NCBI GenBank assembly: GCA_009379825.1
Contig: WHTA01000009.1
Coordinates: forward strand, 62,001-126,000
Reading direction: 5' to 3'
Length of the DNA: 64,000 nt
DNA from: Streptosporangiales bacterium
Lineage (GTDB): Bacteria; Actinomycetota; Actinomycetes; Streptosporangiales; WHST01
Under the pieces are notes generated by a model. The model was not told where the DNA came from and did not search any database. It saw only the letters and a program-made list of their open reading frames with translations. Below, in pieces: positions 1-64,000 of this stretch. The position numbers were made by a program, and so were the translations under genes. Position 1 is the first letter of the stretch; each line of letters begins with the position of its first letter.

Positions 1-1350
1 AGCAGCGTCCGGGCGTGGCCGTCCAGGAGGTCGTCGTGTTGGGTCATCAGCTGGTGGAGCCGGTCGACCTGGACGGCGGTACGCACCTCGTCGTAGCTGG
101 CGACGCGGGTGGTGCCCGTGGGGGTGCGGCGCCGCAGCACCCGCAGCACCGCGTCCGCGTCCCGGTGCGATCGCGGCAGCTCCGCCAAGGTGCCGCTGAC
201 CGTGCCTGTCGCGGCCAGCACCGGTTGTCCCATGCTGTGCGCGGCGCGGTTCACCAGGTCGCGGGTGGTCTCCAGCGGGATGCCCGCTTCGCCGAGGTCG
301 CAGAAGACCAGTTCGACCATGCTTCTCGATATCAGGCTCATCGTCGAGTGCTGGTACGCGGAGAGGTGCATGGTGAGCAGGTTGCTGAGCCGCCGACGGT
401 TCTGCGGCTCCGGTGTCCACGCGATCAGCACGCCGCACGCCCTGTCCGGTTGCACGCCGAGCCAGCTGGCCGCGGCGTCGACGTCTGCGTCACCGGCAAG
501 CAGCTGCAGCAGGACGCCCTCGTTGAACCGGCGCTGCGACAGTGCTCTCGTCTGCAGCCACACCAGGTGTCCGCTCGCCGCCGAGGCCGCGCTGCGCAGG
601 ATCGCGTCGGCGTCCGATGCCAGCTGCTCGCGGCCCTCGGCCACCCACATCGACCCGAGGATCTCCTCGCCGGCACGGATCATGATCGCCTTGCGGCGGC
701 CGGCGCCGAGCTCGGGAACCGGAGGGACGGAGACGACCTCGTCGCTGCTCCACAACCGCTTGTAGACGCCGAGCTCGCGTAGCCGCTCCCGGTAGGCGAG
801 CGGGCCGTGCTGGTCGGCGACGGCCTGGTGGCGCATGGCGTCGTCGTCGGGTCCGAGCTTGGACGCGGCGAGGATCTCCTGCTGCGGGCTGAAGATGACG
901 ACCGACCCGTTGACCGCGGACGCGATGCTGTTGGCGACCGCCGTGAGGTCGCTGGTGGGTGACCTCCGCGGCGCGGGTGCCGGTCGTCGACATCGCGTTG
1001 CGCAGCAGGCTCGATATCCGCGTCCAGCTCACCCCGGGTGCGACCGCCAGCAGCGCCACCTGATGCCGTTGCGCCGCTTTCGGTAGCGGCTCCTTCGCTG
1101 CCGCGGCGCCGCGGACGACGACGGCTGCGGCGTCGGCCGTGGCCACGGACTCCAGCAGCTTCTCGATGGCCGGCGCGTCGAGCCCGACGGCGAGGACGAT
1201 CGTGCCGGGGTCGAGCGGTTCGGGTTGCTCGCGGTCGTGGATGACGACGTCGCTGATCGGTTGCTCGGCACGCCTTGCCGGCACCAGCCACGGCCAGAGT
1301 GTGGACGCGCCCACGGTCTCGATCACTGTGGTGAGCGTGCAAGCGGTCAC
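1..1350 (-). pseudogene. PucR-family transcriptional regulator, frameshifted, C-terminus beyond the window
   Basis: The reverse strand encodes a PucR-like N-terminal domain from GTG at 1350 (GGAGG six bases upstream) to about 960. It then continues in another frame as a sensory and GGDEF-like region (VANSIASAVNGSVVIFSPQQ onward) that stays open to position 1. The shift falls at a C-rich ACCCACC; one C fewer restores a single frame, so a one-base insertion or consensus error is likely. The C-terminal PucR helix-turn-helix would lie outside the window. PucR proteins usually activate adjacent purine or amino-acid-derivative catabolic genes. Here the gene is divergent from the M20 peptidase/symporter operon, which it probably controls (inference). 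Confidence 0.75.
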
Positions 1351-1436
1351 GAGCAACCTCCAGTTGTGAGATCGAACGACGACGAGCGTAGTTGTTGTCC
1401 GATCTCACCACCTGCTGCGACTGCGGGGAACCGAGA

Positions 1437-2597
1437 ATGTCTCCACCACAGCCGACCGGGAGGGCAGCAGCGTTGTCGGACTTCGTCACCCACCTGCGAA
1501 CGCTCGTCGACGCCGAGTCGCCCTCGGCGGACCCGGCGGCCGTGACCGCTGCTCAGGACGTGCTCGACGAGCTGGGCTCGCAGCTGCTCGGCGTACGACC
1601 GGTGCGGCATCGTGACGTGCTGAGCCTGGAGTGGCGACTCGGCGACCCGGACGACGACAGGCGAGTGCTGCTGCTCGGGCATCTCGACACGGTCTGGCCA
1701 CTGGGCACCCTGGCGCGCCGTCCGCTCGACGTCGCCGACGGGCGGGTCACCGGCCCCGGCATCTTCGACATGAAGGCCGGTGTGGTGGTCGGGCTGCACG
1801 TGCTGGCCGAGCTCGGCAAGGAAGTCCCCGTCAGCCTCCTCGTCACGGGTGACGAGGAGATCGGGTCCGTGACGAGCCGCTCCCTGATCGAGCGAGCCGC
1901 GCACGGCAGCCAGGCGTGTCTGGTGCTTGAGGGCGCCCGACCCGACGGTGCGGTGAAGTCCGCCCGGCGCGGCTGGTCGTTCTACACCGTCGAGTTCCAC
2001 GGCGTCGCAGCGCACGCCGGGCTCGAACCCGACAACGGGGTCAACGTGCTTCCAGCGCTCGCCGACGCGGTCGTCCAGGTGGGCCGGATCCGTGCCGAGT
2101 TCCCCGGTGCCACGCTGAACCCGACGACCGCCAGGGCGGGCACCACGAGCAACACCATCCCTGACCACGGGGCGGTGACCGTCGACGTGCGGTGTTCCAC
2201 GGCCGACCAGCAGCGTGCCGTCGACGACGCGATGCGGCAGTTGGTCGACGGTCTCGCCGGGGACGTACGCGTCGACCTGCACGGCGGGGCGAACCGGCCA
2301 CCCATGCAGGCAGGTGCCGACCACGGGCTCGTCGATCGGCTGCGGAGCACGCAGCGTCGACTGGGCTTCGGCGAGTCCGGCGACGTCTCTGTCGGCGGGA
2401 TCTCGGACGCCAACCTCACCGCAGCGATCGGCGTACCGACGCTCGACGGGCTCGGCGCGGTGGGCGGCGGACCGCATGCCGAGCACGAATGGATCGACCT
2501 CGTACGTACCCGCGAACGGGTGCCGACGCTTGCCGCACTCGTCCGCGACCTGCTGGACAACCCATTGCCGACACGCGACATGGCGGAAGACACATGA
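1437..2597 (+). CDS. M20 family metallopeptidase (carboxypeptidase G2-like)
   Basis: This 386-residue protein has the complete di-zinc M20 layout: GHLDTVW (His82, Asp84), Asp111 in GIFDMKAG, the Glu140-Glu141 pair in TGDEEIGS, Glu165 and a late PHAEHEW histidine. A dimerisation insert separates the zinc motifs. The family releases C-terminal glutamate or other amino acids from amide-linked substrates; the exact substrate cannot be read here. ATG 1437 was chosen over an in-frame start 45 bases upstream because GGGGAA sits just before it and M20 homology starts there. It overlaps the next gene by ATGA and shares an operon with a symporter, suggesting that the product or substrate is imported by that carrier. 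Confidence 0.85.
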   Translation: MSPPQPTGRAAALSDFVTHLRTLVDAESPSADPAAVTAAQDVLDELGSQLLGVRPVRHRDVLSLEWRLGDPDDDRRVLLLGHLDTVWPLGTLARRPLDVADGRVTGPGIFDMKAGVVVGLHVLAELGKEVPVSLLVTGDEEIGSVTSRSLIERAAHGSQACLVLEGARPDGAVKSARRGWSFYTVEFHGVAAHAGLEPDNGVNVLPALADAVVQVGRIRAEFPGATLNPTTARAGTTSNTIPDHGAVTVDVRCSTADQQRAVDDAMRQLVDGLAGDVRVDLHGGANRPPMQAGADHGLVDRLRSTQRRLGFGESGDVSVGGISDANLTAAIGVPTLDGLGAVGGGPHAEHEWIDLVRTRERVPTLAALVRDLLDNPLPTRDMAEDT

Positions 2598-2902
2598 CCA
2601 GACGAGCACCCGAAGACACCGACTTCGAACACGACCCTCGGTACGCCGTCGCGAACCGTGAGGCGCTGTGGGGCGTCGCTTACTGGGTCCTGTTCACCGT
2701 AGTCATCTCCATGGTCGCCTGGCTGCTCGGCGGCAACCGCCGTGCCGCCGACCTGGATTTCGTCCTCGGCTTCCCGGCGTGGTTCTTCTGGTCGTGTCTG
2801 GTGGCAACGGTGCTCCTGTCGCTGCTGCCGATCTGGCTCGTCCGCCGCTACTTCACCGAGATGTCCCTGACGTCGGACGACGACACGGAAACCGAGGAGT
2901 GA
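2594..2902 (+). CDS. YhdT/DUF997-like small membrane protein
   Basis: This 102-residue protein has two strong transmembrane segments (about residues 25-45 and 60-84) and an acidic C-terminal tail. Size, topology and position directly before a sodium:solute symporter match the YhdT (DUF997) family, which is found next to PanF-type symporters. Its role is not established; it may be an accessory subunit of the carrier. The ATG lies within the ATGA overlap with the peptidase stop, so translation is probably coupled. A GAGGAG near its 3' end serves the next gene. Confidence 0.7.
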   Translation: MTRRAPEDTDFEHDPRYAVANREALWGVAYWVLFTVVISMVAWLLGGNRRAADLDFVLGFPAWFFWSCLVATVLLSLLPIWLVRRYFTEMSLTSDDDTETEE

Positions 2903-2907
2903 TCGGC

Positions 2908-4393
2908 ATGCGATGGGCGCTCGTTCTCCCCGTTGTCGCGTACGTCCTGCTCCTGCTGCTCATCGGTGTCTGGGGGATGCGCCGGCAGGCTCGCGTCGAG
3001 ACCGGCGACAAGGTGGGCGGCTACTACCTCGGCGGCCGCTCACTGGGCTGGCTCGCCCTGGTCCTCACGCTGTTGGCGAGCGCGGCGAGCGCCGGCACGT
3101 TCGTCGGCGGGCCCGGTCTGGTCTACCAGGGTGGTTACGGCTGGGTGCTGGTGTCGATCTGCAGGTGCCGACGGCCTTCGTCGCGTTCTGCCTGCTCGGC
3201 AAGCGGTTCGCCATCCTCAGCAGGAAGCTGAACCTGATCACGATCACCGACTTCTTCAAGCAGCGTTACGAGAGCGCGCTCTCGTGGTGCTGATCTCGGT
3301 CGGCGTCCTCGTCCTGCTGGTGGCGTACATGGCGCCGCAGTTCGTCGCCGGCGCCCGGCTGCTGCAGGCGGTCAGCGGCGTCGACTACACGACACTGCTG
3401 GTGATCTTCGCAGGCGTGGTGCTGGTCTACATCGGACTCGGCGGCTTCCTCGCCTCCGCGTTGACCGACGCACTGCAGGGCATCCTCATGTTCTTCGGCG
3501 GCATCGCCGTCTGGATCGCTCTGCTCACCGCCGCGGGCGGGCTCGGCGGGGTCAACACACAGGTGATGGACACGAAACCCGAACTGTTCACGCTGCCAGG
3601 GCCCGGCGGGTTCACGTTGTCGATGATCATGTCGTACTCGCTGCAGCTCGGCCTGATGATCTGCGTGCTGCCGCATCTCGCGGTCCGCGCGATGAGCTAC
3701 AAGGACTCCAAGTCGGTGCACACCGCGATGATGGTCGGCCCGATCATCATGGTCGTCATCACGTTGGGCTTCCTCACCATGGGACTCGTCTCGCACCAGT
3801 TCCACCCGAACATGGAGGTCGGCGACCTCGCGCTGCCGCGTACGGTGGTCGACGTCCTGCCCGACGGCATAGCGGGCATCGTGTTGGCGGCGCCGCTCGC
3901 CGCCGCCATGTCGACCGTCGACTCGATGATCCTGATCGTGAGCGGAGTCGTCGTACGCGACCTATTCACGAACTTCGTCAACCCCCGCGTGTCCGACGGC
4001 ACCGCCAAGCGGATGGCGTCCGGGGCCAGCATCGTCATCGGTCTGGTGGTGCTGCTCCTGGCCCTTGAGCCGCCGAACTACCTCGAGTACCTGGTGATCT
4101 ATGCGATCGGTGGCCTCGAGGTGGTGCTCTTCGTGCCGCTGCTCGGCGGGCTGTACTCCAAGCGCGGCAACGCGCTCGGCGTCGTGCTGGCCATGGTCGG
4201 GGGCGCCGGTTGGTACGTGGTGGCCAACGAGTGGGTGCCCGACCTCGCGTTCGGCATGTTCCCAATCGCGTCGTCGTCACTGGTCTCGGTGCTCGGCTAC
4301 GTGGTGGGATCCGCGGGCGGCAGACCGCCACGCCGGGAGGTGCTGGTGAAGTTCTGGGGCACCCAAGCCGAGATCGACCGACTGTCGGCCTGA
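2908..4393 (+). pseudogene. Sodium:solute symporter (SSS family), two frameshifts
   Basis: The reading begins at ATG 2908, eight bases after GAGGAG, with a typical SSS start (YYLGGRSLGWLALV, then SAASAGTFVGGPGLVYQGGYGW). At about 3163 it moves to a second frame (LQVPTAFVAFCLLGKRF) and at about 3286 to a third (VVLISVGVLVLLVAYMAPQF), which runs to the stop. Each shift is repaired by one added base. Together the pieces give a near-complete SSS protein of about 13 helices. Members use sodium to import solutes such as pantothenate, proline or urea; the pairing with YhdT favours the PanF-like branch. Two identical-direction one-base losses within 125 bases suggest consensus error as much as decay. 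Confidence 0.75.
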
Positions 4394-5186
4394 GCCGTCC
4401 CGGCGCTCCGCGCGATGCATCCGCCAGGCGACGAGCATCAGCGTGCCGAAGCTGACGCCCGCGACCACCAGGTGGCCGATTGCACCGACGCCACTGTCCC
4501 AGGTGGCGTGCAGGACGACGACGCCGGCGAACACCAGGAGGAAGTGCAACCAGGCCAGCCCGCGGCGTCTGGCGCCGCGGACGGCGAACAGGGCAGCGCA
4601 GGCCAGGCCCGTCCATGCCGCGTGGCCGCTGGGTGAGGCGACGGCGCACAGCAACAGCAGGCTGGTGACCGACGCCAGCTGGCCGTGGCTGTGGAGCAGC
4701 TCGACGAACGCGTATCCCATCGTCTCCAGCGCGGCGAAGCCACTCCCCACGGATACGCCGAGCACGAGCCCGTCGATCGCTCGCGGTCGCCGCCAGGCGA
4801 GCAGGACGGCGGGCACGGCGAGCTTGGCGGTCTCCTCGATCAGGCCGATGAGTGCCGTGGGCAGAGAGCCCAGCGCGCGCATCGTCTCGAACTCGAGTTG
4901 GCCGGCGACGATGGCGCCGATGACGCCACCGAGCACCGCGCCGGCGAGGAGGTCGCCGCTCGACAGCCGCTGCGACAGGTTGCGTTCCACGACGAACGTG
5001 CTGAACGTCACCGGCACCACGGCGGCGCCGAGGAGCAGCAGCGAAGGAACGTACACCGGGGTTGCCACTGTTGCGGAGCGCGGCGAGCACCGCGACGTAC
5101 AGCGCGAGCCCGACGAGGAGTACGGCGAGCCAGCGCAGGTGCAGCCGCGGGAACCTGCGCGGCTTCTGCTGTGCAACGGCGATCAT
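4277..5186 (-). pseudogene. PrsW-like intramembrane metalloprotease, frameshifted near the N-terminus
   Basis: Translation from ATG 5186 (GGAAGGG upstream) gives a basic leader and first helix (LRWLAVLLVGLALYVAVLA). A GGGG run at 5058-5061 (CCCC on the coding strand) then shifts the frame; removing one C joins it to VYVPSLLLLGAAVVPVTF and the rest. The body is a multi-helix PrsW/Rce1-type protein with the diagnostic LIEETAKL glutamate pair and VLHATWDS. PrsW proteases cleave membrane anti-sigma factors in some bacteria, but most members are uncharacterised. The C-terminus overlaps the symporter 3' end tail-to-tail by about 115 bp, which is unusual. It lies downstream of the response regulator on the same strand. 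Confidence 0.7.
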
Positions 5187-5269
5187 GGAGTGCCCTTCCG
5201 AAGCTGTGTAGTGACCTCTTCGGTTGCACTCTGCGCCGACGTAGATGAGAGCTTGATGAGTGTTTCTGA

Positions 5270-5944
5270 TCAGCCGTCCGGGTCGAGCCGGTAACCGGCG
5301 CCGCGGACGGCGCGGATGCTCTTCCGGCCGAACGGGCGGTCGACCTTGTCGCGCAGGTAGCGGACGTACACGTCGACGACGTTGGACCCGCCGTCGTAGG
5401 CGAAGTCCCAGACGTGCTCGATGAGGTACGTACGGCTGAGCACCTCACCGCAGCGACGCATCAGCTCGTACAGGAGCGCGAACTCCTTCGGGGAGAGCGC
5501 GATGTCGGTGCCGCCGCGGTCGACGGCTCGGGTGCTGGGGTCGAGCGTGAGATCTCCGACCCGCAGCGTGGCCGGACGTTCGAGCGGGTCGCGACGGGTC
5601 AGCGCGCGGATACGGGCGAACAGCTCGGCCAGCGCGAACGGCTTGGTGACGTAGTCGTCGGCACCGGCGTCCAGCCCGTGCACCCGGTCGGGCACGGCGT
5701 CGCGCGCGGTGAGCATGAGCACGGGTACCCAACGCTGGGCGGCCCGAATCCGCCGGCACACCTCGAACCCGTCCGGCGGCGGGATCATGGCGTCGAGCAC
5801 GACCGCGTCGTACGCGTTCTCGAGGACGCTCCACAGAGCGTCCTCGCCGTTGTTCGCCGTGTCGACGGCGTAACCCTCGCGCCGTAGCCCGCGGACGAGC
5901 AGCGAGGCCATACCCGGGTCGTCCTCGACCACGAGGACTCTCAT
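5270..5944 (-). CDS. OmpR-family two-component response regulator
   Basis: This 224-residue protein has an N-terminal receiver domain with the acidic pocket VVEDD, phospho-acceptor Asp51 (VVLDAMIPP) and the TKPFALAEL lysine. A winged-helix DNA-binding domain follows (LSPKEFALLYELMR, then SNVVDVYVRYLRDKVDRPF). ATG 5944 was chosen because the receiver fold starts there; a longer in-frame start adds 23 non-homologous residues. It is divergent from the histidine kinase across 92 bp and precedes the PrsW-like gene. The kinase is its probable partner by position, but the output genes are unknown. Confidence 0.92.
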   Translation of the reverse strand: MRVLVVEDDPGMASLLVRGLRREGYAVDTANNGEDALWSVLENAYDAVVLDAMIPPPDGFEVCRRIRAAQRWVPVLMLTARDAVPDRVHGLDAGADDYVTKPFALAELFARIRALTRRDPLERPATLRVGDLTLDPSTRAVDRGGTDIALSPKEFALLYELMRRCGEVLSRTYLIEHVWDFAYDGGSNVVDVYVRYLRDKVDRPFGRKSIRAVRGAGYRLDPDG

Positions 5945-6036
5945 GGCGTCAAGATTAGGCGCATCGCTTCCGCGCATGGGGCAAGAGTGACCGGGCGCGG
6001 ATGAGAACATCATGAGGACGCGGGAGGTGAGGCGGA

Positions 6037-7380
6037 GTGCGGTGGTTGCCGCGGTCGCTGCGCGGCCGCATCGTGCTGGGGTTCGCGCTCGGCGCGTCGG
6101 CCGCGCTCGTGCTGTGCCTCGTCTTCCTCTACATGCTGCTCGACCGGCAGCTCGGGGCCGCGCTGGACAGCGGCCTCACCGGCCGGGCGGCCGACCTCAC
6201 GACGGCGTCGACAGGGGGAGACGTCTCGGTCATCCGGCGTGATCCCATGGCGCAGCTGTACACGTCCGACGGCAGCGTCGTCGCCAGCTCCGCGTCGCTG
6301 GACGGCCGGCTGCTCGATGTCCGGGAGGTGCGGGTGGTCGACGGCGAGGCGTTCTCCACCCGGAGGTTGTCGTTGCGGCAGGGCCAGGTGGCCGAGCCGG
6401 TGCGGCTGCTGTCGCGACAGCTCACCGACGGGCGCGTGCTGACCGTCGGTGTGTCCGCCGGGCCGGTCGAGGCGGCCGGGGTACGGCTGCTCGTGGTGCT
6501 CCTGGTCGCGGCGCCGCTGCTGGTGGGCATCCTGTCCGCGGCCGGCTGGCTCGTCGTGCGCGCTGCGCTGCGGCCGGTCGGCGTGCTGACCAAGGAGGCG
6601 GCCGCGATCTCCTCGTTCGACACCGACCGCCGCCTCCCGACCGTGCCGGGCGACGACGAGATCGCCCGGCTGGCCCGCACGCTCGACGACATGCTCGCGC
6701 GGCTGGACGTCGCGTTCGCCAGGGAGCGGACGTTCGTCGACGACGCGAGCCACGAGCTGCGTACGCCGATCGCGGTGCTGCGCGGCGAGATCGAGCTCGC
6801 GCTGTCCGCTGCCGACGACCCCGCGGAGGTGGAACGGTCGCTGCGGGCCGCGCTCGGACAGGCCGACCGCCTCGCCGAGCTCGCCGACGACCTGCTGCTG
6901 CTCGCCCGCGCACAAGACGGCAGGGTCGTGGTGGAGCGCAAGCCGGTCGACGTCCTCGACCTGGCAGCCGCGGAGGCGGGCGCGCTCGAGCGTGCACTCG
7001 GCTTGCGCGTGGCGGCGTCCGGTGCCCCGGTCGTGGTGGCCGGCGACGCCAACCGGTTGCGGCAGGTGCTGGCCAACCTCGCGGCCAACAGCGCCGCGGC
7101 CGGCGCGGCGACCGTCCAGGTGCACGTGTCGCGCGGCCGCGACACGGTGACCATCGAGGTCAGCGACGACGGCCCGGGATTCCCGCCGCACCTGATGGCG
7201 TCCGCCTTCGAACGCTTCGTCCGCGGCGACCATGCCCCCGGACGCCAGGCCGGCGCCGGACTCGGTCTCTCCATCGTGCACGCTCTGGTTACCGCCCACC
7301 GAGGCACGGTGACCATCGGGAACGCCCACCCGCACGGTGCCGTGGTCACCATCACCCTGCCCGCCGACCTCGTCGACTAG
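6037..7380 (+). CDS. Sensor histidine kinase with HAMP domain
   Basis: This 447-residue membrane kinase begins at GTG 6037 behind GGAGGTGAGGCGGA. It has helix 1 (about 12-36), a roughly 110-residue extracytoplasmic sensor region, helix 2 (about 150-174), HAMP, a HisKA domain with phospho-acceptor His239 in DASHELRTP, and an ATPase domain with ANLAANS, DDGPGFP and GAGLGLSIV. All catalytic boxes are intact. It is transcribed away from the OmpR-type regulator, whereas most such pairs share one operon. The sensed signal cannot be predicted. Confidence 0.93.
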   Translation: MRWLPRSLRGRIVLGFALGASAALVLCLVFLYMLLDRQLGAALDSGLTGRAADLTTASTGGDVSVIRRDPMAQLYTSDGSVVASSASLDGRLLDVREVRVVDGEAFSTRRLSLRQGQVAEPVRLLSRQLTDGRVLTVGVSAGPVEAAGVRLLVVLLVAAPLLVGILSAAGWLVVRAALRPVGVLTKEAAAISSFDTDRRLPTVPGDDEIARLARTLDDMLARLDVAFARERTFVDDASHELRTPIAVLRGEIELALSAADDPAEVERSLRAALGQADRLAELADDLLLLARAQDGRVVVERKPVDVLDLAAAEAGALERALGLRVAASGAPVVVAGDANRLRQVLANLAANSAAAGAATVQVHVSRGRDTVTIEVSDDGPGFPPHLMASAFERFVRGDHAPGRQAGAGLGLSIVHALVTAHRGTVTIGNAHPHGAVVTITLPADLVD

Positions 7381-7408
7381 GCCGCACCAGACCTGAAAGG
7401 CTGGGTAC

Positions 7409-8236
7409 ATGCCAAAAGCACCCGACGTACGGCTGAACGACGGCAGGTCGATGCCACGGCTCGGGCTCGGCGTCTACAAGGTCCCGCAGGCCGAGACGGT
7501 CGACGTGGTTCGTACGGCCGTGGACGCCGGTTACCGCAGCATCGACACCGCGACGCTGTACCGCAACGAGGCGGAGGTGGGCCGCGCGGTCAGGGAGTGC
7601 GGTGTGCCGCGTGCGGAACTGTTCGTCACCACCAAGCTGTGGAACGACAGCCACGGTCACGACGCCGCGCTCGCCGCGTTCGACGAGAGCATGGCGCGGC
7701 TCGCGCTCGACTACGTCGACCTGTACCTCATCCACTGGCCGGTGCCGTCAGTCGACAGGTACGTCGAGACCTGGCGCGCGTTGCTCCGGCTGCAGGACGA
7801 GGGCCGCGCCAGGTCGATCGGCGTCTCGAACTTCACCGAAGCGCACCTCACCAGGCTGTTCGACGAGACCGGCGAGGTGCCTGCGGTGAACCAGGTCGAG
7901 CTGCACCCGCAGCTCGGCCAGCCGGAGCTGCGCGCGTTCCACGCCGAGCACGGCATCGTGACCGAGGCATGGGCGCCGCTGGCGAGAGGCTCGCTGCTCG
8001 AACACCCGGTGATCACCGGCATTGCCGACCGGTACGGCCGCACACCCGCGCAGGTGGTACTGCGCTGGCACGTGCAGCACGACACCGTGGCGATCCCGAA
8101 GTCGGTGAACCCGGAACGTATTCGTGCGAACATCGCCGTGTTCGACTTCGCCCTCGACGTCGGGGACATGGCAGCCATCGACGCCCTCGACTCCTCGTCG
8201 CGCACCGGCAACCACCCGGACGACGTCGGCCCGTGA
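7409..8236 (+). CDS. Aldo/keto reductase (2,5-diketo-D-gluconate reductase-like)
   Basis: This 275-residue protein has the AKR barrel signatures and the full catalytic tetrad: Asp46 (YRSIDTATLY), Tyr51, Lys76 (TTKLW) and His109 (LIHWP). The NADPH-binding IPKSVNPERI lies near the C-terminus. The family reduces carbonyls with NADPH; the closest recognisable group is the AKR5 enzymes often named 2,5-diketo-gluconate reductase, though substrates are broad. ATG 7409 follows the kinase stop by 28 bp with a weak AAAGG, so it may be co-transcribed with the kinase. Confidence 0.9.
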   Translation: MPKAPDVRLNDGRSMPRLGLGVYKVPQAETVDVVRTAVDAGYRSIDTATLYRNEAEVGRAVRECGVPRAELFVTTKLWNDSHGHDAALAAFDESMARLALDYVDLYLIHWPVPSVDRYVETWRALLRLQDEGRARSIGVSNFTEAHLTRLFDETGEVPAVNQVELHPQLGQPELRAFHAEHGIVTEAWAPLARGSLLEHPVITGIADRYGRTPAQVVLRWHVQHDTVAIPKSVNPERIRANIAVFDFALDVGDMAAIDALDSSSRTGNHPDDVGP

Positions 8237-8244
8237 CGCTGCGG

Positions 8245-9594
8245 TCAACCGCGGCGCCTTACAACGAGGTGGTTGACCAGCCAGAGCGCCACTCCGATCA
8301 ACAGCATCACACCGGCGCGCAGTAGGACCGCTGGCTCCTGTTGGGTCAGCAGGACGACGCATACGACGGCGCCGAGCACCGGGAGCACCGTAGGTGCCTT
8401 GAAATGCTTGTGCTCGACACGTTCCTTGCGCAGCACCAGCACGGAGACGTTGACGAGGGTGAAGATGGCCAGCAGCAGGGTGACGGTGGTGGTGGCGAGC
8501 ACCGTGACCTCACCGGTGAAGACGAAGACCGCCGCGGCGGCGATGGTGACCGTCGACGCGATCCACGGTGTTCTCCTGGTCGGGTGAACGGTCGCCAGCA
8601 CCTTGTGCAGCACCTTCTGGTCCGCCATCCCGTACAGCAGTCGCGAGCTGGACATCAGGTTGATGAGCACGCTGTTGCCCACCGCGATGGCGGCGATTGC
8701 GGTGAACAGGACGTCGGGGATGCCGAGCGGGCTGAGGCGCACCGCTTCGAGCAGTGGCGCGTTCGAGCCCGCGAGCCGGTCGCCGCCGGCGACGACCGAG
8801 ACCAGGATCGCGATCGTCAGGTACACGCCGGCCGCCACCAGGACCGCGATGGTCAGCGCGCGGGCACAGGTACGTGCGGGATCCTTGGCCTCCTCGGCCA
8901 TGTTGGCGGCGTCCTCGAAGCCGATGAAGGCGAAGAACGCAAGGCTCGTAGCGGCGAAGATCACCGCGACCAGTCCACCGTCGGGTGCGGAGCCGCCGGT
9001 CGCGTCCATGTCCGTGAGGTTGGCCGCACTTCCGGTGCCTACGGCGATCGCCGCGACGGCAGCCACGATCACCAGTGCGAGCCCGCCGAGCTCGACGAGG
9101 GTCAGCACGGTGTTCGACCGTGCCGACAACTGCACGCCGAGGATGGTGACGGCGCCGAGTGCCACGACGAGCACGACTGCCGTGATGACCGCAGGGACCG
9201 GGACGATCTCCGCGACGTAGCCCCCTGCGGCGAGCGAGAGCGTCGACGCGGAGTTGATCGCGGAGGCCACCATGGCGAACGCGACCATGAAGGCGAGGAA
9301 CGGGCTGCGGAATGCCTGCAGGACGTACGTCGACGCACCGCCCGCACGCGGGTACTTGCTGGAGAGCTCCGCGTAGCTGAACACGGTGAGCACCGCAAGC
9401 ACGAGCGCCAGCATGAACGGGATCCAGAGCGCACCGCCGACCTGCGCGGCCATCTCGCCGACCAGTGCGTAGATCCCGGCGCCGACCACGTTGCCGAGGC
9501 AGATGAAGACCAGCTGCCGCAGGTTGAGTCCGCGATGCAGGCGGGTCTCCGTGGTCGCGGCGGCCGGCTGATCGGGGGTACTCGCCTGGGTCAT
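8245..9594 (-). CDS. APC-family amino acid permease
   Basis: This 449-residue, about 12-helix transporter has the APC hallmarks GAGIYALVGE in helix 1, YAELSSKYPRAGGASTYV after helix 2, and FIGFEDAANMAEEAKDP in the central loop. It resembles the YfnA/CAT-type branch that imports amino acids by proton symport. It converges with the aldo/keto reductase (8 bp between stops). It starts back-to-back with the amidohydrolase operon across about 260 bp that must hold both promoters; I see no clear operator there beyond an AT-rich AAATTT near 9757. Confidence 0.88.
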   Translation of the reverse strand: MTQASTPDQPAAATTETRLHRGLNLRQLVFICLGNVVGAGIYALVGEMAAQVGGALWIPFMLALVLAVLTVFSYAELSSKYPRAGGASTYVLQAFRSPFLAFMVAFAMVASAINSASTLSLAAGGYVAEIVPVPAVITAVVLVVALGAVTILGVQLSARSNTVLTLVELGGLALVIVAAVAAIAVGTGSAANLTDMDATGGSAPDGGLVAVIFAATSLAFFAFIGFEDAANMAEEAKDPARTCARALTIAVLVAAGVYLTIAILVSVVAGGDRLAGSNAPLLEAVRLSPLGIPDVLFTAIAAIAVGNSVLINLMSSSRLLYGMADQKVLHKVLATVHPTRRTPWIASTVTIAAAAVFVFTGEVTVLATTTVTLLLAIFTLVNVSVLVLRKERVEHKHFKAPTVLPVLGAVVCVVLLTQQEPAVLLRAGVMLLIGVALWLVNHLVVRRRG

Positions 9595-9856
9595 GCGCTA
9601 CCTCGTCGCAGGGCTCGTCAGTGGTCGACACACCTCACCCGAGATACCCGTGCGAGTCAAGGTCGTCGCGTCGGCGCGGACGTACCGGCCACCCTCGGCC
9701 GTGCGTGGAACTGCCTCCCGAGGAGCAGCATTGCCGCAGCGCGCACGGTAGCCCTCGAAATTTGCGAATGCGCCCGGCTCCTTGCCTCGCGGGCGGATCG
9801 TACGCAGACTTGCAGCGGCGGCTGGTGGCAGCACGGCAGTGACGGGAGCGATCGGC

Positions 9857-11317
9857 GTGCACGATCTTGTCTTGCAGGGTGGCCGGGTCATCGACCCGGA
9901 GACGGGTGTCGACGCCGTGCAGGACGTCGCCGTCACTGATGGTCGGCTCGCGGCCGTGGGCGAGCAGTTGCGGGGGCGTACGGAGCTCGACGTTGGCGGC
10001 CACGTCGTCAGCCCCGGGTTCATCGACCTGCACAGCCACGGGCAGGACGTTCCCGAGCAGCGGCTGCAGGCACTGGACGGCGTGACGACCGCGCTCGAGC
10101 TGGAAGGCGGCGCGCATCCCGTCGAGGCGAGCTACCGCAGAGCGGCAGCCGAAGGCCGCCCGATCCACTACGGGTACTCGGCGTCGTGGGCGGTCGCCCG
10201 TATGCGGGTGGTAGCCGGCGTCGATGTCGGCGGCGACATCCATGCGTTCCTCGCGCAGGTGGCCAGCCCCGCCTGGCAGGCTCCAGCCACCCGGGCACAG
10301 CTCGACTCGATACTCGAGGCGCTGGCCGAGGACCTGGCCGCCGGGGCGCTTGGCATCGGAGTGTTGCTCGGCTACGCGCAGGACTGCGACCCGGCGGAGT
10401 ACGTCGAGCTCGCCGGGTTGGCGGCGAGAGCGGGTGCGCCGACGTACACCCATGCCCGTGACCTGGTGGAGGTGCGTCCCGAGACTGCGGTCGACGGCGC
10501 CGCGGAGATCGTACGTGCGGCGGCCGAGACCGGCGCGAGCATGCACTACTGCCACGTCAACAGCACGTCGACCAGGCACATCGACCGGGTGCTCGGACTG
10601 GTCGGGCAGGCACGTGCGGAAGGCGCCAGGGTCACCACGGAGGCGTACCCGTACGGCGCAGGGATGACGGGCATCGGCGCGTCGTTCCTCGCACCTGAGC
10701 ACCTCGCCGAGCGTGGCCTGACGCCGCAGTCGCTGCTGTATGCGCCGACGGGGGAGCGGGTCGCCGATGCGGAGCGGCTGGCCGAGCTCCGTCGTACCGA
10801 CCCGGGTGGGTTGGCGGTCGTCGAGTCGCTGCGCGACGACCGTCCGGACGAGTTCGCGTTGGTGAAGGCCGCGATGTCCGCTGCTGGTTCGGTGGTCGCC
10901 AGCGACGCGATGCCGCTGCACTGGCCGGGTCAGCGGCCGGACTCGATGGCCTGGCCGTTGCCGGCGGGTGCGGTGACCCACCCGAGGGGCGCGGGCACGT
11001 ATGCGAGGACGTTCCGGCTGGTCCGCGACGAAGCCCTGTTCGACCTCGCGGAGGCGATCTCGCGCTGCACTCTCATGCCGGCACGGGTGCTCGAGGACGC
11101 GGTGCCTGCGATGCGCCGCAAGGGCCGCATCCAGCCGGGCTGCGACGCCGACCTGGTCGTGTTCGACCCCGACCGGATCAGCGACCAGGCGACCTACACC
11201 GACACCACCCGCCCCTCCACCGGCATCCGCCACGTCCTGGTCGACGGCACGTTCGTCGTCCGTGACTCCCACCTGCAGCCCGACACTCTCCCAGGCCGCC
11301 CCGTCCTCGCCGGGTGA
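9857..11317 (+). CDS. D-aminoacylase-like amidohydrolase
   Basis: This 486-residue metal-dependent hydrolase has the D-aminoacylase pattern: a small beta-sandwich, then FIDLHSHGQD, YTHARDL, HYCHVNST and SDAMPLH metal sites, and a C-terminal GCDADLVVFDPD segment. Family members hydrolyse N-acyl- or N-carbamoyl-D-amino acids. GTG 9857 was chosen because GGGAG precedes it and homology begins there; upstream in-frame residues look non-coding. It opens a long same-strand run of cyclic-ureide genes, so an N-carbamoyl- or N-acyl-amino acid is a plausible substrate (inference). Confidence 0.82.
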   Translation: MHDLVLQGGRVIDPETGVDAVQDVAVTDGRLAAVGEQLRGRTELDVGGHVVSPGFIDLHSHGQDVPEQRLQALDGVTTALELEGGAHPVEASYRRAAAEGRPIHYGYSASWAVARMRVVAGVDVGGDIHAFLAQVASPAWQAPATRAQLDSILEALAEDLAAGALGIGVLLGYAQDCDPAEYVELAGLAARAGAPTYTHARDLVEVRPETAVDGAAEIVRAAAETGASMHYCHVNSTSTRHIDRVLGLVGQARAEGARVTTEAYPYGAGMTGIGASFLAPEHLAERGLTPQSLLYAPTGERVADAERLAELRRTDPGGLAVVESLRDDRPDEFALVKAAMSAAGSVVASDAMPLHWPGQRPDSMAWPLPAGAVTHPRGAGTYARTFRLVRDEALFDLAEAISRCTLMPARVLEDAVPAMRRKGRIQPGCDADLVVFDPDRISDQATYTDTTRPSTGIRHVLVDGTFVVRDSHLQPDTLPGRPVLAG

Positions 11318-11377
11318 GCATTACCAACATGCGAGAACTTGGTTGCCAACAGGTTGGGATGCACGCACGCTCGTGCG

Positions 11378-12763
11378 ATGCACAACGAGCCTGACCTCAC
11401 GGCCGATCTGGCCGTCACCGGCCACCTCGTCACGTCCAGCCTGGAGCTGCCGGGCGGCGAGGTGCGCGTCAGGGACGGTCGGATCGTTGCCGTACTCGAC
11501 CGGCCAAGTGACGCCCCGGCCGCCGAACGGATCGACGTGGGCGACGCCTACGTGCTCCCCGGCGTCGTCGACCCGCACGTGCACTCGCTCAGCTACGCGG
11601 GCGAGGGGATCGCGGCGGCGACCAGGTCCGCGGCCGCCGGTGGCGTGACCACGATCCTGGAGATGCCGTTCGACGAGGGCGGGCCGATCTGGTCGGTCGA
11701 GACGTTCACTGAGAAGCGTCGGCTGGTGAACGCCGAGGCGCACGTCGACGTCGGCATGTACGCAACCGTCGAGCCCGGTGGTGAAGGCATCGAGGAGGTC
11801 GCCGGGCTCGCCGCGGTCGGTGCGGCCTGCTTCAAGGTGTCGACGTACCACACCGACCCACGCCGCTTCCCGCGTACGCCGGACGACGAGCTGCTCGCCG
11901 TGTTCGAAGCGATCGCCGCGACCGGGCGCCGGGTGTGCGTGCACGCCGAGAACAACGAGATCGTCCAGGCGAAGGTGGCCGAGCTGAAGGCGCGTGGTGA
12001 GCTCGACCCGCGACTGCACTGCGCGGCCAGGCCGCCTGTCACGGAGACCGCGGCCGTCGCCAACGTGCTCGAGCTCGGTCGCGAGATCGGTGTGAAGCTG
12101 CACTTCTGTCACATCAGCACACCGCGGGCCGTCGACCTGGTCAGACAGCACGTGCGCGACGGGTCGCCGGCGAGCCTCGAAGTCTGCCCGCACTATCTCA
12201 CCCTCACCGACGCCGACATGGCGACGACCGGTGCCTGGCTGAAGTGCAACCCGCCGCTGCGCGGCGAGGAACACGTGGCCGGCCTCTGGGAGCGGTTCCG
12301 TGCCGACGCCATCGACGCGATCGCGTCTGACCATGCGCCGTGGCCGCGGGAGTACAAGCAACGGGCGAACATCTTCGACAACGCCTCTGGCGGGCCAGGG
12401 GTGGAGACGCTGCTGCCGGTGACGGCGAGCGCTGCGCTGCACGAGCAGCGGATCCAGCCGTGCCAGCTGGTCAGGACGACGGCGACGAAGGTCGCGCAGC
12501 GGTTCGGGCTCGCCCACCGCAAGGGCGATCTCGCGGTCGGCCTCGACGGCGACCTGGTCGTGCTCGACCCGACCGTGCGCTGGCAGCTCGACGAGGCGGA
12601 CCTCCACTCGCACGCGGGTTGGAGCCCGTTCCACCGTCGCGAGCTGCAGGGGCGGGTCACGTTGACCGTCTCCCGCGGCGAGGTGGTCTGGGACGGGTCG
12701 CAGGTGCTCGCCACGCCAGGACGCGGCGAGTTCCTCGAGGCCAGCTACCGAGACGACGAGTAG
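11378..12763 (+). CDS. Cyclic amidohydrolase (hydantoinase/allantoinase/dihydropyrimidinase-like)
   Basis: This 461-residue amidohydrolase has His67 and His69 (PGVVDPHVHS), a probable carboxylated Lys153 (CFKVSTYH), CVHAENNE, HFCHIST and SDHAPW. These complete the binuclear site of the dihydroorotase/hydantoinase branch. Unlike the second paralogue at 24344, it lacks the Arg two residues after the HxH motif that dihydroorotases use to hold the substrate carboxylate (here Leu71). A neutral ring such as a hydantoin, dihydropyrimidine or allantoin is therefore more likely than dihydroorotate. It is followed after 8 bp by an IclR regulator and then by a carbamoylase, the usual next step. Confidence 0.82.
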   Translation: MHNEPDLTADLAVTGHLVTSSLELPGGEVRVRDGRIVAVLDRPSDAPAAERIDVGDAYVLPGVVDPHVHSLSYAGEGIAAATRSAAAGGVTTILEMPFDEGGPIWSVETFTEKRRLVNAEAHVDVGMYATVEPGGEGIEEVAGLAAVGAACFKVSTYHTDPRRFPRTPDDELLAVFEAIAATGRRVCVHAENNEIVQAKVAELKARGELDPRLHCAARPPVTETAAVANVLELGREIGVKLHFCHISTPRAVDLVRQHVRDGSPASLEVCPHYLTLTDADMATTGAWLKCNPPLRGEEHVAGLWERFRADAIDAIASDHAPWPREYKQRANIFDNASGGPGVETLLPVTASAALHEQRIQPCQLVRTTATKVAQRFGLAHRKGDLAVGLDGDLVVLDPTVRWQLDEADLHSHAGWSPFHRRELQGRVTLTVSRGEVVWDGSQVLATPGRGEFLEASYRDDE

Positions 12764-12771
12764 GGGACGCG

Positions 12772-13545
12772 ATGGCAACCGCTGCCCGCACCGCAGGCGA
12801 CTCGTCATTCCGCAAGGGCGTCGACGTACTCAGCGCCGTCGTGGACGGCGGCCCGCACCGGGTCGACGAGCTCGCCGCACAGACCGGCCTGCCGTCGAGC
12901 ACCGTCTACCGGTTCGTGCGGACGCTCGTCGAGACCGGCTTCCTCGAGGCCAGGGACGGCGTCTACCACCTCGGCTCGCGGCTCGTTGCCCTGCAGGGCA
13001 AGGACGTCGGCCTGGAATGGCTGCGTCGGCTCGCCACTCCGCTCATGCACCGGTTGGTGCAGCAGACCGAGGAGTCCGCCGTACTCACCGTGCGCAGTGG
13101 CATGTCGGCCTTGGTCGTGGAAACCGTCGACTCACCCCAGTTGATGCGGCTGTCGTTCACCAAGGGAACCGTGCGGCCACTCCATGCCGGCGCGTCGGCC
13201 AAGGTGCTGCTCGCGTTCTCCAGTGACGACGTGGTGCGCAGCGTGCTTTCCAGGGAGCTGGAGAGGTTCAGCGCGGGCACGCCGGACAGGCAGGCGCTCA
13301 CGACGCAGATCCCGGAGATCCGTTCCCAGGGCTACGTGGTGACGACCGGGGAGGTCGACCCGTACGCGTCGGCCGTCGGCGTGCCGGTCTTCCGCGGCGG
13401 CGAGCTGGCGTGTGGGCTTTCGGTTGCCGGGCCGCAGTTCCGGCTGCGCGGCAGGGAGAGCGAGCTCGTTGCGGCCGCGCGCCGGGTCGCCGAAGCACTA
13501 CAGGCGGCGATCGACGAGCCGCTGGCCGCGGCGGAGGGTGCCTGA
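12772..13545 (+). CDS. IclR-family transcriptional regulator
   Basis: This 257-residue protein has an N-terminal winged helix (VDELAAQTGLPSSTVYRFVRTLVE, about 30-55) followed by the IclR effector domain (HAGASAKVLLAF, YASAVGVPVFRGGE). The family senses small carboxylic or aromatic acids and controls catabolic operons. It sits inside the operon it probably regulates: 8 bp after the cyclic amidohydrolase, with its TGA overlapping the ATG of the M20 hydrolase. ATG 12772 was selected over upstream in-frame starts because GGGGA precedes it and they lie within the previous gene. Confidence 0.9.
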   Translation: MATAARTAGDSSFRKGVDVLSAVVDGGPHRVDELAAQTGLPSSTVYRFVRTLVETGFLEARDGVYHLGSRLVALQGKDVGLEWLRRLATPLMHRLVQQTEESAVLTVRSGMSALVVETVDSPQLMRLSFTKGTVRPLHAGASAKVLLAFSSDDVVRSVLSRELERFSAGTPDRQALTTQIPEIRSQGYVVTTGEVDPYASAVGVPVFRGGELACGLSVAGPQFRLRGRESELVAAARRVAEALQAAIDEPLAAAEGA

Positions 13546-14804
13546 TGTCGAGTCAGAATCGGTTGGCGCCGGCGCGCTCGGCACAGCGGATCAGTGCCGA
13601 CCTGGAAGCGCTGTCGCAGTTTCGCGAGGAGCACAGCCCCGGCTGGACCAGACGCGCGTTCTCGCAGCCGTACATCGAGTCGCGCCACTGGGTCGCGGAA
13701 CGGATGCGTGACGCGGGCCTGCACGTCGAGCGGGACGCAGCGAACAACCTGATCGGCACGCTGCCCGGCCAAGGCCCGGGGCCGGCGTTGGCCACCGGGT
13801 CGCACACCGACACCGTCGAGGGAGGCGGCCGGTTCGACGGCATCATCGGGGTGCTCGCCGGCATCGAGGTGGTCAGGGCGTTGCGCGACGCGGGGATTCG
13901 CCTCAGGCACGAGCTGCGCGTGATCGACTTCTTCAACGAGGAGCCGAACCAGTACGGCGTCAGCTGTGTCGGCAGCAGGGCGCTCGTCGGCGGGCTCACC
14001 GCCGAGCAGTTGGCGCTCGACGACGGCGCGGGGGAGACGCTCGCCGACGGCATCAGGAAGGTCGGCGGTGATCCCGAGCGCGTGCTCGACCTGGCCTGGC
14101 ACCGCGGTGATCTGGCCGCGTTCGTCGAGCTGCACATCGAGCAGGGACCGCGCCTGGAGCTGTCGGACCTGCCGCTCGCCGTCGTCACGGCGATCGCCGG
14201 CATCGACAGGTACCGGCTGGTTTTCGAAGGGCAGCCGGACCACGCCGGCGCAACACCGATGGACGTGCGGCGCGATGCCCTCTGCGCGGCCGCCGAGGTG
14301 GTGCTCGAGATCGAGCGACTTGCCGAGGGCACCGACGGTGTCGCCACCACAGGTCGGTTGCAGATCGAGCCCAACGCGGCGAACGTTGTGCCTGGAGCCG
14401 CGGTGGCGACCGTCGAGCTGCGTGACGCGGATCGCCGCCGACTGGACGACCGCGGGCGGCGGCTGATGGCCGCAGCCCGCGCGGCAGGCGAGTCACGTGG
14501 CGTCCAGGTCACGTCCGAGCCGTTGACGACGGTCGACCCGGTGCCGGCGGACGACACCGTGCAGCAGGTGCTGGCAGCTGCCGCCGACCGGCTCGGCCTT
14601 CCGCACGAGGCGATGTTCTCCGGCGCCGGCCACGACGCTGCGCACATGGCCGCGATCGCGCCGATCGGCATGCTGTTCGTCCCTTCGGCCGGTGGCCGTA
14701 GCCACTGCCCGGACGAGTGGACCGACCTCGACCAGGTGGCGGTCGGCGCCCGCGTGTTGGCGCAGGCGCTGCTCGATCTCGATGCGTCCGGAGGTGACCG
14801 ATGA
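13545..14804 (+). CDS. M20 hydantoinase/carbamoylase-family amidohydrolase
   Basis: This 419-residue enzyme has the N-carbamoyl-L-amino acid hydrolase / allantoate amidohydrolase pattern: His87 and Asp89 (GSHTDTV), Asp98 (GRFDGIIGV), Glu132-Glu133 (FFNEEPNQYG), HIEQGPRLE, the DHAGATPMDVRRDAL dimerisation motif and a late GHDAAHMA histidine. It hydrolyses carbamoyl groups from open-chain ureides to give amino acid, CO2 and ammonia. Lying after a cyclic ureide hydrolase and before a hydantoin racemase-like protein, it forms a hyu-like trio. It overlaps both neighbours by 1-4 bases. Confidence 0.88.
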   Translation: MSSQNRLAPARSAQRISADLEALSQFREEHSPGWTRRAFSQPYIESRHWVAERMRDAGLHVERDAANNLIGTLPGQGPGPALATGSHTDTVEGGGRFDGIIGVLAGIEVVRALRDAGIRLRHELRVIDFFNEEPNQYGVSCVGSRALVGGLTAEQLALDDGAGETLADGIRKVGGDPERVLDLAWHRGDLAAFVELHIEQGPRLELSDLPLAVVTAIAGIDRYRLVFEGQPDHAGATPMDVRRDALCAAAEVVLEIERLAEGTDGVATTGRLQIEPNAANVVPGAAVATVELRDADRRRLDDRGRRLMAAARAAGESRGVQVTSEPLTTVDPVPADDTVQQVLAAAADRLGLPHEAMFSGAGHDAAHMAAIAPIGMLFVPSAGGRSHCPDEWTDLDQVAVGARVLAQALLDLDASGGDR

Positions 14805-15466
14805 CCGCCAGGGTGCTGTTGCTCAACCCGAACAGCTCGGTCGAGGTCACGGCAGCCGCAGCGGGTGCGGCGTCGGCGGTGCTCGACGTGCCGGTCCACG
14901 CCGACCAGCTCGCCGACGCGCCGCCTGCCATCGAGAGCCCGGACGATCATGCCGTCGTCGCGCCGTTGGTCGTCGACTACCTGCGTCGACACGAAGCGGA
15001 CTACCACGGTGTCGTGCTCGCCTGTCACGGCGACCCTGGCATGCGCGAGGCGCGCGCGGTCGCTGGTTGTCCCGTAGTGGGCATCGGAGCTGCCTCGCTC
15101 CATGCAGCCGCCGCGCTCGGTGAGCGGATCGCAGTGCTCACACCGGCTGCTGCGCTCGTCGACCCGAAGTGGCGGCAGCTGACCGCGGCCGGCCTCGCCG
15201 ACCGGTGCGTTGCCGTCGAACCCGTTGCCGGGGGTGTGCTCGGCGGGCTCGGCGCCGACGCAGACCCTGAACCCTTCGTCCGTGCCGCTGAGAAGGCGGT
15301 CACGGCGGGAGCCGACGCGATCGTGCTCGGCTGCGCCGGCTACGTCGCGGTGGCCGAGCGCGTGCAGGAGCGGGTGGACGCGGTCGTGGTCGAGCCCGTC
15401 TCGGTCGCCGCCGCCGTACTGCGGGCGGTCCTGCGGCGAGCAGACCGCGGCGCCTCCGACAACTGA
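14801..15466 (+). CDS. Aspartate/glutamate/hydantoin racemase-family protein
   Basis: This 221-residue protein belongs to the HyuA/Asp-Glu racemase fold: an N-terminal LLNPNSS, a catalytic cysteine in VLACHGDPG, and the second in VLGCAGYV. Hydantoin racemases and allantoin racemases interconvert stereoisomers so that stereoselective hydrolases can use both. The ATGA overlap with the carbamoylase supports a joint pathway role here. Allantoin versus hydantoin specificity cannot be decided. Confidence 0.85.
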   Translation: MTARVLLLNPNSSVEVTAAAAGAASAVLDVPVHADQLADAPPAIESPDDHAVVAPLVVDYLRRHEADYHGVVLACHGDPGMREARAVAGCPVVGIGAASLHAAAALGERIAVLTPAAALVDPKWRQLTAAGLADRCVAVEPVAGGVLGGLGADADPEPFVRAAEKAVTAGADAIVLGCAGYVAVAERVQERVDAVVVEPVSVAAAVLRAVLRRADRGASDN

Positions 15467-15483
15467 CATCACCAGGAGCTGTC

Positions 15484-16830
15484 ATGAACTCACCTGGACC
15501 GACCGACAACGCACCGGAGGAGCCCGGCACCTCGCCTCGCAACGTACGCAAGGTCGTCGCGGCGAGCCTGGTCGGCACCACCATCGAGTGGTACGACTAC
15601 TTCGCCTACGGCACGGCGGCGGCGCTCGTGTTCCCCAAGCTCTTCTTCCCCGACTTCTCGCCGATTGCCGGCACTCTCGCGTCGTTCGCCACGTTCAGCG
15701 TCGGCTTCATCGCCAGACCCGTGGGCGGTGCGGCGTTCGGGCACTTCGGTGACCGGATCGGCCGGAAGACGATGCTCGTCGTCACGCTGATGCTGATGGG
15801 CGTCGCGACCGTGCTGATCGGCCTGCTTCCCACCTACGCGCAGATCGGTGCCGTCGCGCCGTTCCTGCTCGTGGTGCTGCGCTTCGCACAAGGTGTCGCG
15901 GTCGGCGGCGAATGGGGCGGTGCGGTACTCATGGCCGTCGAGCACTCGCCGCGCAAACGCCGTGGGTTCAACGGGAGCTGGCCACAGGTGGGGGTGCCGG
16001 CCGGCCTGCTGCTGTCGACCGGTGTGTTCTCGGTCGCGTCTTCGCTGCCGGAGCAAGCGTTCCTCTCCTGGGGGTGGCGGGTGCCCTTCCTGGCGAGTGC
16101 GGTGCTGGTGCTCGTCGGGCTGCTGATCCGGTTGCAGATCATGGAGTCGCCGGTATTTCTCCGCATGCAGCAGGAACGGAGCGGGGGCAGGATCCCGCTC
16201 GTCGACCTGTTCGTCACGCACTGGCGCGGGGTGCTGTTGTGCGTGGGGACGCGGATCGGCACCGACGTCTCGTTCTACGTGCATGCTGTGTACAGCCTGA
16301 GCTACGTGACGACGAACCTCGGTCTGCCGAAGAGCGTGGCGCTCAACGCTACGCTTATCGCGGCGGCGTTGGAGATCGTGACCATCCCCGTCGTCGGGCG
16401 GCTGTCCGACCGATTCGGGCGCAGGCCGGTGATGATGGTCGGTGCTGTCCTGTTGGCCGCCTGGGCCCTGCCGTTCTTCCTGTTGCTCGAGACCCGCAGC
16501 GCGCTAGGCGTGACGTTGGCGATCGTCGTCGGGCTCGCGGTCGCCCAGGCAACCGTCTATGCGCCGATGGGGACCTTCTATGCCGAGCTGTTCGCGCCGC
16601 GGGTGCGGTACAGCGGCATCTCGGTCGGGTACCAGGTCGCCGGCGTGTTCGGCGGCGGCCTGGCGCCGATCATCGCGACCGCGCTGTACGCGGCGACCAA
16701 CGGCTACCCGGCGATCTCCGTCTACATCGCGCTGACGGCCGCGCTGACGCTACTGTGCGTGTGGCTGGGGCGGGCATTGCTGCGGCACAACCTTGCTCAC
16801 GACGAGGTGGCCACGGCACGCAGCAGCTGA
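15484..16830 (+). CDS. MFS transporter, metabolite:H+ symporter (MHS) family
   Basis: This 448-residue, 12-helix carrier has the MHS signature GTTIEWYDY at residues 31-39, GHFGDRIGRK after helix 2 and GGEWGGAVLMAVEHSP in the fourth-fifth helix region. MHS members import organic acids, betaines or shikimate with protons. It is 17 bp after the racemase and 21 bp before a deaminase, so it probably supplies the ureide pathway. Two MHS paralogues occur later in the window (32020 and 45895), each next to a different catabolic set. Confidence 0.9.
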   Translation: MNSPGPTDNAPEEPGTSPRNVRKVVAASLVGTTIEWYDYFAYGTAAALVFPKLFFPDFSPIAGTLASFATFSVGFIARPVGGAAFGHFGDRIGRKTMLVVTLMLMGVATVLIGLLPTYAQIGAVAPFLLVVLRFAQGVAVGGEWGGAVLMAVEHSPRKRRGFNGSWPQVGVPAGLLLSTGVFSVASSLPEQAFLSWGWRVPFLASAVLVLVGLLIRLQIMESPVFLRMQQERSGGRIPLVDLFVTHWRGVLLCVGTRIGTDVSFYVHAVYSLSYVTTNLGLPKSVALNATLIAAALEIVTIPVVGRLSDRFGRRPVMMVGAVLLAAWALPFFLLLETRSALGVTLAIVVGLAVAQATVYAPMGTFYAELFAPRVRYSGISVGYQVAGVFGGGLAPIIATALYAATNGYPAISVYIALTAALTLLCVWLGRALLRHNLAHDEVATARSS

Positions 16831-16851
16831 CGCCATCGAGGAGGCAGCGGG

Positions 16852-18066
16852 ATGCAGACCGTCATTCGTAACGTTCGGCCTTGGGGGAAGGGGCCCAGCG
16901 ACGTCGTTCTCGATGAGGGACGGATTGCTGCGGTGCGTTCGCATGATCCGGGGGTGACGGTCGACGGGGAGGTCGTCGATGGGCGTGGGCGGCTGCTCCT
17001 GCCGTCGTTCTCCGATGTCCATGTGCACCTGGACTCGACGCGGCTCGGTCTGCCGTTCCGGCCGCACACCGGGAGTCCGGGCATCTGGAACATGGTGATG
17101 AACGACCGCCGCAACTGGCGCGATGCGGAGTGGCCGGTCGACAGGCGCGCGGACCACACGCTGGCGCTCATGATCGCCCGCGGCACCACCCGCGTGCGCA
17201 GCTACGCGCAGATCGACGTCGACTGCGGTCTGACCCGGTTCGAGGCTGTGCTGAAGGCGCGGGAGAACCACGCGGCTCGCTGCGACGTGCAGGTCATCGC
17301 GTTCCCGCAAGCCGGTCTGCTGCGCGAGGACGGCACCGTCCCGCTGATCGAGGAGGCGCTGCGTTCCGGCGCGGACGTCGTGGGCGGGATCGACCCGTGT
17401 GAGCTCGACCGCGACCCGGTGCGGCACCTGGACATCGTGTTCGGCCTCGCGGAGCGGTACCAGGTGCCGGTCGACATCCACCTGCACGAGCCGGGCGACC
17501 TCGCGGTGTGGACGACCGGCCTCATCGCCGAACGTACCCGGGCGTGCGGCATGCAGGGCAAGGTGTCGATCTCGCACGGCTACGCGCTCGGCGGCGTGTC
17601 GGAGGCGACCACCGCCAGGGTGATCGACGACCTCGCCGCGTCGGACATCGCCATGGCGACCGTCGCACCATCGGTGGACACCAGCCTGCCGCTCGCACAG
17701 CTGACCGCCGCTGGCGTACGGCTCGGCCTCGGCGAAGACGGTCAACGGGACTACTGGTCGCCGTACGGCAACGCCGACATGCTCGACCGCGTCTGGCAGC
17801 TGGCGTTCACGAACAGGTTCCGCGCCGACGAGCTCATCGAGCACTGCGCCGCCGTCGGCACCGTCGGCGGTGCAAGCATCCTCGGCGACGCGACGGCACG
17901 GTTGCAGTCGGCCGCCGACCGGCCCGGCCTGGAGGTCGGTGATCCCGCCGACCTCGTCGTCCTGGCCGGCGAGACCGTCGCGGCAGCGGTGATGGACCGG
18001 CTCGAGGACCGTACGGTCATCCACGCCGGCAGCGTCGTCGCGGACGCGTTCGAGCTCGTCGGCTAG
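16852..18066 (+). CDS. Cytosine deaminase-like amidohydrolase
   Basis: This 404-residue protein follows the cytosine/creatinine deaminase architecture: SDVHVHLDST (metal His pair), CELDRDP, DIHLHEPGD, ISHGYALG and LGEDGQRDYWSPYGNAD, which carries the metal-binding Asp. Family enzymes deaminate cytosine, isocytosine, creatinine or related imidazol(in)ones. The typical DIHxDE motif is here DIHLHE, so the substrate pocket may differ. Genome context suggests conversion of an amino-pyrimidine or amino-hydantoin to the corresponding oxo compound for the neighbouring ring hydrolases (inference). Confidence 0.78.
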   Translation: MQTVIRNVRPWGKGPSDVVLDEGRIAAVRSHDPGVTVDGEVVDGRGRLLLPSFSDVHVHLDSTRLGLPFRPHTGSPGIWNMVMNDRRNWRDAEWPVDRRADHTLALMIARGTTRVRSYAQIDVDCGLTRFEAVLKARENHAARCDVQVIAFPQAGLLREDGTVPLIEEALRSGADVVGGIDPCELDRDPVRHLDIVFGLAERYQVPVDIHLHEPGDLAVWTTGLIAERTRACGMQGKVSISHGYALGGVSEATTARVIDDLAASDIAMATVAPSVDTSLPLAQLTAAGVRLGLGEDGQRDYWSPYGNADMLDRVWQLAFTNRFRADELIEHCAAVGTVGGASILGDATARLQSAADRPGLEVGDPADLVVLAGETVAAAVMDRLEDRTVIHAGSVVADAFELVG

Positions 18067-18160
18067 CGGGGAATCCGCGGGCGAGGGGTTGACGGCGTCC
18101 AGAACCAGCGGCCATCATCGGTCTTTCATCTTGCGGAAGGACCCATTCCTGGAGGTGGAA

Positions 18161-19081
18161 GTGCAGCGGCTGGGCGTCCGGGTCGGGGAGCTAGCGCTCT
18201 CCTCGCCGGTGTTGCCCGCCTCCGGCTGCTTCGGGCCGGAACTGGCTCCGCTCGTCGACGTGTCCAGGCTCGGCGGTGTCGTCACGAAGACGGTGTTCGC
18301 CGCTGTCCGGTCCGGCAATCCCGCGCACCGGCTCGCCGAGGTACGCGACGGCATGCTCAACTCGGTCGGCATCCCCTCGCTCGGGGTGGCGCGCTGGCGC
18401 GCCGAGGCGTGGCCGGCGTACGCGTCGCTCGGGGTGCCCGTGGTGGTGAGCCTCGGCGGGCTAGCCGAGGCCGACTACCGCAGGGTCGCCGAGGAGGTCG
18501 CCGACCTGCCGCTCGCGGCCGTCGAGCTGAACCTGTCGTGCCCCAACCTGGAGGCCGGCGGTGTCGAGCTCGGCGCGGACGCCCACGCGGTGGAACGCGT
18601 TGTCGCCGACGTGCGGTCGGCGCTGTCCGTGCCGGTGTTCGCCAAGCTGACCCCGAACGTCGCCTCGATGGCCGAGCTGGCACGGGGAGCCGCCGCCGGC
18701 GGCGCCGCGGCGGTCGTCGTCGCGAACACGTACGTCGGCATGACGATCGACATCCGTACCCGCAGACCCGTACTCGGCAACGCCGTCGGTGGGTGGTCCG
18801 GGCCGGCGAGCAAACCGCTCGTCCTCAGGCAGGTGTGGCAGGTGAGCCGCGCCGTGCCACTTCCCGTGATCGGCTGTGGCGGCGTCGCCACGGCCGATGA
18901 CGTCGTCGAGTACCTGCTCGCCGGGGCATCGGCAGTGCAGGTCGGCACCGCCACGTTCACCCGACCGCAGGCGATGACGGACATCCTCGACGACCTCCTT
19001 ACGGTGTTCGACCGCCTTGGTGTCGCTGCCGTCGCTGAGCTCGTCGGACAGGTCGAGATACCCGACACACAAGCCGTCTGA
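18161..19081 (+). CDS. pyrD: Dihydroorotate dehydrogenase, class 1 catalytic subunit (PyrD type)
   Basis: This 306-residue FMN barrel has the class 1 features VTKTV (Lys43), MLNSVGIPSLG, and the active-site loop ELNLSCPNLEAGG with catalytic Cys127 in place of the class 2 Ser. FAKLTPNV and the GCGGVATADDVVEYLLAGASAVQVGT phosphate-binding end are present. GTG 18161 was chosen because GGAGGTGGAA lies directly upstream. Class 1B enzymes pair with PyrK, found at 23473, and exchange electrons with NAD(H). They can run in either direction, oxidising dihydroorotate or reducing orotate. Distance from PyrK and absence of other biosynthetic pyr genes argue for a dedicated paralogue. Confidence 0.85.
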   Translation: MQRLGVRVGELALSSPVLPASGCFGPELAPLVDVSRLGGVVTKTVFAAVRSGNPAHRLAEVRDGMLNSVGIPSLGVARWRAEAWPAYASLGVPVVVSLGGLAEADYRRVAEEVADLPLAAVELNLSCPNLEAGGVELGADAHAVERVVADVRSALSVPVFAKLTPNVASMAELARGAAAGGAAAVVVANTYVGMTIDIRTRRPVLGNAVGGWSGPASKPLVLRQVWQVSRAVPLPVIGCGGVATADDVVEYLLAGASAVQVGTATFTRPQAMTDILDDLLTVFDRLGVAAVAELVGQVEIPDTQAV

Positions 19082-19103
19082 CCGCTCGTGGAAAGGCCCT
19101 CCC

Positions 19104-20339
19104 ATGACGGACCGAGCAGACTCCCAGACAACGACCACAGCAGGCGCCGGTGACAAGTACGCGAAGAAGGCAGTCGTCGCGTCGAGCGTCGGTTACGCGA
19201 TGGACGGTTTCGACCTACTGATCATCGGCTTCGCCCTCGCCTCGATCACCGCGACGTTCAGCCTCTCCGAGCCGCAGGCCGGGGCGCTCGCCACGTTCAC
19301 CCTCGTCGGCGCCGTGCTCGGCGGTGTCGGGTTCGGCATGCTGTCGGACCGCTTCGGCCGGGTGAAGATGCTCACCTGGTCGATCCTGCTCTTCGCCGTG
19401 TTCACGGGCCTGACGGCAGTCGCCTGGGACTATCCGTCGCTGGTGGTGTTCCGGTTCATCGCCGGCATCGGCCTCGGCGGCGAGTTCGGCATCGGTATGA
19501 CGCTCGCCGCCGAAGCGTGGCCGGCCAAGAAACGCGCCCGCGCGACAGCGTGGGTGGCGAACGGTTGGCAGCTGGGCACACTGCTCGCGACCGGCGCGGC
19601 CGCGCTGCTGTTGCCCCTCGGCGGCTGGCGGCTGCTGTTCGCCGTCGGCGCGTTCCCCGCCGTGGTGGCGTTCTTCCTGCGCCGGCAGCTGGAGGAACCG
19701 CTGAAGTTCGTCGAGGTGATGCGTAAGGACCAGCGGGAGAAGTTCCCCGTCCGTGCGCTGGTGGCGGATGCGCGCTCGATCCGTACGAGCATCGGGGTGC
19801 TGATCCTCGCCTCGGTGCAGAACTTCGGCTACTACGGCATCATGATCTGGCTGCCGACCTACCTGGCGAACGACATCGGCTACTCGTACAACTAGTCCGC
19901 GACCTGGACGGCCGTGACGGTAGTAGGCATGATCATCGGCGTCTTCATCTTCGGCAGGCTGGCCGACACCATCGGGCGGCGGCCCTCGTTCCTGATCTGG
20001 CAGGTCGGCGCGCTGATATCCGTCATCATCTACGCGAACCTGACCTCCGGTCTCGCACTGCTCGTCGGCGGTCTCGTGATGGGGTTGTTCGTGAACGGGA
20101 TGATGGGTGGCTACGGCGCGCTGATGGCGGAGCTGTACCCGACCGCGGCGCGGGCCACGGCACAGAACGTGCTGTGGAACCTCGGTCGTGCCGTTGCCGG
20201 GTTCGCGCCTCTCGTCGTCGCCGCGCTCGCCGCGCAGTACGGCTTCGCGCTCGCCATCGGTGCGCTCGCCTGCATCTACGTGGTCGACATGTTTGCGCTC
20301 CTGCTGATCCCGGAGCGCAAGGGTGCCGAGCTCACCTGA
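19104..20339 (+). pseudogene. MFS transporter (AAHS type), interrupted by an in-frame TAG
   Basis: The frame opens at ATG 19104 (GAAAGG upstream) with a classical aromatic acid:H+ symporter start (AMDGFDLLIIGFALASI, LSDRFGRVKM, GGEFGIGMTLAAEAWP). A TAG at 19893-19895 (codon 264) stops it after seven helices, but the same frame continues at once with SATWTAVTVVGMIIGVF and GRLADTIGRRP to a normal TGA at 20337. The two halves together make a full 12-helix carrier of 411 residues. A single base change (for example AAG to TAG) explains it; readthrough or consensus error are alternatives. Position after pyrD suggests orotate or a related acid as cargo. Confidence 0.8.
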
Positions 20340-20368
20340 CCAAGAAACCAACGACGAGGGGGGAACAG

Positions 20369-21166
20369 ATGCAGCCCGTAGTCCGAGCGCTCGCAGTGTT
20401 GCGGTCGCTGGCGCCGAACCCGAACGGCCTGACGCTCGCCGAGCTCGCCGAGCGCCTCGAGGTGCCGGCAGGGAGCATGCACCGTGTGCTCGCGGTGCTG
20501 GAGCGGGAGCAGTTCGTCTCGCGGTCGCCGTCGAACAGGCGCTACTTCCTCGGACCTGCGGCGCGACAGCTCGCGGACGAGAACGCCCGCGGGCACGCGC
20601 TGCTCGTCTCGCCACATCCGGCGCTCGCGACGGCCGCGCGGGCGAGTGGCGAGACGGTGTTCCTCACCGAGCTGGTGGGCGACCGGGCGGTCTGTGTGTC
20701 GCTGGTCGAGTCTGTGCACCCGCTGCGGATGTTCGTACGGATCGGGCAGGACATGCCGCTGCACGCCGCAGCGTCCGCCCGCACCCTGCTCGCCCACCTG
20801 TCCGAGGAGGACGCACGCAGGCTGCTCGGGCCCGGCCCGTTCCGCGCATACACCGACGACACCATGACCGACGCGGACGCCGTCGTCGAACACCTCACCG
20901 TGGTAAGGGCTCGCGGTTACGACGTCTGCGACGACGAGCTCGACCGCGGCGTGTGGGCGGTGTCGATGCCGGTGCGCGCGTCGACGGGCCGGGTGGCTGC
21001 GTCGGTGTCGCTTGCCGCCCCGGCGTACCGGGTGGCCGAGCCCGCCGACAGGGAGCGGATGCGCGCCCTGCTCGCGGAGGCTGCGGACGCGATGTCGGCA
21101 GACCTCGGGTGGGTCGCAGACGCGGACCAGCCCGGCGCCGTCGACACGATCGAGGCCGGCCGATGA
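20369..21166 (+). CDS. IclR-family transcriptional regulator
   Basis: This 265-residue protein starts at ATG 20369 after a strong GAGGGGGGAA. A winged helix (LTLAELAERLEVPAGSMHRV) is followed by an IclR effector domain (MPLHAAASARTLLAHL, DRGVWAVSMPVRASTGR). It is the second IclR of the cluster and overlaps pyrE by ATGA, so it is co-transcribed with the pyrimidine half. It probably answers to orotate, dihydroorotate or a breakdown product (inference). Confidence 0.88.
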   Translation: MQPVVRALAVLRSLAPNPNGLTLAELAERLEVPAGSMHRVLAVLEREQFVSRSPSNRRYFLGPAARQLADENARGHALLVSPHPALATAARASGETVFLTELVGDRAVCVSLVESVHPLRMFVRIGQDMPLHAAASARTLLAHLSEEDARRLLGPGPFRAYTDDTMTDADAVVEHLTVVRARGYDVCDDELDRGVWAVSMPVRASTGRVAASVSLAAPAYRVAEPADRERMRALLAEAADAMSADLGWVADADQPGAVDTIEAGR

Positions 21167-21762
21167 CCAGTTCGCTGCTCGAGTCCATGTCCGTCGGTGG
21201 CGCGAACGCGCTGCAGACCGCGGCGGAACGCCGCGACGAGCTCGCCCGCGACCTCGTTGCGGCCGCGTACCTGCGCGGTGCGTTCGTGCTGTCGTCGGGA
21301 CAGCCGTCGAGGTACTACATCGACAAGTACCTGTTCGCGACGAAACCCACTGTGCTGCGCCGGCTGGCGTCACTGCTCGCCGAGCGCGTCCCTGACGTGG
21401 ACAGGATCGCCGGGCCCGAGCTGGGGGCGGTGCCGATCACTGCGGTGCTGTCGCTGGAGACCGGTGTGCCGTTCGTGATCGTCAGGGACGCGCGCAAGGC
21501 GTACGGCCCGTCCGCGGCGATAGAGGGCGAGCTGCACGCGGGGGAACGCGTGCTGCTCGTCGAGGACGTGGTGAGCACCGCAGCGCAGGCGCTGACGGCT
21601 GCCGCCGCTCTCGCCGAGGCGGGCGCGACCGTGGCTGGCGTGCTCGCCGTCGTCGACAGGGAGCAGGGCGGTGCCGAGGCCGTTACGGCGGCCGGGCTTT
21701 CGTTCGACGCGCTGTTCCGGTTGTCGGAGCTGCCGTTGCCCGAGGAGTTGGAGGACCGATGA
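21163..21762 (+). CDS. pyrE: Orotate phosphoribosyltransferase
   Basis: This 199-residue type I phosphoribosyltransferase has SGQPSRYYIDKYL (orotate-binding region, about residues 45-57), GPELGAVPITAVLS and the PRPP loop VLLVEDVVSTAAQA at 130-143. It converts orotate and PRPP to OMP. There is no pyrF nearby, and it is flanked by an IclR and a degenerate paralogue. It may therefore give an outlet that salvages imported orotate to UMP, or have shifted specificity. The loop VVSTAA deviates slightly from the common VVTTGG but keeps the acidic pair. Confidence 0.82.
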   Translation: MTSSLLESMSVGGANALQTAAERRDELARDLVAAAYLRGAFVLSSGQPSRYYIDKYLFATKPTVLRRLASLLAERVPDVDRIAGPELGAVPITAVLSLETGVPFVIVRDARKAYGPSAAIEGELHAGERVLLVEDVVSTAAQALTAAAALAEAGATVAGVLAVVDREQGGAEAVTAAGLSFDALFRLSELPLPEELEDR

Positions 21763-22178
21763 AGAGCATCGACGACGAGCTGCCCGCAGGTCTTGAGCTC
21801 AGCGACCCCGCGCGCACCGAACGGGTCGGCGCCGTGCTGGCCGCCGCCATGGCGGAGCTGGACGTCACCGTCGTGGTGTGTTGGGACACCAGCGAGGACA
21901 CCGTGCTCGGCCACGTGGTGGCGCGCGAGCTGGGTGCGGAGCTGGTGCTCGCGGAGGAGATCGAGGGCATCGTGTCGCTCCTGCAGCCGCTGCCAGCCGA
22001 CGCGCGGGTGGCGCTGGTCGCCGAGGAGTTCCGCGCACACACCGGGCTGGCCGGGCTGTCGGGGGTGGTCAAGCACGCCGCGGGTGAGCTGGTCGCCGTC
22101 GCCGCGGGACGCGGGACGCCCGAGCTGGCCGGCACCGAGGCTGCCGCGGCACGGTTGGTGCGACCGGAGGCTGGATGA
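21759..22178 (+). CDS. Small phosphoribosyltransferase-like protein lacking the PRPP loop
   Basis: This 139-residue protein is not assignable to a named family. Its core (VVVCWDTSEDTVLGHVVARELGA, then LPADARVALVAEEFRAHTGLAGL and a final AAGELVAVAAG strand) aligns by eye with a type I phosphoribosyltransferase fold. The PRPP-binding VxxVDDVxTTG signature is replaced by VALVAEEFRAHTG. It overlaps pyrE upstream and the carbamoylase downstream by ATGA, so it is translated with them. It could be an inactive partner or regulator of PyrE. Function is unknown. Confidence 0.6.
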   Translation: MKSIDDELPAGLELSDPARTERVGAVLAAAMAELDVTVVVCWDTSEDTVLGHVVARELGAELVLAEEIEGIVSLLQPLPADARVALVAEEFRAHTGLAGLSGVVKHAAGELVAVAAGRGTPELAGTEAAAARLVRPEAG

Positions 22179-23473
22179 CGACGACCGCGGCCGAGCGCGC
22201 CAGCCCCATTGCGCGTCCCGACCCGCAGGCCGTTGCCGCGTTGGTGGACCAGCTGGCCCAGCTGTCCGAGGCCGGGCCCGGCGTCACGAGGCTGGCCTAC
22301 ACGCGGTTGGAGCGCGACGCCCACGAGCTGTTCGCCTGCTGGATGCGTGACCTCGGCTGCGCGGTGCAAGTCGACGCCGCCGGCAACACGATCGCAACCC
22401 GGCCCGGCAGGCGGGCCGGCGCGCCCGCGATCGGTACCGGCAGCCACCTCGACTCGGTGTACGAGGGCGGGAGGTACGACGGTGTCGTCGGCGTGGTCGG
22501 CGCGGTGCTCGTCGCGCGGTCGCTCGCCGCGGCCGGTGTCGAGACCGAGCACCCGCTGCGGTTCGTCGTCTTCGCGGGTGAGGAGGGCGCGCGGTTCGGG
22601 CAGGCGTGCCTCGGCTCGAAGCTCGCCGCCGGACAGGCGACGCTCACCGAGTTGACCGAGCGCGTCGACCGCGACGGCGTCAGCATCGCGACCGCCATGC
22701 GGCGCCTGGACATCGACCCGACACGTGCTGCCGACGAGCCGTGGCGACCCGCCGAGTGGGCGGCGTTCCTCGAGCTGCACATCGAGCAGGGGAGCGTGCT
22801 GGAACGCGACCAGCTGTCGATCGGCGCCGTCGACCTGATCTCCGGTTCCACCAGGCTCGAGCTCACCCTGGACGGCCAGCCTTCGCACACCGGCGGTACG
22901 CCCATGCTGGGCAGGTCGGACGCGCTCGCCGCGGCGGCCGAGGCCGTGCTCGTCGCGGAGCAGCTGGCGCTCGACCCACGGCACCGCGGCACCCGCGCCA
23001 CCGTGGGGCGGCTGGAGGTCTCGCCGGGGTCGATCACCACCATCCCCGGGCAGGTGGTGCTCGCGGTGGACGTGCGCGACGTGGACGCCGACCGGCAGCG
23101 TGCGACGGCCGCGGAGATCGTACGCAGGGTGCGCGCGGTGTGCGACAGGCGCAGGGTGGGGCTGGGGGTTCGGCTGCTCGGCGACACCTCGCCTGTGGTG
23201 CTGCCGGTCTGGGTGCGGCGGGTCGTCACCGACGTCGCACGTGACCTCGACGTGCCTTACCGGGTGCTCACCTCGGGTGCCAGCCACGACGCGCAGCAGG
23301 TGAACCGGGTGATGCCGGCCGGCATGGTCTTCGTGCCCAGCAGAGCGGGCCTGTCGCACGTTCCCGAGGAGTGGACGTCGCCGGTCGACATCGCACTCGG
23401 CACGCAGGTGCTCGCGGAGAGCCTGTGCGCACTCGACCGGCAGCTCGCGGCGCTGGCGGACGGTGTCGCGTGA
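22175..23473 (+). CDS. M20 carbamoylase, candidate N-carbamoyl-L-aspartate (ureidosuccinate) hydrolase
   Basis: This 432-residue paralogue of the 13545 enzyme has His91 and Asp93 (GSHLDSV), Asp102 (GRYDGVVGV), the AGEEGARFG glutamates, HIEQGSVLE, PSHTGGTPMLGRSDAL and a late SHDAQQV histidine. These are all metal and substrate motifs of the hydantoinase/carbamoylase M20 branch. Its immediate neighbours are pyrE-like, pyrK and dihydroorotase genes. N-carbamoyl-L-aspartate, the dihydroorotase product, is therefore its likely substrate, giving aspartate, CO2 and ammonia (inference from context). Confidence 0.82.
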   Translation: MTTTAAERASPIARPDPQAVAALVDQLAQLSEAGPGVTRLAYTRLERDAHELFACWMRDLGCAVQVDAAGNTIATRPGRRAGAPAIGTGSHLDSVYEGGRYDGVVGVVGAVLVARSLAAAGVETEHPLRFVVFAGEEGARFGQACLGSKLAAGQATLTELTERVDRDGVSIATAMRRLDIDPTRAADEPWRPAEWAAFLELHIEQGSVLERDQLSIGAVDLISGSTRLELTLDGQPSHTGGTPMLGRSDALAAAAEAVLVAEQLALDPRHRGTRATVGRLEVSPGSITTIPGQVVLAVDVRDVDADRQRATAAEIVRRVRAVCDRRRVGLGVRLLGDTSPVVLPVWVRRVVTDVARDLDVPYRVLTSGASHDAQQVNRVMPAGMVFVPSRAGLSHVPEEWTSPVDIALGTQVLAESLCALDRQLAALADGVA

Positions 23474-24330
23474 TGGCGCCGACGACGGGTCGTACCCCGC
23501 TGCTCGACGGCGCCGGCCTGGTGCCGCTCCCGCCGGCACCGCGACAGGCGCCGAACAGCGTCGACGCCGAGGTGGTCGCGAACGCGCACGTGGGGGACAG
23601 GTACTGGCGGCTCGATGTGGCCGCGCCGCACGTCGCGGCGTTCGCGCGGCCCGGCCAGTTCGTCATGGTCACCGTCACGAGGACGGTGCGGGAGGGACCG
23701 GTGCTGCCGCGCCCGATGGCCGTCTACGACACCGCGCCAGGCACGGGGATCGTGACGATCGTCTACTCGGTGGCCGGTGCCGGTACCCGTGCTCTCGCCG
23801 GCTTCCTGCCCGGTGAGCGGGTGCCCGTCGTCGGCCCGCTCGGGCGCCCGTTCGACCTGCCTGCCGACGGCGGCGTCCTGCTGCTCGGGCGCGGTATCGG
23901 GACCTGCTCGCTGACGCTGCTCGCCCGCGACGCCGCGGCGGCCGGGCGGCGGGTGAAGGCGGTGGCGTCCGGCCGGCACGCGGGAGCCGTCGTCGGCGCA
24001 GACCACTACGACGCGCTGGGGTTGGCGCCGGTGCTCGTCGACGACGAGCGCGGCACGTCCGACCCCGCAGCGCTCGAACTACGGTTGCGCCAGGCGCTCA
24101 ACGGTACGCCGCCACAGCTGGTCGCCGCGTGCGGCTCGCGCCGGCTGGAGGAGCTCGGCCGGCGGCTGGCCGACGTCTGGTGCGCGGACCTGCAGGTGGC
24201 CGTCGAGGCGCACATGGCCTGCGGGCTCGGTTACTGCCACGGATGCGCGACGGGGGACCGGTCGGCCGGTGCCGAGACGCCGCTGGTGTGCAAGGACGGA
24301 CCGGTCTTCCGGATCGGACACGATCGATGA
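23473..24330 (+). CDS. pyrK: Dihydroorotate dehydrogenase electron-transfer subunit (PyrK type)
   Basis: This 285-residue ferredoxin-reductase-like protein has an FAD barrel (FARPGQFVMV, LPRPMAVYD), an NAD-binding part (GGVLLLGRGIGTCSL) and a C-terminal [2Fe-2S] cluster motif. The Cys ligands are 250, 255, 258 and 273 (CX4CX2CX14C), the PyrK pattern. With PyrD it forms a class 1B enzyme that passes electrons between FMN and NAD(H). ATG 23473 overlaps the previous stop. The about 30-residue N-terminal extension before the barrel is longer than in many PyrK proteins. Confidence 0.85.
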   Translation: MAPTTGRTPLLDGAGLVPLPPAPRQAPNSVDAEVVANAHVGDRYWRLDVAAPHVAAFARPGQFVMVTVTRTVREGPVLPRPMAVYDTAPGTGIVTIVYSVAGAGTRALAGFLPGERVPVVGPLGRPFDLPADGGVLLLGRGIGTCSLTLLARDAAAAGRRVKAVASGRHAGAVVGADHYDALGLAPVLVDDERGTSDPAALELRLRQALNGTPPQLVAACGSRRLEELGRRLADVWCADLQVAVEAHMACGLGYCHGCATGDRSAGAETPLVCKDGPVFRIGHDR

Positions 24331-24343
24331 AAGGGACTGCTCG

Positions 24344-25738
24344 ATGCCACTCGTCGTGAGGAACGGAACCGTCGTCACAGCAGCCGGCCTGGTCGACGCC
24401 GACGTCGTCTGCGCGGACGGACGCATCGCCGGGCTGGTGGAGCCCGGCAGCGCGGCCACGGACGGCGAGGTGGTCGACGCGGACGGGTGCCTGGTTTTCC
24501 CCGGCTTCATCGACCCGCACGTGCACTCGCGCGACCCGGGCCTGACGCACAAGGAGACGTTCGCGCACTCCACCCTCGGCGCGCTGTGCGGTGGTGTCAC
24601 CACCGTGCTCGAGATGCCGAACGCGATCCCGCCGGTCACCGACGCGGCGATGCTGGCACAGCGCAGAGCCGAGCACGAGGCGAAGGCGTGGGTGGACTTC
24701 GGGCTGTGGGGCCTCGCGCTCGGCCCCGGGCACGCCGAGGACATCCAGGGCCTGTTCGCCGCAGGCGCGGTCGCCGTGAAGCTCTTCTGGGGCTACGCAC
24801 TGCACCGGGAGACCAAGACCCTGGTCTACAACTTCGCCGACGAGCCGCCGGAGAACCTGCTGTTGCCGCCTGAGGCCGGGGACGTGCGTGCGCTGTTCCG
24901 CGAGGTGGCCGCGACGGGCGGCGTGCTCGGCATGCACTGCGAGGACAGGCATGTACTCGCCCGGGCGGGCGACGACCTCGGCCACCCGATCGAGACGTAC
25001 GACGACCTGCTCGCCGCCCGTCCCGCGGTGGCGGAGGCGGTGAGCATCGCGATCGGTGCACAGCTCGCGGCGGAGACCGGCGCCAGGTTCCACGTGGTCC
25101 ACGCGGCGTCCGCGGCCGGCATCGACGTGGTTCGGCAGGCGCGGGCGGCCGGCGCGCCCGTCACCGCGGAGACCTGCCCGCAGTACCTGACGCTCTCCGA
25201 TGCCGACGCGGAACGCCTCGGTCCGCTGCTCAAGGTCTACCCGCCGGTGCGTACGGCCGCCGACCAGGAGGCGCTGTGGCGCGCCGTCGACGACGGCACG
25301 GTCAGCTCGGTCGGGTCCGACCACGCCCCGCACACGGTCGAGGAGAAGATGGTCGGCTTCGCGGCCGCCCCTGCAGGTGGCCTCGGCGTCGAGACGATGG
25401 TGCCGCTGCTGGTGGACGCGATGGTGGAGGGCAAGCTGTCCGCGGCACGCCTGGCCGAGGTCGCGTCGACGGCCACCGCGAAGCTGTACGGCCTGTGGCC
25501 GCGCAAGGGCAGCGTGCAGCCAGGCACCGACGCCGACCTCACCATCGTCGACCCCCGCGGCGACCACGAGGTGCGGAACGAGGACCTGCATGCTCTGCAC
25601 CCGGCCAGCGCCTGGCACGGGCGCAAGGTCCACGGCAGGATCGTCGCCTCCGTACTCCGCGGCGAGCTCGCGATGCGCGACGGCCAACCGGTCGGCGACC
25701 ACCGCGGCCGCTTCGTGCCCGCCACCCACACGCCGTGA
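24344..25738 (+). CDS. Dihydroorotase-like cyclic amidohydrolase
   Basis: This 464-residue enzyme carries the dihydroorotase signature DPHVHSRDPGLTHKETF: His59, His61 and Arg63, the residue that binds the carboxylate of dihydroorotate. It also has probable carbamylated Lys146 (VKLFWGY), His198, His253 and Asp326 in SDHAPHT. Length is typical of the longer allantoinase/dihydroorotase type. It would open dihydroorotate to N-carbamoyl-aspartate, or close it in reverse. ATG 24344 follows GAAAGGGA. It is the last gene of the run and converges on the multicopper oxidase. Confidence 0.85.
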   Translation: MPLVVRNGTVVTAAGLVDADVVCADGRIAGLVEPGSAATDGEVVDADGCLVFPGFIDPHVHSRDPGLTHKETFAHSTLGALCGGVTTVLEMPNAIPPVTDAAMLAQRRAEHEAKAWVDFGLWGLALGPGHAEDIQGLFAAGAVAVKLFWGYALHRETKTLVYNFADEPPENLLLPPEAGDVRALFREVAATGGVLGMHCEDRHVLARAGDDLGHPIETYDDLLAARPAVAEAVSIAIGAQLAAETGARFHVVHAASAAGIDVVRQARAAGAPVTAETCPQYLTLSDADAERLGPLLKVYPPVRTAADQEALWRAVDDGTVSSVGSDHAPHTVEEKMVGFAAAPAGGLGVETMVPLLVDAMVEGKLSAARLAEVASTATAKLYGLWPRKGSVQPGTDADLTIVDPRGDHEVRNEDLHALHPASAWHGRKVHGRIVASVLRGELAMRDGQPVGDHRGRFVPATHTP

Positions 25739-25757
25739 GCGGTCTACGGTCGGCAGC

Positions 25758-27260
25758 TCACTCCGGCTCGTTGCCGGCTTTCCCGCCGACGGTGTACGGC
25801 GTGCGGATGCCTTCGTACATCAGGTGCGTGACGAGTCCCTCGCGGGCGTGCGGCAGGTTGTGGCAGTGATCCATCCAGATGCCGGGGTTGTCGGCGACGA
25901 ACGCGACGTCGTAGGAGTCGCCGTGGTCGACGTCGAGCGAGTCCACCCACCACGGGCTCCCGGTCGCGGGAACGCCGTTGCGCGCCAGTACCACGGCGTG
26001 ATGGCCATGGAGGTGCATCGGATGCGTCTCGCCGCTGTGGTTGGAGATACGCATCCGCACCACGTCGCCCTCGGTGACGACGAACATCGGCACGTTCGGG
26101 TACAGGTGGCCGTTGACCGTCCACCACAGACCGGGTCGGCCGTCGAGGAAGCCCGGCCGGCGCCCGATGTCGTAACGGAACCGCCGGTCGGCTCGCGCCG
26201 GGTCGAACCTCAGCGGTGCGCGTCCGCCGTACGACAGCGGGTCGAGCGGTTTCGCTGGCTGCGCCGTGGCGGGCGCGTCGTACGAACCCGAGCCGAGTAC
26301 GACGGAAACCCCGCCACCGAGGTGGACCCGGGCCGGTGAACCGTCGGCCGGCATGGTCACCTCGAGGTCGGCCCGGCCGCCGGCGGCGACCGTCACCGTC
26401 GCGTCGCCGATCGGGGTGGGGCCGTTCACCTCGGCACCGTCGATGGCGAGCAGCCTGGCCGACGCGCCGGCCACCCACACCGACATCTTGCCGTTGTCGG
26501 TGTTGATGATGCGTACCCGGGCCCGCTCGTTCGGCTGCGCTTCGAACCTGGCGTCGTCCTCGCGGCCGTTCACCGTCTGGACGCCGTCGTACAGATGGAC
26601 CAGTACCACGACGTCCGTGGTGCCTGCCGGCGACTGCGGCGGAGTCACGACGAGCGGGCCGAGCAGACCGCCGCGGACCTGTTCGTGCGACACCTGGTGT
26701 GCGTGGTACCAGAAGGTGCCGACCTGGTCGGCGACGAACCTGTACGTGTGGGCGCCGCCGACGCCGACCGCGTCCTGCGTGACGCCGGCGACCCCGTCCT
26801 CCGCGTTGGGCACGTCCACGCCGTGCCAGTGCAACGTGATGCCTTCGGCGACCGACTTGTTGACCAGGCGCACCTGCACCAGTTGGCCCGCCGTCGCCCG
26901 GATGGACGGGCCGGGCGACCGGCCGTTCAGCGTGTAGCCGTCGACGGTCCGGCCAGAGGCGAGCCGGAACCGCTCCTGCCGCGCGACCAACGTGACCTTG
27001 ACGTCGGCGCGGCGGTGCGGGTCTGCGGTCAGCGACGCGACGTCCCGGCCGGACGCCTCGTGCCCGCCGTGGCCGGCATGTGCCACCGGACCGGTGCCAT
27101 GGCCACGGCCGTGGTCCACGTACCCCATGTCGGTCACCGAGTACGTCGATGGCAGCAGGCTGGCCGCCCAGAGCCAGATGACCGGAGCGATCACCGCTAG
27201 GACAGCGGCAGAGGTGAGCGTTGCCCGGAGCCGGCCAGGGCGGTGCCTGCCTGATTTCAC
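25758..27260 (-). CDS. Multicopper oxidase, membrane-anchored or exported
   Basis: This 500-residue protein has an N-terminal basic stretch and hydrophobic helix (about 15-37, signal or anchor), a His-rich linker (YVDHGRGHGTG..HAGHGGHE), then cupredoxin domains. All copper motifs are present: HWHGVDVPN, WYHAHQVSHEQ, HPMHLHGHHAV and MDHCHNLPHAREGLVTHL. Such laccase-like enzymes couple oxidation of phenols or metal ions to oxygen reduction outside the cell. GTG 27260 overlaps the upstream TGA (GTGA), coupling it to the small membrane protein. Confidence 0.88.
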   Translation of the reverse strand: MKSGRHRPGRLRATLTSAAVLAVIAPVIWLWAASLLPSTYSVTDMGYVDHGRGHGTGPVAHAGHGGHEASGRDVASLTADPHRRADVKVTLVARQERFRLASGRTVDGYTLNGRSPGPSIRATAGQLVQVRLVNKSVAEGITLHWHGVDVPNAEDGVAGVTQDAVGVGGAHTYRFVADQVGTFWYHAHQVSHEQVRGGLLGPLVVTPPQSPAGTTDVVVLVHLYDGVQTVNGREDDARFEAQPNERARVRIINTDNGKMSVWVAGASARLLAIDGAEVNGPTPIGDATVTVAAGGRADLEVTMPADGSPARVHLGGGVSVVLGSGSYDAPATAQPAKPLDPLSYGGRAPLRFDPARADRRFRYDIGRRPGFLDGRPGLWWTVNGHLYPNVPMFVVTEGDVVRMRISNHSGETHPMHLHGHHAVVLARNGVPATGSPWWVDSLDVDHGDSYDVAFVADNPGIWMDHCHNLPHAREGLVTHLMYEGIRTPYTVGGKAGNEPE

Positions 27261-27736
27261 CCGTGGTCCTGGGGGACCGCCACCGGCGTCGGCGCCGGCC
27301 GCTCGTCGACCTTGGGCGTGGAGCGCATCCGGATCGCGGCGTAGGTGGCCGCGCCGAGCAGCAGGAACGCGTTCAGGCCGTGCAGCGCGCCGAGGGCCGA
27401 GAAGACGTGCCCGAAGATTCCCAACGCGATCTGCACCGCGACGAGCAGGACCACCAGGCCTGCCCACAGCGCCGCGCGAGGGAACTTCGTGAAGAACGAG
27501 GAGATGAGGAGCAGCAGCGCGACGATCGGGATGACCATCGTGCCGTTCATGCCGTGGATCATGAAGCCCACGATCTCCGGGAACGGCGTCTGTTCGCTCT
27601 CCATCACCGACTTGTCGAGGACACCGCCTTCCTCGACCCATATGCCAAGCCCGGCGACCGCGAACACCATCGCCACCGCCTGCACGACGACCAGCGCCGC
27701 GACGATGTACGCCAGCACCTTGTAGACGATCTTCAT
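27257..27736 (-). CDS. Four-helix membrane protein (DUF6220-like)
   Basis: This 159-residue protein has four hydrophobic helices, an IHGMNGTMV loop and an ALHGLNAFLLL segment whose histidines could face a haem or metal. It resembles the DUF6220 group, but I give that name with moderate certainty. ATG 27736 is preceded by GAGGGGGATC. It is the first gene of a two-gene operon with the multicopper oxidase, so a role in its electron or metal supply is possible. Confidence 0.65.
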   Translation of the reverse strand: MKIVYKVLAYIVAALVVVQAVAMVFAVAGLGIWVEEGGVLDKSVMESEQTPFPEIVGFMIHGMNGTMVIPIVALLLLISSFFTKFPRAALWAGLVVLLVAVQIALGIFGHVFSALGALHGLNAFLLLGAATYAAIRMRSTPKVDERPAPTPVAVPQDHG

Positions 27737-27801
27737 GATCGATCCCCCTCGAGAGAGTTCAGAGCAGGACCACGGATGACCGCTCTGGTCTGGCCCGGAC
27801 A

Positions 27802-30609
27802 CTAGATGCCGTGCGCCGCCGAGGAATCGGGTGTTTCCCTATGTCGTGCCACCGGTTCCGACATACGGCGTCCGAGCTGTGCGCGCGAGCGGATGCCCAG
27901 CTTGCTGTAGACCCTGGCGAGGTTCGCCTCGACCGTCTTGGGGCTGATGAACAGCGCCGCCGCCACCTCACGGTTGGTCATTCCGGTAGCGGCCAGTTCG
28001 GCTACTCGCTGTTCGGACGGGGAGAGAGCCGTGCCTCCCGTCGGTCTCGCGGTGGCGCGCTGTAGCTCGCCGCGGGCCCGCGCCGCCCACAGCGGCGTGC
28101 CGAGCCGTTCGAAGATGTCGACGGCCTCCTGTAGCGCTGCCGCGGCGGCACGCTTCTGTCGTCGTCGGCGCTGCAGCTGCCCGAGCGCGAGCAGCGTACG
28201 GGCGCGCTCGAACGGCATCGGAAGCCGCTCGTGCTCGGCGAGCGCGCGCTCGGCGGCGTCGACCGCCGCATCCAGGTCGCCCTGTGCGGCGAGCAGGAGC
28301 GCACGGCAGCGCGCGCCGAGCGCGAGCGCCCACGGTCGGTCGAGCCTGCGGCCGTTGCTCTCGAGCTGGTCCGTCAGGGCGGCCGCCTCGTCCAGCTGGC
28401 CTACGCCGATGAACGCTTCCACCGTGTCCGGGGCGAACGGCGCGGCGGTCGGTTCGCCGTATCCCATCGCCACTGCGGCGGCGGCGAGTGGGCTGAGGAT
28501 CGCTGCCGCCGCCTCGTGGTCGCCGACCGACACTTCGAGGAACCCCAGCGTCACCATCGGCCAGACCGTCACCGCGAGGCAGCTACCCCGCTCGAAGATC
28601 GTCAGCGCCTGACGGGCGGCGTGACGCGCCTCGTCGACCTGGCCGCCGTACGCAGCCACGTTCGCCCGGGTGCACAGCGCGATGGCGAGCGGCAGGTCGG
28701 TGCCGAGCTGCGAGGCGCGGTCCCTGGTGTCCTCGGCGAGCCGCCGTGCGGCCGCCAGGTCGCCGCGCCAGCACTCGACGACCACGGCGTGGAACGCGAT
28801 GAACATCAGGTCGCTCTCCTCGCCCCGTTCGAGGCAGCGCCGGCGCAGGGCGAGCAGTTGTGCGCGTGCCTGGTCGAGTCGCCCCGTCCATGCGAGCAGG
28901 AGGCTGCCGATCAGGGTGGGGCCGCAGCATGACGGGGCCTGGCAGCTCGGGGTCCTCCAACGCGAGAGCGCGCTGTAGCGCGGGCTCGTCGAGTCCGTGC
29001 CCGGTGAGGAAGCGGATCATGACGGCGGTGGCGAGCGCCTTGGCCAGCAGGTCGGGGTCCCGCAGCCGCTCGGCGTGGGCGGCCATGTCGTCGGTGAGGC
29101 GGAGTGCGTCCGGGAGCCGTCCCAGGTTGACCAGGACGAAGAGCAGCTCGACCGAGATCTGCACCCGTATCCGCAGGTCCGCGCCGACCTCACCGAGCGC
29201 CTGTTCGAGGTAACCCGCCGCCTCCCGGTAGCTGTCGTCGTGCAGCCGCACGGTGGCCAGCGCGAGCAGCGCGGTCGCGCGGGTCCTGCCCGGGGCGGAG
29301 GTCGCGACGACGTCTTCTAGTATCGCGCGGGCGCGTACCGGCGCTCCGGCGTCGAAGTGGTGCTGTGCCGCACGAATCCGGCGCTCGGCACTGTCCGCGC
29401 CGAGCCCAACGGCGAGCTCGACGAGTTCTGCGGCGGCTGCCGGCGCACCACGTGCGCGTGCCCGTACGGCCGCGTCGTCGAGCGCCGCGACGGTCCGCCC
29501 GTCGGCCCGTACGGCGGCGAGCGCCAGGTGGCGAGCCCGCTGCTCCGGGTCGGTCACGAGCGTGGCGAGCCGGCGGTGCATTGCGCGCCGTTCCGCCGCC
29601 GTCGAGTCGGCGTAGACGCCCGCGGCCAGCAGGGGATGGGCTGCACGCGCCGACCGTCGACGCGGAGCAGACCGCCGGTCTCGGCCAGCTCGAGCAGCCG
29701 TTCGCCCTCCGCCGGATCGGCACTCGCGGCCAGCTGGAGGAGACCGACCGTCGGTTCGGCGAGTGTGGCCGCAGCGAGCAACACCTGCCGTACGCCGGCC
29801 GGGACCCCGTCGATCCGGTCACGGACGAGGTGCGCGAGGCTGGCCGGCAACGGCACCTGCCCCTCGGCCTCGCCGTCGGTGCCGACGCCCCTGGCGAGCT
29901 CGAGCGCGTGGAACGGGTTCCCGCCCGAGATCTGGTGGATCCGCTCGAGCACCGGCCGCGGGAACGACCGGCCGAGCCGTTCACGCAGCATGCTGTGCAC
30001 GATCTTGCGGTCGAGCGGCCCGACCCGTACGTGGCGCGTGGTGTCCAGTTGCAGCGGTCCGGGCGACGGCCCGGGCTCCGCGGAACGCAGCGCGGCGAGG
30101 AGGCCGACCCGCGCGCTCAGCCGTCTGGTCGCGAACTCGATGGCTGCGGCGCTCGAGCTGTCCACCCACTGCAGGTCGTCGATCGCGAGCAGCACCGGTG
30201 CCGCGGCGGCGAGCCGCTCGAGGACCGAGAGCAGCGCCGCGCCGATCGCCCGGCGGTCGGTGGCCACGGCGGTCGCGTCTCGCAGCAGGACGGCATCGAG
30301 TGCGCGGCGCTGCGGTTCCGGCAGCGCCTTGAGTACCGCGTTCTCGACGGGCGCGAGCAGGTCGGCCAGCGACGCGTACGCGAGCTGCGTCTCGGCCGCC
30401 GCCGGCCGAGCCGTCAGGACCCGGAACCTCCGCCGGCGCGCCTGGTCCACCGCAGCCTGCCAGAGCGTCGTCTTCCCGATCCCGGCGTCGCCCTCGAGCA
30501 GCAGGACCGCGGGCCGCGCCGCGAGCGCGTCGAGAAAGTCTGCGACCGCCCCCAACTCCCGCTCGCGATCAACCACCCCGAACGGGCGTAGCCGCGTCAC
30601 CGCCTCCAT
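27802..30609 (-). pseudogene. Large ATP-binding LuxR-family (LAL) regulator with two frameshifts
   Basis: From ATG 30609 the protein shows an AAA-type STAND domain: Walker A LEGDAGIGKTTLW, LLAIDDLQWVDSSS and GGNPFHALEL. Near 29637 the frame changes (HPLLAAGVYADSTAAERRAMHRRLA continues it); one missing base accounts for this. Near 28918 an extra C in a CCCC run changes it again (LIGSLLLAWTGRLDQARAQL). The last part contains TPR-like repeats and ends in a LuxR helix-turn-helix (LSPSEQRVAELAATGMTNREVAAAL). Joined, it would be about 935 residues, normal for LAL regulators. It lies upstream of the oxidase operon on the same strand. Confidence 0.78.
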
Positions 30610-30720
30610 CTGCCATCCCCACCTGTGTCTCCCACCGTCCTAGACACGTTCCCGGCCCGGACCGCAATCCGTTAGGGCCATTGGGCCCGTATCAGGGACC
30701 TGGTTCCCGTGCGGCGGGGA

Positions 30721-30750
30721 GTTCAACGGCGGCTTCAAATGCCGTTAAAC
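30721..30750. promoter_or_regulatory. Operator-like inverted repeat in a divergent promoter region
   Basis: Arms gttcaacggc and gccgttaaac (9 of 10 positions complementary) flank a 10-bp spacer. The repeat lies between the divergent LuxR (from 30609) and enolase-family (from 30892) genes in a 282-bp intergenic stretch. The geometry, two 10-bp arms one helical turn apart, fits a dimeric regulator site. A further aattcc...ggaatt repeat lies at about 30829-30864. The binding protein is unknown. Confidence 0.45.
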
Positions 30751-30891
30751 AGGTCTGGCGCTCGGGCTCTTGTTCACCGGATGGGCAGCTGGATATAGCT
30801 GGTCACGGCATGCCGGCCGATAGTCGTAATTCCTATCGAAGGGCTATTTCCATTGGTTCGGGAATTCGTGCGCGGTGCCGTTGGATTTCCG

Positions 30892-32015
30892 ATGACCGAA
30901 CAGATCGCACAGCTCGACGCCTGGCACGTACCCGTCGGGCTGCATCGTGGCCACACCATGTCCTTCGGCACGATCGAGCACGCCGACCTCGTCGTGGTGC
31001 GAGCCACCGGGGACAGCGGGACCACCGGCTGGGGCGAGGTGACCGTCCTCGGGGGCCTTACTGGTCGGAGGAGACCGCGGAGTCTGTCCTCGCGGTGCTC
31101 GACCGTTACTTGTTCCCCCGGGTGACAGGCATTGGGGTGCATGCGGGCGCGGCGACCGCGTTCCGTCAGGTGCGTGGCAACCCGTTCGCCAAGTGTGCGT
31201 TCGACATCGCGCTCACGGACCTGCGAGCCCGCGTCCTTGGCATTCCGGTGGCCGCGCTGTGGGGTGAGCACAGTCCCATGCCCGTGCCGCTGAGCTGGAG
31301 CCTGGCGGGCACGTCGGTTCGGCAGGACGTGACGGAAGCCGTCGCGAAGCGTGCGCTCGGGTACGGGATCTTCAAGCTGAAGGTGGGGGCGTTGCCGCTG
31401 CGGCAGGACCTCGACCGGGTACGCGCCGTACGCGAGGCACTCGGCACTGCGGTGTCGTTGCGGGTCGACGCCAACCAGGGGTGGACGCGCGCGGACGTCG
31501 GGGTGGCGATGCGTGAGCTCACCGAGCTCGATGTGGCGTTCGTGGAACAACCGGTGCCGAGCGCCGACACGGTCGGCATGGTGGCGCTGCAGAACGCCGG
31601 CAACGTACCGATCGCCGCCGACGAGTCGCTGCGAACGGTCGCCGACGCGACCGCGCTCGCCGAGGCGGACGCCGCGCGGGTCTTCGTCTACAAGCTCGCC
31701 AAGCATGGCGGTTTCACGCCGGCGAGGAACGTCGCGGCGGTAGCCGACGCCCATGCGGTCGCCGGCTACCTCGGCTGCATGATCGAGAGCAGCATCGGGA
31801 CGGCCGCGTACCTCGCGTTCGCAGCGTCCGGCGTGGGCCTCCAGTTCGGCTGCGAGCTCTTCGGCCCGCAGCTGCTCGTGGACGACATGACCAAGGAACC
31901 GGTCGAGTACTCCCCGGGGTACGTGCACCCGCCGGCCGGCCCGGGCCTCGGCGTCGAGGTGGACGAAGCCAAGGTCGCCGCGATGGCGGTGGCACACGTT
32001 CGAGCAGGCAGGTGA
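30892..32015 (+). pseudogene. Enolase-superfamily enzyme (muconate cycloisomerase/mandelate racemase-like), frameshifted
   Basis: ATG 30892 opens an enolase-superfamily N-terminal domain (VVVRATGDSGTTGWGEVTVLGG). At the GGGGG run 31051-31055 the frame changes to PYWSEETAESVLAVLDRYL; one added G repairs it. The barrel then shows the acid-base lysines FKLKVG, metal ligands RVDANQGW, FVEQPVP and AADESL, a second lysine VYKLAKHGG and IESSIGTAAY. This is the muconate-lactonizing or N-acylamino acid racemase/epimerase layout. It heads an operon with an MHS transporter (4 bp gap). Substrate unknown. Confidence 0.75.
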
Positions 32016-32019
32016 CGGC

Positions 32020-33335
32020 ATGGCAGAGAACCCGACGGCCCCAGTGTCGACCGAGCCCGAGGCCGCAGGAGGAAACCGGGTCGCGGCCCGCGCCGCGGTG
32101 TCATCGTTCATCGGGACGACGATCGAGTGGTACGACTACTTCCTGTACGGCACCGCGTCCGCGCTCTTCCCGAAGGTCTTCTTCACCAACCTCTCGCCCG
32201 GCGTGGCGACGTTCGCCTCGCTTGCGAGCTTCTCGGTCTCGTGGCTGCTGCGACCGATAGGTGGGCTGATCTTCGGCCACTTCGGGGATCGGGTGAGCCG
32301 CAAGAAGATGCTCATCATCACCTTGCTGCTGATGGGCGTAAGCACGTTCCTCATCGGCTGTCTCCCCGGGTACGCACAGGTCGGGCTGCTCGCGCCGGTC
32401 CTGCTGATCAGCCTGCGGATGCTGCAGGGCCTCGCCCTGGGCGGTGAGTGGGGCGGGGCTGCGCTGATCGCGATCGAACATGCGCCGGCGGGCAGACGCG
32501 GCCGGTACGGTGCCGCGGTGCAGATGGGGGTGCCCGCCGGGCTGTTGTTGTCGACGGCTGCCGTGTCGGCCATGTCCGGGCTCCCCGACAGCGCGTTCTT
32601 CAGCTGGGGCTGGCGAGTGCCGTTCCTGGTCAGCATCGTGCTGCTCGGCGTCGGCTACTGGCTGCGGTCCGCCCTGGACGACCCGAAGGCGTTCGCGCGG
32701 TTGCGGGAGCGCAGCGAACAGGCCCAGCTGCCGATCGGCGAGGTGCTCTCGGGAAACGCAGGACCATCCTGCTTGCCCTGGTCCAGTTCGCCTGCAACGC
32801 CGGGTACTACGTCTTCACGGTCTACTCCGGCAGCTACGCCACCGACCATCTCGGTTTGCCCAGGTCGTGGGTCCTGACGGCGCTGATGGTAGCCGCCGCC
32901 GTGGACCTCGTGATGCAGCCGGTGTTCGGCGCGTTGTCCGACCGGTTCGGGCGGCGTCCCATCTACATCTTCGGCTCTGTGTTCATCGGCGTGTGGGCGT
33001 TCCCGTTCTTCGTGATGTTCGACTCGGGGTCGCAACCGCTGATCCTGCTGGCGACGGTCGGCGCGCTGGGCATCGGGCACGCGGCCACCGGGTCGTTGAA
33101 CGGACCGCTCTACACCGAGCAGTTCCCGGTGCGCATGCGCTACACCGGTTCCTCGCTGGCCTACCAGCTGTCCGGTGTGGTCACCAGTACGCCCGCGCCG
33201 TTGGTTGCGGCGTGGATCGTGGAGAGCACGGGCAACAGCCGGTTCGTGTCGATGTAGGTGATGGGCGCCGCGGTGGTGTCGGTCGTGTGCGCACTGGCGT
33301 TGCGGGAGACGTACAAGGTCGACATCGACGACTGA
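32020..33335 (+). pseudogene. MHS-family MFS transporter with a frameshift and an in-frame TAG
   Basis: The MHS signature GTTIEWYDY (residues 32-40) and GGEWGGAALIAIEHAP are intact in the first 245 codons. At GGG 32751-32753 a one-base loss shifts the frame; the second half (RRTILLALVQFACNAGYYV, LSDRFGRRPIYIFG) continues in a new frame. TAG at 33255-33257 then interrupts RFVSM, and the same frame reads on as VMGAAVVSVVCALALRETY to TGA 33333-33335. A TAC to TAG change fits. It would serve the adjacent enolase-family enzyme. Confidence 0.78.
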
Positions 33336-33365
33336 CGGAAGCTGCGCGGCCCGTATCCTGCGGCG

Positions 33366-34337
33366 ATGAGGCTGGTGCACCTGGAGACGTTGCGGGCCGT
33401 ACTCGAGACCGGGTCGCTCTGTGGCGCTGCGAAGCAGCTCGGGTACACGACGTCGGCCGTGTCGCAGCAGATCGCCGCACTGGAGCGGACGTTGGGCGTG
33501 CCGTTGTTCGAACGCGGTCCGCGCAACCTGTGGCCGACGGCTGCCGCCGTCCAGATGGGACGGCACGCCTCGGCCGTCCTGTCGCGGCTCGCGGAGGCTG
33601 CGGACGACATGCGCGGGTACGCCGGCGGGCACAACGGCAGGCAGCGGGTGGCCGCTTTCACGACGGTCAGCTCACGGGTGGCACCGAGGGCGCTCGCACG
33701 TACGGTCACGCGGTTCCCCGACGCCGAACTGACGCTGCACGACGACGACTCGGCCGACGTGGCGCTGGCGGTGTGCGAGGGGACGGCCGACCTCGGGCTG
33801 GTCTTCGAGTACGACCTCGTGCCGCAGACCTGGCCGGAGGAGTTGCGTACGTACCCCGTGCTCGACGAGGAGCTGGTCGTCCTCTGCCACCCCGAGCAGT
33901 ATCCGGCGAACGGGGCGCACATCGACGTCGCCGAGCTCGCCGACGCGATCTGGGTGACGAACCGCGAGGGATCCACCGGGCACGAGAACCTGGTTCGGCT
34001 GTGCGCGCAGTTCGGTTTCGACCCGGTCGTCAGGTACACCAGCCACGACTTCGACGTCGTCCGCGGGATCGTCAGGGAGGGGCTCGGCATCGCCCTGGTG
34101 CCGGCCCTGGCCCTCGGCACCGACCCGGCCATAGCCATGCGCCGGCTGCGACCTGACGGTCCCCGCCGCAGGGTCCTGGCCGTCCACCGGGCCACCGACC
34201 TCAACCCGCTGGTCCCAGCCGCACTGGAGACCATCCACGAAGCCGCCCGCGAGTTCACCCGCTGGACCACAGAAGCACTCACCGTCCGCATCGACTCACC
34301 CCTCGCCTCCGCACCGGCGGTTGTTATTGGGCGGTGA
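33366..34337 (+). CDS. LysR-family transcriptional regulator
   Basis: This 323-residue protein begins with the LysR helix-turn-helix (LETLRAVLETGSLCGAAKQLGYTTSAVSQQIAALERTLG, about 6-44) and has the type 2 periplasmic-binding-like effector domain. It is 30 bp after the MHS transporter on the same strand and may regulate the enolase/transporter pair, although LysR genes are more often divergent. Its TGA lies inside the left arm of the inverted repeat at 34326-34371. Confidence 0.9.
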   Translation: MRLVHLETLRAVLETGSLCGAAKQLGYTTSAVSQQIAALERTLGVPLFERGPRNLWPTAAAVQMGRHASAVLSRLAEAADDMRGYAGGHNGRQRVAAFTTVSSRVAPRALARTVTRFPDAELTLHDDDSADVALAVCEGTADLGLVFEYDLVPQTWPEELRTYPVLDEELVVLCHPEQYPANGAHIDVAELADAIWVTNREGSTGHENLVRLCAQFGFDPVVRYTSHDFDVVRGIVREGLGIALVPALALGTDPAIAMRRLRPDGPRRRVLAVHRATDLNPLVPAALETIHEAAREFTRWTTEALTVRIDSPLASAPAVVIGR

Positions 34338-34371
34338 TTGGTCTAGGGTTACGGACCAATCACCGCCCAAT
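34326..34371. promoter_or_regulatory. Perfect 18-bp inverted repeat upstream of the GntR/ECF operon
   Basis: Arms attgggcggtgattggtc (34326-34343) and gaccaatcaccgcccaat (34354-34371) are exact reverse complements separated by tagggttacg. The left arm contains the LysR stop codon, and the right arm ends 16 bp before the GntR GTG. It may be an operator for the UTRA-type GntR regulator, whose relatives bind TGGTC/GACCA half-sites. It may also be a strong hairpin terminator for the LysR gene; no U-tract follows, which favours the operator reading. Confidence 0.7.
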
Positions 34372-34387
34372 TGGTCGTGGGGTATCC

Positions 34388-35194
34388 GTGTACTCGTCGT
34401 CGAGTATGAGTGACATCGTCGTGGACGAGGGGAGTCCTGTCCCGGCGTACTACCAGCTCTACGAGGCGTTGCGGCATCGGCTCGGCGGTCCAGGGTTTCC
34501 GCCGGGGAGTCGGCTCGCCACCGAGCGTGCGATGGCCCAGGAGCTGTCGGTCAGTCGGGCGACCGTTCGTGCGGCGATGACGAGGCTGGAACGGGACGGC
34601 CTGGTGCGCCGGCGGCAGGGTGACGGCACGTACGTCGCCGAGCCGCGGGTGGCGCACGACATGCGCACGCTGTTCGGGTTCACCGCCGAGTTCGCGCAGT
34701 CCGGGATGCAGGTGCGCTCACACGTACTGTCGCTGGGCACGATCCGGCCGTCGAGGCACCTCCGCGAGACGCTCGGCGTGCCCGACGGTCCCGCGGCCGC
34801 GATCGAGCTACGGCGGGTGCGCGTGATCGACGGCGTGCCGATCTCGCTGGAGACGGTGTGGCTCGCCTCCGACAGGTGCGCGGAGCTGTTGAAGGTCGAC
34901 CTGAACGACCACTCGCTCTACGACGCGCTGTACGCCATGGGCATCAAGCCGACGCACGGCCACGAGCAGCTCACCGCCACCACGCTCGACGACTACGAGG
35001 CGAAGCATCTCGTGCAGACGCCAGGTGACGCCGCGTTCCTCGTCGAACGCGTCACCTACGACGCCGACGAACGCTGCGTCGAGTGCGTCAAGAGTCTGCT
35101 GCGGGCGGACCGTTTCACCATAAAGACCGAGCTCGATCTCGAAGCGACGACGCCCCAGCCGGCGTCGCAGAAGGTTCCGAGGAGGACATCGTGA
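34388..35194 (+). CDS. GntR-family regulator with UTRA (HutC-type) effector domain
   Basis: This 268-residue protein has the GntR winged helix (PVPAYYQLYEALRHRL, LATERAMAQELSVSRATVRAAMTRLERDGL) followed by a UTRA domain (ELRRVRVIDGVPISLETVWL, LVERVTYDADERCVECVKS). GTG 34388 has GTGGGG upstream; ATG 34406 is an alternative. It is translationally coupled (GTGA) to the ECF S component, so it most likely controls the ECF operon and itself through the adjacent inverted repeat. UTRA ligands are often sugars, histidine derivatives or vitamins. Confidence 0.88.
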   Translation: MYSSSSMSDIVVDEGSPVPAYYQLYEALRHRLGGPGFPPGSRLATERAMAQELSVSRATVRAAMTRLERDGLVRRRQGDGTYVAEPRVAHDMRTLFGFTAEFAQSGMQVRSHVLSLGTIRPSRHLRETLGVPDGPAAAIELRRVRVIDGVPISLETVWLASDRCAELLKVDLNDHSLYDALYAMGIKPTHGHEQLTATTLDDYEAKHLVQTPGDAAFLVERVTYDADERCVECVKSLLRADRFTIKTELDLEATTPQPASQKVPRRTS

Positions 35195-35757
35195 GCGCGA
35201 CAGAACCTCGCCACGTGGAACGTCGTACTGCGGCACGCTTCTTCACCCCGCGACGGGTGGCGAGGGTCGCGATCCTGGTGGCCTTGAGCGCCGTCGGTGC
35301 GTTCATAAAGATCCCCAGCCCGACCGGCACCGTGGCGTTGGACTCGGCGCCCGGTTGGCTCGCCGCGTACGCGTTCAGCCCGGTCGAGGGCTCGATCGTG
35401 GGTGCGCTCGGCCACCTGGTGTCGGCGCTGAGCACGGGGTTCCCGCTCGGCCTGCCTGTGCACCTGCTTGTGGCCGTCGAGATGGCGGTGTTCGTCGCGG
35501 TCTTCGGGCTGCTCGCCAGGAAGGTGAGCATCTGGCTGGCGATCCCCGTCGGCATCGTGCTCAACGGGGTCGGCGGTGCGGCGATCATGATCCCCATCGG
35601 CGGTGTCGGCATGTTCGTCTCGCTCGTGCTGCCGCTGACCGTCGGCGCGGCGATCAACATCGTCATCGCCGCGGCGGCCGGCCGCGTGCTGAAGGCTGCG
35701 GGGCTCGCCGCCGCCGACGAGAAGGGCGGCCGCGGGAAGCAGGAGAAGTCCGCGTGA
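35191..35757 (+). CDS. ECF transporter substrate-specificity (S) component
   Basis: This 188-residue hydrophobic protein has about six helices and the S-component look: VAILVALSAVGAFIKIPSPTGTVALDSAPGW at the start, GSIVGALGHLVSAL in the middle. GTG 35191 follows GAGGAGG. Its dedicated A-A and T components follow downstream (group I-like arrangement). The partner CblS-like gene resembles the cblT-cblS arrangement for alpha-ribazole uptake in Firmicutes, so a ribosylated base or vitamin precursor is a reasonable cargo (inference). Confidence 0.8.
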   Translation: MSATEPRHVERRTAARFFTPRRVARVAILVALSAVGAFIKIPSPTGTVALDSAPGWLAAYAFSPVEGSIVGALGHLVSALSTGFPLGLPVHLLVAVEMAVFVAVFGLLARKVSIWLAIPVGIVLNGVGGAAIMIPIGGVGMFVSLVLPLTVGAAINIVIAAAAGRVLKAAGLAAADEKGGRGKQEKSA

Positions 35758-36527
35758 CCGGACCGGTCCACGGCGTCCGGCGAGTACGCGACCTCACCGT
35801 GCTGGACGTACCAGGGGGCAGCCTGGTCGTCGCCTGCGACTCGGTCGGCGGGATCGGGCCGAAACAGCACGACACCGTAAGAACCGCGGCGGCGACCACC
35901 GCCCACTTCGCTGCCCGGGTGGCGCTGCTCGAGGTCATCTGTGCGGGCGCCAAGCCCACCTTGGTCGTCGACACGCTGAGCGTGGAGGCCGAACCACAGG
36001 GCAAGGAGATGATCCAGGCCGTCGTCGAGCTGGCCGCCGAGGTCGGTCTCGCCGCCGATCGGGTCACCGGCACCACCGAGGACAACGTCGTCACGCACGC
36101 GACCGGCATCGGTGTGACGGTCGTCGGTGAGGTCGCCGGCGGCCTGCGCGCCGGCGGCTCGCGCGACGGCGACGTGGTCGTCTGTCTCGGCGCACCGCGC
36201 TCGGCGCCCGACGACCAGCTGTACGTCGGGCACCCGGACCTGGTCGGTATCGCCGAGCTGACCGCACTCCTCGACACCGACCTCGTGCACGACGCGCTGT
36301 CGGTCGGCTCGAAGGGCCTCGCCTGGGAGGTGCCGCAGCTCGCCGAGGCCGCCGGGCTGAGCGTCGACTGGCGCGCCGACGCCGGCGTGCCGCGCGACCG
36401 CTCGGCGGGGCCGTCGTCGTGCGTGCTCGTCAGCTGCCGAGCGGCCGACGTGGCGTCGGTGCGTGCCCGGTTCCGCAGCACGTTGCCGACCGCCGTCGTC
36501 GCCGACCTCGCTGCGGAGGACGGATGA
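35754..36527 (+). CDS. AIR-synthase-related kinase-like protein (CblS/alpha-ribazole kinase-like)
   Basis: This 257-residue protein has a PurM/ThiL-like N-terminal half: DLTVLDVPGGSLVVACDSVGGIG, a KQHDTVR segment, AARVALLEVICAGAKPTLVVDTL and TTEDNVVTHATGIGVTVVG. This matches my recollection of CblS-type alpha-ribazole kinases, which sit beside ECF S components, but ThiL-like or other AIR-synthase relatives cannot be excluded. GTG 35754 follows AGGAGAAG and overlaps the previous TGA. It would phosphorylate the imported compound to trap it. Confidence 0.55.
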   Translation: MTGPVHGVRRVRDLTVLDVPGGSLVVACDSVGGIGPKQHDTVRTAAATTAHFAARVALLEVICAGAKPTLVVDTLSVEAEPQGKEMIQAVVELAAEVGLAADRVTGTTEDNVVTHATGIGVTVVGEVAGGLRAGGSRDGDVVVCLGAPRSAPDDQLYVGHPDLVGIAELTALLDTDLVHDALSVGSKGLAWEVPQLAEAAGLSVDWRADAGVPRDRSAGPSSCVLVSCRAADVASVRARFRSTLPTAVVADLAAEDG

Positions 36528-38230
36528 GCGTCGCACTCCATGCCGACGGGCTGAGCTTCAGGTACCGCGGGACGGACGAGCGTCAGCTCGACGACGTGAG
36601 CTTCCGGATCGAGACCGGCGAACGCGTCGCGATCATGGGTGCGACGGGCGCGGGCAAGACGACGCTCGTGATGACGTTCAACGGCCTCATCCCGCACCAC
36701 CACGCCGGCCAGATGTACGGGTACCTCACGTCGGCCGGCCTCGACACCGTCGACCACGACGTCGTCGACCTGGTGCGGCACGTCGGCATGGTGATGCAGG
36801 ACCCGGAGGCGCAGATCACCGGCAGGACGGCGATCGACGACGCCACCGTCGGCCCGGCCAACCTCGGCCTGCCACGCGAGGAGGTCTTCGAGCGCGCACA
36901 CCGTGCACTCGACGCCGTCGGCCTCGCCGACCTCGCGGACCGCGACACCGGTCAGCTGTCCGGCGGTCAGCAACAGCGGCTCGCCATTGCCGGGATCCTC
37001 GCCATGGAGCCGGAGATCCTCGTGCTCGACGAGCCCACGAGCGAGCTGGACCCGGACGGCACCGCACACGTGTTCGCCGTCGTGGAGAAGGTGACCGACC
37101 AACCGGGCCAGACGGCGGTACTTGTGGAGCACGAACCCGAGCTGGTGGCCCAGTGGGCCAGCCGGCTGCTCGTACTGCACGACGGCAAGCTCGTCCACGA
37201 CGGGCCGCCGGGGCAGTTCTTCGCCGACCCCGTGCGTTCCCGTGAGGCGCGGTTGCGGCCGCCGCAGGTGGTCAGCGTCTGCTGTGCTCTGCAGGACCGC
37301 GGCGTGCTGCAGCAGGGCGAGGTGGCCGTGACCGTGGACGAGGGCGTCGACCTGCTGCGCGACCGCGTCCCGCACGGGGCGCGCGCACACGGGCGAGCGA
37401 CGTCGGCGACCCGGCCTGACCCGTCCGTGCCTGTCGCGGTCAACGCCCGCGGTGTCTCGCACCGCTACCCGTCCGGCGTGCAGGCGCTCAGCGACGTCGA
37501 CCTCGCCGTGCACGAGGGCGAGTTCGTCGCGCTGCTCGGCAGGAACGGCGCGGGCAAGACGACGTTCGCCCGCCACCTCAACGGCCTGCTGCGGCCGACC
37601 GTCGGCGAGCTGCTCGTCAACGACCGCCCGACGGCGGGACGCAAGGTCAGCGAGCTGGCGACCGAGGTCGGCTACGTCTTCCAGAACCCCGATCACCAGA
37701 TCTTCGCCGCAAGCGTCAGGGACGAGGTGGCGTTCGGGCTTCGCAACGCGGGCGTGGCGGCCGACCAGGCGGAGGCGAAGGTCGAGGAGGTGCTCGAGCT
37801 GGTGGGGATGCGCGAGCACATCGACGACCATCCGTTCCGCCTCGGCAAGGGGCAGCGGCAACGCCTCGCCGTCGCCAGCGTGCTCGCCCTCGAACCACAG
37901 GTCCTCGTCGTCGACGAACCCACGACGGGACAGGACTGGCACGGCTCGGTAGCGATCATGGAGCTCATCCGCGAGCTCAACGAGGCCGGCCGCACCATCG
38001 TCATGATCACGCACGACATGCCGCTGGTCGCTGCGTACGCGCACCGCGCCGTGGTGTTCGACGCCGGACGGCTGATCGCCGACCTGCCGGTGCCCGAGCT
38101 CTTCGCCGCCGAGGACGTGCTCGCCAAGGCGCAGCTGTCCGCGCCACAGGTGACCCGGCTGGCGAAGGCCCTCGGCCTGCCGCCGGTCACGACGGTGGAC
38201 GCGTTCGCCGAGCTCTGGGACGTGGCCTGA
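36524..38230 (+). CDS. ECF transporter fused double ATPase (A-A)
   Basis: This 568-residue protein has two ABC ATPase domains. The first has Walker A GATGAGKTT at 39-47, a VMQDPEAQITG Q-loop, LSGGQQQRL and ILVLDEPTSELDP. The second has GRNGAGKTT near 339-347, VFQNPDHQIFA, LGKGQRQRL and VLVVDEPTTGQD. The Q-helix DPxxQ motifs typical of ECF ATPases are present twice. The second signature reads LGKGQ, as in YkoD-type fused ECF ATPases. It energises the S/T pair encoded on each side. Confidence 0.9.
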   Translation: MSVALHADGLSFRYRGTDERQLDDVSFRIETGERVAIMGATGAGKTTLVMTFNGLIPHHHAGQMYGYLTSAGLDTVDHDVVDLVRHVGMVMQDPEAQITGRTAIDDATVGPANLGLPREEVFERAHRALDAVGLADLADRDTGQLSGGQQQRLAIAGILAMEPEILVLDEPTSELDPDGTAHVFAVVEKVTDQPGQTAVLVEHEPELVAQWASRLLVLHDGKLVHDGPPGQFFADPVRSREARLRPPQVVSVCCALQDRGVLQQGEVAVTVDEGVDLLRDRVPHGARAHGRATSATRPDPSVPVAVNARGVSHRYPSGVQALSDVDLAVHEGEFVALLGRNGAGKTTFARHLNGLLRPTVGELLVNDRPTAGRKVSELATEVGYVFQNPDHQIFAASVRDEVAFGLRNAGVAADQAEAKVEEVLELVGMREHIDDHPFRLGKGQRQRLAVASVLALEPQVLVVDEPTTGQDWHGSVAIMELIRELNEAGRTIVMITHDMPLVAAYAHRAVVFDAGRLIADLPVPELFAAEDVLAKAQLSAPQVTRLAKALGLPPVTTVDAFAELWDVA

Positions 38231-39027
38231 TGTTCCTCGAGTACCGCGACGGCACCACACTCGCCCACCGGTTGGACGCGCGTACCAAGCTGTTCGCGTT
38301 CACCGCAGCGGTCGTCCTCACGTTCCTGTTCACCGACCCGCTGCCGAACGCGCTGCTCGCCGGGGCGGCCTTGGCGCTGTTGTTCGCGCTCGGCACGCGT
38401 CCCCGTCAGGTCGGCAAGCTGCTCGCCCCGCTCGCCCCGGTCGTCGTGTTGATCGTCGTCTTCGCGGCGATCAGCAGGTCGACGACCGAAGGCTCGGCCG
38501 GTCGGGTACTCGTCCACCTCTGGTTCGACGGTGGCCTGCCGGTGACCACGGACGGGCTCGCGGGCGGTGTCAACCTCGGGCTGCGCATCCTCGCCATGGT
38601 GTGCCTGACGAGCGCGCTGGTGATCTGCACGCCGATCGAACACTTCGTCGCGGTGATGCGACAACTGCGGATGCCGTTCCCCGTCGTGTTCATCGTGATG
38701 ACTGCGCTGCGGTTCGTCCCGACCATGCAGCACCGCGCCAACCAGGTGCTCGACGCCCAGCGCGCCCGCGGTGCGCGGATCGCCGACGCCGGCATGTTCG
38801 GCGCGATCCGTGCGTACACGACGATCATGGTGCCGCTGTTCGCCACCGGCATCCGCATGTCGGAGGAGCTGGCCGCGGCGATGCTCAACCGCGGGTACGG
38901 GATCACCAAGCAGCCCACCCAGACCGTCACGTTGCACGCCACGTGGCGCGACGCGCTCGTGGCCGCCCTGACCGCCGCGCTGCTCGTGCTGGTGTCCGTG
39001 GCGCGCATCCTCGGGTGGAGCTTGTGA
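38230..39027 (+). CDS. ECF transporter transmembrane (T) component
   Basis: This 265-residue protein starts with the EcfT pattern (HRLDARTKLFAFTAAVVLTF) and has several helices. The cytoplasmic coupling motif AQRARGARI contains one Ala-Arg-Gly triplet; a second motif appears in AAMLNRGYG. It links the double ATPase to the S component. Its ATG overlaps the ATPase stop (TGATG). Confidence 0.9.
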   Translation: MFLEYRDGTTLAHRLDARTKLFAFTAAVVLTFLFTDPLPNALLAGAALALLFALGTRPRQVGKLLAPLAPVVVLIVVFAAISRSTTEGSAGRVLVHLWFDGGLPVTTDGLAGGVNLGLRILAMVCLTSALVICTPIEHFVAVMRQLRMPFPVVFIVMTALRFVPTMQHRANQVLDAQRARGARIADAGMFGAIRAYTTIMVPLFATGIRMSEELAAAMLNRGYGITKQPTQTVTLHATWRDALVAALTAALLVLVSVARILGWSL

Positions 39028-39070
39028 CGGCCGCCCGCGACCAGAAGAGAAACCGGAGGACTGAATCTCG

Positions 39071-40111
39071 ATGACGGACCAGTCGACCACTGGCCTCGAA
39101 GTGCTCACCGACCGGGCACGCGGCTGCCTGGCGGGCGTGGCGCTGGGTGATGCAATGGGCATGCCGGGGGAGTTGTGGCCACGTGAGCGGGTGAAGGCGC
39201 ACTTCGGCTGGATCGGCGAGTTCCTGCCGGGGCCCGCCGGTCACTTCGTCGTCGACGGGTTCGTCGCCGGGCAGGTGACCGACGATACCCAGCAGACGTA
39301 CATGCTCGCGGACGCCATCCTCGCTGCCGGCGGCACGGTCGACACCGCGGTCGTCGCCCGTCACCTCGTGGCGTGGGCGGACCGGGTGGGGGCGAGCGAG
39401 GGGAACTTCCTCGGGCCCAGCTCGGCGCGGGCGATCCAGAAGCTGCGGGAGAACGGCGACCCGACGAAGACCGGCGAGGGTGGCGAGACCAACGGCGCGG
39501 CCATGCGGATCGCGCCCGTCGGTCTGCTGCACCGGTCGGGTGATCTGGACGCGCTCGTCGATGCGGTGCTCGGTGCGTCGATCATGTCGCACAACACGAG
39601 CGTCGCGATCAGCGGCGCGAGCCTCGTCGCCGGCACGGTCAGCGGCGCGCTCGACGGCGAACCGGGTCTGTCACCTAGCGCCCTCCTGCAGTCCGCGCTC
39701 GAAGTCGGCTACGCCGCCGGCGCCATCGGTGCCCGTAGGGCGGAGCAGGTGATGAGCCCTTCGGTGGTGCGGCGCGCGCAGTGGGCGGCCGAGCTCGCCG
39801 AGCGGTCGACGACGGACGAGCAGTTCCTGCAGGACCTCTACGACCTCGTCGGCGGAGGCGTGGCCACCGCAGAGTCGGTACCTTCGGCCGTCGGCCTGCT
39901 GGTGCGTTCCGGCGGCGACCCGGTACGTTGCGCCGTACTCGCCGCGAACCTCGGCGGCGACACCGACACCATGGGTGCCATCGCGACCGGGATGGCCGGA
40001 GCCGTCGCCGGCATCTCGGCCATCCCCGACGGGCTCCTCGGCCAGCTGCGGTCGGTGAACCAGATCGAACCGGAGCGCCTCGCCGACGACCTGCTCGCGT
40101 ACCGACATTGA
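39071..40111 (+). CDS. ADP-ribosylglycohydrolase-family protein
   Basis: This 346-residue all-helical protein has the dinuclear magnesium motifs of the DraG/ARH family: GVALGDAMGMPGE, TDDTQQT, ETNGAAMRIAPVG and LGGDTDTMGAIATGMAGA. Family members cleave ADP-ribose or other ribosyl N- and O-links. It follows the ECF T gene by 43 bp with GGAGGACT upstream. This places it in a salvage context where it may split the imported ribosylated compound rather than act on ADP-ribosylated proteins (inference). Confidence 0.85.
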   Translation: MTDQSTTGLEVLTDRARGCLAGVALGDAMGMPGELWPRERVKAHFGWIGEFLPGPAGHFVVDGFVAGQVTDDTQQTYMLADAILAAGGTVDTAVVARHLVAWADRVGASEGNFLGPSSARAIQKLRENGDPTKTGEGGETNGAAMRIAPVGLLHRSGDLDALVDAVLGASIMSHNTSVAISGASLVAGTVSGALDGEPGLSPSALLQSALEVGYAAGAIGARRAEQVMSPSVVRRAQWAAELAERSTTDEQFLQDLYDLVGGGVATAESVPSAVGLLVRSGGDPVRCAVLAANLGGDTDTMGAIATGMAGAVAGISAIPDGLLGQLRSVNQIEPERLADDLLAYRH

Positions 40112-40113
40112 GC

Positions 40114-40584
40114 TCAGGTGCGGTGCTCGGCGAGGGCGACGATCTCGTCGCGGGGGATGGCTGCGAGGGTCTCCAACGCGCTGAGGAAGGCGGCACGCTC
40201 AGCGCGTCCGAGGCGTGCGAGTAGTGCGTTCTCGCGTCGCTGGATGTCCGCCTGGGCGGCGGCGTGGACGCGAGCGCCGCGGTCGGTGAGTGAGAGCAGC
40301 CGGGCGCGGCGGTCCGCGGGGTCCGGCTGGCGGTTGATGAGCCCGTCGTCCTGGAGGTCGTCGAGTACCGCGATGACGCGTGTCTTGTCGGCACCGATCG
40401 ACTCGGCCAGGGCGGACTGGGTGCGTACCTCCTGGCCGCGGAGGCCGCTCAGCACCGCGTAGCCCCACATGGTGAGCCCGTGGCGTTCGAGCACGGGCGT
40501 CTCGAGTGCCATCAGCGACCGGGCGAGCGGTGCCAGCATCGCGGCGAGGTCGGGTCGGGAGGCGACCGGTTTGCGAGTTGCCAT
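40114..40584 (-). CDS. MarR-family transcriptional regulator
   Basis: This 156-residue protein has the MarR winged helix (TQSALAESIGADKTRVIAVLDDLQDDGLI, DPADRRARLLSLTDRG). It is divergent from the TIGR03086 gene across 52 bp that contain a palindrome, so it probably represses that gene and itself. It converges with the ADP-ribosylglycohydrolase (stops 3 bp apart). Confidence 0.92.
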   Translation of the reverse strand: MATRKPVASRPDLAAMLAPLARSLMALETPVLERHGLTMWGYAVLSGLRGQEVRTQSALAESIGADKTRVIAVLDDLQDDGLINRQPDPADRRARLLSLTDRGARVHAAAQADIQRRENALLARLGRAERAAFLSALETLAAIPRDEIVALAEHRT

Positions 40585-40611
40585 GCGTCAGACGTTACGC
40601 GTGGACAAATA

Positions 40612-40627
40612 ATAGGCGTGCGCTTAT
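40612..40627. promoter_or_regulatory. Probable MarR operator
   Basis: ataggcgtgcgcttat is a 16-bp imperfect palindrome (12 of 16 positions symmetric) within an AT-rich 52-bp gap between divergent starts at 40584 and 40637. This is the standard location and size of a MarR dimer site. It would overlap the promoter and leader of the TIGR03086 gene. Confidence 0.5.
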
Positions 40628-40636
40628 GATAAGCTC

Positions 40637-41239
40637 ATGCGGAATGACTTCTCCCGGGCCGTCGAGCTGGATCGCCGAGTGTACGAGGCGGGTCTCGCTC
40701 TTGTGCGTCGCACGACGCGGGCCGACCTCGTCCGACCTACGCCGTGCGCCGGTTGGACCCTTGCCGACCTGATCGAGCACATGACCGCGCAGAACCACGG
40801 CTTCGCCGCGGCCGCGCGCGGTGCGGGCGCCGACGAAGAGGTGTGGCATGGCGGGCCACTCGGCGACGACCCGGCCGCCACCTACGCGGCGAGCGTCGCC
40901 GACGTGACTACGGCCTTCGCCGACGCCGATGCGGACGCGCCGTTCGTGCTCGGCGACATCCGCCCCGACCCGTTCCCCGCGCCGCAGGCGGTCGGCATGC
41001 ACCTCGTCGATGGCGTCGCGCACGGGTGGGACGTCGCCAAGGCGCTCGGCCTGCCGTTCGACCTCGACGACGACGCGCTCGCCGCCGGCTGGCAGGTCGC
41101 GTCCGCGGTGCCTGACGGCGAGTTCAGGACGGCGCCAGGGTCGCCGTTCGCGCCTGCAGTGCACGTCGACGAGTCTGCGCCGGCGCTCGACCGCATCGTC
41201 GCCGTGCTCGGCCGGTCGCCCGCCTGGACCGCCGGCTGA
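40637..41239 (+). CDS. TIGR03086-family (maleylpyruvate isomerase/DinB-like fold) protein
   Basis: This 200-residue protein has the actinobacterial metal-binding fold: TPCAGWTLADLIEHMTAQNHGF, GMHLVDGVAHGWDVAKALG and a C-terminal DRIVAVLGRSPAW. The histidines in LIEHM and VAHGWD are the expected metal ligands. Relatives include mycothiol-dependent maleylpyruvate isomerase, but most are of unknown function. It is controlled in cis by the divergent MarR gene, hinting at a detoxification or stress role. Confidence 0.82.
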   Translation: MRNDFSRAVELDRRVYEAGLALVRRTTRADLVRPTPCAGWTLADLIEHMTAQNHGFAAAARGAGADEEVWHGGPLGDDPAATYAASVADVTTAFADADADAPFVLGDIRPDPFPAPQAVGMHLVDGVAHGWDVAKALGLPFDLDDDALAAGWQVASAVPDGEFRTAPGSPFAPAVHVDESAPALDRIVAVLGRSPAWTAG

Positions 41240-41243
41240 CGCG

Positions 41244-42107
41244 TCACGCGTCGACGGGTACCCAGTGACCGTCGTCGAGGGTGCCGAGTACGACGTCCGC
41301 GAAGTGCATGCCGTAGCCGACGGTGTCCGGGCGTGCGAGGAGGTCGGCGAGGAGCTCGCGCGACGCCCGCGCCGCTGCCGGGGCGCTGTCCCTGCGCGCG
41401 CCGTGCTCGGGGTGCTCCAGCTCGACCGGGTTGTGCGCGGCGTCGCCGACCACCACCAGCTCCCGGCCGCCGCCGGCGAGCACGAACGACGTGTGTCCTG
41501 GCGTGTGGCCCGGCGTCGGCAGGGCCGTCACGCCGGGGAAGATCTCGGCGCCGCGGGCGAACGTCTCGACCAGCTCGCCGAGCGGGCCGAAGAACGTCTC
41601 CTGGTCGAGTTGGCCGTACTTGTCGCCGTGCGACCGGCAGAACGCCCACTCCGGCTCCGCTACCAGGTACCGCGCGGACGGGAACACCGGTGGATGCCCC
41701 GGCCGGTCGCGGTGGACCAGCCAACCGACGTGGTCGAAGTGCACGTGGGTGACCACGACCGTGTCCACGTCCGACGGTGAGACGCCGAACTGCGCGAGGT
41801 TGTCGAGCAGGGCGCCGCCGCGAAACGGGCCGAGGCCGCGTGCCGTCGCGTCCGGACCCTCGAACGCGGGCCCTGGACCGTACCCGGTGTCGATCAGCAG
41901 GGTACTTCCGTCGCGCTGGACGAGCAGCCCGCCGAGGCTCGCCACCAGCGTCCCGTCCGCGGCGAGGTGCTGCGGGTAGCGGTGCCAGTCGACCGTGGGC
42001 AGGAACACCTCGGGGATCAGTGCGCCTACGCCGTCCGGTACGTAGCTGACGGTGGCGTCGCCGAACGTCAAGGACCTGCCGACGGCGGCCCGCACCAGCC
42101 GGCTCAT
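41244..42107 (-). CDS. MBL-fold metallohydrolase
   Basis: This 287-residue protein has the zinc motif THVHFDHVGW, a following PTPGHTPGHT, GDAAHNP and a late YGMHFAD. It belongs to the AhlD/quorum-quenching-lactonase-like and metallo-hydrolase group. ATG 42107 overlaps the GntR stop (ATGA), so the two are co-transcribed. A role in hydrolysing a lactone or ester intermediate of the adjacent pathway is possible. It converges with the TIGR03086 gene. Confidence 0.85.
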   Translation of the reverse strand: MSRLVRAAVGRSLTFGDATVSYVPDGVGALIPEVFLPTVDWHRYPQHLAADGTLVASLGGLLVQRDGSTLLIDTGYGPGPAFEGPDATARGLGPFRGGALLDNLAQFGVSPSDVDTVVVTHVHFDHVGWLVHRDRPGHPPVFPSARYLVAEPEWAFCRSHGDKYGQLDQETFFGPLGELVETFARGAEIFPGVTALPTPGHTPGHTSFVLAGGGRELVVVGDAAHNPVELEHPEHGARRDSAPAAARASRELLADLLARPDTVGYGMHFADVVLGTLDDGHWVPVDA

Positions 42108-42787
42108 GCCGACTCGACGTCGCTGGTGGACGGGGTGGCCGCGTCGTCCGCGAGGGCGGCCTCCGCGGCGGCCCTGATGTGCGACCGCCAGAGCTGGCTG
42201 GCCCGGTCGCCGCCGCGGTCGCGCAGCGCGGCCAGCACCTCCTCGAGCTCGGTCTGGCTCGCCTGCGCGCGGCCCGGCCGGCCCAGCGACTGCGCGCGCA
42301 GCCGCCACAGCCGGCTCTGCAGCAGCGACGCCTGGCCCTCGAGCAGCTCGTTGCGTGCGCCGGCGTACAGCTTGGCGTAGAACGCCTGTTTCGCGGCGAG
42401 CATCGCGTCGACGTCACCGCACTCGTGCGCCGTCCGCAGCTCGCCGACGGCGTCGCCGAGCGAGGCGAGCTCGGCGTCCGTCGCGCGTTCCGCGAACAGC
42501 CGGATCGCGTGGCACTCGAGCGCCTCGCGCACCTCGTAGACGGCGACCGCGTCGGCGGCGCTCATCCGCGCGACGGTCGCGCCGCGGTGTGGCGTCACGG
42601 TGATGAAGCCCTCGGACTCCAGCTGGCTGTACGCCTCGCGCAGGGTGGCGCGCGAGACGCCGATCCGGTCGCTGAGGTCGCGGTCGACCAGCCGGTCGCC
42701 TGGACGGAGCTCGCCCGTCGCGATCGCGTGCCTGATCGCCTCGGCTGCCTGCTGGCGCATCGGAGCCACTACGCGCATCACCCGCAT
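42104..42787 (-). CDS. GntR-family regulator, FadR subfamily
   Basis: This 227-residue protein has the winged helix (AIATGELRPGDRLVDRDLSDRIGVSRATLREAYSQLESEGFI) and an all-helical FCD domain (EVREALECHAIRLFAERATD, HECGDVDAMLAAKQAFY). ATG 42787 was chosen; the longer open frame upstream has no homology. It is divergent from the aldehyde dehydrogenase operon with a palindrome in between, so it is probably its repressor, sensing a carboxylic acid. Confidence 0.9.
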   Translation of the reverse strand: MRVMRVVAPMRQQAAEAIRHAIATGELRPGDRLVDRDLSDRIGVSRATLREAYSQLESEGFITVTPHRGATVARMSAADAVAVYEVREALECHAIRLFAERATDAELASLGDAVGELRTAHECGDVDAMLAAKQAFYAKLYAGARNELLEGQASLLQSRLWRLRAQSLGRPGRAQASQTELEEVLAALRDRGGDRASQLWRSHIRAAAEAALADDAATPSTSDVESA

Positions 42788-42811
42788 GCCGGCAGTGTAC
42801 CTGAGATGCCT

Positions 42812-42826
42812 GATTGCCTGGCAATC
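42812..42826. promoter_or_regulatory. Probable FadR-type GntR operator
   Basis: gattgcctggcaatc is a 15-bp palindrome, exact around the central T, located 25 bp upstream of the GntR start and 50 bp upstream of the aldehyde dehydrogenase. Its size and place fit autoregulation and control of the divergent operon. It resembles the short symmetric sites used by FCD-domain regulators. Confidence 0.6.
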
Positions 42827-42875
42827 CCTAGGGTGAGTCCGACACACACTGACGGTGCGGTCGGGAGGACCCAGC

Positions 42876-44468
42876 ATGGCTACACGGCCGACGAGGTACG
42901 GCCTGTTCATCGACGGCGACCAGGTCGAGGCGACAGCCGCGGGCACGCTGGACGTCACCGACCCGGCGACCGGGGAGACCTGGGCACAGGTTCCGGACGC
43001 GTCGGCGGCGGACGTGGACGCCGCGGTGCGCTCTGCGCACGCCGCGTTCACCGAGGGGCCGTGGCCCCGTTACCGGGCCGCGGACCGGGCCGGCTTCCTG
43101 ATCAGGTTCGGGCAGCTCGCCCAGGAGCGCGCCGACGAGCTGGCCGAGCTGCAGGTGCGGGAGAACGGCAAGCTGCACCGCGAGATGTACGGCCAGACGA
43201 AGCTGCTGCGCGAGTACTTCGAGTACTACGCGGGCCTCGCGTACACACTCGGCGGCTCGACCAACCAGCTGCACGTCACGGACATGGTGAACTACACCGG
43301 CCGCGAGCCGCTCGGCGTGGTCGCCGCGATCACCCCGTGGAACTCGCCGCTGCTGCTGCTGGCCTGGAAGCTCGGCCCGGCACTGGCAGCAGGCAACACC
43401 GTGGTGGCCAAGCCGTCGGAGGTGACGCCGGTGTCCACCGTGCGGTTCGCCGAGCTGGCCGTCGAGGCCGGGCTGCCGCGCGGGGTGTTCAACGTGGTCA
43501 CCGGCCTCGGGCACCCGTCGGGCACCGCGCTCACCGGCCTCGGGCACCCGTCGGGCACCGCGCTCACCGGCCTCGGGCACCCGTCGGGCACCGCGCTCAC
43601 CGGCCTCGGGCACCCGTCGGGCACCGCGCTCACCGGCCACCGCGACGTCGCGAAGATCGCGTTCACCGGTTCCACCGCCACCGGCCAGGCGATCGCCGCG
43701 GAGGCCGGCAAGACACTGAAGCGCGTCTCGCTGGAGCTGGGCGGCAAGTCGCCCAACATCGTGTTCGACGACGCCGACCTCGACGGCGCGCTGAACGGGA
43801 TCGTCGCCGGCATCTTGGGCGCCAGCGGCCAGACCTGCATGGCCGGCTCGCGCATCCTCGTGCAGGACGGCGTCTACGACGAGGTGGTGAAGCGGCTCGC
43901 CGAGCGCGCCGACGCCATCACCGTCGGCGACCCGCGCGACCCCGCGACCGAACACGGCACGATCGCGTCGCAGGCGCAGTACGAGAAGGTCCTCAGGTAC
44001 GTAGAGGTCGCGAAGGCGGACGGCGCGAAGCTCGTCGCCGGCGGCGGGACCGCGAAGGTACCCGGCCTGGAGGACGGGTTGTTCGTCCGGCCGACCGTGT
44101 TCGCCGACGTCACCAACGACATGCGCATCGCGCGTGAGGAGGTGTTCGGCCCGGTCGCCGCGGTGCTCGGGTTCCGCGACGAGGACGAGGCGGTCGCCGT
44201 CGCGAACGACACCGAGTTCGGTCTCGCCGCGGGTGTCTGGACGGGCAGCGTGCAGCGTGCGCACCGGGTCGCCGCGCGGCTGCACGCCGGCACCGTGTGG
44301 ATCAACAATTACCGCAAGTCCTCCTACGCCACGCCGTTCGGCGGGTACAAGCAGAGCGGCCTCGGCCGGGAGAACGGGCGCGACGCACTGCTGGAGTACA
44401 CGGAGGAGAAGAGCGTCTGGGTCGACACCGGGCAGGGCGTGAAGGACCCGTTCAACCCGCGGGCGTGA
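42876..44468 (+). CDS. Aldehyde dehydrogenase with a four-fold internal repeat
   Basis: This 530-residue NAD(P)-dependent enzyme has AAITPWNSPLLL, AKPSEVTP, FTGSTATG, general-base Glu287 (LELGGKSPN), nucleophile Cys321 (GQTCMAG) and the C-terminal GGYKQSGLGRENG. It oxidises an aldehyde to an acid. Residues 209-252 are four exact copies of an 11-residue unit just before the FTGS cofactor loop. A normal enzyme has one, so it is 33 residues longer than expected, while the Glu-Cys spacing is standard. GGGAGG precedes ATG 42876. It leads an operon with a flavoprotein. Confidence 0.9.
   Translation: MATRPTRYGLFIDGDQVEATAAGTLDVTDPATGETWAQVPDASAADVDAAVRSAHAAFTEGPWPRYRAADRAGFLIRFGQLAQERADELAELQVRENGKLHREMYGQTKLLREYFEYYAGLAYTLGGSTNQLHVTDMVNYTGREPLGVVAAITPWNSPLLLLAWKLGPALAAGNTVVAKPSEVTPVSTVRFAELAVEAGLPRGVFNVVTGLGHPSGTALTGLGHPSGTALTGLGHPSGTALTGLGHPSGTALTGHRDVAKIAFTGSTATGQAIAAEAGKTLKRVSLELGGKSPNIVFDDADLDGALNGIVAGILGASGQTCMAGSRILVQDGVYDEVVKRLAERADAITVGDPRDPATEHGTIASQAQYEKVLRYVEVAKADGAKLVAGGGTAKVPGLEDGLFVRPTVFADVTNDMRIAREEVFGPVAAVLGFRDEDEAVAVANDTEFGLAAGVWTGSVQRAHRVAARLHAGTVWINNYRKSSYATPFGGYKQSGLGRENGRDALLEYTEEKSVWVDTGQGVKDPFNPRA
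43500..43631 (+). repeat. Four perfect 33-bp tandem repeats inside the aldehyde dehydrogenase
   Basis: The units span 43500-43532, 43533-43565, 43566-43598 and 43599-43631 and are identical base for base. Each encodes TGLGHPSGTAL. A partial fifth copy (ACCGGCC) follows. Being a multiple of three, copy changes keep the frame. Exact identity points to recent slippage or unequal exchange, or to an assembly artefact. Confidence 0.95.
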
Positions 44469-44507
44469 CGTCCCGTGCACCCGCTCAACGTCGAGAAGGG
44501 AAGATCG

Positions 44508-45898
44508 ATGGCAGCAACACCACACGTCGTGGTCGTGGGCTCGGGCGTCGCGGGACTCTCCGCCGCGGTGACCGCGGCCGAGGAGCTCGGGTCCACGGGC
44601 AGCGTGGTGCTCGTCGAGCGATGCCAGGAGCAGGAGGCCGGCGGCCTCACCAGGTGGACGTCGGCGTACCTGCGGCTGGAGGACGTGTACGAGACGGCGG
44701 ACTCGTTCGTCGAGGACGTCGTCGGGTTCTCCGGCGGCCGCACCCGCCGCGCGTACGTCGAGGCGCTGCAGGCGGCCGTGCCCGACACCATGGAGTGGAT
44801 CCAGGGGCACGGCGCCAGGTTCAAGAAGCTGCCCACGTACTTCGTCAACAGCACCCGCCCGCGGCTGCAGCCGGTCGGCGGCGGTGAGGCGCTGCGGAGG
44901 CACCTGCTCGCGGCGGCGGAGCGGCTCGGTGTCGACATCCGTTACGAGACAACGGCGGTCGACCTGGTGCGCGACGACGCCGGCGCGGTGGCCGGGCTCG
45001 CTGTGGAGCGCGACGGGCAGCGGTTCGTCGTGGACGCCACTGCCGTGGTCATCGCGTCCGGCGGCTTCGAGGGCAACCCCGGGGACCTCGCCGCTGCGCT
45101 CGGTCCAGAGGCGGACCGGCTCGTCGCCGTCGCACCTGGGGCGCACGCCAACAGGGGCGAGGGGATCGCCATGGCGTTGCGCGCCGGCGCTGCACGCAGC
45201 GGCGAGTGGGACAACTTCCATGCCGAGCCGGTCGACCCGCGCAGCAACGACCCCGGGGCGCTGGTGATGGTGTTCCCTTACGGCATCCTGGTGAACGCCG
45301 CCGGCAGGCGCTTCGTCGACGAGGGTGCGGGCACCGTCGACGAGGCGTACGAGCAGACCGTGCGGGCGATCTGGCGTGAGGGAAACGGCACCGCGTACTT
45401 CGTCACCGACAGGCAGCTCACCGACATCTCCGACTAGGCCAGGGGAATACTGACCTCGGTACAGCCGGTGCGGGCGGACACCGTCGAGGACCTCGCGGTC
45501 GGCCTTGGCCTGTCGCCCGAGGCGTTGCGCAGCACGGTCGACGAGTTCAACGCCGCTGTCGCGGACGGCGACTACGACTGGGTGCGCAAGGACGGCAAGC
45601 GCACCCACGGGCTCGACCCGGACAAGTCGAACTGGGCGCTGCCCGTCGACCGCCCGCCGTACGTCGGCTACCCGGTCGCCTGCGCCATGGTGTTCACCTT
45701 CGGCGGCATCGACGTCGACGAACGTGGCCGGGTCTCGACGAGCGGCAGCGTCCCGTACCTGGCCTGTACGCGGCGGGGGAGTGCACCGGCATCTACTACG
45801 GCAAGTACCCGGGGGCGACATCGGTGCTGCGCGGCCTGGTGTTCGGCCGGGTCTGCGCGCGAACGATCGCCGAGACGACCGTGGGAGCGTCCCGATGA
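44508..45898 (+). pseudogene. FAD-dependent oxidoreductase (fumarate reductase/TcuA-like), in-frame TAG and frameshift
   Basis: ATG 44508 (GAGAAGGGAAG upstream) starts an FAD-binding protein with VVVVGSGVAGLSAAVTAAE, AVVIASGGFEGN and a catalytic-domain region (GILVNAAGRRFVDEG). TAG 45435-45437 interrupts LTDISD, and the same frame continues with ARGILTSVQPVRADTVEDLA and STVDEFNAAVADGDYDW. At CCC 45752-45754 a one-base loss shifts to VPGLYAAGECTGIYYGKYPGATSVL, ending at 45898. Joined, it matches tricarballylate dehydrogenase-like flavoproteins. A TAC to TAG change at 45435 fits. It lies between the aldehyde dehydrogenase and an MHS carrier. Confidence 0.8.
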
Positions 45899-47202
45899 GC
45901 GCGACGAACCAGCCGAAGCGCGTGGCGCTCGGCAGCCTGGTGGGCACCACGATCGAGTGGTACGACTTCTTCATCTACGGCCAGGCCGCAGCGTTGGTCT
46001 TCGACAAGCTCTACTTCCCCGACCTCCCCGCGCCCGTCGCCACCCTGGTGTCGCTGGCGACGCTCGGCGTCGGCTTCGTGGCCCGACCGGTCGGTGGCTT
46101 GCTGTTCGGCCACTTCGGCGACCGGCTCGGCCGCAAGAGCGTGCTGATCGTCACGCTGCTCGCCATGGGCATAGCGACGATGCTCGTCGGCGCGCTGCCC
46201 ACCGCCGCGACCATCGGGGTGTGGGCGCCGATCCTGCTCGTGCTGCTGCGGCTGGTGCAGGGTGTCGCCGTAGGCGGTGAGTGGGGCGGCGCCGTGCTGA
46301 TGGCGGTGGAGCACTCACCCGAAGGCCGTCGCGGCTTCTACGGGAGCATCCCGCAGATGGGCATCCCGCTCGGCCTGATCTCGTCGTCCGGTGTCTTCGC
46401 GCTGTTGTCCGGCGCGATGTCGGACGAGGCGTTCCTCGCCTGGGGCTGGCGGGTGACGTTCCTCTCCAGCATCGTGGTCGTGCTCGTCGGGCTGTTCATC
46501 CGGCTCGGCATCGACGAGTCGCCGTCGTTCGCCCGGGTGAAGGAGCGGTCGGAGCAGGTACGTATCCCGCTGTTCGAGGTGCTGAAGTACGCCAAGCGCA
46601 CCGCGGCGCTCGCGATCGGCAGCCAGGCGCTGGTGAACATTGCCTTCTACGTCGCGACCGTCTACGTGCTGACGTACGCCAGGGACACCGCAGGCATCTC
46701 CCGCACCGAGAGCCTGCTCGCGCTGCTGCTCGCCGCGTTCGTCGACCTGGTCGCCATCCCCACGTGGGCGGCGATGTCCGACCGGATCGGTCGACGCACG
46801 GTGTTCATCATCGGCGCGGTCGGCGCGGCGCTGCTCGGCTACCCGATGTTCTGGCTCGTCGACACCGGCAGCTTCGGGCTGACGGCGCTCGCCCTCAGCC
46901 TGGTGCTCGCGCTCGGGCACGCGCCGACGTACTCCACGCTGGCGTCGTTCCTCTCCGAGTCGTTCGACGTACGCATGCGGTACAGCGCGATCTCGGTGAG
47001 CTACCAGTTCGCCGGCGCCCTGTGGAGCGGCCCGACACCGCTCGTCGCGGCCGCGCTCGTCGCGGCGACCGGGGGCGTCGGCGTGCTCGTTGGCGTCATG
47101 TCCGGCGCGCTCGTGGTCACCGTCGCCTGCACGCTCGGCCTGCGGGAGACGTACCGGGCCCGCCTGGACGCCGCCGAGCCGGAGGCGGTGAAGGTGTCGT
47201 GA
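45895..47202 (+). CDS. MHS-family MFS transporter
   Basis: This 435-residue, 12-helix carrier has GTTIEWYDF at residues 17-25, GHFGDRLGRK, GGEWGGAVLMAVEHSPEGRRGF and SDRIGRRTVF. It is intact, unlike the paralogue at 32020. The start overlaps the flavoprotein stop (ATGA) and the end overlaps the alcohol dehydrogenase start (GTGA). It probably imports the carboxylate or precursor handled by this operon; TcuC of tricarballylate systems is also an MHS member. Confidence 0.9.
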   Translation: MSATNQPKRVALGSLVGTTIEWYDFFIYGQAAALVFDKLYFPDLPAPVATLVSLATLGVGFVARPVGGLLFGHFGDRLGRKSVLIVTLLAMGIATMLVGALPTAATIGVWAPILLVLLRLVQGVAVGGEWGGAVLMAVEHSPEGRRGFYGSIPQMGIPLGLISSSGVFALLSGAMSDEAFLAWGWRVTFLSSIVVVLVGLFIRLGIDESPSFARVKERSEQVRIPLFEVLKYAKRTAALAIGSQALVNIAFYVATVYVLTYARDTAGISRTESLLALLLAAFVDLVAIPTWAAMSDRIGRRTVFIIGAVGAALLGYPMFWLVDTGSFGLTALALSLVLALGHAPTYSTLASFLSESFDVRMRYSAISVSYQFAGALWSGPTPLVAAALVAATGGVGVLVGVMSGALVVTVACTLGLRETYRARLDAAEPEAVKVS

Positions 47203-48326
47203 CGGCCACGCCGACGAGGGCCGCGGTGTTCCGCGGCAAGGATGCCGGGCTGCGGATCGAGGACGTACTCGTGCCTGCGCCTGGGCCGGGTGAGGTGTTG
47301 TTGCGGGTCGCCGCCTGCGGTGCCTGCCACAGCGACGTGCACAAGCTGGAGGGCCACGGCACGGTACCCGTGCCGAACGTGCTCGGGCACGAGATCGCCG
47401 GCGTGGTCGAGCAGGTCGGCCCTGGCGTCGACGCGTTCGCGCCCGGTGACCGCGTGGTGTGCGGCTTCCTCGTCCCGTGCGGCGAGTGCACCGACTGCGC
47501 ACGCGGCCGCGACGACGACTGCCTGGTGTTCCGCAGGCGGATGCAGACCGAGGGCGTGAGCCTGCGCGGCGGGCCGCGCTTCCTGCTGCCGGACGGCACG
47601 CAGGTGCGTGGCTCCGGTGTCGGCGGGCTCGCCGAGCACACCGCGCTGCCGGTGACGGCCCTGGCGGCGGCGCCCGACCGCGTCCGGCTCGCGGACGCCG
47701 CCGTACTCGGCTGCGCCGGCCTCACGGCGTACGGCGCCGTCTACCGGTCCGCGCAGCTCGAACCGGGGGAGACCGCCGTGGTTATCGCGGTCGGCGGTGT
47801 CGGGTTGTGCGTCACCGCGCTTGCCGCGCACCGGGGCGCGGGCCAGGTGATCACCGTCGACCTGCGGCCCGAGGCGCTCGAGGTGTCGAAGCGGTTCGGC
47901 GCGACGCGTACGGCGCACGGCACGGCGGACGACGTACGCGACGCCGTGCTCGCCGCCACCGACGGCCGGGGCGCCGACGTGGTGTTCGACACCATCGGCA
48001 CCGCGGCGACGCTGCGGCAGGCGGTCGGGCTCGCCGGCGTCGGCGGGCGGGTCGTCGTGTCCGGCCTCGCCGGCACCGACGCGCCGGGCGAGATCGACCT
48101 GGTGCCGTTCGTCCGGCGGCGGCTGCGGCTCGTCGGCAGCTACGCAGCACGTACGAGGCGCGACCTGCCGGCGTTGCTCGACGTCGTCGCGGACGGTGCG
48201 CTCGACCCGGCCGACCTCATCTCCGCGCACTACCCGTTCGATGCAGCGGCCGACGCGTACGCGGCGACGGCGTCCGGCGGTGTCCTCGGCCGCGCGCTGA
48301 TCGAGATCGGCGCCGACCGGGTGTGA
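47199..48326 (+). CDS. Zinc-dependent alcohol dehydrogenase (MDR family)
   Basis: This 375-residue protein has catalytic-zinc ligands Cys43 (ACGACHSDVHK) and GHEIAG (His64, Glu65), a structural-zinc cysteine set (PCGECTDCARGRDDDC) and the NAD motif AVGGVGLCVTALAAHRGAG. It interconverts an alcohol and aldehyde or ketone with NAD(H). Placement at the end of the operon that begins with an aldehyde dehydrogenase suggests consecutive oxidation steps. GTG 47199 is coupled to the transporter stop. Confidence 0.9.
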   Translation: MTATPTRAAVFRGKDAGLRIEDVLVPAPGPGEVLLRVAACGACHSDVHKLEGHGTVPVPNVLGHEIAGVVEQVGPGVDAFAPGDRVVCGFLVPCGECTDCARGRDDDCLVFRRRMQTEGVSLRGGPRFLLPDGTQVRGSGVGGLAEHTALPVTALAAAPDRVRLADAAVLGCAGLTAYGAVYRSAQLEPGETAVVIAVGGVGLCVTALAAHRGAGQVITVDLRPEALEVSKRFGATRTAHGTADDVRDAVLAATDGRGADVVFDTIGTAATLRQAVGLAGVGGRVVVSGLAGTDAPGEIDLVPFVRRRLRLVGSYAARTRRDLPALLDVVADGALDPADLISAHYPFDAAADAYAATASGGVLGRALIEIGADRV

Positions 48327-48329
48327 CCG

Positions 48330-48791
48330 TCACGGGCAGCGTCGGTCCTTCCGCGGGTGCGACTTGCAGGCTCTCGTGTTTCGACTCGACGGTGGCGACG
48401 GGTCCCTGAGCGTCGGTGACTTCGTGGCGACCGGCGCACTCGTCGTCGGATCCGGCGATCGCGTCGCTCGCCGCGTCCGCTCGTCGCGGTTGCCTTCGGT
48501 GGTCCGTCGAGAGGACGGCGTGTGCATCTCCTCGTCGGCGAGCGGCGGCGCGAAGAGCCAGCGCGGGTTCGGCCCGTGCGCGGCCTTGGTCGACCGCACG
48601 TCCGGGCTGGCGGATGTCGAGCTGCGCGCCCCGCCGGCCTCGACCGAGACGCGGACGACCAGCGCGACCAGGAAGGCGACCGAGACGACTGCGACCACGA
48701 CGGCGGCGAGCGCACGCTGGAGGGGCAGCCGCGGGCGTGCGGCGGCCGGAGGGGTTCTCGCGTGCCGGCCGGCCCGCGTACGGGGGAACAT
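48330..48791 (-). CDS. Hypothetical single-pass membrane protein
   Basis: This 153-residue open frame has a strong AGGAGG ten bases before ATG 48791. It has a basic N-terminus, one clear helix (LAAVVVAVVSVAFLVALVV, about 29-47) and a long polar, Ser/Arg-rich tail that looks disordered. No family is recognised. It converges with the alcohol dehydrogenase (3 bp between stops) and is divergent from the NlpC/P60 gene. The frame upstream of this start, open for over 4 kb, is antisense to real genes and not part of it. Confidence 0.55.
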   Translation of the reverse strand: MFPRTRAGRHARTPPAAARPRLPLQRALAAVVVAVVSVAFLVALVVRVSVEAGGARSSTSASPDVRSTKAAHGPNPRWLFAPPLADEEMHTPSSRRTTEGNRDERTRRATRSPDPTTSAPVATKSPTLRDPSPPSSRNTRACKSHPRKDRRCP

Positions 48792-49029
48792 GCGGGGGCA
48801 TCCTCCTGGGCCGAAGAGGACTGGTTCGCCCCCGACTGTAGCCGCCGGCGTGTTGCCAATTCGGCACCATTCGGACACCGTGACCGGCCGTGCGCGGTTC
48901 GCCATCGTGGTCACCCCTGATAGCGGTGGGTAACGAAGGTGCAAGTCGGATTCAACGGAATTCGCCCGATTCGTTGACCAGGTCACGAAATGGTTACTAC
49001 GGTGTGCCGAGGCCGGATCGTTAGTCCTG

Positions 49030-49136
49030 TCGCCTGCCCCGGGCGGCGCGACCGGCCCGCCGCACCGTCGCAGGACGCCCCTCCTGCGGCGAAACCGGTC
49101 GATCGCGATGCCGGGGGGCCGCGAGCCGGTAGGCGA
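49030..49136 (+). promoter_or_regulatory. Structured leader of the NlpC/P60 gene, possible c-di-AMP (ydaO) riboswitch
   Basis: In the 351-bp gap 48792-49142, tcgcct (49030-49035) can pair with aggcga (49131-49136), closing a domain that contains the hairpin cgcagga-cgcccc-tcctgcg. The 3' end gcgagccggtaggcga resembles the conserved GCTAACCTCGTAGGCG end of ydaO RNAs, which often precede cell-wall hydrolase genes in actinobacteria. The 5' GGGGGACCCA element is not evident, so the assignment is tentative. The closing stem ends six bases before the ATG at 49143, where it could hide the ribosome site. Confidence 0.35.
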
Positions 49137-49142
49137 GACGAG

Positions 49143-50207
49143 ATGAGGAATCGCCCCGTGTCCCCTACCCCCCGATCCCGTGGCGCGTCGTTGTTCCGAC
49201 GGGCCCTGACCGTGATCGCCGTGGTGGCGTTGGTGGCCGTGACCACCCCCGGCCTGGCGCAGGCCGATCCACAGGACGATCTCCGTACCGCCCAGCGCAA
49301 GGTGGACGCCCTCGGCCGCAAGGTGGGGGAGCTCGCCGAGCGGTACAACGTGGCGAAGATCCATCTCACCGCGGCGAAGCGGCAGTCGGCCGCGGTGGCC
49401 AAACGGATCCGCAAGCAGGAGGCGAACGTCGATCGCCTGCGCAAGCAGGTGGCGGCCCGCGCCAGCTCCGCCTACATGAACGGCCCCACCGACGTCGCGT
49501 CGCTCGTCTCTGCGGAGACGCCGCAGGACGTCCTCGACATGACGACGAGCCTCGAGCTGCTCTCCGAGCGGAGCGAGCGGCAGCTGGCGGTCTTCACCGA
49601 TGCGTCCAAGAAGCTGGCCAAGCAGCGCGCGACCGCGGCGAAGGCGTTGACGGCGAAGCGGGAGATCAAGAAGACGATCGGGCAGACCCGCACCAAGATC
49701 GAGGCGAAGCTCGGCGAGCAGAAGCAGCTCCTCGACCAGTTGAAGGAGCGGGTTGCGGAGCAACGGGAACGCGCGGCGGAGCAACGGGCGAGCCGCGACA
49801 CCGAGCAGCGTGCTCCCGAGCCGTCCAACGACGCGCCGGCCACCAGCGGCAAGGTCGCGGACGTCATCGCGTTCGCCGAGGCCCAGCTCGGCAAGCCGTA
49901 CGTGTGGGGCGCAGACGGTCCGGACTCGTACGACTGCTCGGGGCTGACGATGATGGCCTGGCGCCAGGCGGGCGTCTCGCTGCCGCACTCGTCGCAGATG
50001 CAGTACGACAGCGGTACCCGTGTCGCGAGGTCCAATCTCCAGCCGGGTGACCTGGTCTTCTTCTACAACCCGATCTCCCACGTGGGCATCTATGTCGGAG
50101 GTGGCAAGATGATCGCGGCACCGTCGAGCGGCGACGTCGTGAAGACCATCGACATCACCAGCAGCTACTACCAGTCGAACTACACCGGTGCGGTGCGTCC
50201 GGGCTGA
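49143..50207 (+). CDS. NlpC/P60 peptidoglycan endopeptidase
   Basis: This 354-residue protein has a signal peptide (SLFRRALTVIAVVALVAVTTPGLAQA), a long coiled coil (about 45-215, Glu/Lys/Arg-rich) and a C-terminal NlpC/P60 domain with nucleophile Cys265 (YDCSGLTMMAW) and SHVGIYVGGGKM histidine. It resembles RipA-type enzymes that cut peptide cross-links during division. ATG 49143 was chosen from the signal peptide and upstream leader; the longer open frame is untranslated leader. Confidence 0.93.
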   Translation: MRNRPVSPTPRSRGASLFRRALTVIAVVALVAVTTPGLAQADPQDDLRTAQRKVDALGRKVGELAERYNVAKIHLTAAKRQSAAVAKRIRKQEANVDRLRKQVAARASSAYMNGPTDVASLVSAETPQDVLDMTTSLELLSERSERQLAVFTDASKKLAKQRATAAKALTAKREIKKTIGQTRTKIEAKLGEQKQLLDQLKERVAEQRERAAEQRASRDTEQRAPEPSNDAPATSGKVADVIAFAEAQLGKPYVWGADGPDSYDCSGLTMMAWRQAGVSLPHSSQMQYDSGTRVARSNLQPGDLVFFYNPISHVGIYVGGGKMIAAPSSGDVVKTIDITSSYYQSNYTGAVRPG

Positions 50208-50258
50208 CCAGGTCGGGCGGGCGAAAACCAGGATGTGTCGGCGGGCAGGTTCGCCTAG

Positions 50259-51698
<1,440 letters not shown>

Positions 51699-51710
51699 GA
51701 CGATGAGCCC

Positions 51711-52412
51711 ATGTTGACGATCGGCATGCTGGGCGGGATGAGCTGGGAGTCCAGCGCAGAGTACTACCGGCTGGCCAACGAGCTGGTGGCCGCGCGGCTG
51801 GGCGGGTTGCACTCGACCCGATGCGTGCTGGTGTCGGTCGACTTCGCCGAGATCGAGGCATTGCAGGCCAGTGCCCGCTGGGACGACGCCGGAGTGCTGC
51901 TCGCGGACGCGGCCAAGCAACTCGAGGCGGCCGGCGCGGACTTCGTCGTGCTGTGCACGAACACGATGCACAAGGTCGCCGAGCAGATCGACACGGCGGT
52001 CGGCATTCCACTGCTGCATCTCGCCGACACCACCGGGGCCGCCGTACGCGCGGCGGGGTTGAGCACGGTCGGGTTGCTGGGCACCCGCTTCACCATGGAG
52101 CAGGACTTCTACCGTGACCGGCTCGCCGACCAGGGCCTGACCGTGCTGACCCCGGAGCCGGAAGACCGCACGGTGGTGCACGACGTGATCTACGAGGAGC
52201 TCTGCCGCGGCATCGTCACCGAGACCTCCCGAGCGGCCTACCGCACGGTGATCCAACGGCTGGTCGAGGCAGGAGCGCAAGGCGTAGTCCTCGGCTGCAC
52301 CGAGATAGAACTCCTCGTCGGCCAACCGGACAGCCCGGTCCCCGTGTTCCCGACCACCCGCCTCCACGTAGCAGCCGCGGTAGAAATGGCCCTTCAGACG
52401 ACGTCGAGCTGA
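51711..52412 (+). CDS. Aspartate/glutamate racemase-family protein
   Basis: This 233-residue protein starts with the aspartate racemase pattern IGMLGGMSWESSAEYYRLANE and has catalytic cysteines in VLCTNTMHK and VLGCTEIELL. It most resembles YgeA/RacX-type amino acid racemases. It is 12 bp after proS and may be co-transcribed. Substrate is not predictable. Confidence 0.88.
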   Translation: MLTIGMLGGMSWESSAEYYRLANELVAARLGGLHSTRCVLVSVDFAEIEALQASARWDDAGVLLADAAKQLEAAGADFVVLCTNTMHKVAEQIDTAVGIPLLHLADTTGAAVRAAGLSTVGLLGTRFTMEQDFYRDRLADQGLTVLTPEPEDRTVVHDVIYEELCRGIVTETSRAAYRTVIQRLVEAGAQGVVLGCTEIELLVGQPDSPVPVFPTTRLHVAAAVEMALQTTSS

Positions 52413-52451
52413 GACGATATAGCTGTCGGCCGTGGGGATGAGAGGTGCGTC

Positions 52452-53117
52452 GTGGCGTTGCGGGTGATCGGGGCTGGGCTGCCCAGGACGGGGACGACGT
52501 CGTTGCAGGCGGCGTTGCCGCGGTTGGCTGGTGGGCCGTGCTACCACATGGTCGAGCTGGGCGAGCATCCCGAGCACCTGGATTTCTGGGCCCGTGCGGG
52601 CGACGGTGTCAACGGTGACGAGTTGCGTGCGTTCTTCGCCGACTACGCGGCCGCCGTGGACTTTCCCGCGTCGATGTACTGGCGGGAGCTTGCCGAGGCG
52701 TTTCCCGACGCGCCGGTCCTGCTGTCCAAGCGGGACTCGCCGCAGGCGTGGTGGCGGAGTATGGACAACACGATCCTGCCGAACGTAAGGAAGGCGCTGG
52801 CCGGCGAGCTGGAGGTGTCGGAGGCGGCACCGTTCGCGCGGATGATGCGCCGCGGCTTCACGGTGTTCGCCAGGATCGCCAACGACGAGCAGGCCGCCGT
52901 CGACTACTACGAAGAGCACCTCGCCGAGGTGCGCGCCGTGATAGCAGAGGACCGGCTGGTGGAATGGCAACCGGGCGACGGCTGGCAGCCGCTCGCCGAC
53001 ATGCTCGGCGTGCCCGTGCCGGACGAGGAGTTCCCACACGCCAACAGCGCGGACGACTTCGCAACCGTAGCCGGGCGCATCCACACCGCCCTCACCGAAC
53101 ACGCCGAGAACGGCTAG
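52452..53117 (+). CDS. Sulfotransferase-family protein
   Basis: This 221-residue protein has an N-terminal PAPS-binding-like loop GAGLPRTGTTSLQAAL, VLLSKRDSPQAWWRSM and a C-terminal helix region, as in the small P-loop sulfotransferase-like proteins common in actinobacteria and also in eukaryotes. GTG 52452 follows GAGAGG. True sulfotransferase activity is not shown for most of this group. Confidence 0.8.
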   Translation: MALRVIGAGLPRTGTTSLQAALPRLAGGPCYHMVELGEHPEHLDFWARAGDGVNGDELRAFFADYAAAVDFPASMYWRELAEAFPDAPVLLSKRDSPQAWWRSMDNTILPNVRKALAGELEVSEAAPFARMMRRGFTVFARIANDEQAAVDYYEEHLAEVRAVIAEDRLVEWQPGDGWQPLADMLGVPVPDEEFPHANSADDFATVAGRIHTALTEHAENG

Positions 53118-53141
53118 GCAGCGGCTGCGCCCTTCGGCCGG

Positions 53142-53441
53142 CTATGAATCCAGGGCCTCGATGGGCGCCGTCGTGACCAGATCCTTCGCGGCTTCGGCGA
53201 GCTCTTCGTCGAGAGTGATGAGCGCATCGGCTTGGAGCTGGGTCAGGGCGATGTACTCGGCGGCGAAGGTATCGGACCACCCGAGCTGGTCGGCGATCTT
53301 CCAGGCGACGTTCTGCAGGACGCGGTCGCCGAGCAGCCGGATCCGTAGCCTCCGTACGTAGTCGAGCCGGCGGTCCGCGTCCTTCTTCGTCAGCTCACCG
53401 CGGTGAACCGCTTGGTAGAGCAGCGACGTTGCCGGAATCCT
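53142..53441 (-). pseudogene. Truncated PIN-domain (VapC-like) toxin
   Basis: The reverse strand encodes the C-terminal two-thirds of a PIN protein (GELTKKDADRRLDYVRRLRIRLLG, IADQLGWSDTFAAEYIALTQLQADALITLDEELAEAA) ending at TAG 53142. The N-terminal strand with the first catalytic aspartate is missing: the fragment begins exactly where the lytic transglycosylase ends at 53440. No vapB-like antitoxin is present. It is a remnant of a lost toxin-antitoxin pair. Confidence 0.65.
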
Positions 53442-54411
53442 AGTCTTCCGGCAGCCGTACGGGGCGTTCGTCCGGGTAGCCGACGGGCAGCACGTAGGTG
53501 CCCCGCGTGTGGCGGTACAACACGCGCCAGTGCCAGTAGCCGTGGTAGGCAGACGCCGATCGTTGCATCGTACGGGCGTGCTCGGTGACCGCACGCACGT
53601 AGTCGTCTGACGGGTTGTACGCCCGTAGCGCGGCGGCCATGTCGTCGGGTGCGCCGTTGTCCTCGAGGAGGCGGCCGGCGGCGAGGATCGCGTCCCGTGG
53701 GTCGTTGATGTCACCACCGGCCCCGTACAACTTCCAGGTCGACGGGATGAACTGCATGGGTCCGCGTGCCCCGGCGGTGCTCGTGCCGCGGATGCGGCCC
53801 ATCCGCGTCTCGACCAGATGGATCGCCGCCAGGTACGTCCACGGCACGTCCGTACGCCGTTGCGCCTCCCGGTAGTAGCCGAGGAGCTCCGTCGCGGGAG
53901 GTGCGGCGACGATGCGCCAGCGCGGCAGCGTCCGCGCCGGGTCGGTCAGTGTGCGAAGCGACCTGGCTGCTCTGACGTCGCTCCGGGTGACCCGCGCCGT
54001 CCCTGGAGGCAGCCGGTCCGTCACCTCCCTGCGAAACCCGCCGGACGCCGCGGCCAGGGTGTGTACGGCCAGCTGCTGGAACTCCGCCGCCCGACGTACG
54101 TCGCCCGCCTGGGCATCTCGATCCCGCAAGATCGCCGCAGCACGACCGATCTGGCGGGCGAGTGTGGCCGCATCGCCGGTCGCCGGCATCGTCGGCAGCC
54201 CGCTGGCGGTGGACTGCGAGTCCGGAGACCGTGTCCGCCCGCCGTCCCCTGACGACGTCGGTGCCCCGCTCGCCGAGCGGGTCGGCTCGGTCTCGCCCTC
54301 CGGGTCCCCGCCGCCGCAGGACGTAACCAGGCAAACCCCGAGCGCGAGCGCCACCACCCGTCGACTCACGTCGCGGCCGGCACGGCGTCGCTGACGGCTG
54401 ACGACCTCCAT
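53440..54411 (-). CDS. Lytic murein transglycosylase lipoprotein
   Basis: This 323-residue protein has a lipoprotein signal with lipobox LVTSC, a Ser/Thr/Gly-rich linker, and a soluble lytic transglycosylase-like domain with catalytic Glu in AAIHLVETRMGRIRG, GARGPMQFIPSTW and AALRAYNPSDDYV. It cleaves glycan strands at the outer face of the membrane. The C-terminal residues abut the VapC fragment, so the last few may have been acquired at that junction. Confidence 0.9.
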   Translation of the reverse strand: MEVVSRQRRRAGRDVSRRVVALALGVCLVTSCGGGDPEGETEPTRSASGAPTSSGDGGRTRSPDSQSTASGLPTMPATGDAATLARQIGRAAAILRDRDAQAGDVRRAAEFQQLAVHTLAAASGGFRREVTDRLPPGTARVTRSDVRAARSLRTLTDPARTLPRWRIVAAPPATELLGYYREAQRRTDVPWTYLAAIHLVETRMGRIRGTSTAGARGPMQFIPSTWKLYGAGGDINDPRDAILAAGRLLEDNGAPDDMAAALRAYNPSDDYVRAVTEHARTMQRSASAYHGYWHWRVLYRHTRGTYVLPVGYPDERPVRLPED

Positions 54412-54467
54412 CCTCCCGTTCTACACGCTCCCCCAGCCTCCTGCCGGCAGCCACGCATTACCGCTGG

Positions 54468-54902
54468 TCAGATGCGCCTGAGGTCGTCGAGGTTGACGAC
54501 GATCGCCTCCTGGGTGGTCCGGGCGATGACGACGATCGCTTCTTCGGCGGCGTCCGGGTTCTCCTCGCGGTGCGGCACATAGGGCGGCACGAACACGTAG
54601 TCGCCTGGTGCGGTCGTCAGCCTGGTCTCCTCGCCGGTGTGCTCGTCGAGGAAGACGAAGACGGGGTGGCCGCTGACGACGTAGATGGCGGTCTCCGAGT
54701 GACCGTGATGGTGGTTGCCCGAGTTGGTGTGTGCGGGTACGTGGGTCTGCCCCATCCAGAGGTTCTGCGAGCCGACCGATTCGCCGCTGATCGCCTCGAC
54801 CCTGCGCATCCCCGACGTCTGAGCGGTGTCCGAACGCAACCGGGTGGGAGCGATGTGGTGCAGCCGCCGGTGGAACGCATCGTGGCCGTGCTCGTCTGTC
54901 AT
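54468..54902 (-). CDS. Cupin-domain protein
   Basis: This 144-residue protein has the cupin metal motif HTNSGNHHHGHSETAIYVV and the second cupin box PGDYVFVPPYVPHREEN. It is a single-domain cupin that may bind a small carboxylate or act as an isomerase or dioxygenase. GGGAGA precedes ATG 54902 by eight bases; an in-frame GTG lies two codons earlier. It is monocistronic. Confidence 0.85.
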   Translation of the reverse strand: MTDEHGHDAFHRRLHHIAPTRLRSDTAQTSGMRRVEAISGESVGSQNLWMGQTHVPAHTNSGNHHHGHSETAIYVVSGHPVFVFLDEHTGEETRLTTAPGDYVFVPPYVPHREENPDAAEEAIVVIARTTQEAIVVNLDDLRRI

Positions 54903-55218
54903 GTCCACATTCTCCCATCGCGGCCTTCCGATCGGCTACGACGATAGGGGCAGCCGCGGCCCGCGCCCAAGGGAACGGGACGTTGGTCCCGGACGCTGAG
55001 GACCTACGACCGCGTCACCATCTAGTTGTTGGTTCGTCAAACAGGCTGGACCTTGCGCGTAGCCGAGCATGGCCTGGACGAAGGCCGCCATGTCGATGCC
55101 TGCCTCACGTAGGGCCACATTCCGGCCGTCGTCACCCTCGGCGAAGACCGTGCTCAGGAAGGACCGCGAGCAGGGCGGCCCTTGCTTCGGTGCCAGTCTC
55201 GTGTGCGGAGTGATCGTC
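54903..55218. other. Intergenic region, possible decayed coding remnant
   Basis: This stretch between divergent cupin and DUF4041 genes must hold their promoters. On the reverse strand, 55030-55190 reads FLSTVFAEGDDGRNVALREAG then IDMAAFVQAMLGYAQGPACL, which looks protein-like, but there is no start or stop context. I see no operator or RNA gene. Confidence 0.3.
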
Positions 55219-56745
55219 GTGGAGTTGCGGTTCAACCCGCCGCCGAACTGGCCGGCGCCGCCGCCTGGCTGGACGCCGCCGCCAGGTTGGCAGCCGCACC
55301 CTGCTTGGGGTCCTCCACCTGTCGGATGGCAGTTGTGGGTCATGCCTGACGGCACCTCGGTCCTGCCAGCAGGCCCGGCGATGCCTCCCAACGATGCGTC
55401 CATCCCGCGGTTCGGTGCGCGGTCCAAGGCCAAGGAGCTGGCCGAGGAAGCTGAGTCATTGCGGATGGAGGTTGCTCGGCTCCGAGCCGAGCTGGAGCGA
55501 CTCGGAGCGCTCGATGCCGTCGAGTTGGGGCAACGGCGCGATCAGCTCAACTCCGAGATCGCTGCGCAGCATGCCCGCCTGGAGGCGCAGGCGAGGGAGG
55601 CGGCTGCCATGGGCCAGGAGGAGTTGCGCCTTCTGGTGAAGCAGAGGAACCAGGTTGCTCAGCGTCTGGCCGAGCTTCAGCAGGAGGTGGTGGTCACAGA
55701 GGAAATGGCGTTGCTCCAGGAAGTCGGGGTCTACGAGTACCGGCATCCGCTCGATGACGCTGTTTCCTATCAGGCCGAACTGTCGCGGTTGAAGGATGCG
55801 ATACGAACCGCGACGCACAGGGACGGCGGAGCCGTACGCGCTACCACTAGCTGGACCGTGAACGGCTCGCTCACTGAGGGCAGGAAGATGGTGCGCGGCT
55901 TCTCCAAGCTCTTGCTACGCGCGTACAAGGCAGAGGCGGATAACCTCGTGCGTGGGCTCAAACCGTACAAGCTGGAGTCTGCGATCGATCGCCTGACCAA
56001 GGTTGCGGTCAGTATTGCAAAGCTCGGTTCCACCATGGACATCGCCATTGCCGAGCCGTACCACCAGCTGAGGATCAAAGAGTTGGAACTCACTGCCGAT
56101 CACGCGGAGAGGCTCGCAGAGGAGAAGGAACGCGAACGCGAGGAGAAGACCCGGCTTCGCGAGGAACGCCAGGCGCAGCTCGAGTTCGAGCGGGAACGGG
56201 CGAAGCTCGAGAAGGAGCAAGCTCACTACGAGAATGCGATGCGCGCCCTACTGGCCAAGAATGACGACGTGGGTGCCGCGGTACTCCGGGAACACCTCGA
56301 CGAGATCGCTGTAGCGATCCAGGACGTCGACTATCGAGCGGCGAACGTCCGAGCCGGATACGTCTATGTGATCTCGAACGTCGGGGCGTTTGGCGAGGGC
56401 GTGGTAAAGGTCGGCATGACTCGAAGGCTCGATCCGCTCGACCGCGTGCGTGAGCTCGGTGATGCGTCGGTTCCGTTCAAGTTCGACGTGCATGCTCTGT
56501 TCTTCTCCGAGGACGCCGTAGGCCTGGAGTCTCAGATGCATCAACGGCTCGAGAGCAAACGGGTGAACCTGGTGAATCGTCGCCGCGAGTTCTTCTACGT
56601 CACCCCCGCCGAGGTCCGGGACGACCTGGCAGCACTCAGCGGCGACCTCCTCGAATTCCAGGACATTCCTGAGGCCCTGGAGTACCACCAGAGCGAGAAT
56701 GAACGCAGCACGAGCGGCCGGGTCAGTGGGCTGGTTCTCCGGTGA
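55219..56745 (+). CDS. DUF4041 / T5orf172 (GIY-YIG-like) protein with proline-rich N-terminus
   Basis: This 508-residue protein has a Trp/Pro-rich start (PPPNWPAPPPGWTPPPGW), a coiled coil (about 75-165), a DUF4041-like helical core (YRHPLDDAVSYQAELSRLKD, LLRAYKAEADNLVRGLKPYK), a second charged coiled coil and a C-terminal T5orf172 domain (AGYVYVISNVGAFGEGVVKVGMTRRL, RRREFFYVTPAEV) related to GIY-YIG nucleases. Similar proteins occur in phages and islands. GTG 55219 follows GGAG by eight bases. Base composition is less G/C-extreme than its neighbours. Confidence 0.75.
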   Translation: MELRFNPPPNWPAPPPGWTPPPGWQPHPAWGPPPVGWQLWVMPDGTSVLPAGPAMPPNDASIPRFGARSKAKELAEEAESLRMEVARLRAELERLGALDAVELGQRRDQLNSEIAAQHARLEAQAREAAAMGQEELRLLVKQRNQVAQRLAELQQEVVVTEEMALLQEVGVYEYRHPLDDAVSYQAELSRLKDAIRTATHRDGGAVRATTSWTVNGSLTEGRKMVRGFSKLLLRAYKAEADNLVRGLKPYKLESAIDRLTKVAVSIAKLGSTMDIAIAEPYHQLRIKELELTADHAERLAEEKEREREEKTRLREERQAQLEFERERAKLEKEQAHYENAMRALLAKNDDVGAAVLREHLDEIAVAIQDVDYRAANVRAGYVYVISNVGAFGEGVVKVGMTRRLDPLDRVRELGDASVPFKFDVHALFFSEDAVGLESQMHQRLESKRVNLVNRRREFFYVTPAEVRDDLAALSGDLLEFQDIPEALEYHQSENERSTSGRVSGLVLR

Positions 56746-57532
56746 CGGTTTGGTGGACGCGGGGGGAGTAGCCGAGGCGTGCTGAGAGTTCGGTGGCCGC
56801 GGACGCCGTTGCGGCGCCGAGGTTCGGCAGCCGCCGTCTGGGGACGCGCTGTTCGGGGCCGGCGACCGACAGCGCGGCTACCGGGTGGCCGCGGTAGTCG
56901 AGGACCGGGGCGCCGACGCCGCGGATGCCGGGCTCGTTCTCCGCGTCGTCGACGCTGTAGCGGCGGCGCCGGCAGCGCGCGAGCTCGGCCCACAGGTCGG
57001 CGACGTCCGTCACCGTGTTCTCGGTGCGCGACGGGATGCCGGACGCGAGCACGCGCTGGACGACGGCGTCGGCCGACCAGGCGAGGATCGCTCGGCCGAG
57101 CGCACTCGTCGCGGCCGGGTTGCTCCTGCCGATTGCCGAGTGCATGCGCACCGCGTGCGGGCTGTCGATCTTCTCCACGTAGACCACGCGGTCGTCGTCG
57201 AGCACGCCGAGCGCACACGTCTCGCCGGTCTCGTCGGTGAGTCGCTGCATCAGGTCGCGTGCCTCGGACCTGATCTCGATCGAGTCGAGGTACGCGGCGC
57301 CGAGCTCGAGGCAGCGCCGCCCGACCCGCCACCGCCCGCCGCTGCCGACCCTGACGACGTGCAGGTCCGCGAGCACCGAGAGCAGCCGGTGCACGGTCGC
57401 CTCGGGCAGCTCGGCGGCACCGGCCAGCTCTGCCAGGGTGTGGCCCTCGGGTGAGTCGGCCAGGATGTCGAGTAGGCCGAACGCGCGGACGAGGTTGCGT
57501 GCGGAACCCGATGGTGGCACGTCTCGCGTCAT
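56723..57532 (-). CDS. IclR-family transcriptional regulator
   Basis: This 269-residue protein has a winged helix (HTLAELAGAAELPEATVHRLLSVLADLHVV) and IclR effector domain (SNPAATSALGRAILAW, EPGIRGVGAPVLDYRGHPVAALSVAG). Its 3' end overlaps the DUF4041 gene tail-to-tail by 23 bp. The gene it would control is unclear, because the sequence just upstream of its start is an M20 fragment. Confidence 0.9.
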   Translation of the reverse strand: MTRDVPPSGSARNLVRAFGLLDILADSPEGHTLAELAGAAELPEATVHRLLSVLADLHVVRVGSGGRWRVGRRCLELGAAYLDSIEIRSEARDLMQRLTDETGETCALGVLDDDRVVYVEKIDSPHAVRMHSAIGRSNPAATSALGRAILAWSADAVVQRVLASGIPSRTENTVTDVADLWAELARCRRRRYSVDDAENEPGIRGVGAPVLDYRGHPVAALSVAGPEQRVPRRRLPNLGAATASAATELSARLGYSPRVHQTVTGEPAH

Positions 57533-57566
57533 CGCAGTCTGCTCCCCACGATAGGTCGTACCGCCA

Positions 57567-57697
57567 TCATGACCCACCACCCAAGTAGGTGTGGGCGAGG
57601 CGCTCGTAGAGCCGCTCGGCCTGGTCGAGCTGGTCGAGACCGACGCACTCGTTCGGGCCGTGGGCGACGGACAGCCAGCCGGGCCCGAGGGCCGCGA
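57567..57697 (-). pseudogene. C-terminal fragment of an M20 peptidase
   Basis: The reverse strand reads TIAALGPGWLSVAHGPNECV then GLDQLDQAERLYERLAHTYL to a TGA at 57567. This matches the last about 45 residues of M20 peptidases (conserved His-Gly-Pro-Asn-Glu). Nothing upstream on the same strand continues it: at about 57697 the sequence changes into a plus-strand glycosidase fragment. It is a truncated remnant. Confidence 0.65.
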
Positions 57698-58228
57698 TGG
57701 TCGGTGGTGAAGATCGCGAACCTGGCGCAGCTGGTCAACGTCATCGCGCCCATCTTCACCAACCCGGACGGCCTGTTCCTGCAGACCATCTACCACCCGT
57801 TGCGCCTTGCCGCGGAACACAGCCAGGAGGTCGCGCTCGACGCGCACGTGGAGTGCGACACGGTGGAGTACGCCGATCCCGAGCAACCGGAACGCCGCGA
57901 GTATCGGATCGCGGACCTAGGGCCCTTCGCCCTCCTCGACGTCGCGGCAACCCGGGATCGAAGCGGGCAGCGCGTCGTGGTCTCGGTCGTGAACAGGTCG
58001 TCCGAGACAGCCGTCAAGGCGACGGTCTCACTCGGGGATGCCGAGCCGGTCGGCTTGGTGAGCCGGAGCGTACAGGGGGACAGTCCACGAGCGAAGAACA
58101 GCTTCGACGAGCGGGCGGCAGTGGATGTGGTCGAGTCTCGTTTCGACGCGTCCGCAGGGACGTTCGAGTACGAGTTCGCACCCCATTCCTACACGCAGCT
58201 CGACATCGAGATTGGAGCAGGACGATGA
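57698..58228 (+). pseudogene. C-terminal fragment of a GH51 alpha-L-arabinofuranosidase
   Basis: From about 57698 the frame reads VVKIANLAQLVNVIAPIFTN, GLFLQTIYHPLRLAAEHSQE and ends SYTQLDIEIGAGR at TGA 58226. This is the C-terminal beta-sandwich of GH51 arabinofuranosidases. The catalytic barrel is missing. The ATGA overlap with the solute-binding protein shows it once headed the sugar-import operon, consistent with arabinose-containing oligosaccharide use. Confidence 0.75.
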
Positions 58229-59542
58229 CGTCTCAGCCAAGTCGTGGTGTCAACCGCCGAGAGTTCCTCGCCCTTGGCGCCGGTGCGGGCGCTGCCCGCG
58301 CTCCTAGCAGGATGCAGCGGCTCAGGGGAAAGCAGCTCCGACCGCGTGGAGCTCACCTTCTGGACCTTCGTCGACGCCCATGCCGAGTTCATGAAGGCGC
58401 AGGCGAAGGAGTTCAACAAGGCCACCAAGGGCCCATCGATCACCGTCAAATCGACGGTGTACGACTACGACCAGATGCACCAGAAGCTGCTCGCTGCGAT
58501 CCAGTCAGGCGTGGGCGCCCCGGACGTCGTCGACATCGAGATCGCGAAGTTCGGCAGCTTCACCCGCGGTGAGATCCAGCTCCACGACCTGACCAAGATT
58601 GTCGACAAGCACCGGAAGAACCTCGTCGAGACCCGCCTCGCCCCGTACCAGTTCGACGCAAAGCAGTACGGCGTCGACTATCATCTCGGTTCCTACGTCA
58701 TGTACTACAACACCGACATTCTCAAGGCCGCCAACGTCGACCCGGACAGTATCGAGAGCTGGGACGACTTCATCGCGGCCGGCAAGACGGTGAAGAAGAA
58801 GACCGGCAGATGGATGACCACGGTCGAGTCGCAGAACAGGCTTACGCTTCTCGGCCTCATGCTGCAGAACGGTGGCGGCATCTACGACAAGAACAACAAG
58901 CTCATCCTCGACAGCCAAGCCAACATCGACGCCGTCCAACTGGGCGCCGACATGGTGCACAAGCACGGCATCGCAACCACTCCTCCCGGCGGCGCCCACT
59001 CCCTACCGGCGTATTACAAGGCGCTCAACGCCGGCAAGTATGCCTGCGTCTGGTACCCCCAGTGGTACATGATCCGGTTCAAGGACTTCATGCCCGAGAC
59101 CAAGGGCAAGATCCTCGTCCGACCAATGCCGAGCTTCTCGGACGGCGGGGCCGTGAGCACCATGGGCGGCGGCACCGGCACGGCCATCACCAAGCACATC
59201 GACGAGGAGAAGCTCGACGTCGCGATGGACTTCATCGAGTTCGCGAAGCTCACCCACGACGCGCAGGTCAAGATCTGGACCGAGCTCGGCTTCGACCCGT
59301 ACCGCGAGGACGTCTACGACGACCCAGCCCTGGGCAAGGCCGACCCCTGGTTCAGCGACGAGCCAGTAATGAAGGACCTCGCGAAGATGTTCGACCGGCT
59401 GACTCCCGAGTACACCGGATCGAGGTACCCGGAAGCAGTGCAGTTGGTCAACGAGACGGTGGCGTTCAACGTCATCAAGAAGGGCGCGACCGTCAACGAC
59501 GAGCTGTCAAGCGCGGTCGAGACCATCGAACGCAAGAGCTGA
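58225..59542 (+). pseudogene. Sugar ABC transporter solute-binding lipoprotein, frameshift in signal peptide
   Basis: ATG 58225 begins a Tat-type signal (NRREFLALGAGAGA) that shifts at about 58292 into PALLAGCSGSG, the lipobox, and the mature CUT1-type binding protein (VELTFWTFVDAHAEFMKAQA, GVDYHLGSYVMYYNTDILKA, WMTTVESQNRL). One base too many accounts for it. The twin-arginine plus lipobox combination is common for actinobacterial sugar receptors. Two permease genes follow; no ATPase gene is present, as usual when a shared MsiK-type ATPase is used. Confidence 0.8.
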
Positions 59543-59563
59543 CGCGGTCGAGGGCGTGGCCCG

Positions 59564-60476
59564 ATGGTTTCGCAGATGACGCTGGTAGCGAGGCTCAGAT
59601 CGTTCGTCGAACGCCCGGCGGTGGTGACGACGGCCTTCCTGCTGCCGTTCCTTACCTTGTTCCTCGTTTTCCGGGTGTGGCCGATCATTCATGCGGTCCT
59701 GCTGAGTCTCCAAGACATCGAAGGTGTCGGGAACAGTGAGTGGACGGGCCTGGGGAACTATCAGGCGCTCGCGCGGGATGGCGAATTCTACAAGGCAATG
59801 TCGAACTCGACGATGTACGCGATGGGTACCCTAGCCATACTCATCGTCATCCCGTTCACGTTGGCGGCGGTCTTGCACTCCGGCCGCGTGAAGAATGCGC
59901 ACGGGTTCCGAACCATCCTCTTCCTGCCTGTGCTCACCTCGCTCGTCGTCGTCGCTGTCGTGTTCCAGCTGCTCCTCAGCACGGACGGCCCGTTGAATGC
60001 CGCTCTCGCGTCGGTCGGGCTGCCGAAGCCGGCTTGGCTGGAGTCGGAGTATCTCGCACTTCCGGCGTTGCTCATTCTCGCGACGTGGCGGTGGGTAGGC
60101 CTCAACATCCTGTACTTCACGACCGGCCTGGCGAACATCCCGCGGGAGCTGGTACGACGCCGCTGCGGTGGACGGTGCGTCGGGTATACGGAGCTTCTGG
60201 TATATCTCGGTGCCGCTGTCGAAGCCGATCATCTTGTTCGTCATGGTGTTGACGCTGATCAACGGCTTCCAGCTCTTCGTGGAACCGTTCATCTTGTGGA
60301 CGGGCGGTCAGAGCCCGGGGGCCGGTGGCCTCAGCATTGTCGTTCTCCTGTACCGCACTGCGTTCACTTCGTTCCAGCTGGGGTATGCCGCGGCGATCGG
60401 AGTGGTGCTCGCCTTGGTCATCATGATCATCTCAGTGATCCAGCTCAGGCTCTTCGGGTTCTTCAAGAAGGAGTGA
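59564..60476 (+). pseudogene. Sugar ABC transporter permease (first), frameshifted
   Basis: The MalF/UgpA-type permease starts at ATG 59564 (or 59576) with FLLPFLTLFLVFRVWPI and TGLGNYQAL. At GG 60151-60152 one extra G shifts the frame inside the EAA loop: the correct continuation is YDAAAVDGASGIRSFWYISVPLSKP and runs to 60476. The coupling loop that contacts the ATPase is therefore broken in this reading. Confidence 0.8.
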
Positions 60477-60484
60477 GCAGGCCC

Positions 60485-61345
60485 ATGAGGATACGAACCC
60501 GGGAGCGGAGCGCGGCCAGGCCAAGGATTCTACCTGACTGGTTCGTACCGACCGTACTGGTCGCAGCGGTCTCCATGCTGTTCCTCGTCCCGTTCTACTG
60601 GCTGCTCGTCAGCTCGGCACGTCCTGCGGACAGGATTCTCGCCGACTCGGACAAGTTCCTCCCCACGGAAGTAACGCCCGAGAACTATGCGAATCTCTTC
60701 GCGGAGACGGCGTTCTTGAACTGGTTCGGCAACTCCGTGATCCTCGCTGTCGGGACGACACTGGGATCGTTGATCGTCGTCACGATGGCGGCATATCCGT
60801 TGGCACGGTTCAGGTTCAGGTTCCGGAACGCCATCTTCGTCTCGATCTTGTCCTCCCAGATGGTGCCGTTCCACCTGCTGTTGATCCCGCTGTTCATCCT
60901 GATGGTCAACCTGAAGATGATCGACACCTACTTGGGAGTGATCTTTCCGCTGCTCGCGCACCCCTTCGGGCTCTTCTTCATGCGCCAGTACATGCTCAGC
61001 ATCCCGCAGGACGTGCTCGACGCCGCTCGTGTCGACGGAGTTTCCGAATACGGCATCTTCTTCCGCATCGTGGTGCCCATGGTGAAGCCAGCCCTCGGAA
61101 CCCTTGCCATCCTGTTCTCGCTCGAGTCGTGGAACGACCTGCTCTGGCCGCTCATTGTGATGCGTAGTGAGCAGAACTTCCCGCTTTCGGTGGGCATTGC
61201 ATCGATGGTCGGCCTCTACCGCCCTCGCTGGGACCTCGTCCTGACCGCCTCGGTGCTCGCCACCGTGCCGATCGTCTTGTTGTTCATCTCCATGCGGAAC
61301 GCCTTCCTCAAGGGCCTCGGGCAGCTCGGTATCGGCGGAAGGTAG
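60485..61345 (+). CDS. Sugar ABC transporter permease (second)
   Basis: This 286-residue MalG/UgpE-type permease is intact: FVPTVLVAAVSMLFLVPFYW, TPENYANLF, and the EAA loop LDAARVDGVSEYGIFFRIVVPMVKPAL. It partners the 59564 permease and the binding protein to import a sugar or oligosaccharide, probably arabinose-derived given the GH51 remnant. ATG 60485 follows GGAGTGAGCAGG. Confidence 0.9.
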   Translation: MRIRTRERSAARPRILPDWFVPTVLVAAVSMLFLVPFYWLLVSSARPADRILADSDKFLPTEVTPENYANLFAETAFLNWFGNSVILAVGTTLGSLIVVTMAAYPLARFRFRFRNAIFVSILSSQMVPFHLLLIPLFILMVNLKMIDTYLGVIFPLLAHPFGLFFMRQYMLSIPQDVLDAARVDGVSEYGIFFRIVVPMVKPALGTLAILFSLESWNDLLWPLIVMRSEQNFPLSVGIASMVGLYRPRWDLVLTASVLATVPIVLLFISMRNAFLKGLGQLGIGGR

Positions 61346-61513
61346 ATCTGCCCACCACTGGGAACCTGGGTGGTGACCGTCCGTTCTCGCTGCGAAGCGG
61401 TCGGCCTTCGAGTCGAAGACCACGAGGTTACGGATCGGAGGGTACCGGCCACCGTCTGTGCTCTGTCCGTTTGTGGACCGTTACCGGCACGAATGGCGCT
61501 TACCATCATCGGC

Positions 61514-61881
61514 ATGGATATGAGACTTGAGCCGGTGGGCATTCCGGTGAGTGACGTCGACCGGGCCAAGGCGTTCTACCTCAAGGCGGGTTTCGTCGCG
61601 GACCACGACCACACCGTGAGCGGCGAAGTACGCTTCGTGCAGATGACCCGCCGGGATCGGCGTGCTCGATCGCGTTCGGCAAGGGACTGACCGCGATGGA
61701 CTCAGGCTCCCTGGACAACCTGCAGATGGTGGTCGCAGATGCTGACGCGGTCCGTGCGGAGTTGGTCGGCCGCGGTGTCGAGGCCAGTGATGTCGACGAT
61801 CGGCCGTGGGGACGGTTCGTGTACTTCAGCGCCCCCGACGGCAACCGCTGGGCGCTGCAACAGCTTCCCGCCTGGTCCTGA
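61514..61881 (+). pseudogene. VOC/glyoxalase-family protein, frameshifted
   Basis: ATG 61514 starts a vicinal-oxygen-chelate fold (LEPVGIPVSDVDRAKAFYLKAGF). Near 61644 one base is missing; the continuation is DPPGSACSIAFGKGL, LDNLQMVVADADAVRAELVG and VYFSAPDGNRWALQQL. Joined it is a typical about 123-residue single-module glyoxalase/bleomycin-resistance-like protein. It is probably unrelated to the ABC importer. Confidence 0.72.
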
Positions 61882-61891
61882 CGCTGGGACG

Positions 61892-62150
61892 CTAGCTGCG
61901 AAAGATCGGGACCGACGGCCAAGAGACTGCCGTGCTGTTGGTCGCCTTCGCGCCTCCTCGAACCGTGGCGACCAGGTGCAGTGCCCATAGCGGGAAGACG
62001 ACGAACGGAATGCCCAGCGGGACGCCACCGGCAGACCCGTCCGAAGTCGACACGGTGCAGCAGCACGAAGTGGCAGGTACCGAGCGCGAGAGTGAGAAGG
62101 ACCAGCGTGTGTCCCAGTTCGCCGCGCTCCGCCGCGTTGGCGGCGGCCAG
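61892..62150 (-). pseudogene. Remnant of a small membrane protein
   Basis: On the reverse strand, two frames carry hydrophobic helices in order: AERGELGHTLVLLTLALGTC (about 62130-62060) and GVPLGIPFVVFPLWALHLVA (about 62030-61965). A frameshift and an abrupt loss of the N-terminus at about 62150, where an E2 fragment begins on the other strand, mark it as broken. Family unknown. Confidence 0.4.
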
Positions 62151-62152
62151 TC

Positions 62153-63172
62153 GCTACCATCGAGACGGACAAGGTCGGTGTCGACTTGGAGAACCCGGCC
62201 GACGGTGTCATCTCGGGGATCGCCTACCCGGCAGGCACCGAGGTGGCGGCCGGGGCGGTCCTTGCCTGGGTAGCGGCGGCAAGGGCCGACGAAGGTACCG
62301 ACGAGGTGCCGAGCGATCAGGCACCGCAACCCGTGACACCAGCTCCCGCTGCCGAAGCCGAGGTGCCGAGCCCGCCGTCACAGGGGGAACGCACCGTCGC
62401 GCTGCCGCTCGACCGGCGAGACTGGAGCCGGCCGCACGAGGCATCGCCGGCGCGACGACACGGCGGCGACCGGACCGGCACCGGATGAGTCCGTGCGGGT
62501 GCCGCTCGGCAAGGGTCACCTCGCGATGGTCCGACAGGTCGCGGCGTCTGCCGCCATACCGCAGTACCAGTTCACCAGAGGGGTGGCGGTAGCCGCCGCG
62601 CTCGAGCTCGTGAGCGAGGTGCGCAGTGACTGGCCCGACCATCCGCTGCGGGTGACCGACCTGGTCATCCGTGCATTGGCGCTCGCCGTCGACGATGTTC
62701 CTGAGGTCAACTGCAGGTTGGCCGACGACCACTTGATCCGCAGGCGCACCGTCGACGTCAACATGCTGGTGGCCGTCGGCGGGGAGCTCTACAACCCGTT
62801 ATCAACGACGTTCCCGGACGCACACGCACCCAACTCGCCGAGGAACGTCGTCGGGTGGTCGACGCTGCGTGTACCCACCAGCTGACGTCGGCCGAGGCGG
62901 ACACCGGCACCTGCAGCCTCTCGAACCTCGGCCCGTTCGGCATCGATCACTTCACCGCCTTGGTGTCTCCACCGCAGAGTCTCGTGGTGGCGATGGGGAG
63001 GATCCGGCCGCCGGCCGAGGGCGGCACGGTGTCGCTGACCGTGTCCGCCGACCACCGGGTGCTCAACGGTGCACGCACCGCCGAGTACCTCGATGCGGCA
63101 GCCACCTGGCTGGAACGGCCATTGCGGCTCCTGCTGGACGCCGCCACCGACTCGACGGAGCAACCGAAATGA
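62153..63172 (+). pseudogene. Dihydrolipoamide acyltransferase (E2), truncated and frameshifted
   Basis: The fragment enters within the lipoyl domain (ATIETDKVGVDLENPADG, lipoyl lysine kept). It then has a Pro/Ala linker, a degenerate E3-binding segment and the catalytic domain in two further frames (GVAVAAALELVSEVR; later LTSAEADTGTCSLSNLGPFG, RIRPPAEGGTVSLTVSADHR). Shifts lie at about 62450 and 62840. The active-site motif reads DHRVLNG rather than DHRVxDG, so the catalytic Asp is Asn. It once belonged to a 2-oxoacid or acetoin dehydrogenase. Confidence 0.75.
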
Positions 63173-63300
63173 CCGACAGCACGCACTATGGCACGGAAGC
63201 TCTCCTCACCTGTTACGAGCGGATGTACCGCATTCGGCAGTTCGAGAGCACGGCGGAGCAGCTGTATCGCGCTGGTGAGCTCCTTGGTTTCCTCCATTCC
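63169..63300 (+). pseudogene. N-terminal fragment of a pyruvate/acetoin dehydrogenase E1 alpha subunit
   Basis: ATG 63169 overlaps the E2 stop (ATGA). It gives LLTCYERMYRIRQFESTAEQ then LYRAGELLGFLHS, the start of thiamine-diphosphate E1 alpha subunits. Homology ends abruptly at about 63300 and the frame continues as unrelated sequence to 63459. E2-before-E1 order is unusual. The break is the left limit of a probably foreign segment. Confidence 0.65.
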
Positions 63301-63544
63301 TGTACGATCTGGTCGCTGCCGCACGATATTGCTGCTCTCGAGGTGGGTGCGAGTGAGACGTCCGCAGTCTTTGCGGATTCGAAGAACGCCGTGGCACCAC
63401 ACCCTTGCTCCGCTCCCGGCGAGGCGAAGCACAGCCAACCGCCAAGCGGCAGTCCGTGATCATCCGTGCACCCATAGGTGCGCCAACGGAACCGCTTCAC
63501 GAGAGGCTAGGCGACAAGACCGCAGGTCAGAGCCCATATCGCAG
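63301..63544. other. Non-coding or unassigned stretch after the E1 break
   Basis: No convincing gene is visible on either strand. A 95-codon reverse frame (63500-63213) has no recognisable domain and overlaps the E1 fragment. Composition is less GC-rich than the upstream operons, consistent with acquired DNA. Confidence 0.4.
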
Positions 63545-63569
63545 TGGAGCGGGCGACGGGAATCGAACC
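63545..63569 (-). repeat. 3' end of a tRNA-Gly gene, probable attachment-site remnant
   Basis: The reverse strand reads GGTTCGATTCCCG then TCGCCCGCTCCA: T-loop, 3' T-stem, acceptor strand CGCCCGC, U73 and CCA, as in actinobacterial tRNA-Gly. Upstream sequence lacks anticodon and D arms, so this is not a functional tRNA. Such 25-nt tails are typical products of integration into tRNA genes. Confidence 0.6.
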
Positions 63570-63586
63570 AGCTTGGTAGGCCGTCT

Positions 63587-63619
63587 TTGACCTGTGGAAA
63601 TGCCTACAGCGCAGGTCAA
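63587..63619. repeat. Inverted repeat TTGACCTG-N17-CAGGTCAA
   Basis: Exact 8-bp arms at 63587-63594 and 63612-63619 flank a 17-bp spacer, 18 bp from the tRNA-Gly tail. It could be a recombinase arm site or an operator. The TTGACC half also resembles a -35 box. The repeat is seen directly; its role is not. Confidence 0.5.
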
Positions 63620-63672
63620 CGCTGGGATGGACGATCGGGTCCGGCGCGGTTCGACGCGGTTGTGCTGGGTGA

Positions 63673-63693
63673 GGTGCACCCGAGGGGTGCACC
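63673..63693. repeat. Perfect 9-bp hairpin
   Basis: ggtgcaccc and gggtgcacc flank a gag loop, giving a very stable hairpin. It lies in the leader of the partial gene at the right edge. It could be a terminator, though no T-run follows, or an RNA element. Confidence 0.45.
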
Positions 63694-63806
63694 GAGTCGC
63701 CATATGGGTTCTTCGCCCATTCCTGTGTTCCTCGACTCCGGCCCTCAGTGTCCACGGCCATGCAGAACAACAGCCGGTGGCGACCAAGGTCAGTCCGGTG
63801 GAGATC

Positions 63807-64000
63807 ATGCGCCTCAGGCCAGGACAGCTGGTTCGAGTCGTGACTGGCCACCTGGATGGAAAGCTGTGGCTGGCTCTTCATTTCACCGAGCCCGGGTACT
63901 TGCCAGTCTGGCCAGCTACGGTTAGCTGTTGTTGTTCGAGATGGCCGGTGACGACACGACGCATCTCGACCATGTTCTGGAGATCTATGGCGCCATCGTG
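63807..64000 (+). CDS. Partial hypothetical protein at the right edge
   Basis: From ATG 63807 (or GTG 63798) an open frame reads MRLRPGQLVRVVTGHLDGKL then WLALHFTEPGYLPVWPATVS to the window end. The next frame from about 63917 reads LLLFEMAGDDTTHLDHVLEI, which also looks coding, so a frameshift or a second gene may be present. No family is recognised. It may belong to a mobile element given the adjacent tRNA remnant. Confidence 0.3.
   Translation, partial: MRLRPGQLVRVVTGHLDGKLWLALHFTEPGYLPVWPATVSCCCSRWPVTTRRISTMFWRSMAPS

Follow-up and report, generated by a model that had tools for sequence, protein, structure and literature searches.

An exact four-copy, in-frame tandem repeat in an actinobacterial aldehyde dehydrogenase gene, probably a recent expansion

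The aldehyde dehydrogenase locus

The window analyzed here is a 64,000-nucleotide stretch of a draft Streptosporangiales genome, and at its center of interest lies an aldehyde dehydrogenase gene (42876..44468, + strand) assigned by its Pfam Aldedh match (8.3e-176), its translation, and its fold matches. The protein is 530 residues long and would be 497 residues long if the repeated unit described below were present once. The PF00171 profile is matched at 585.5 bits, above a curated cut-off of 23, whereas none of the 25 NCBIfam families shown, out of 43 matched, reaches its curated cut-off, so that no substrate is assigned. Asn156, Lys179, Glu287, and Cys321, which we take to be the catalytic or active-site residues of aldehyde dehydrogenases (ALDHs), are invariant across 47 aligned rows, a conservation that agrees with the statement in an earlier note on this DNA that the catalytic residues are kept. 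The enzyme is changed at none of the 116 highly conserved positions, defined as those conserved in at least 97% of relatives.

The dehydrogenase gene sits within a cluster with a divergent GntR/FCD regulator (42104..42787, − strand; Pfam GntR and FCD), and a similar regulator stands in the corresponding position in eight of the nine relatives' loci compared. Downstream are a tricarballylate-dehydrogenase-like flavoprotein gene (44508..45898, + strand), interrupted by a TAG codon (45435-45437) and by a net frameshift shortly before 45761, an MFS transporter gene with an open frame (45895..47202, + strand), and a zinc alcohol dehydrogenase gene. A similar flavoprotein lies near the dehydrogenase in all nine relatives' loci (upstream of it in one), and a distantly similar transporter is found in three of the nine, at 28-33% identity per piece.

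Within the dehydrogenase gene, a 33-bp unit is repeated in four identical head-to-tail copies (43500-43532, 43533-43565, 43566-43598, and 43599-43631) that remain open and in frame and encode TGLGHPSGTAL four times. The exact period-33 run extends over 43498..43638 (+ strand), 141 bp or 4.27 copies, which corresponds to four 33-bp units with 9 bp left over. The copies show no differences, silent sites included. The run is bordered by a 9-bp direct repeat, TCACCGGCC, which stands at the upstream edge of the array (43498..43506, + strand), where it is the probable slippage seed, opens each later unit (43531, 43564, and 43597), and recurs at the downstream edge (43630..43638, + strand). Allowing up to three mismatches, no further match to the unit was found elsewhere in the window, where 100 shuffles gave an expectation of 0, or elsewhere in the 6.15-Mb draft genome.

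Copy number in relatives

Comparison of copy number among orthologues found the unit once in every one of 80 relatives (the best 80 of 574 confirmed, drawn from species genomes). Together with unit matching and translation, these counts uphold the earlier note's description of four exact in-frame copies, just before the FTGS motif, in place of one. The eight nearest relatives among these 80 are all actinobacteria, at 75-79% identity in the alignment; one of them, L017, reads TGLGSPSGTALTGHPGVDKIAFTGST at the unit. On sequence comparison, the expansion is private to the window's genome among those compared, and not ancestral. Because the four copies are identical even at silent sites, the array should be young relative to the split from these relatives, and the recent origin proposed in the earlier note is borne out by this exactness and by the single copy in all 80. 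The unit is thus unique in the genome and a single, ordinary part of the ALDH fold in relatives, and on these grounds a mobile element or a protein-repeat family was rejected as its source.

Two narrower searches add to this picture. Among three genomes of the genus and family, a search at E 1e-150 returned the window's own gene only. Among 394 genomes of the class, no ortholog besides the window's own was found at E 1e-190, with three candidates scored per genome and at a threshold stricter than most relatives would reach, and a strict doubled-unit pattern was absent from all other genomes sampled.

Predicted effect on the enzyme

An AlphaFold2 model built on an alignment of 47 rows (46 of the 80 relatives were used) has a mean pLDDT of 86.9 and a pTM of 0.87. 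The dehydrogenase fold is kept in the model, and residues 212-244 alone fall below pLDDT 50, as an extruded stretch of low confidence. Outside this stretch the model superimposes on crystal structures of ALDHs, namely 4go3_A (Z 57.2, rmsd 1.7, 486 residues aligned) and 4pxl_A (Z 57.4, rmsd 2.3, 483 aligned). Betaine-aldehyde-dehydrogenase-like members of the ALDH superfamily (such as 5gtk, 4go3, and 4pxl) have the fold and the conserved residues in common with the window's enzyme; they align a single segment where the latter has the array, and the two matched stretches flank its extra copies.

In the model, one copy corresponds to the turn after strand 205-207 together with helix 248-253, the helix being held by the last copy. 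The earlier note had the array replacing a single loop segment; the segment is indeed single in relatives, but it is not only a loop, since the unit forms a turn and the start of a helix. We hypothesize that one copy takes the native place, as the turn after the Rossmann strand and the start of the next helix, and that the three remaining copies would bulge from the surface as a flexible loop. In ALDH structures generally, the turn and the helix that carry the unit lie at the adenosine half of the NAD site, and for this reason an effect of the insert on cofactor binding is possible. A fold prediction of this kind follows its alignment and would look the same for a tolerated and for a damaging insert; read in that light, the model suggests that the four-copy enzyme probably still folds. 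We infer that the expansion is probably near-neutral or mildly harmful. Four exact copies in a conserved, cofactor-side segment would put the insertion tolerance of this common enzyme fold to a natural test.

Neighboring genes and the possibility of decay

The interrupted flavoprotein gene raises the question of whether the insert is instead a loss-of-function lesion within a decaying catabolic cluster, one that spoils cofactor binding and persists while the pathway goes unused. Several observations lend this some plausibility: the insert lies beside the cofactor site of ALDH structures; the adjacent gene carries a stop and a frameshift where all eight relatives compared have a single open frame across both places; and in the window's genome private changes are more frequent in the flavoprotein (32 of 229) than in the dehydrogenase (18 of 316; p 0.0014), whereas in the relative L021 the two genes do not differ in this way (13 of 210 versus 17 of 315; p 0.71). 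A direct comparison of the window with L021 for both genes is, however, not significant (p 0.10), and the 18 of 316 private changes in the dehydrogenase resemble the 17 of 315 in L021. The intact highly conserved positions of the dehydrogenase also speak against decay, as do the open frames of the transporter and the regulator, and the dehydrogenase bears no other sign of decay. The flavoprotein lesions could be either real decay or sequence errors. Taken together, we regard a loss-of-function lesion as quite unlikely. The pathway may nevertheless be in decay, in which case an awkward insertion would be more readily retained.

Origin of the array

The layout of the array, in which a 9-bp repeat opens each unit and recurs after the last, is the pattern left by slippage between short direct repeats or by unequal exchange between them. 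We hypothesize that the ancestral single unit opened with TCACCGGCC as a chance 9-mer, which was followed by the same 9-mer 33 bp further on. These direct repeats at the ends of the unit could have allowed slippage or unequal exchange to duplicate the segment, after which the extended stretch of homology would have favored growth to four copies; changes in length that were not multiples of three would have broken the frame and been lost. In the genes of the relatives, 9-bp matches spaced 33 bp apart are infrequent, at 0.04% of run starts. Among the 80 relatives (the best 80 of 574), a direct repeat at the same boundary measures 9 bp in one, 7 bp in three, and is missing in 44. The relative with 9 bp, L015, still has a single copy, so that such a seed permits expansion but does not compel it. 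Hairpin-driven slippage was considered as well and found unsupported, as the folding of the unit was no stronger than that of its shuffled versions on either strand. A NucS homologue is present in the genome and MutS was not detected in it, a combination we take to be usual for actinobacteria. If the four copies are real, the array would be a clear-cut case of expansion from direct repeats against this repair background.

The balance of this evidence leads us to favor, with moderate confidence, a recent tandem expansion of a 33-bp coding segment through slippage or unequal exchange, near-neutral or mildly harmful in effect, in an enzyme that probably still folds.

Other exact arrays in this and related genomes

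To place the array in its genomic setting, exact repeats with a period of at least 12, at least two copies, and a length of at least 36 bp were scanned in 2.064 Mb of the window's genome, about a third of it. All 13 arrays found there have periods divisible by three, a count in which two overlapping rows (L125) represent one locus; several of them are protein repeats of low complexity, for which such periods are to be expected in any case. The same-genus genome G001 has seven exact arrays in 0.800 Mb (six with periods that are multiples of three), and the relatives' loci have four in 0.836 Mb (three of them multiples of three); set against these densities, the 13 arrays in 2.064 Mb show no clear genome-wide excess of repeats.

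A second exact in-frame expansion, of 60 bp in 3.1 copies with an 8-bp remainder, lies in a periplasmic sugar-binding protein (Peripla_BP_4) of the window's genome (G000), at 2187-2374 of L128, which is 22187-22374 of contig C15. Its matches in the genus are 86-88% identical in G001 and 73-76% in G002, with a 66-bp overlap at the extra copies that corresponds to one copy, the single copy in both genomes resting on these overlapping match coordinates. A text pattern for the start of the segment, applied to five loci, found it in one (L240), in one copy. This expansion is a close parallel to the dehydrogenase array, likewise private to the window's genome among those compared.

The scanned sequences also contain shorter duplications within other coding regions. 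Exact in-frame duplications occur in a HAD-like hydrolase (18 bp, 2.3 copies; L094 7206-7246, G000) and in a LysR substrate-binding domain (15 bp, 2.5 copies; L203 16311-16348, G000). G001 has exact two-copy in-frame duplications at or near domain edges in a PucR-type regulator (30 bp; L222 5797-5857) and an acyl-CoA dehydrogenase (18 bp; L158 10111-10149). A longer 114-bp tandem array (3.3 copies, 96% matches; L147 6416-6787, G000 contig C14) lies where third-position GC is low and is possibly non-coding.

Reliability of the assembled copy number

An assembly error, in which the true copy number differs and a loop in the assembly graph was traversed too many or too few times, bears on all of the above. 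Assembly errors would not respect the reading frame, and the preserved frame of all 13 exact arrays sampled in this genome argues against such an origin, although for the low-complexity protein repeats among them this is expected. Furthermore, a single-copy gene would give the assembler only a 9-bp repeat, which should be too short to form a loop in the usual k-mer graph; at least a duplication is therefore probably real. The exact number of copies could be wrong, since tested k-mer lengths from 21 to 108 all leave duplicated k-mers in the array, and those of 109 and 127 leave none. The genome is a draft in 169 contigs, the stop and the frameshift in the neighboring flavoprotein could also be sequence errors, and tandem repeats are known to cause assembly errors (PMC6868369). 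We consider an error in the assembled copy number unlikely, though it deserves some weight, and the case is a reminder that repeat proteins of this kind need to be checked against reads before functional claims are made.

Relationship to known tandem duplications

Among the titles listed in a literature search, none concerned tandem repetition within the cofactor segment of an ALDH. Tandem repeats in promoters are described for M. tuberculosis in one study (PMC12817950), and the closest counterparts of the recent expansion favored here come from beta-lactamases. In-frame tandem repeats arose de novo in the omega loop of the PenA beta-lactamase of Burkholderia thailandensis and reverted at 9.3e-7 to 3.6e-5 (PMC4169377). 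Such reversion illustrates that exact repeats are unstable in principle and, with the position of the array next to the cofactor site, could be taken to favor a contingency locus, in which the number of copies would vary within the population and tune the enzyme. No length variant is present in any of the 80 relatives (the best 80 of 574), however, nor does the strict doubled-unit pattern occur in any other of the 394 class genomes sampled, and the case for functional length variants comes solely from the general instability of repeats. We therefore consider a length-switch locus very improbable, and hold equally improbable its fuller form, an adaptive, reversible length switch that would tune cofactor affinity through the turn and helix on the adenosine side, in a lineage repeatedly making multi-copy in-frame expansions inside folded proteins.

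The likeness to PenA lies in the manner of duplication. As in the PenA cases (PMC4169377), the array is an in-frame duplication of a short segment within an enzyme. In the TR1-3 type described there, the template opens with one copy of a short, perfect direct repeat and stops immediately ahead of the next, as does the dehydrogenase segment with TCACCGGCC at 43498 and 43630. That type also has a single copy in a parental or related allele, for which the 80 relatives (the best 80 of 574) stand in here, rather than a parental strain. The PenA repeats differ in having two units, drug selection, and a measured change in substrate range and reversion, whereas the present array has four units and is known from sequence alone. 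KPC carbapenemase variants carry in-frame tandem duplications that add 3-84 bp, always in multiples of three, for which slippage was proposed (PMC12593533); they share with the array insertions in multiples of three within an enzyme gene, and differ in their clinical selection, in the enzyme, and in the place in the fold. Viewed beside these systems, the expansion in the aldehyde dehydrogenase is of an already known, ordinary kind, comparable to the tandem repeats of the beta-lactamase omega loop.
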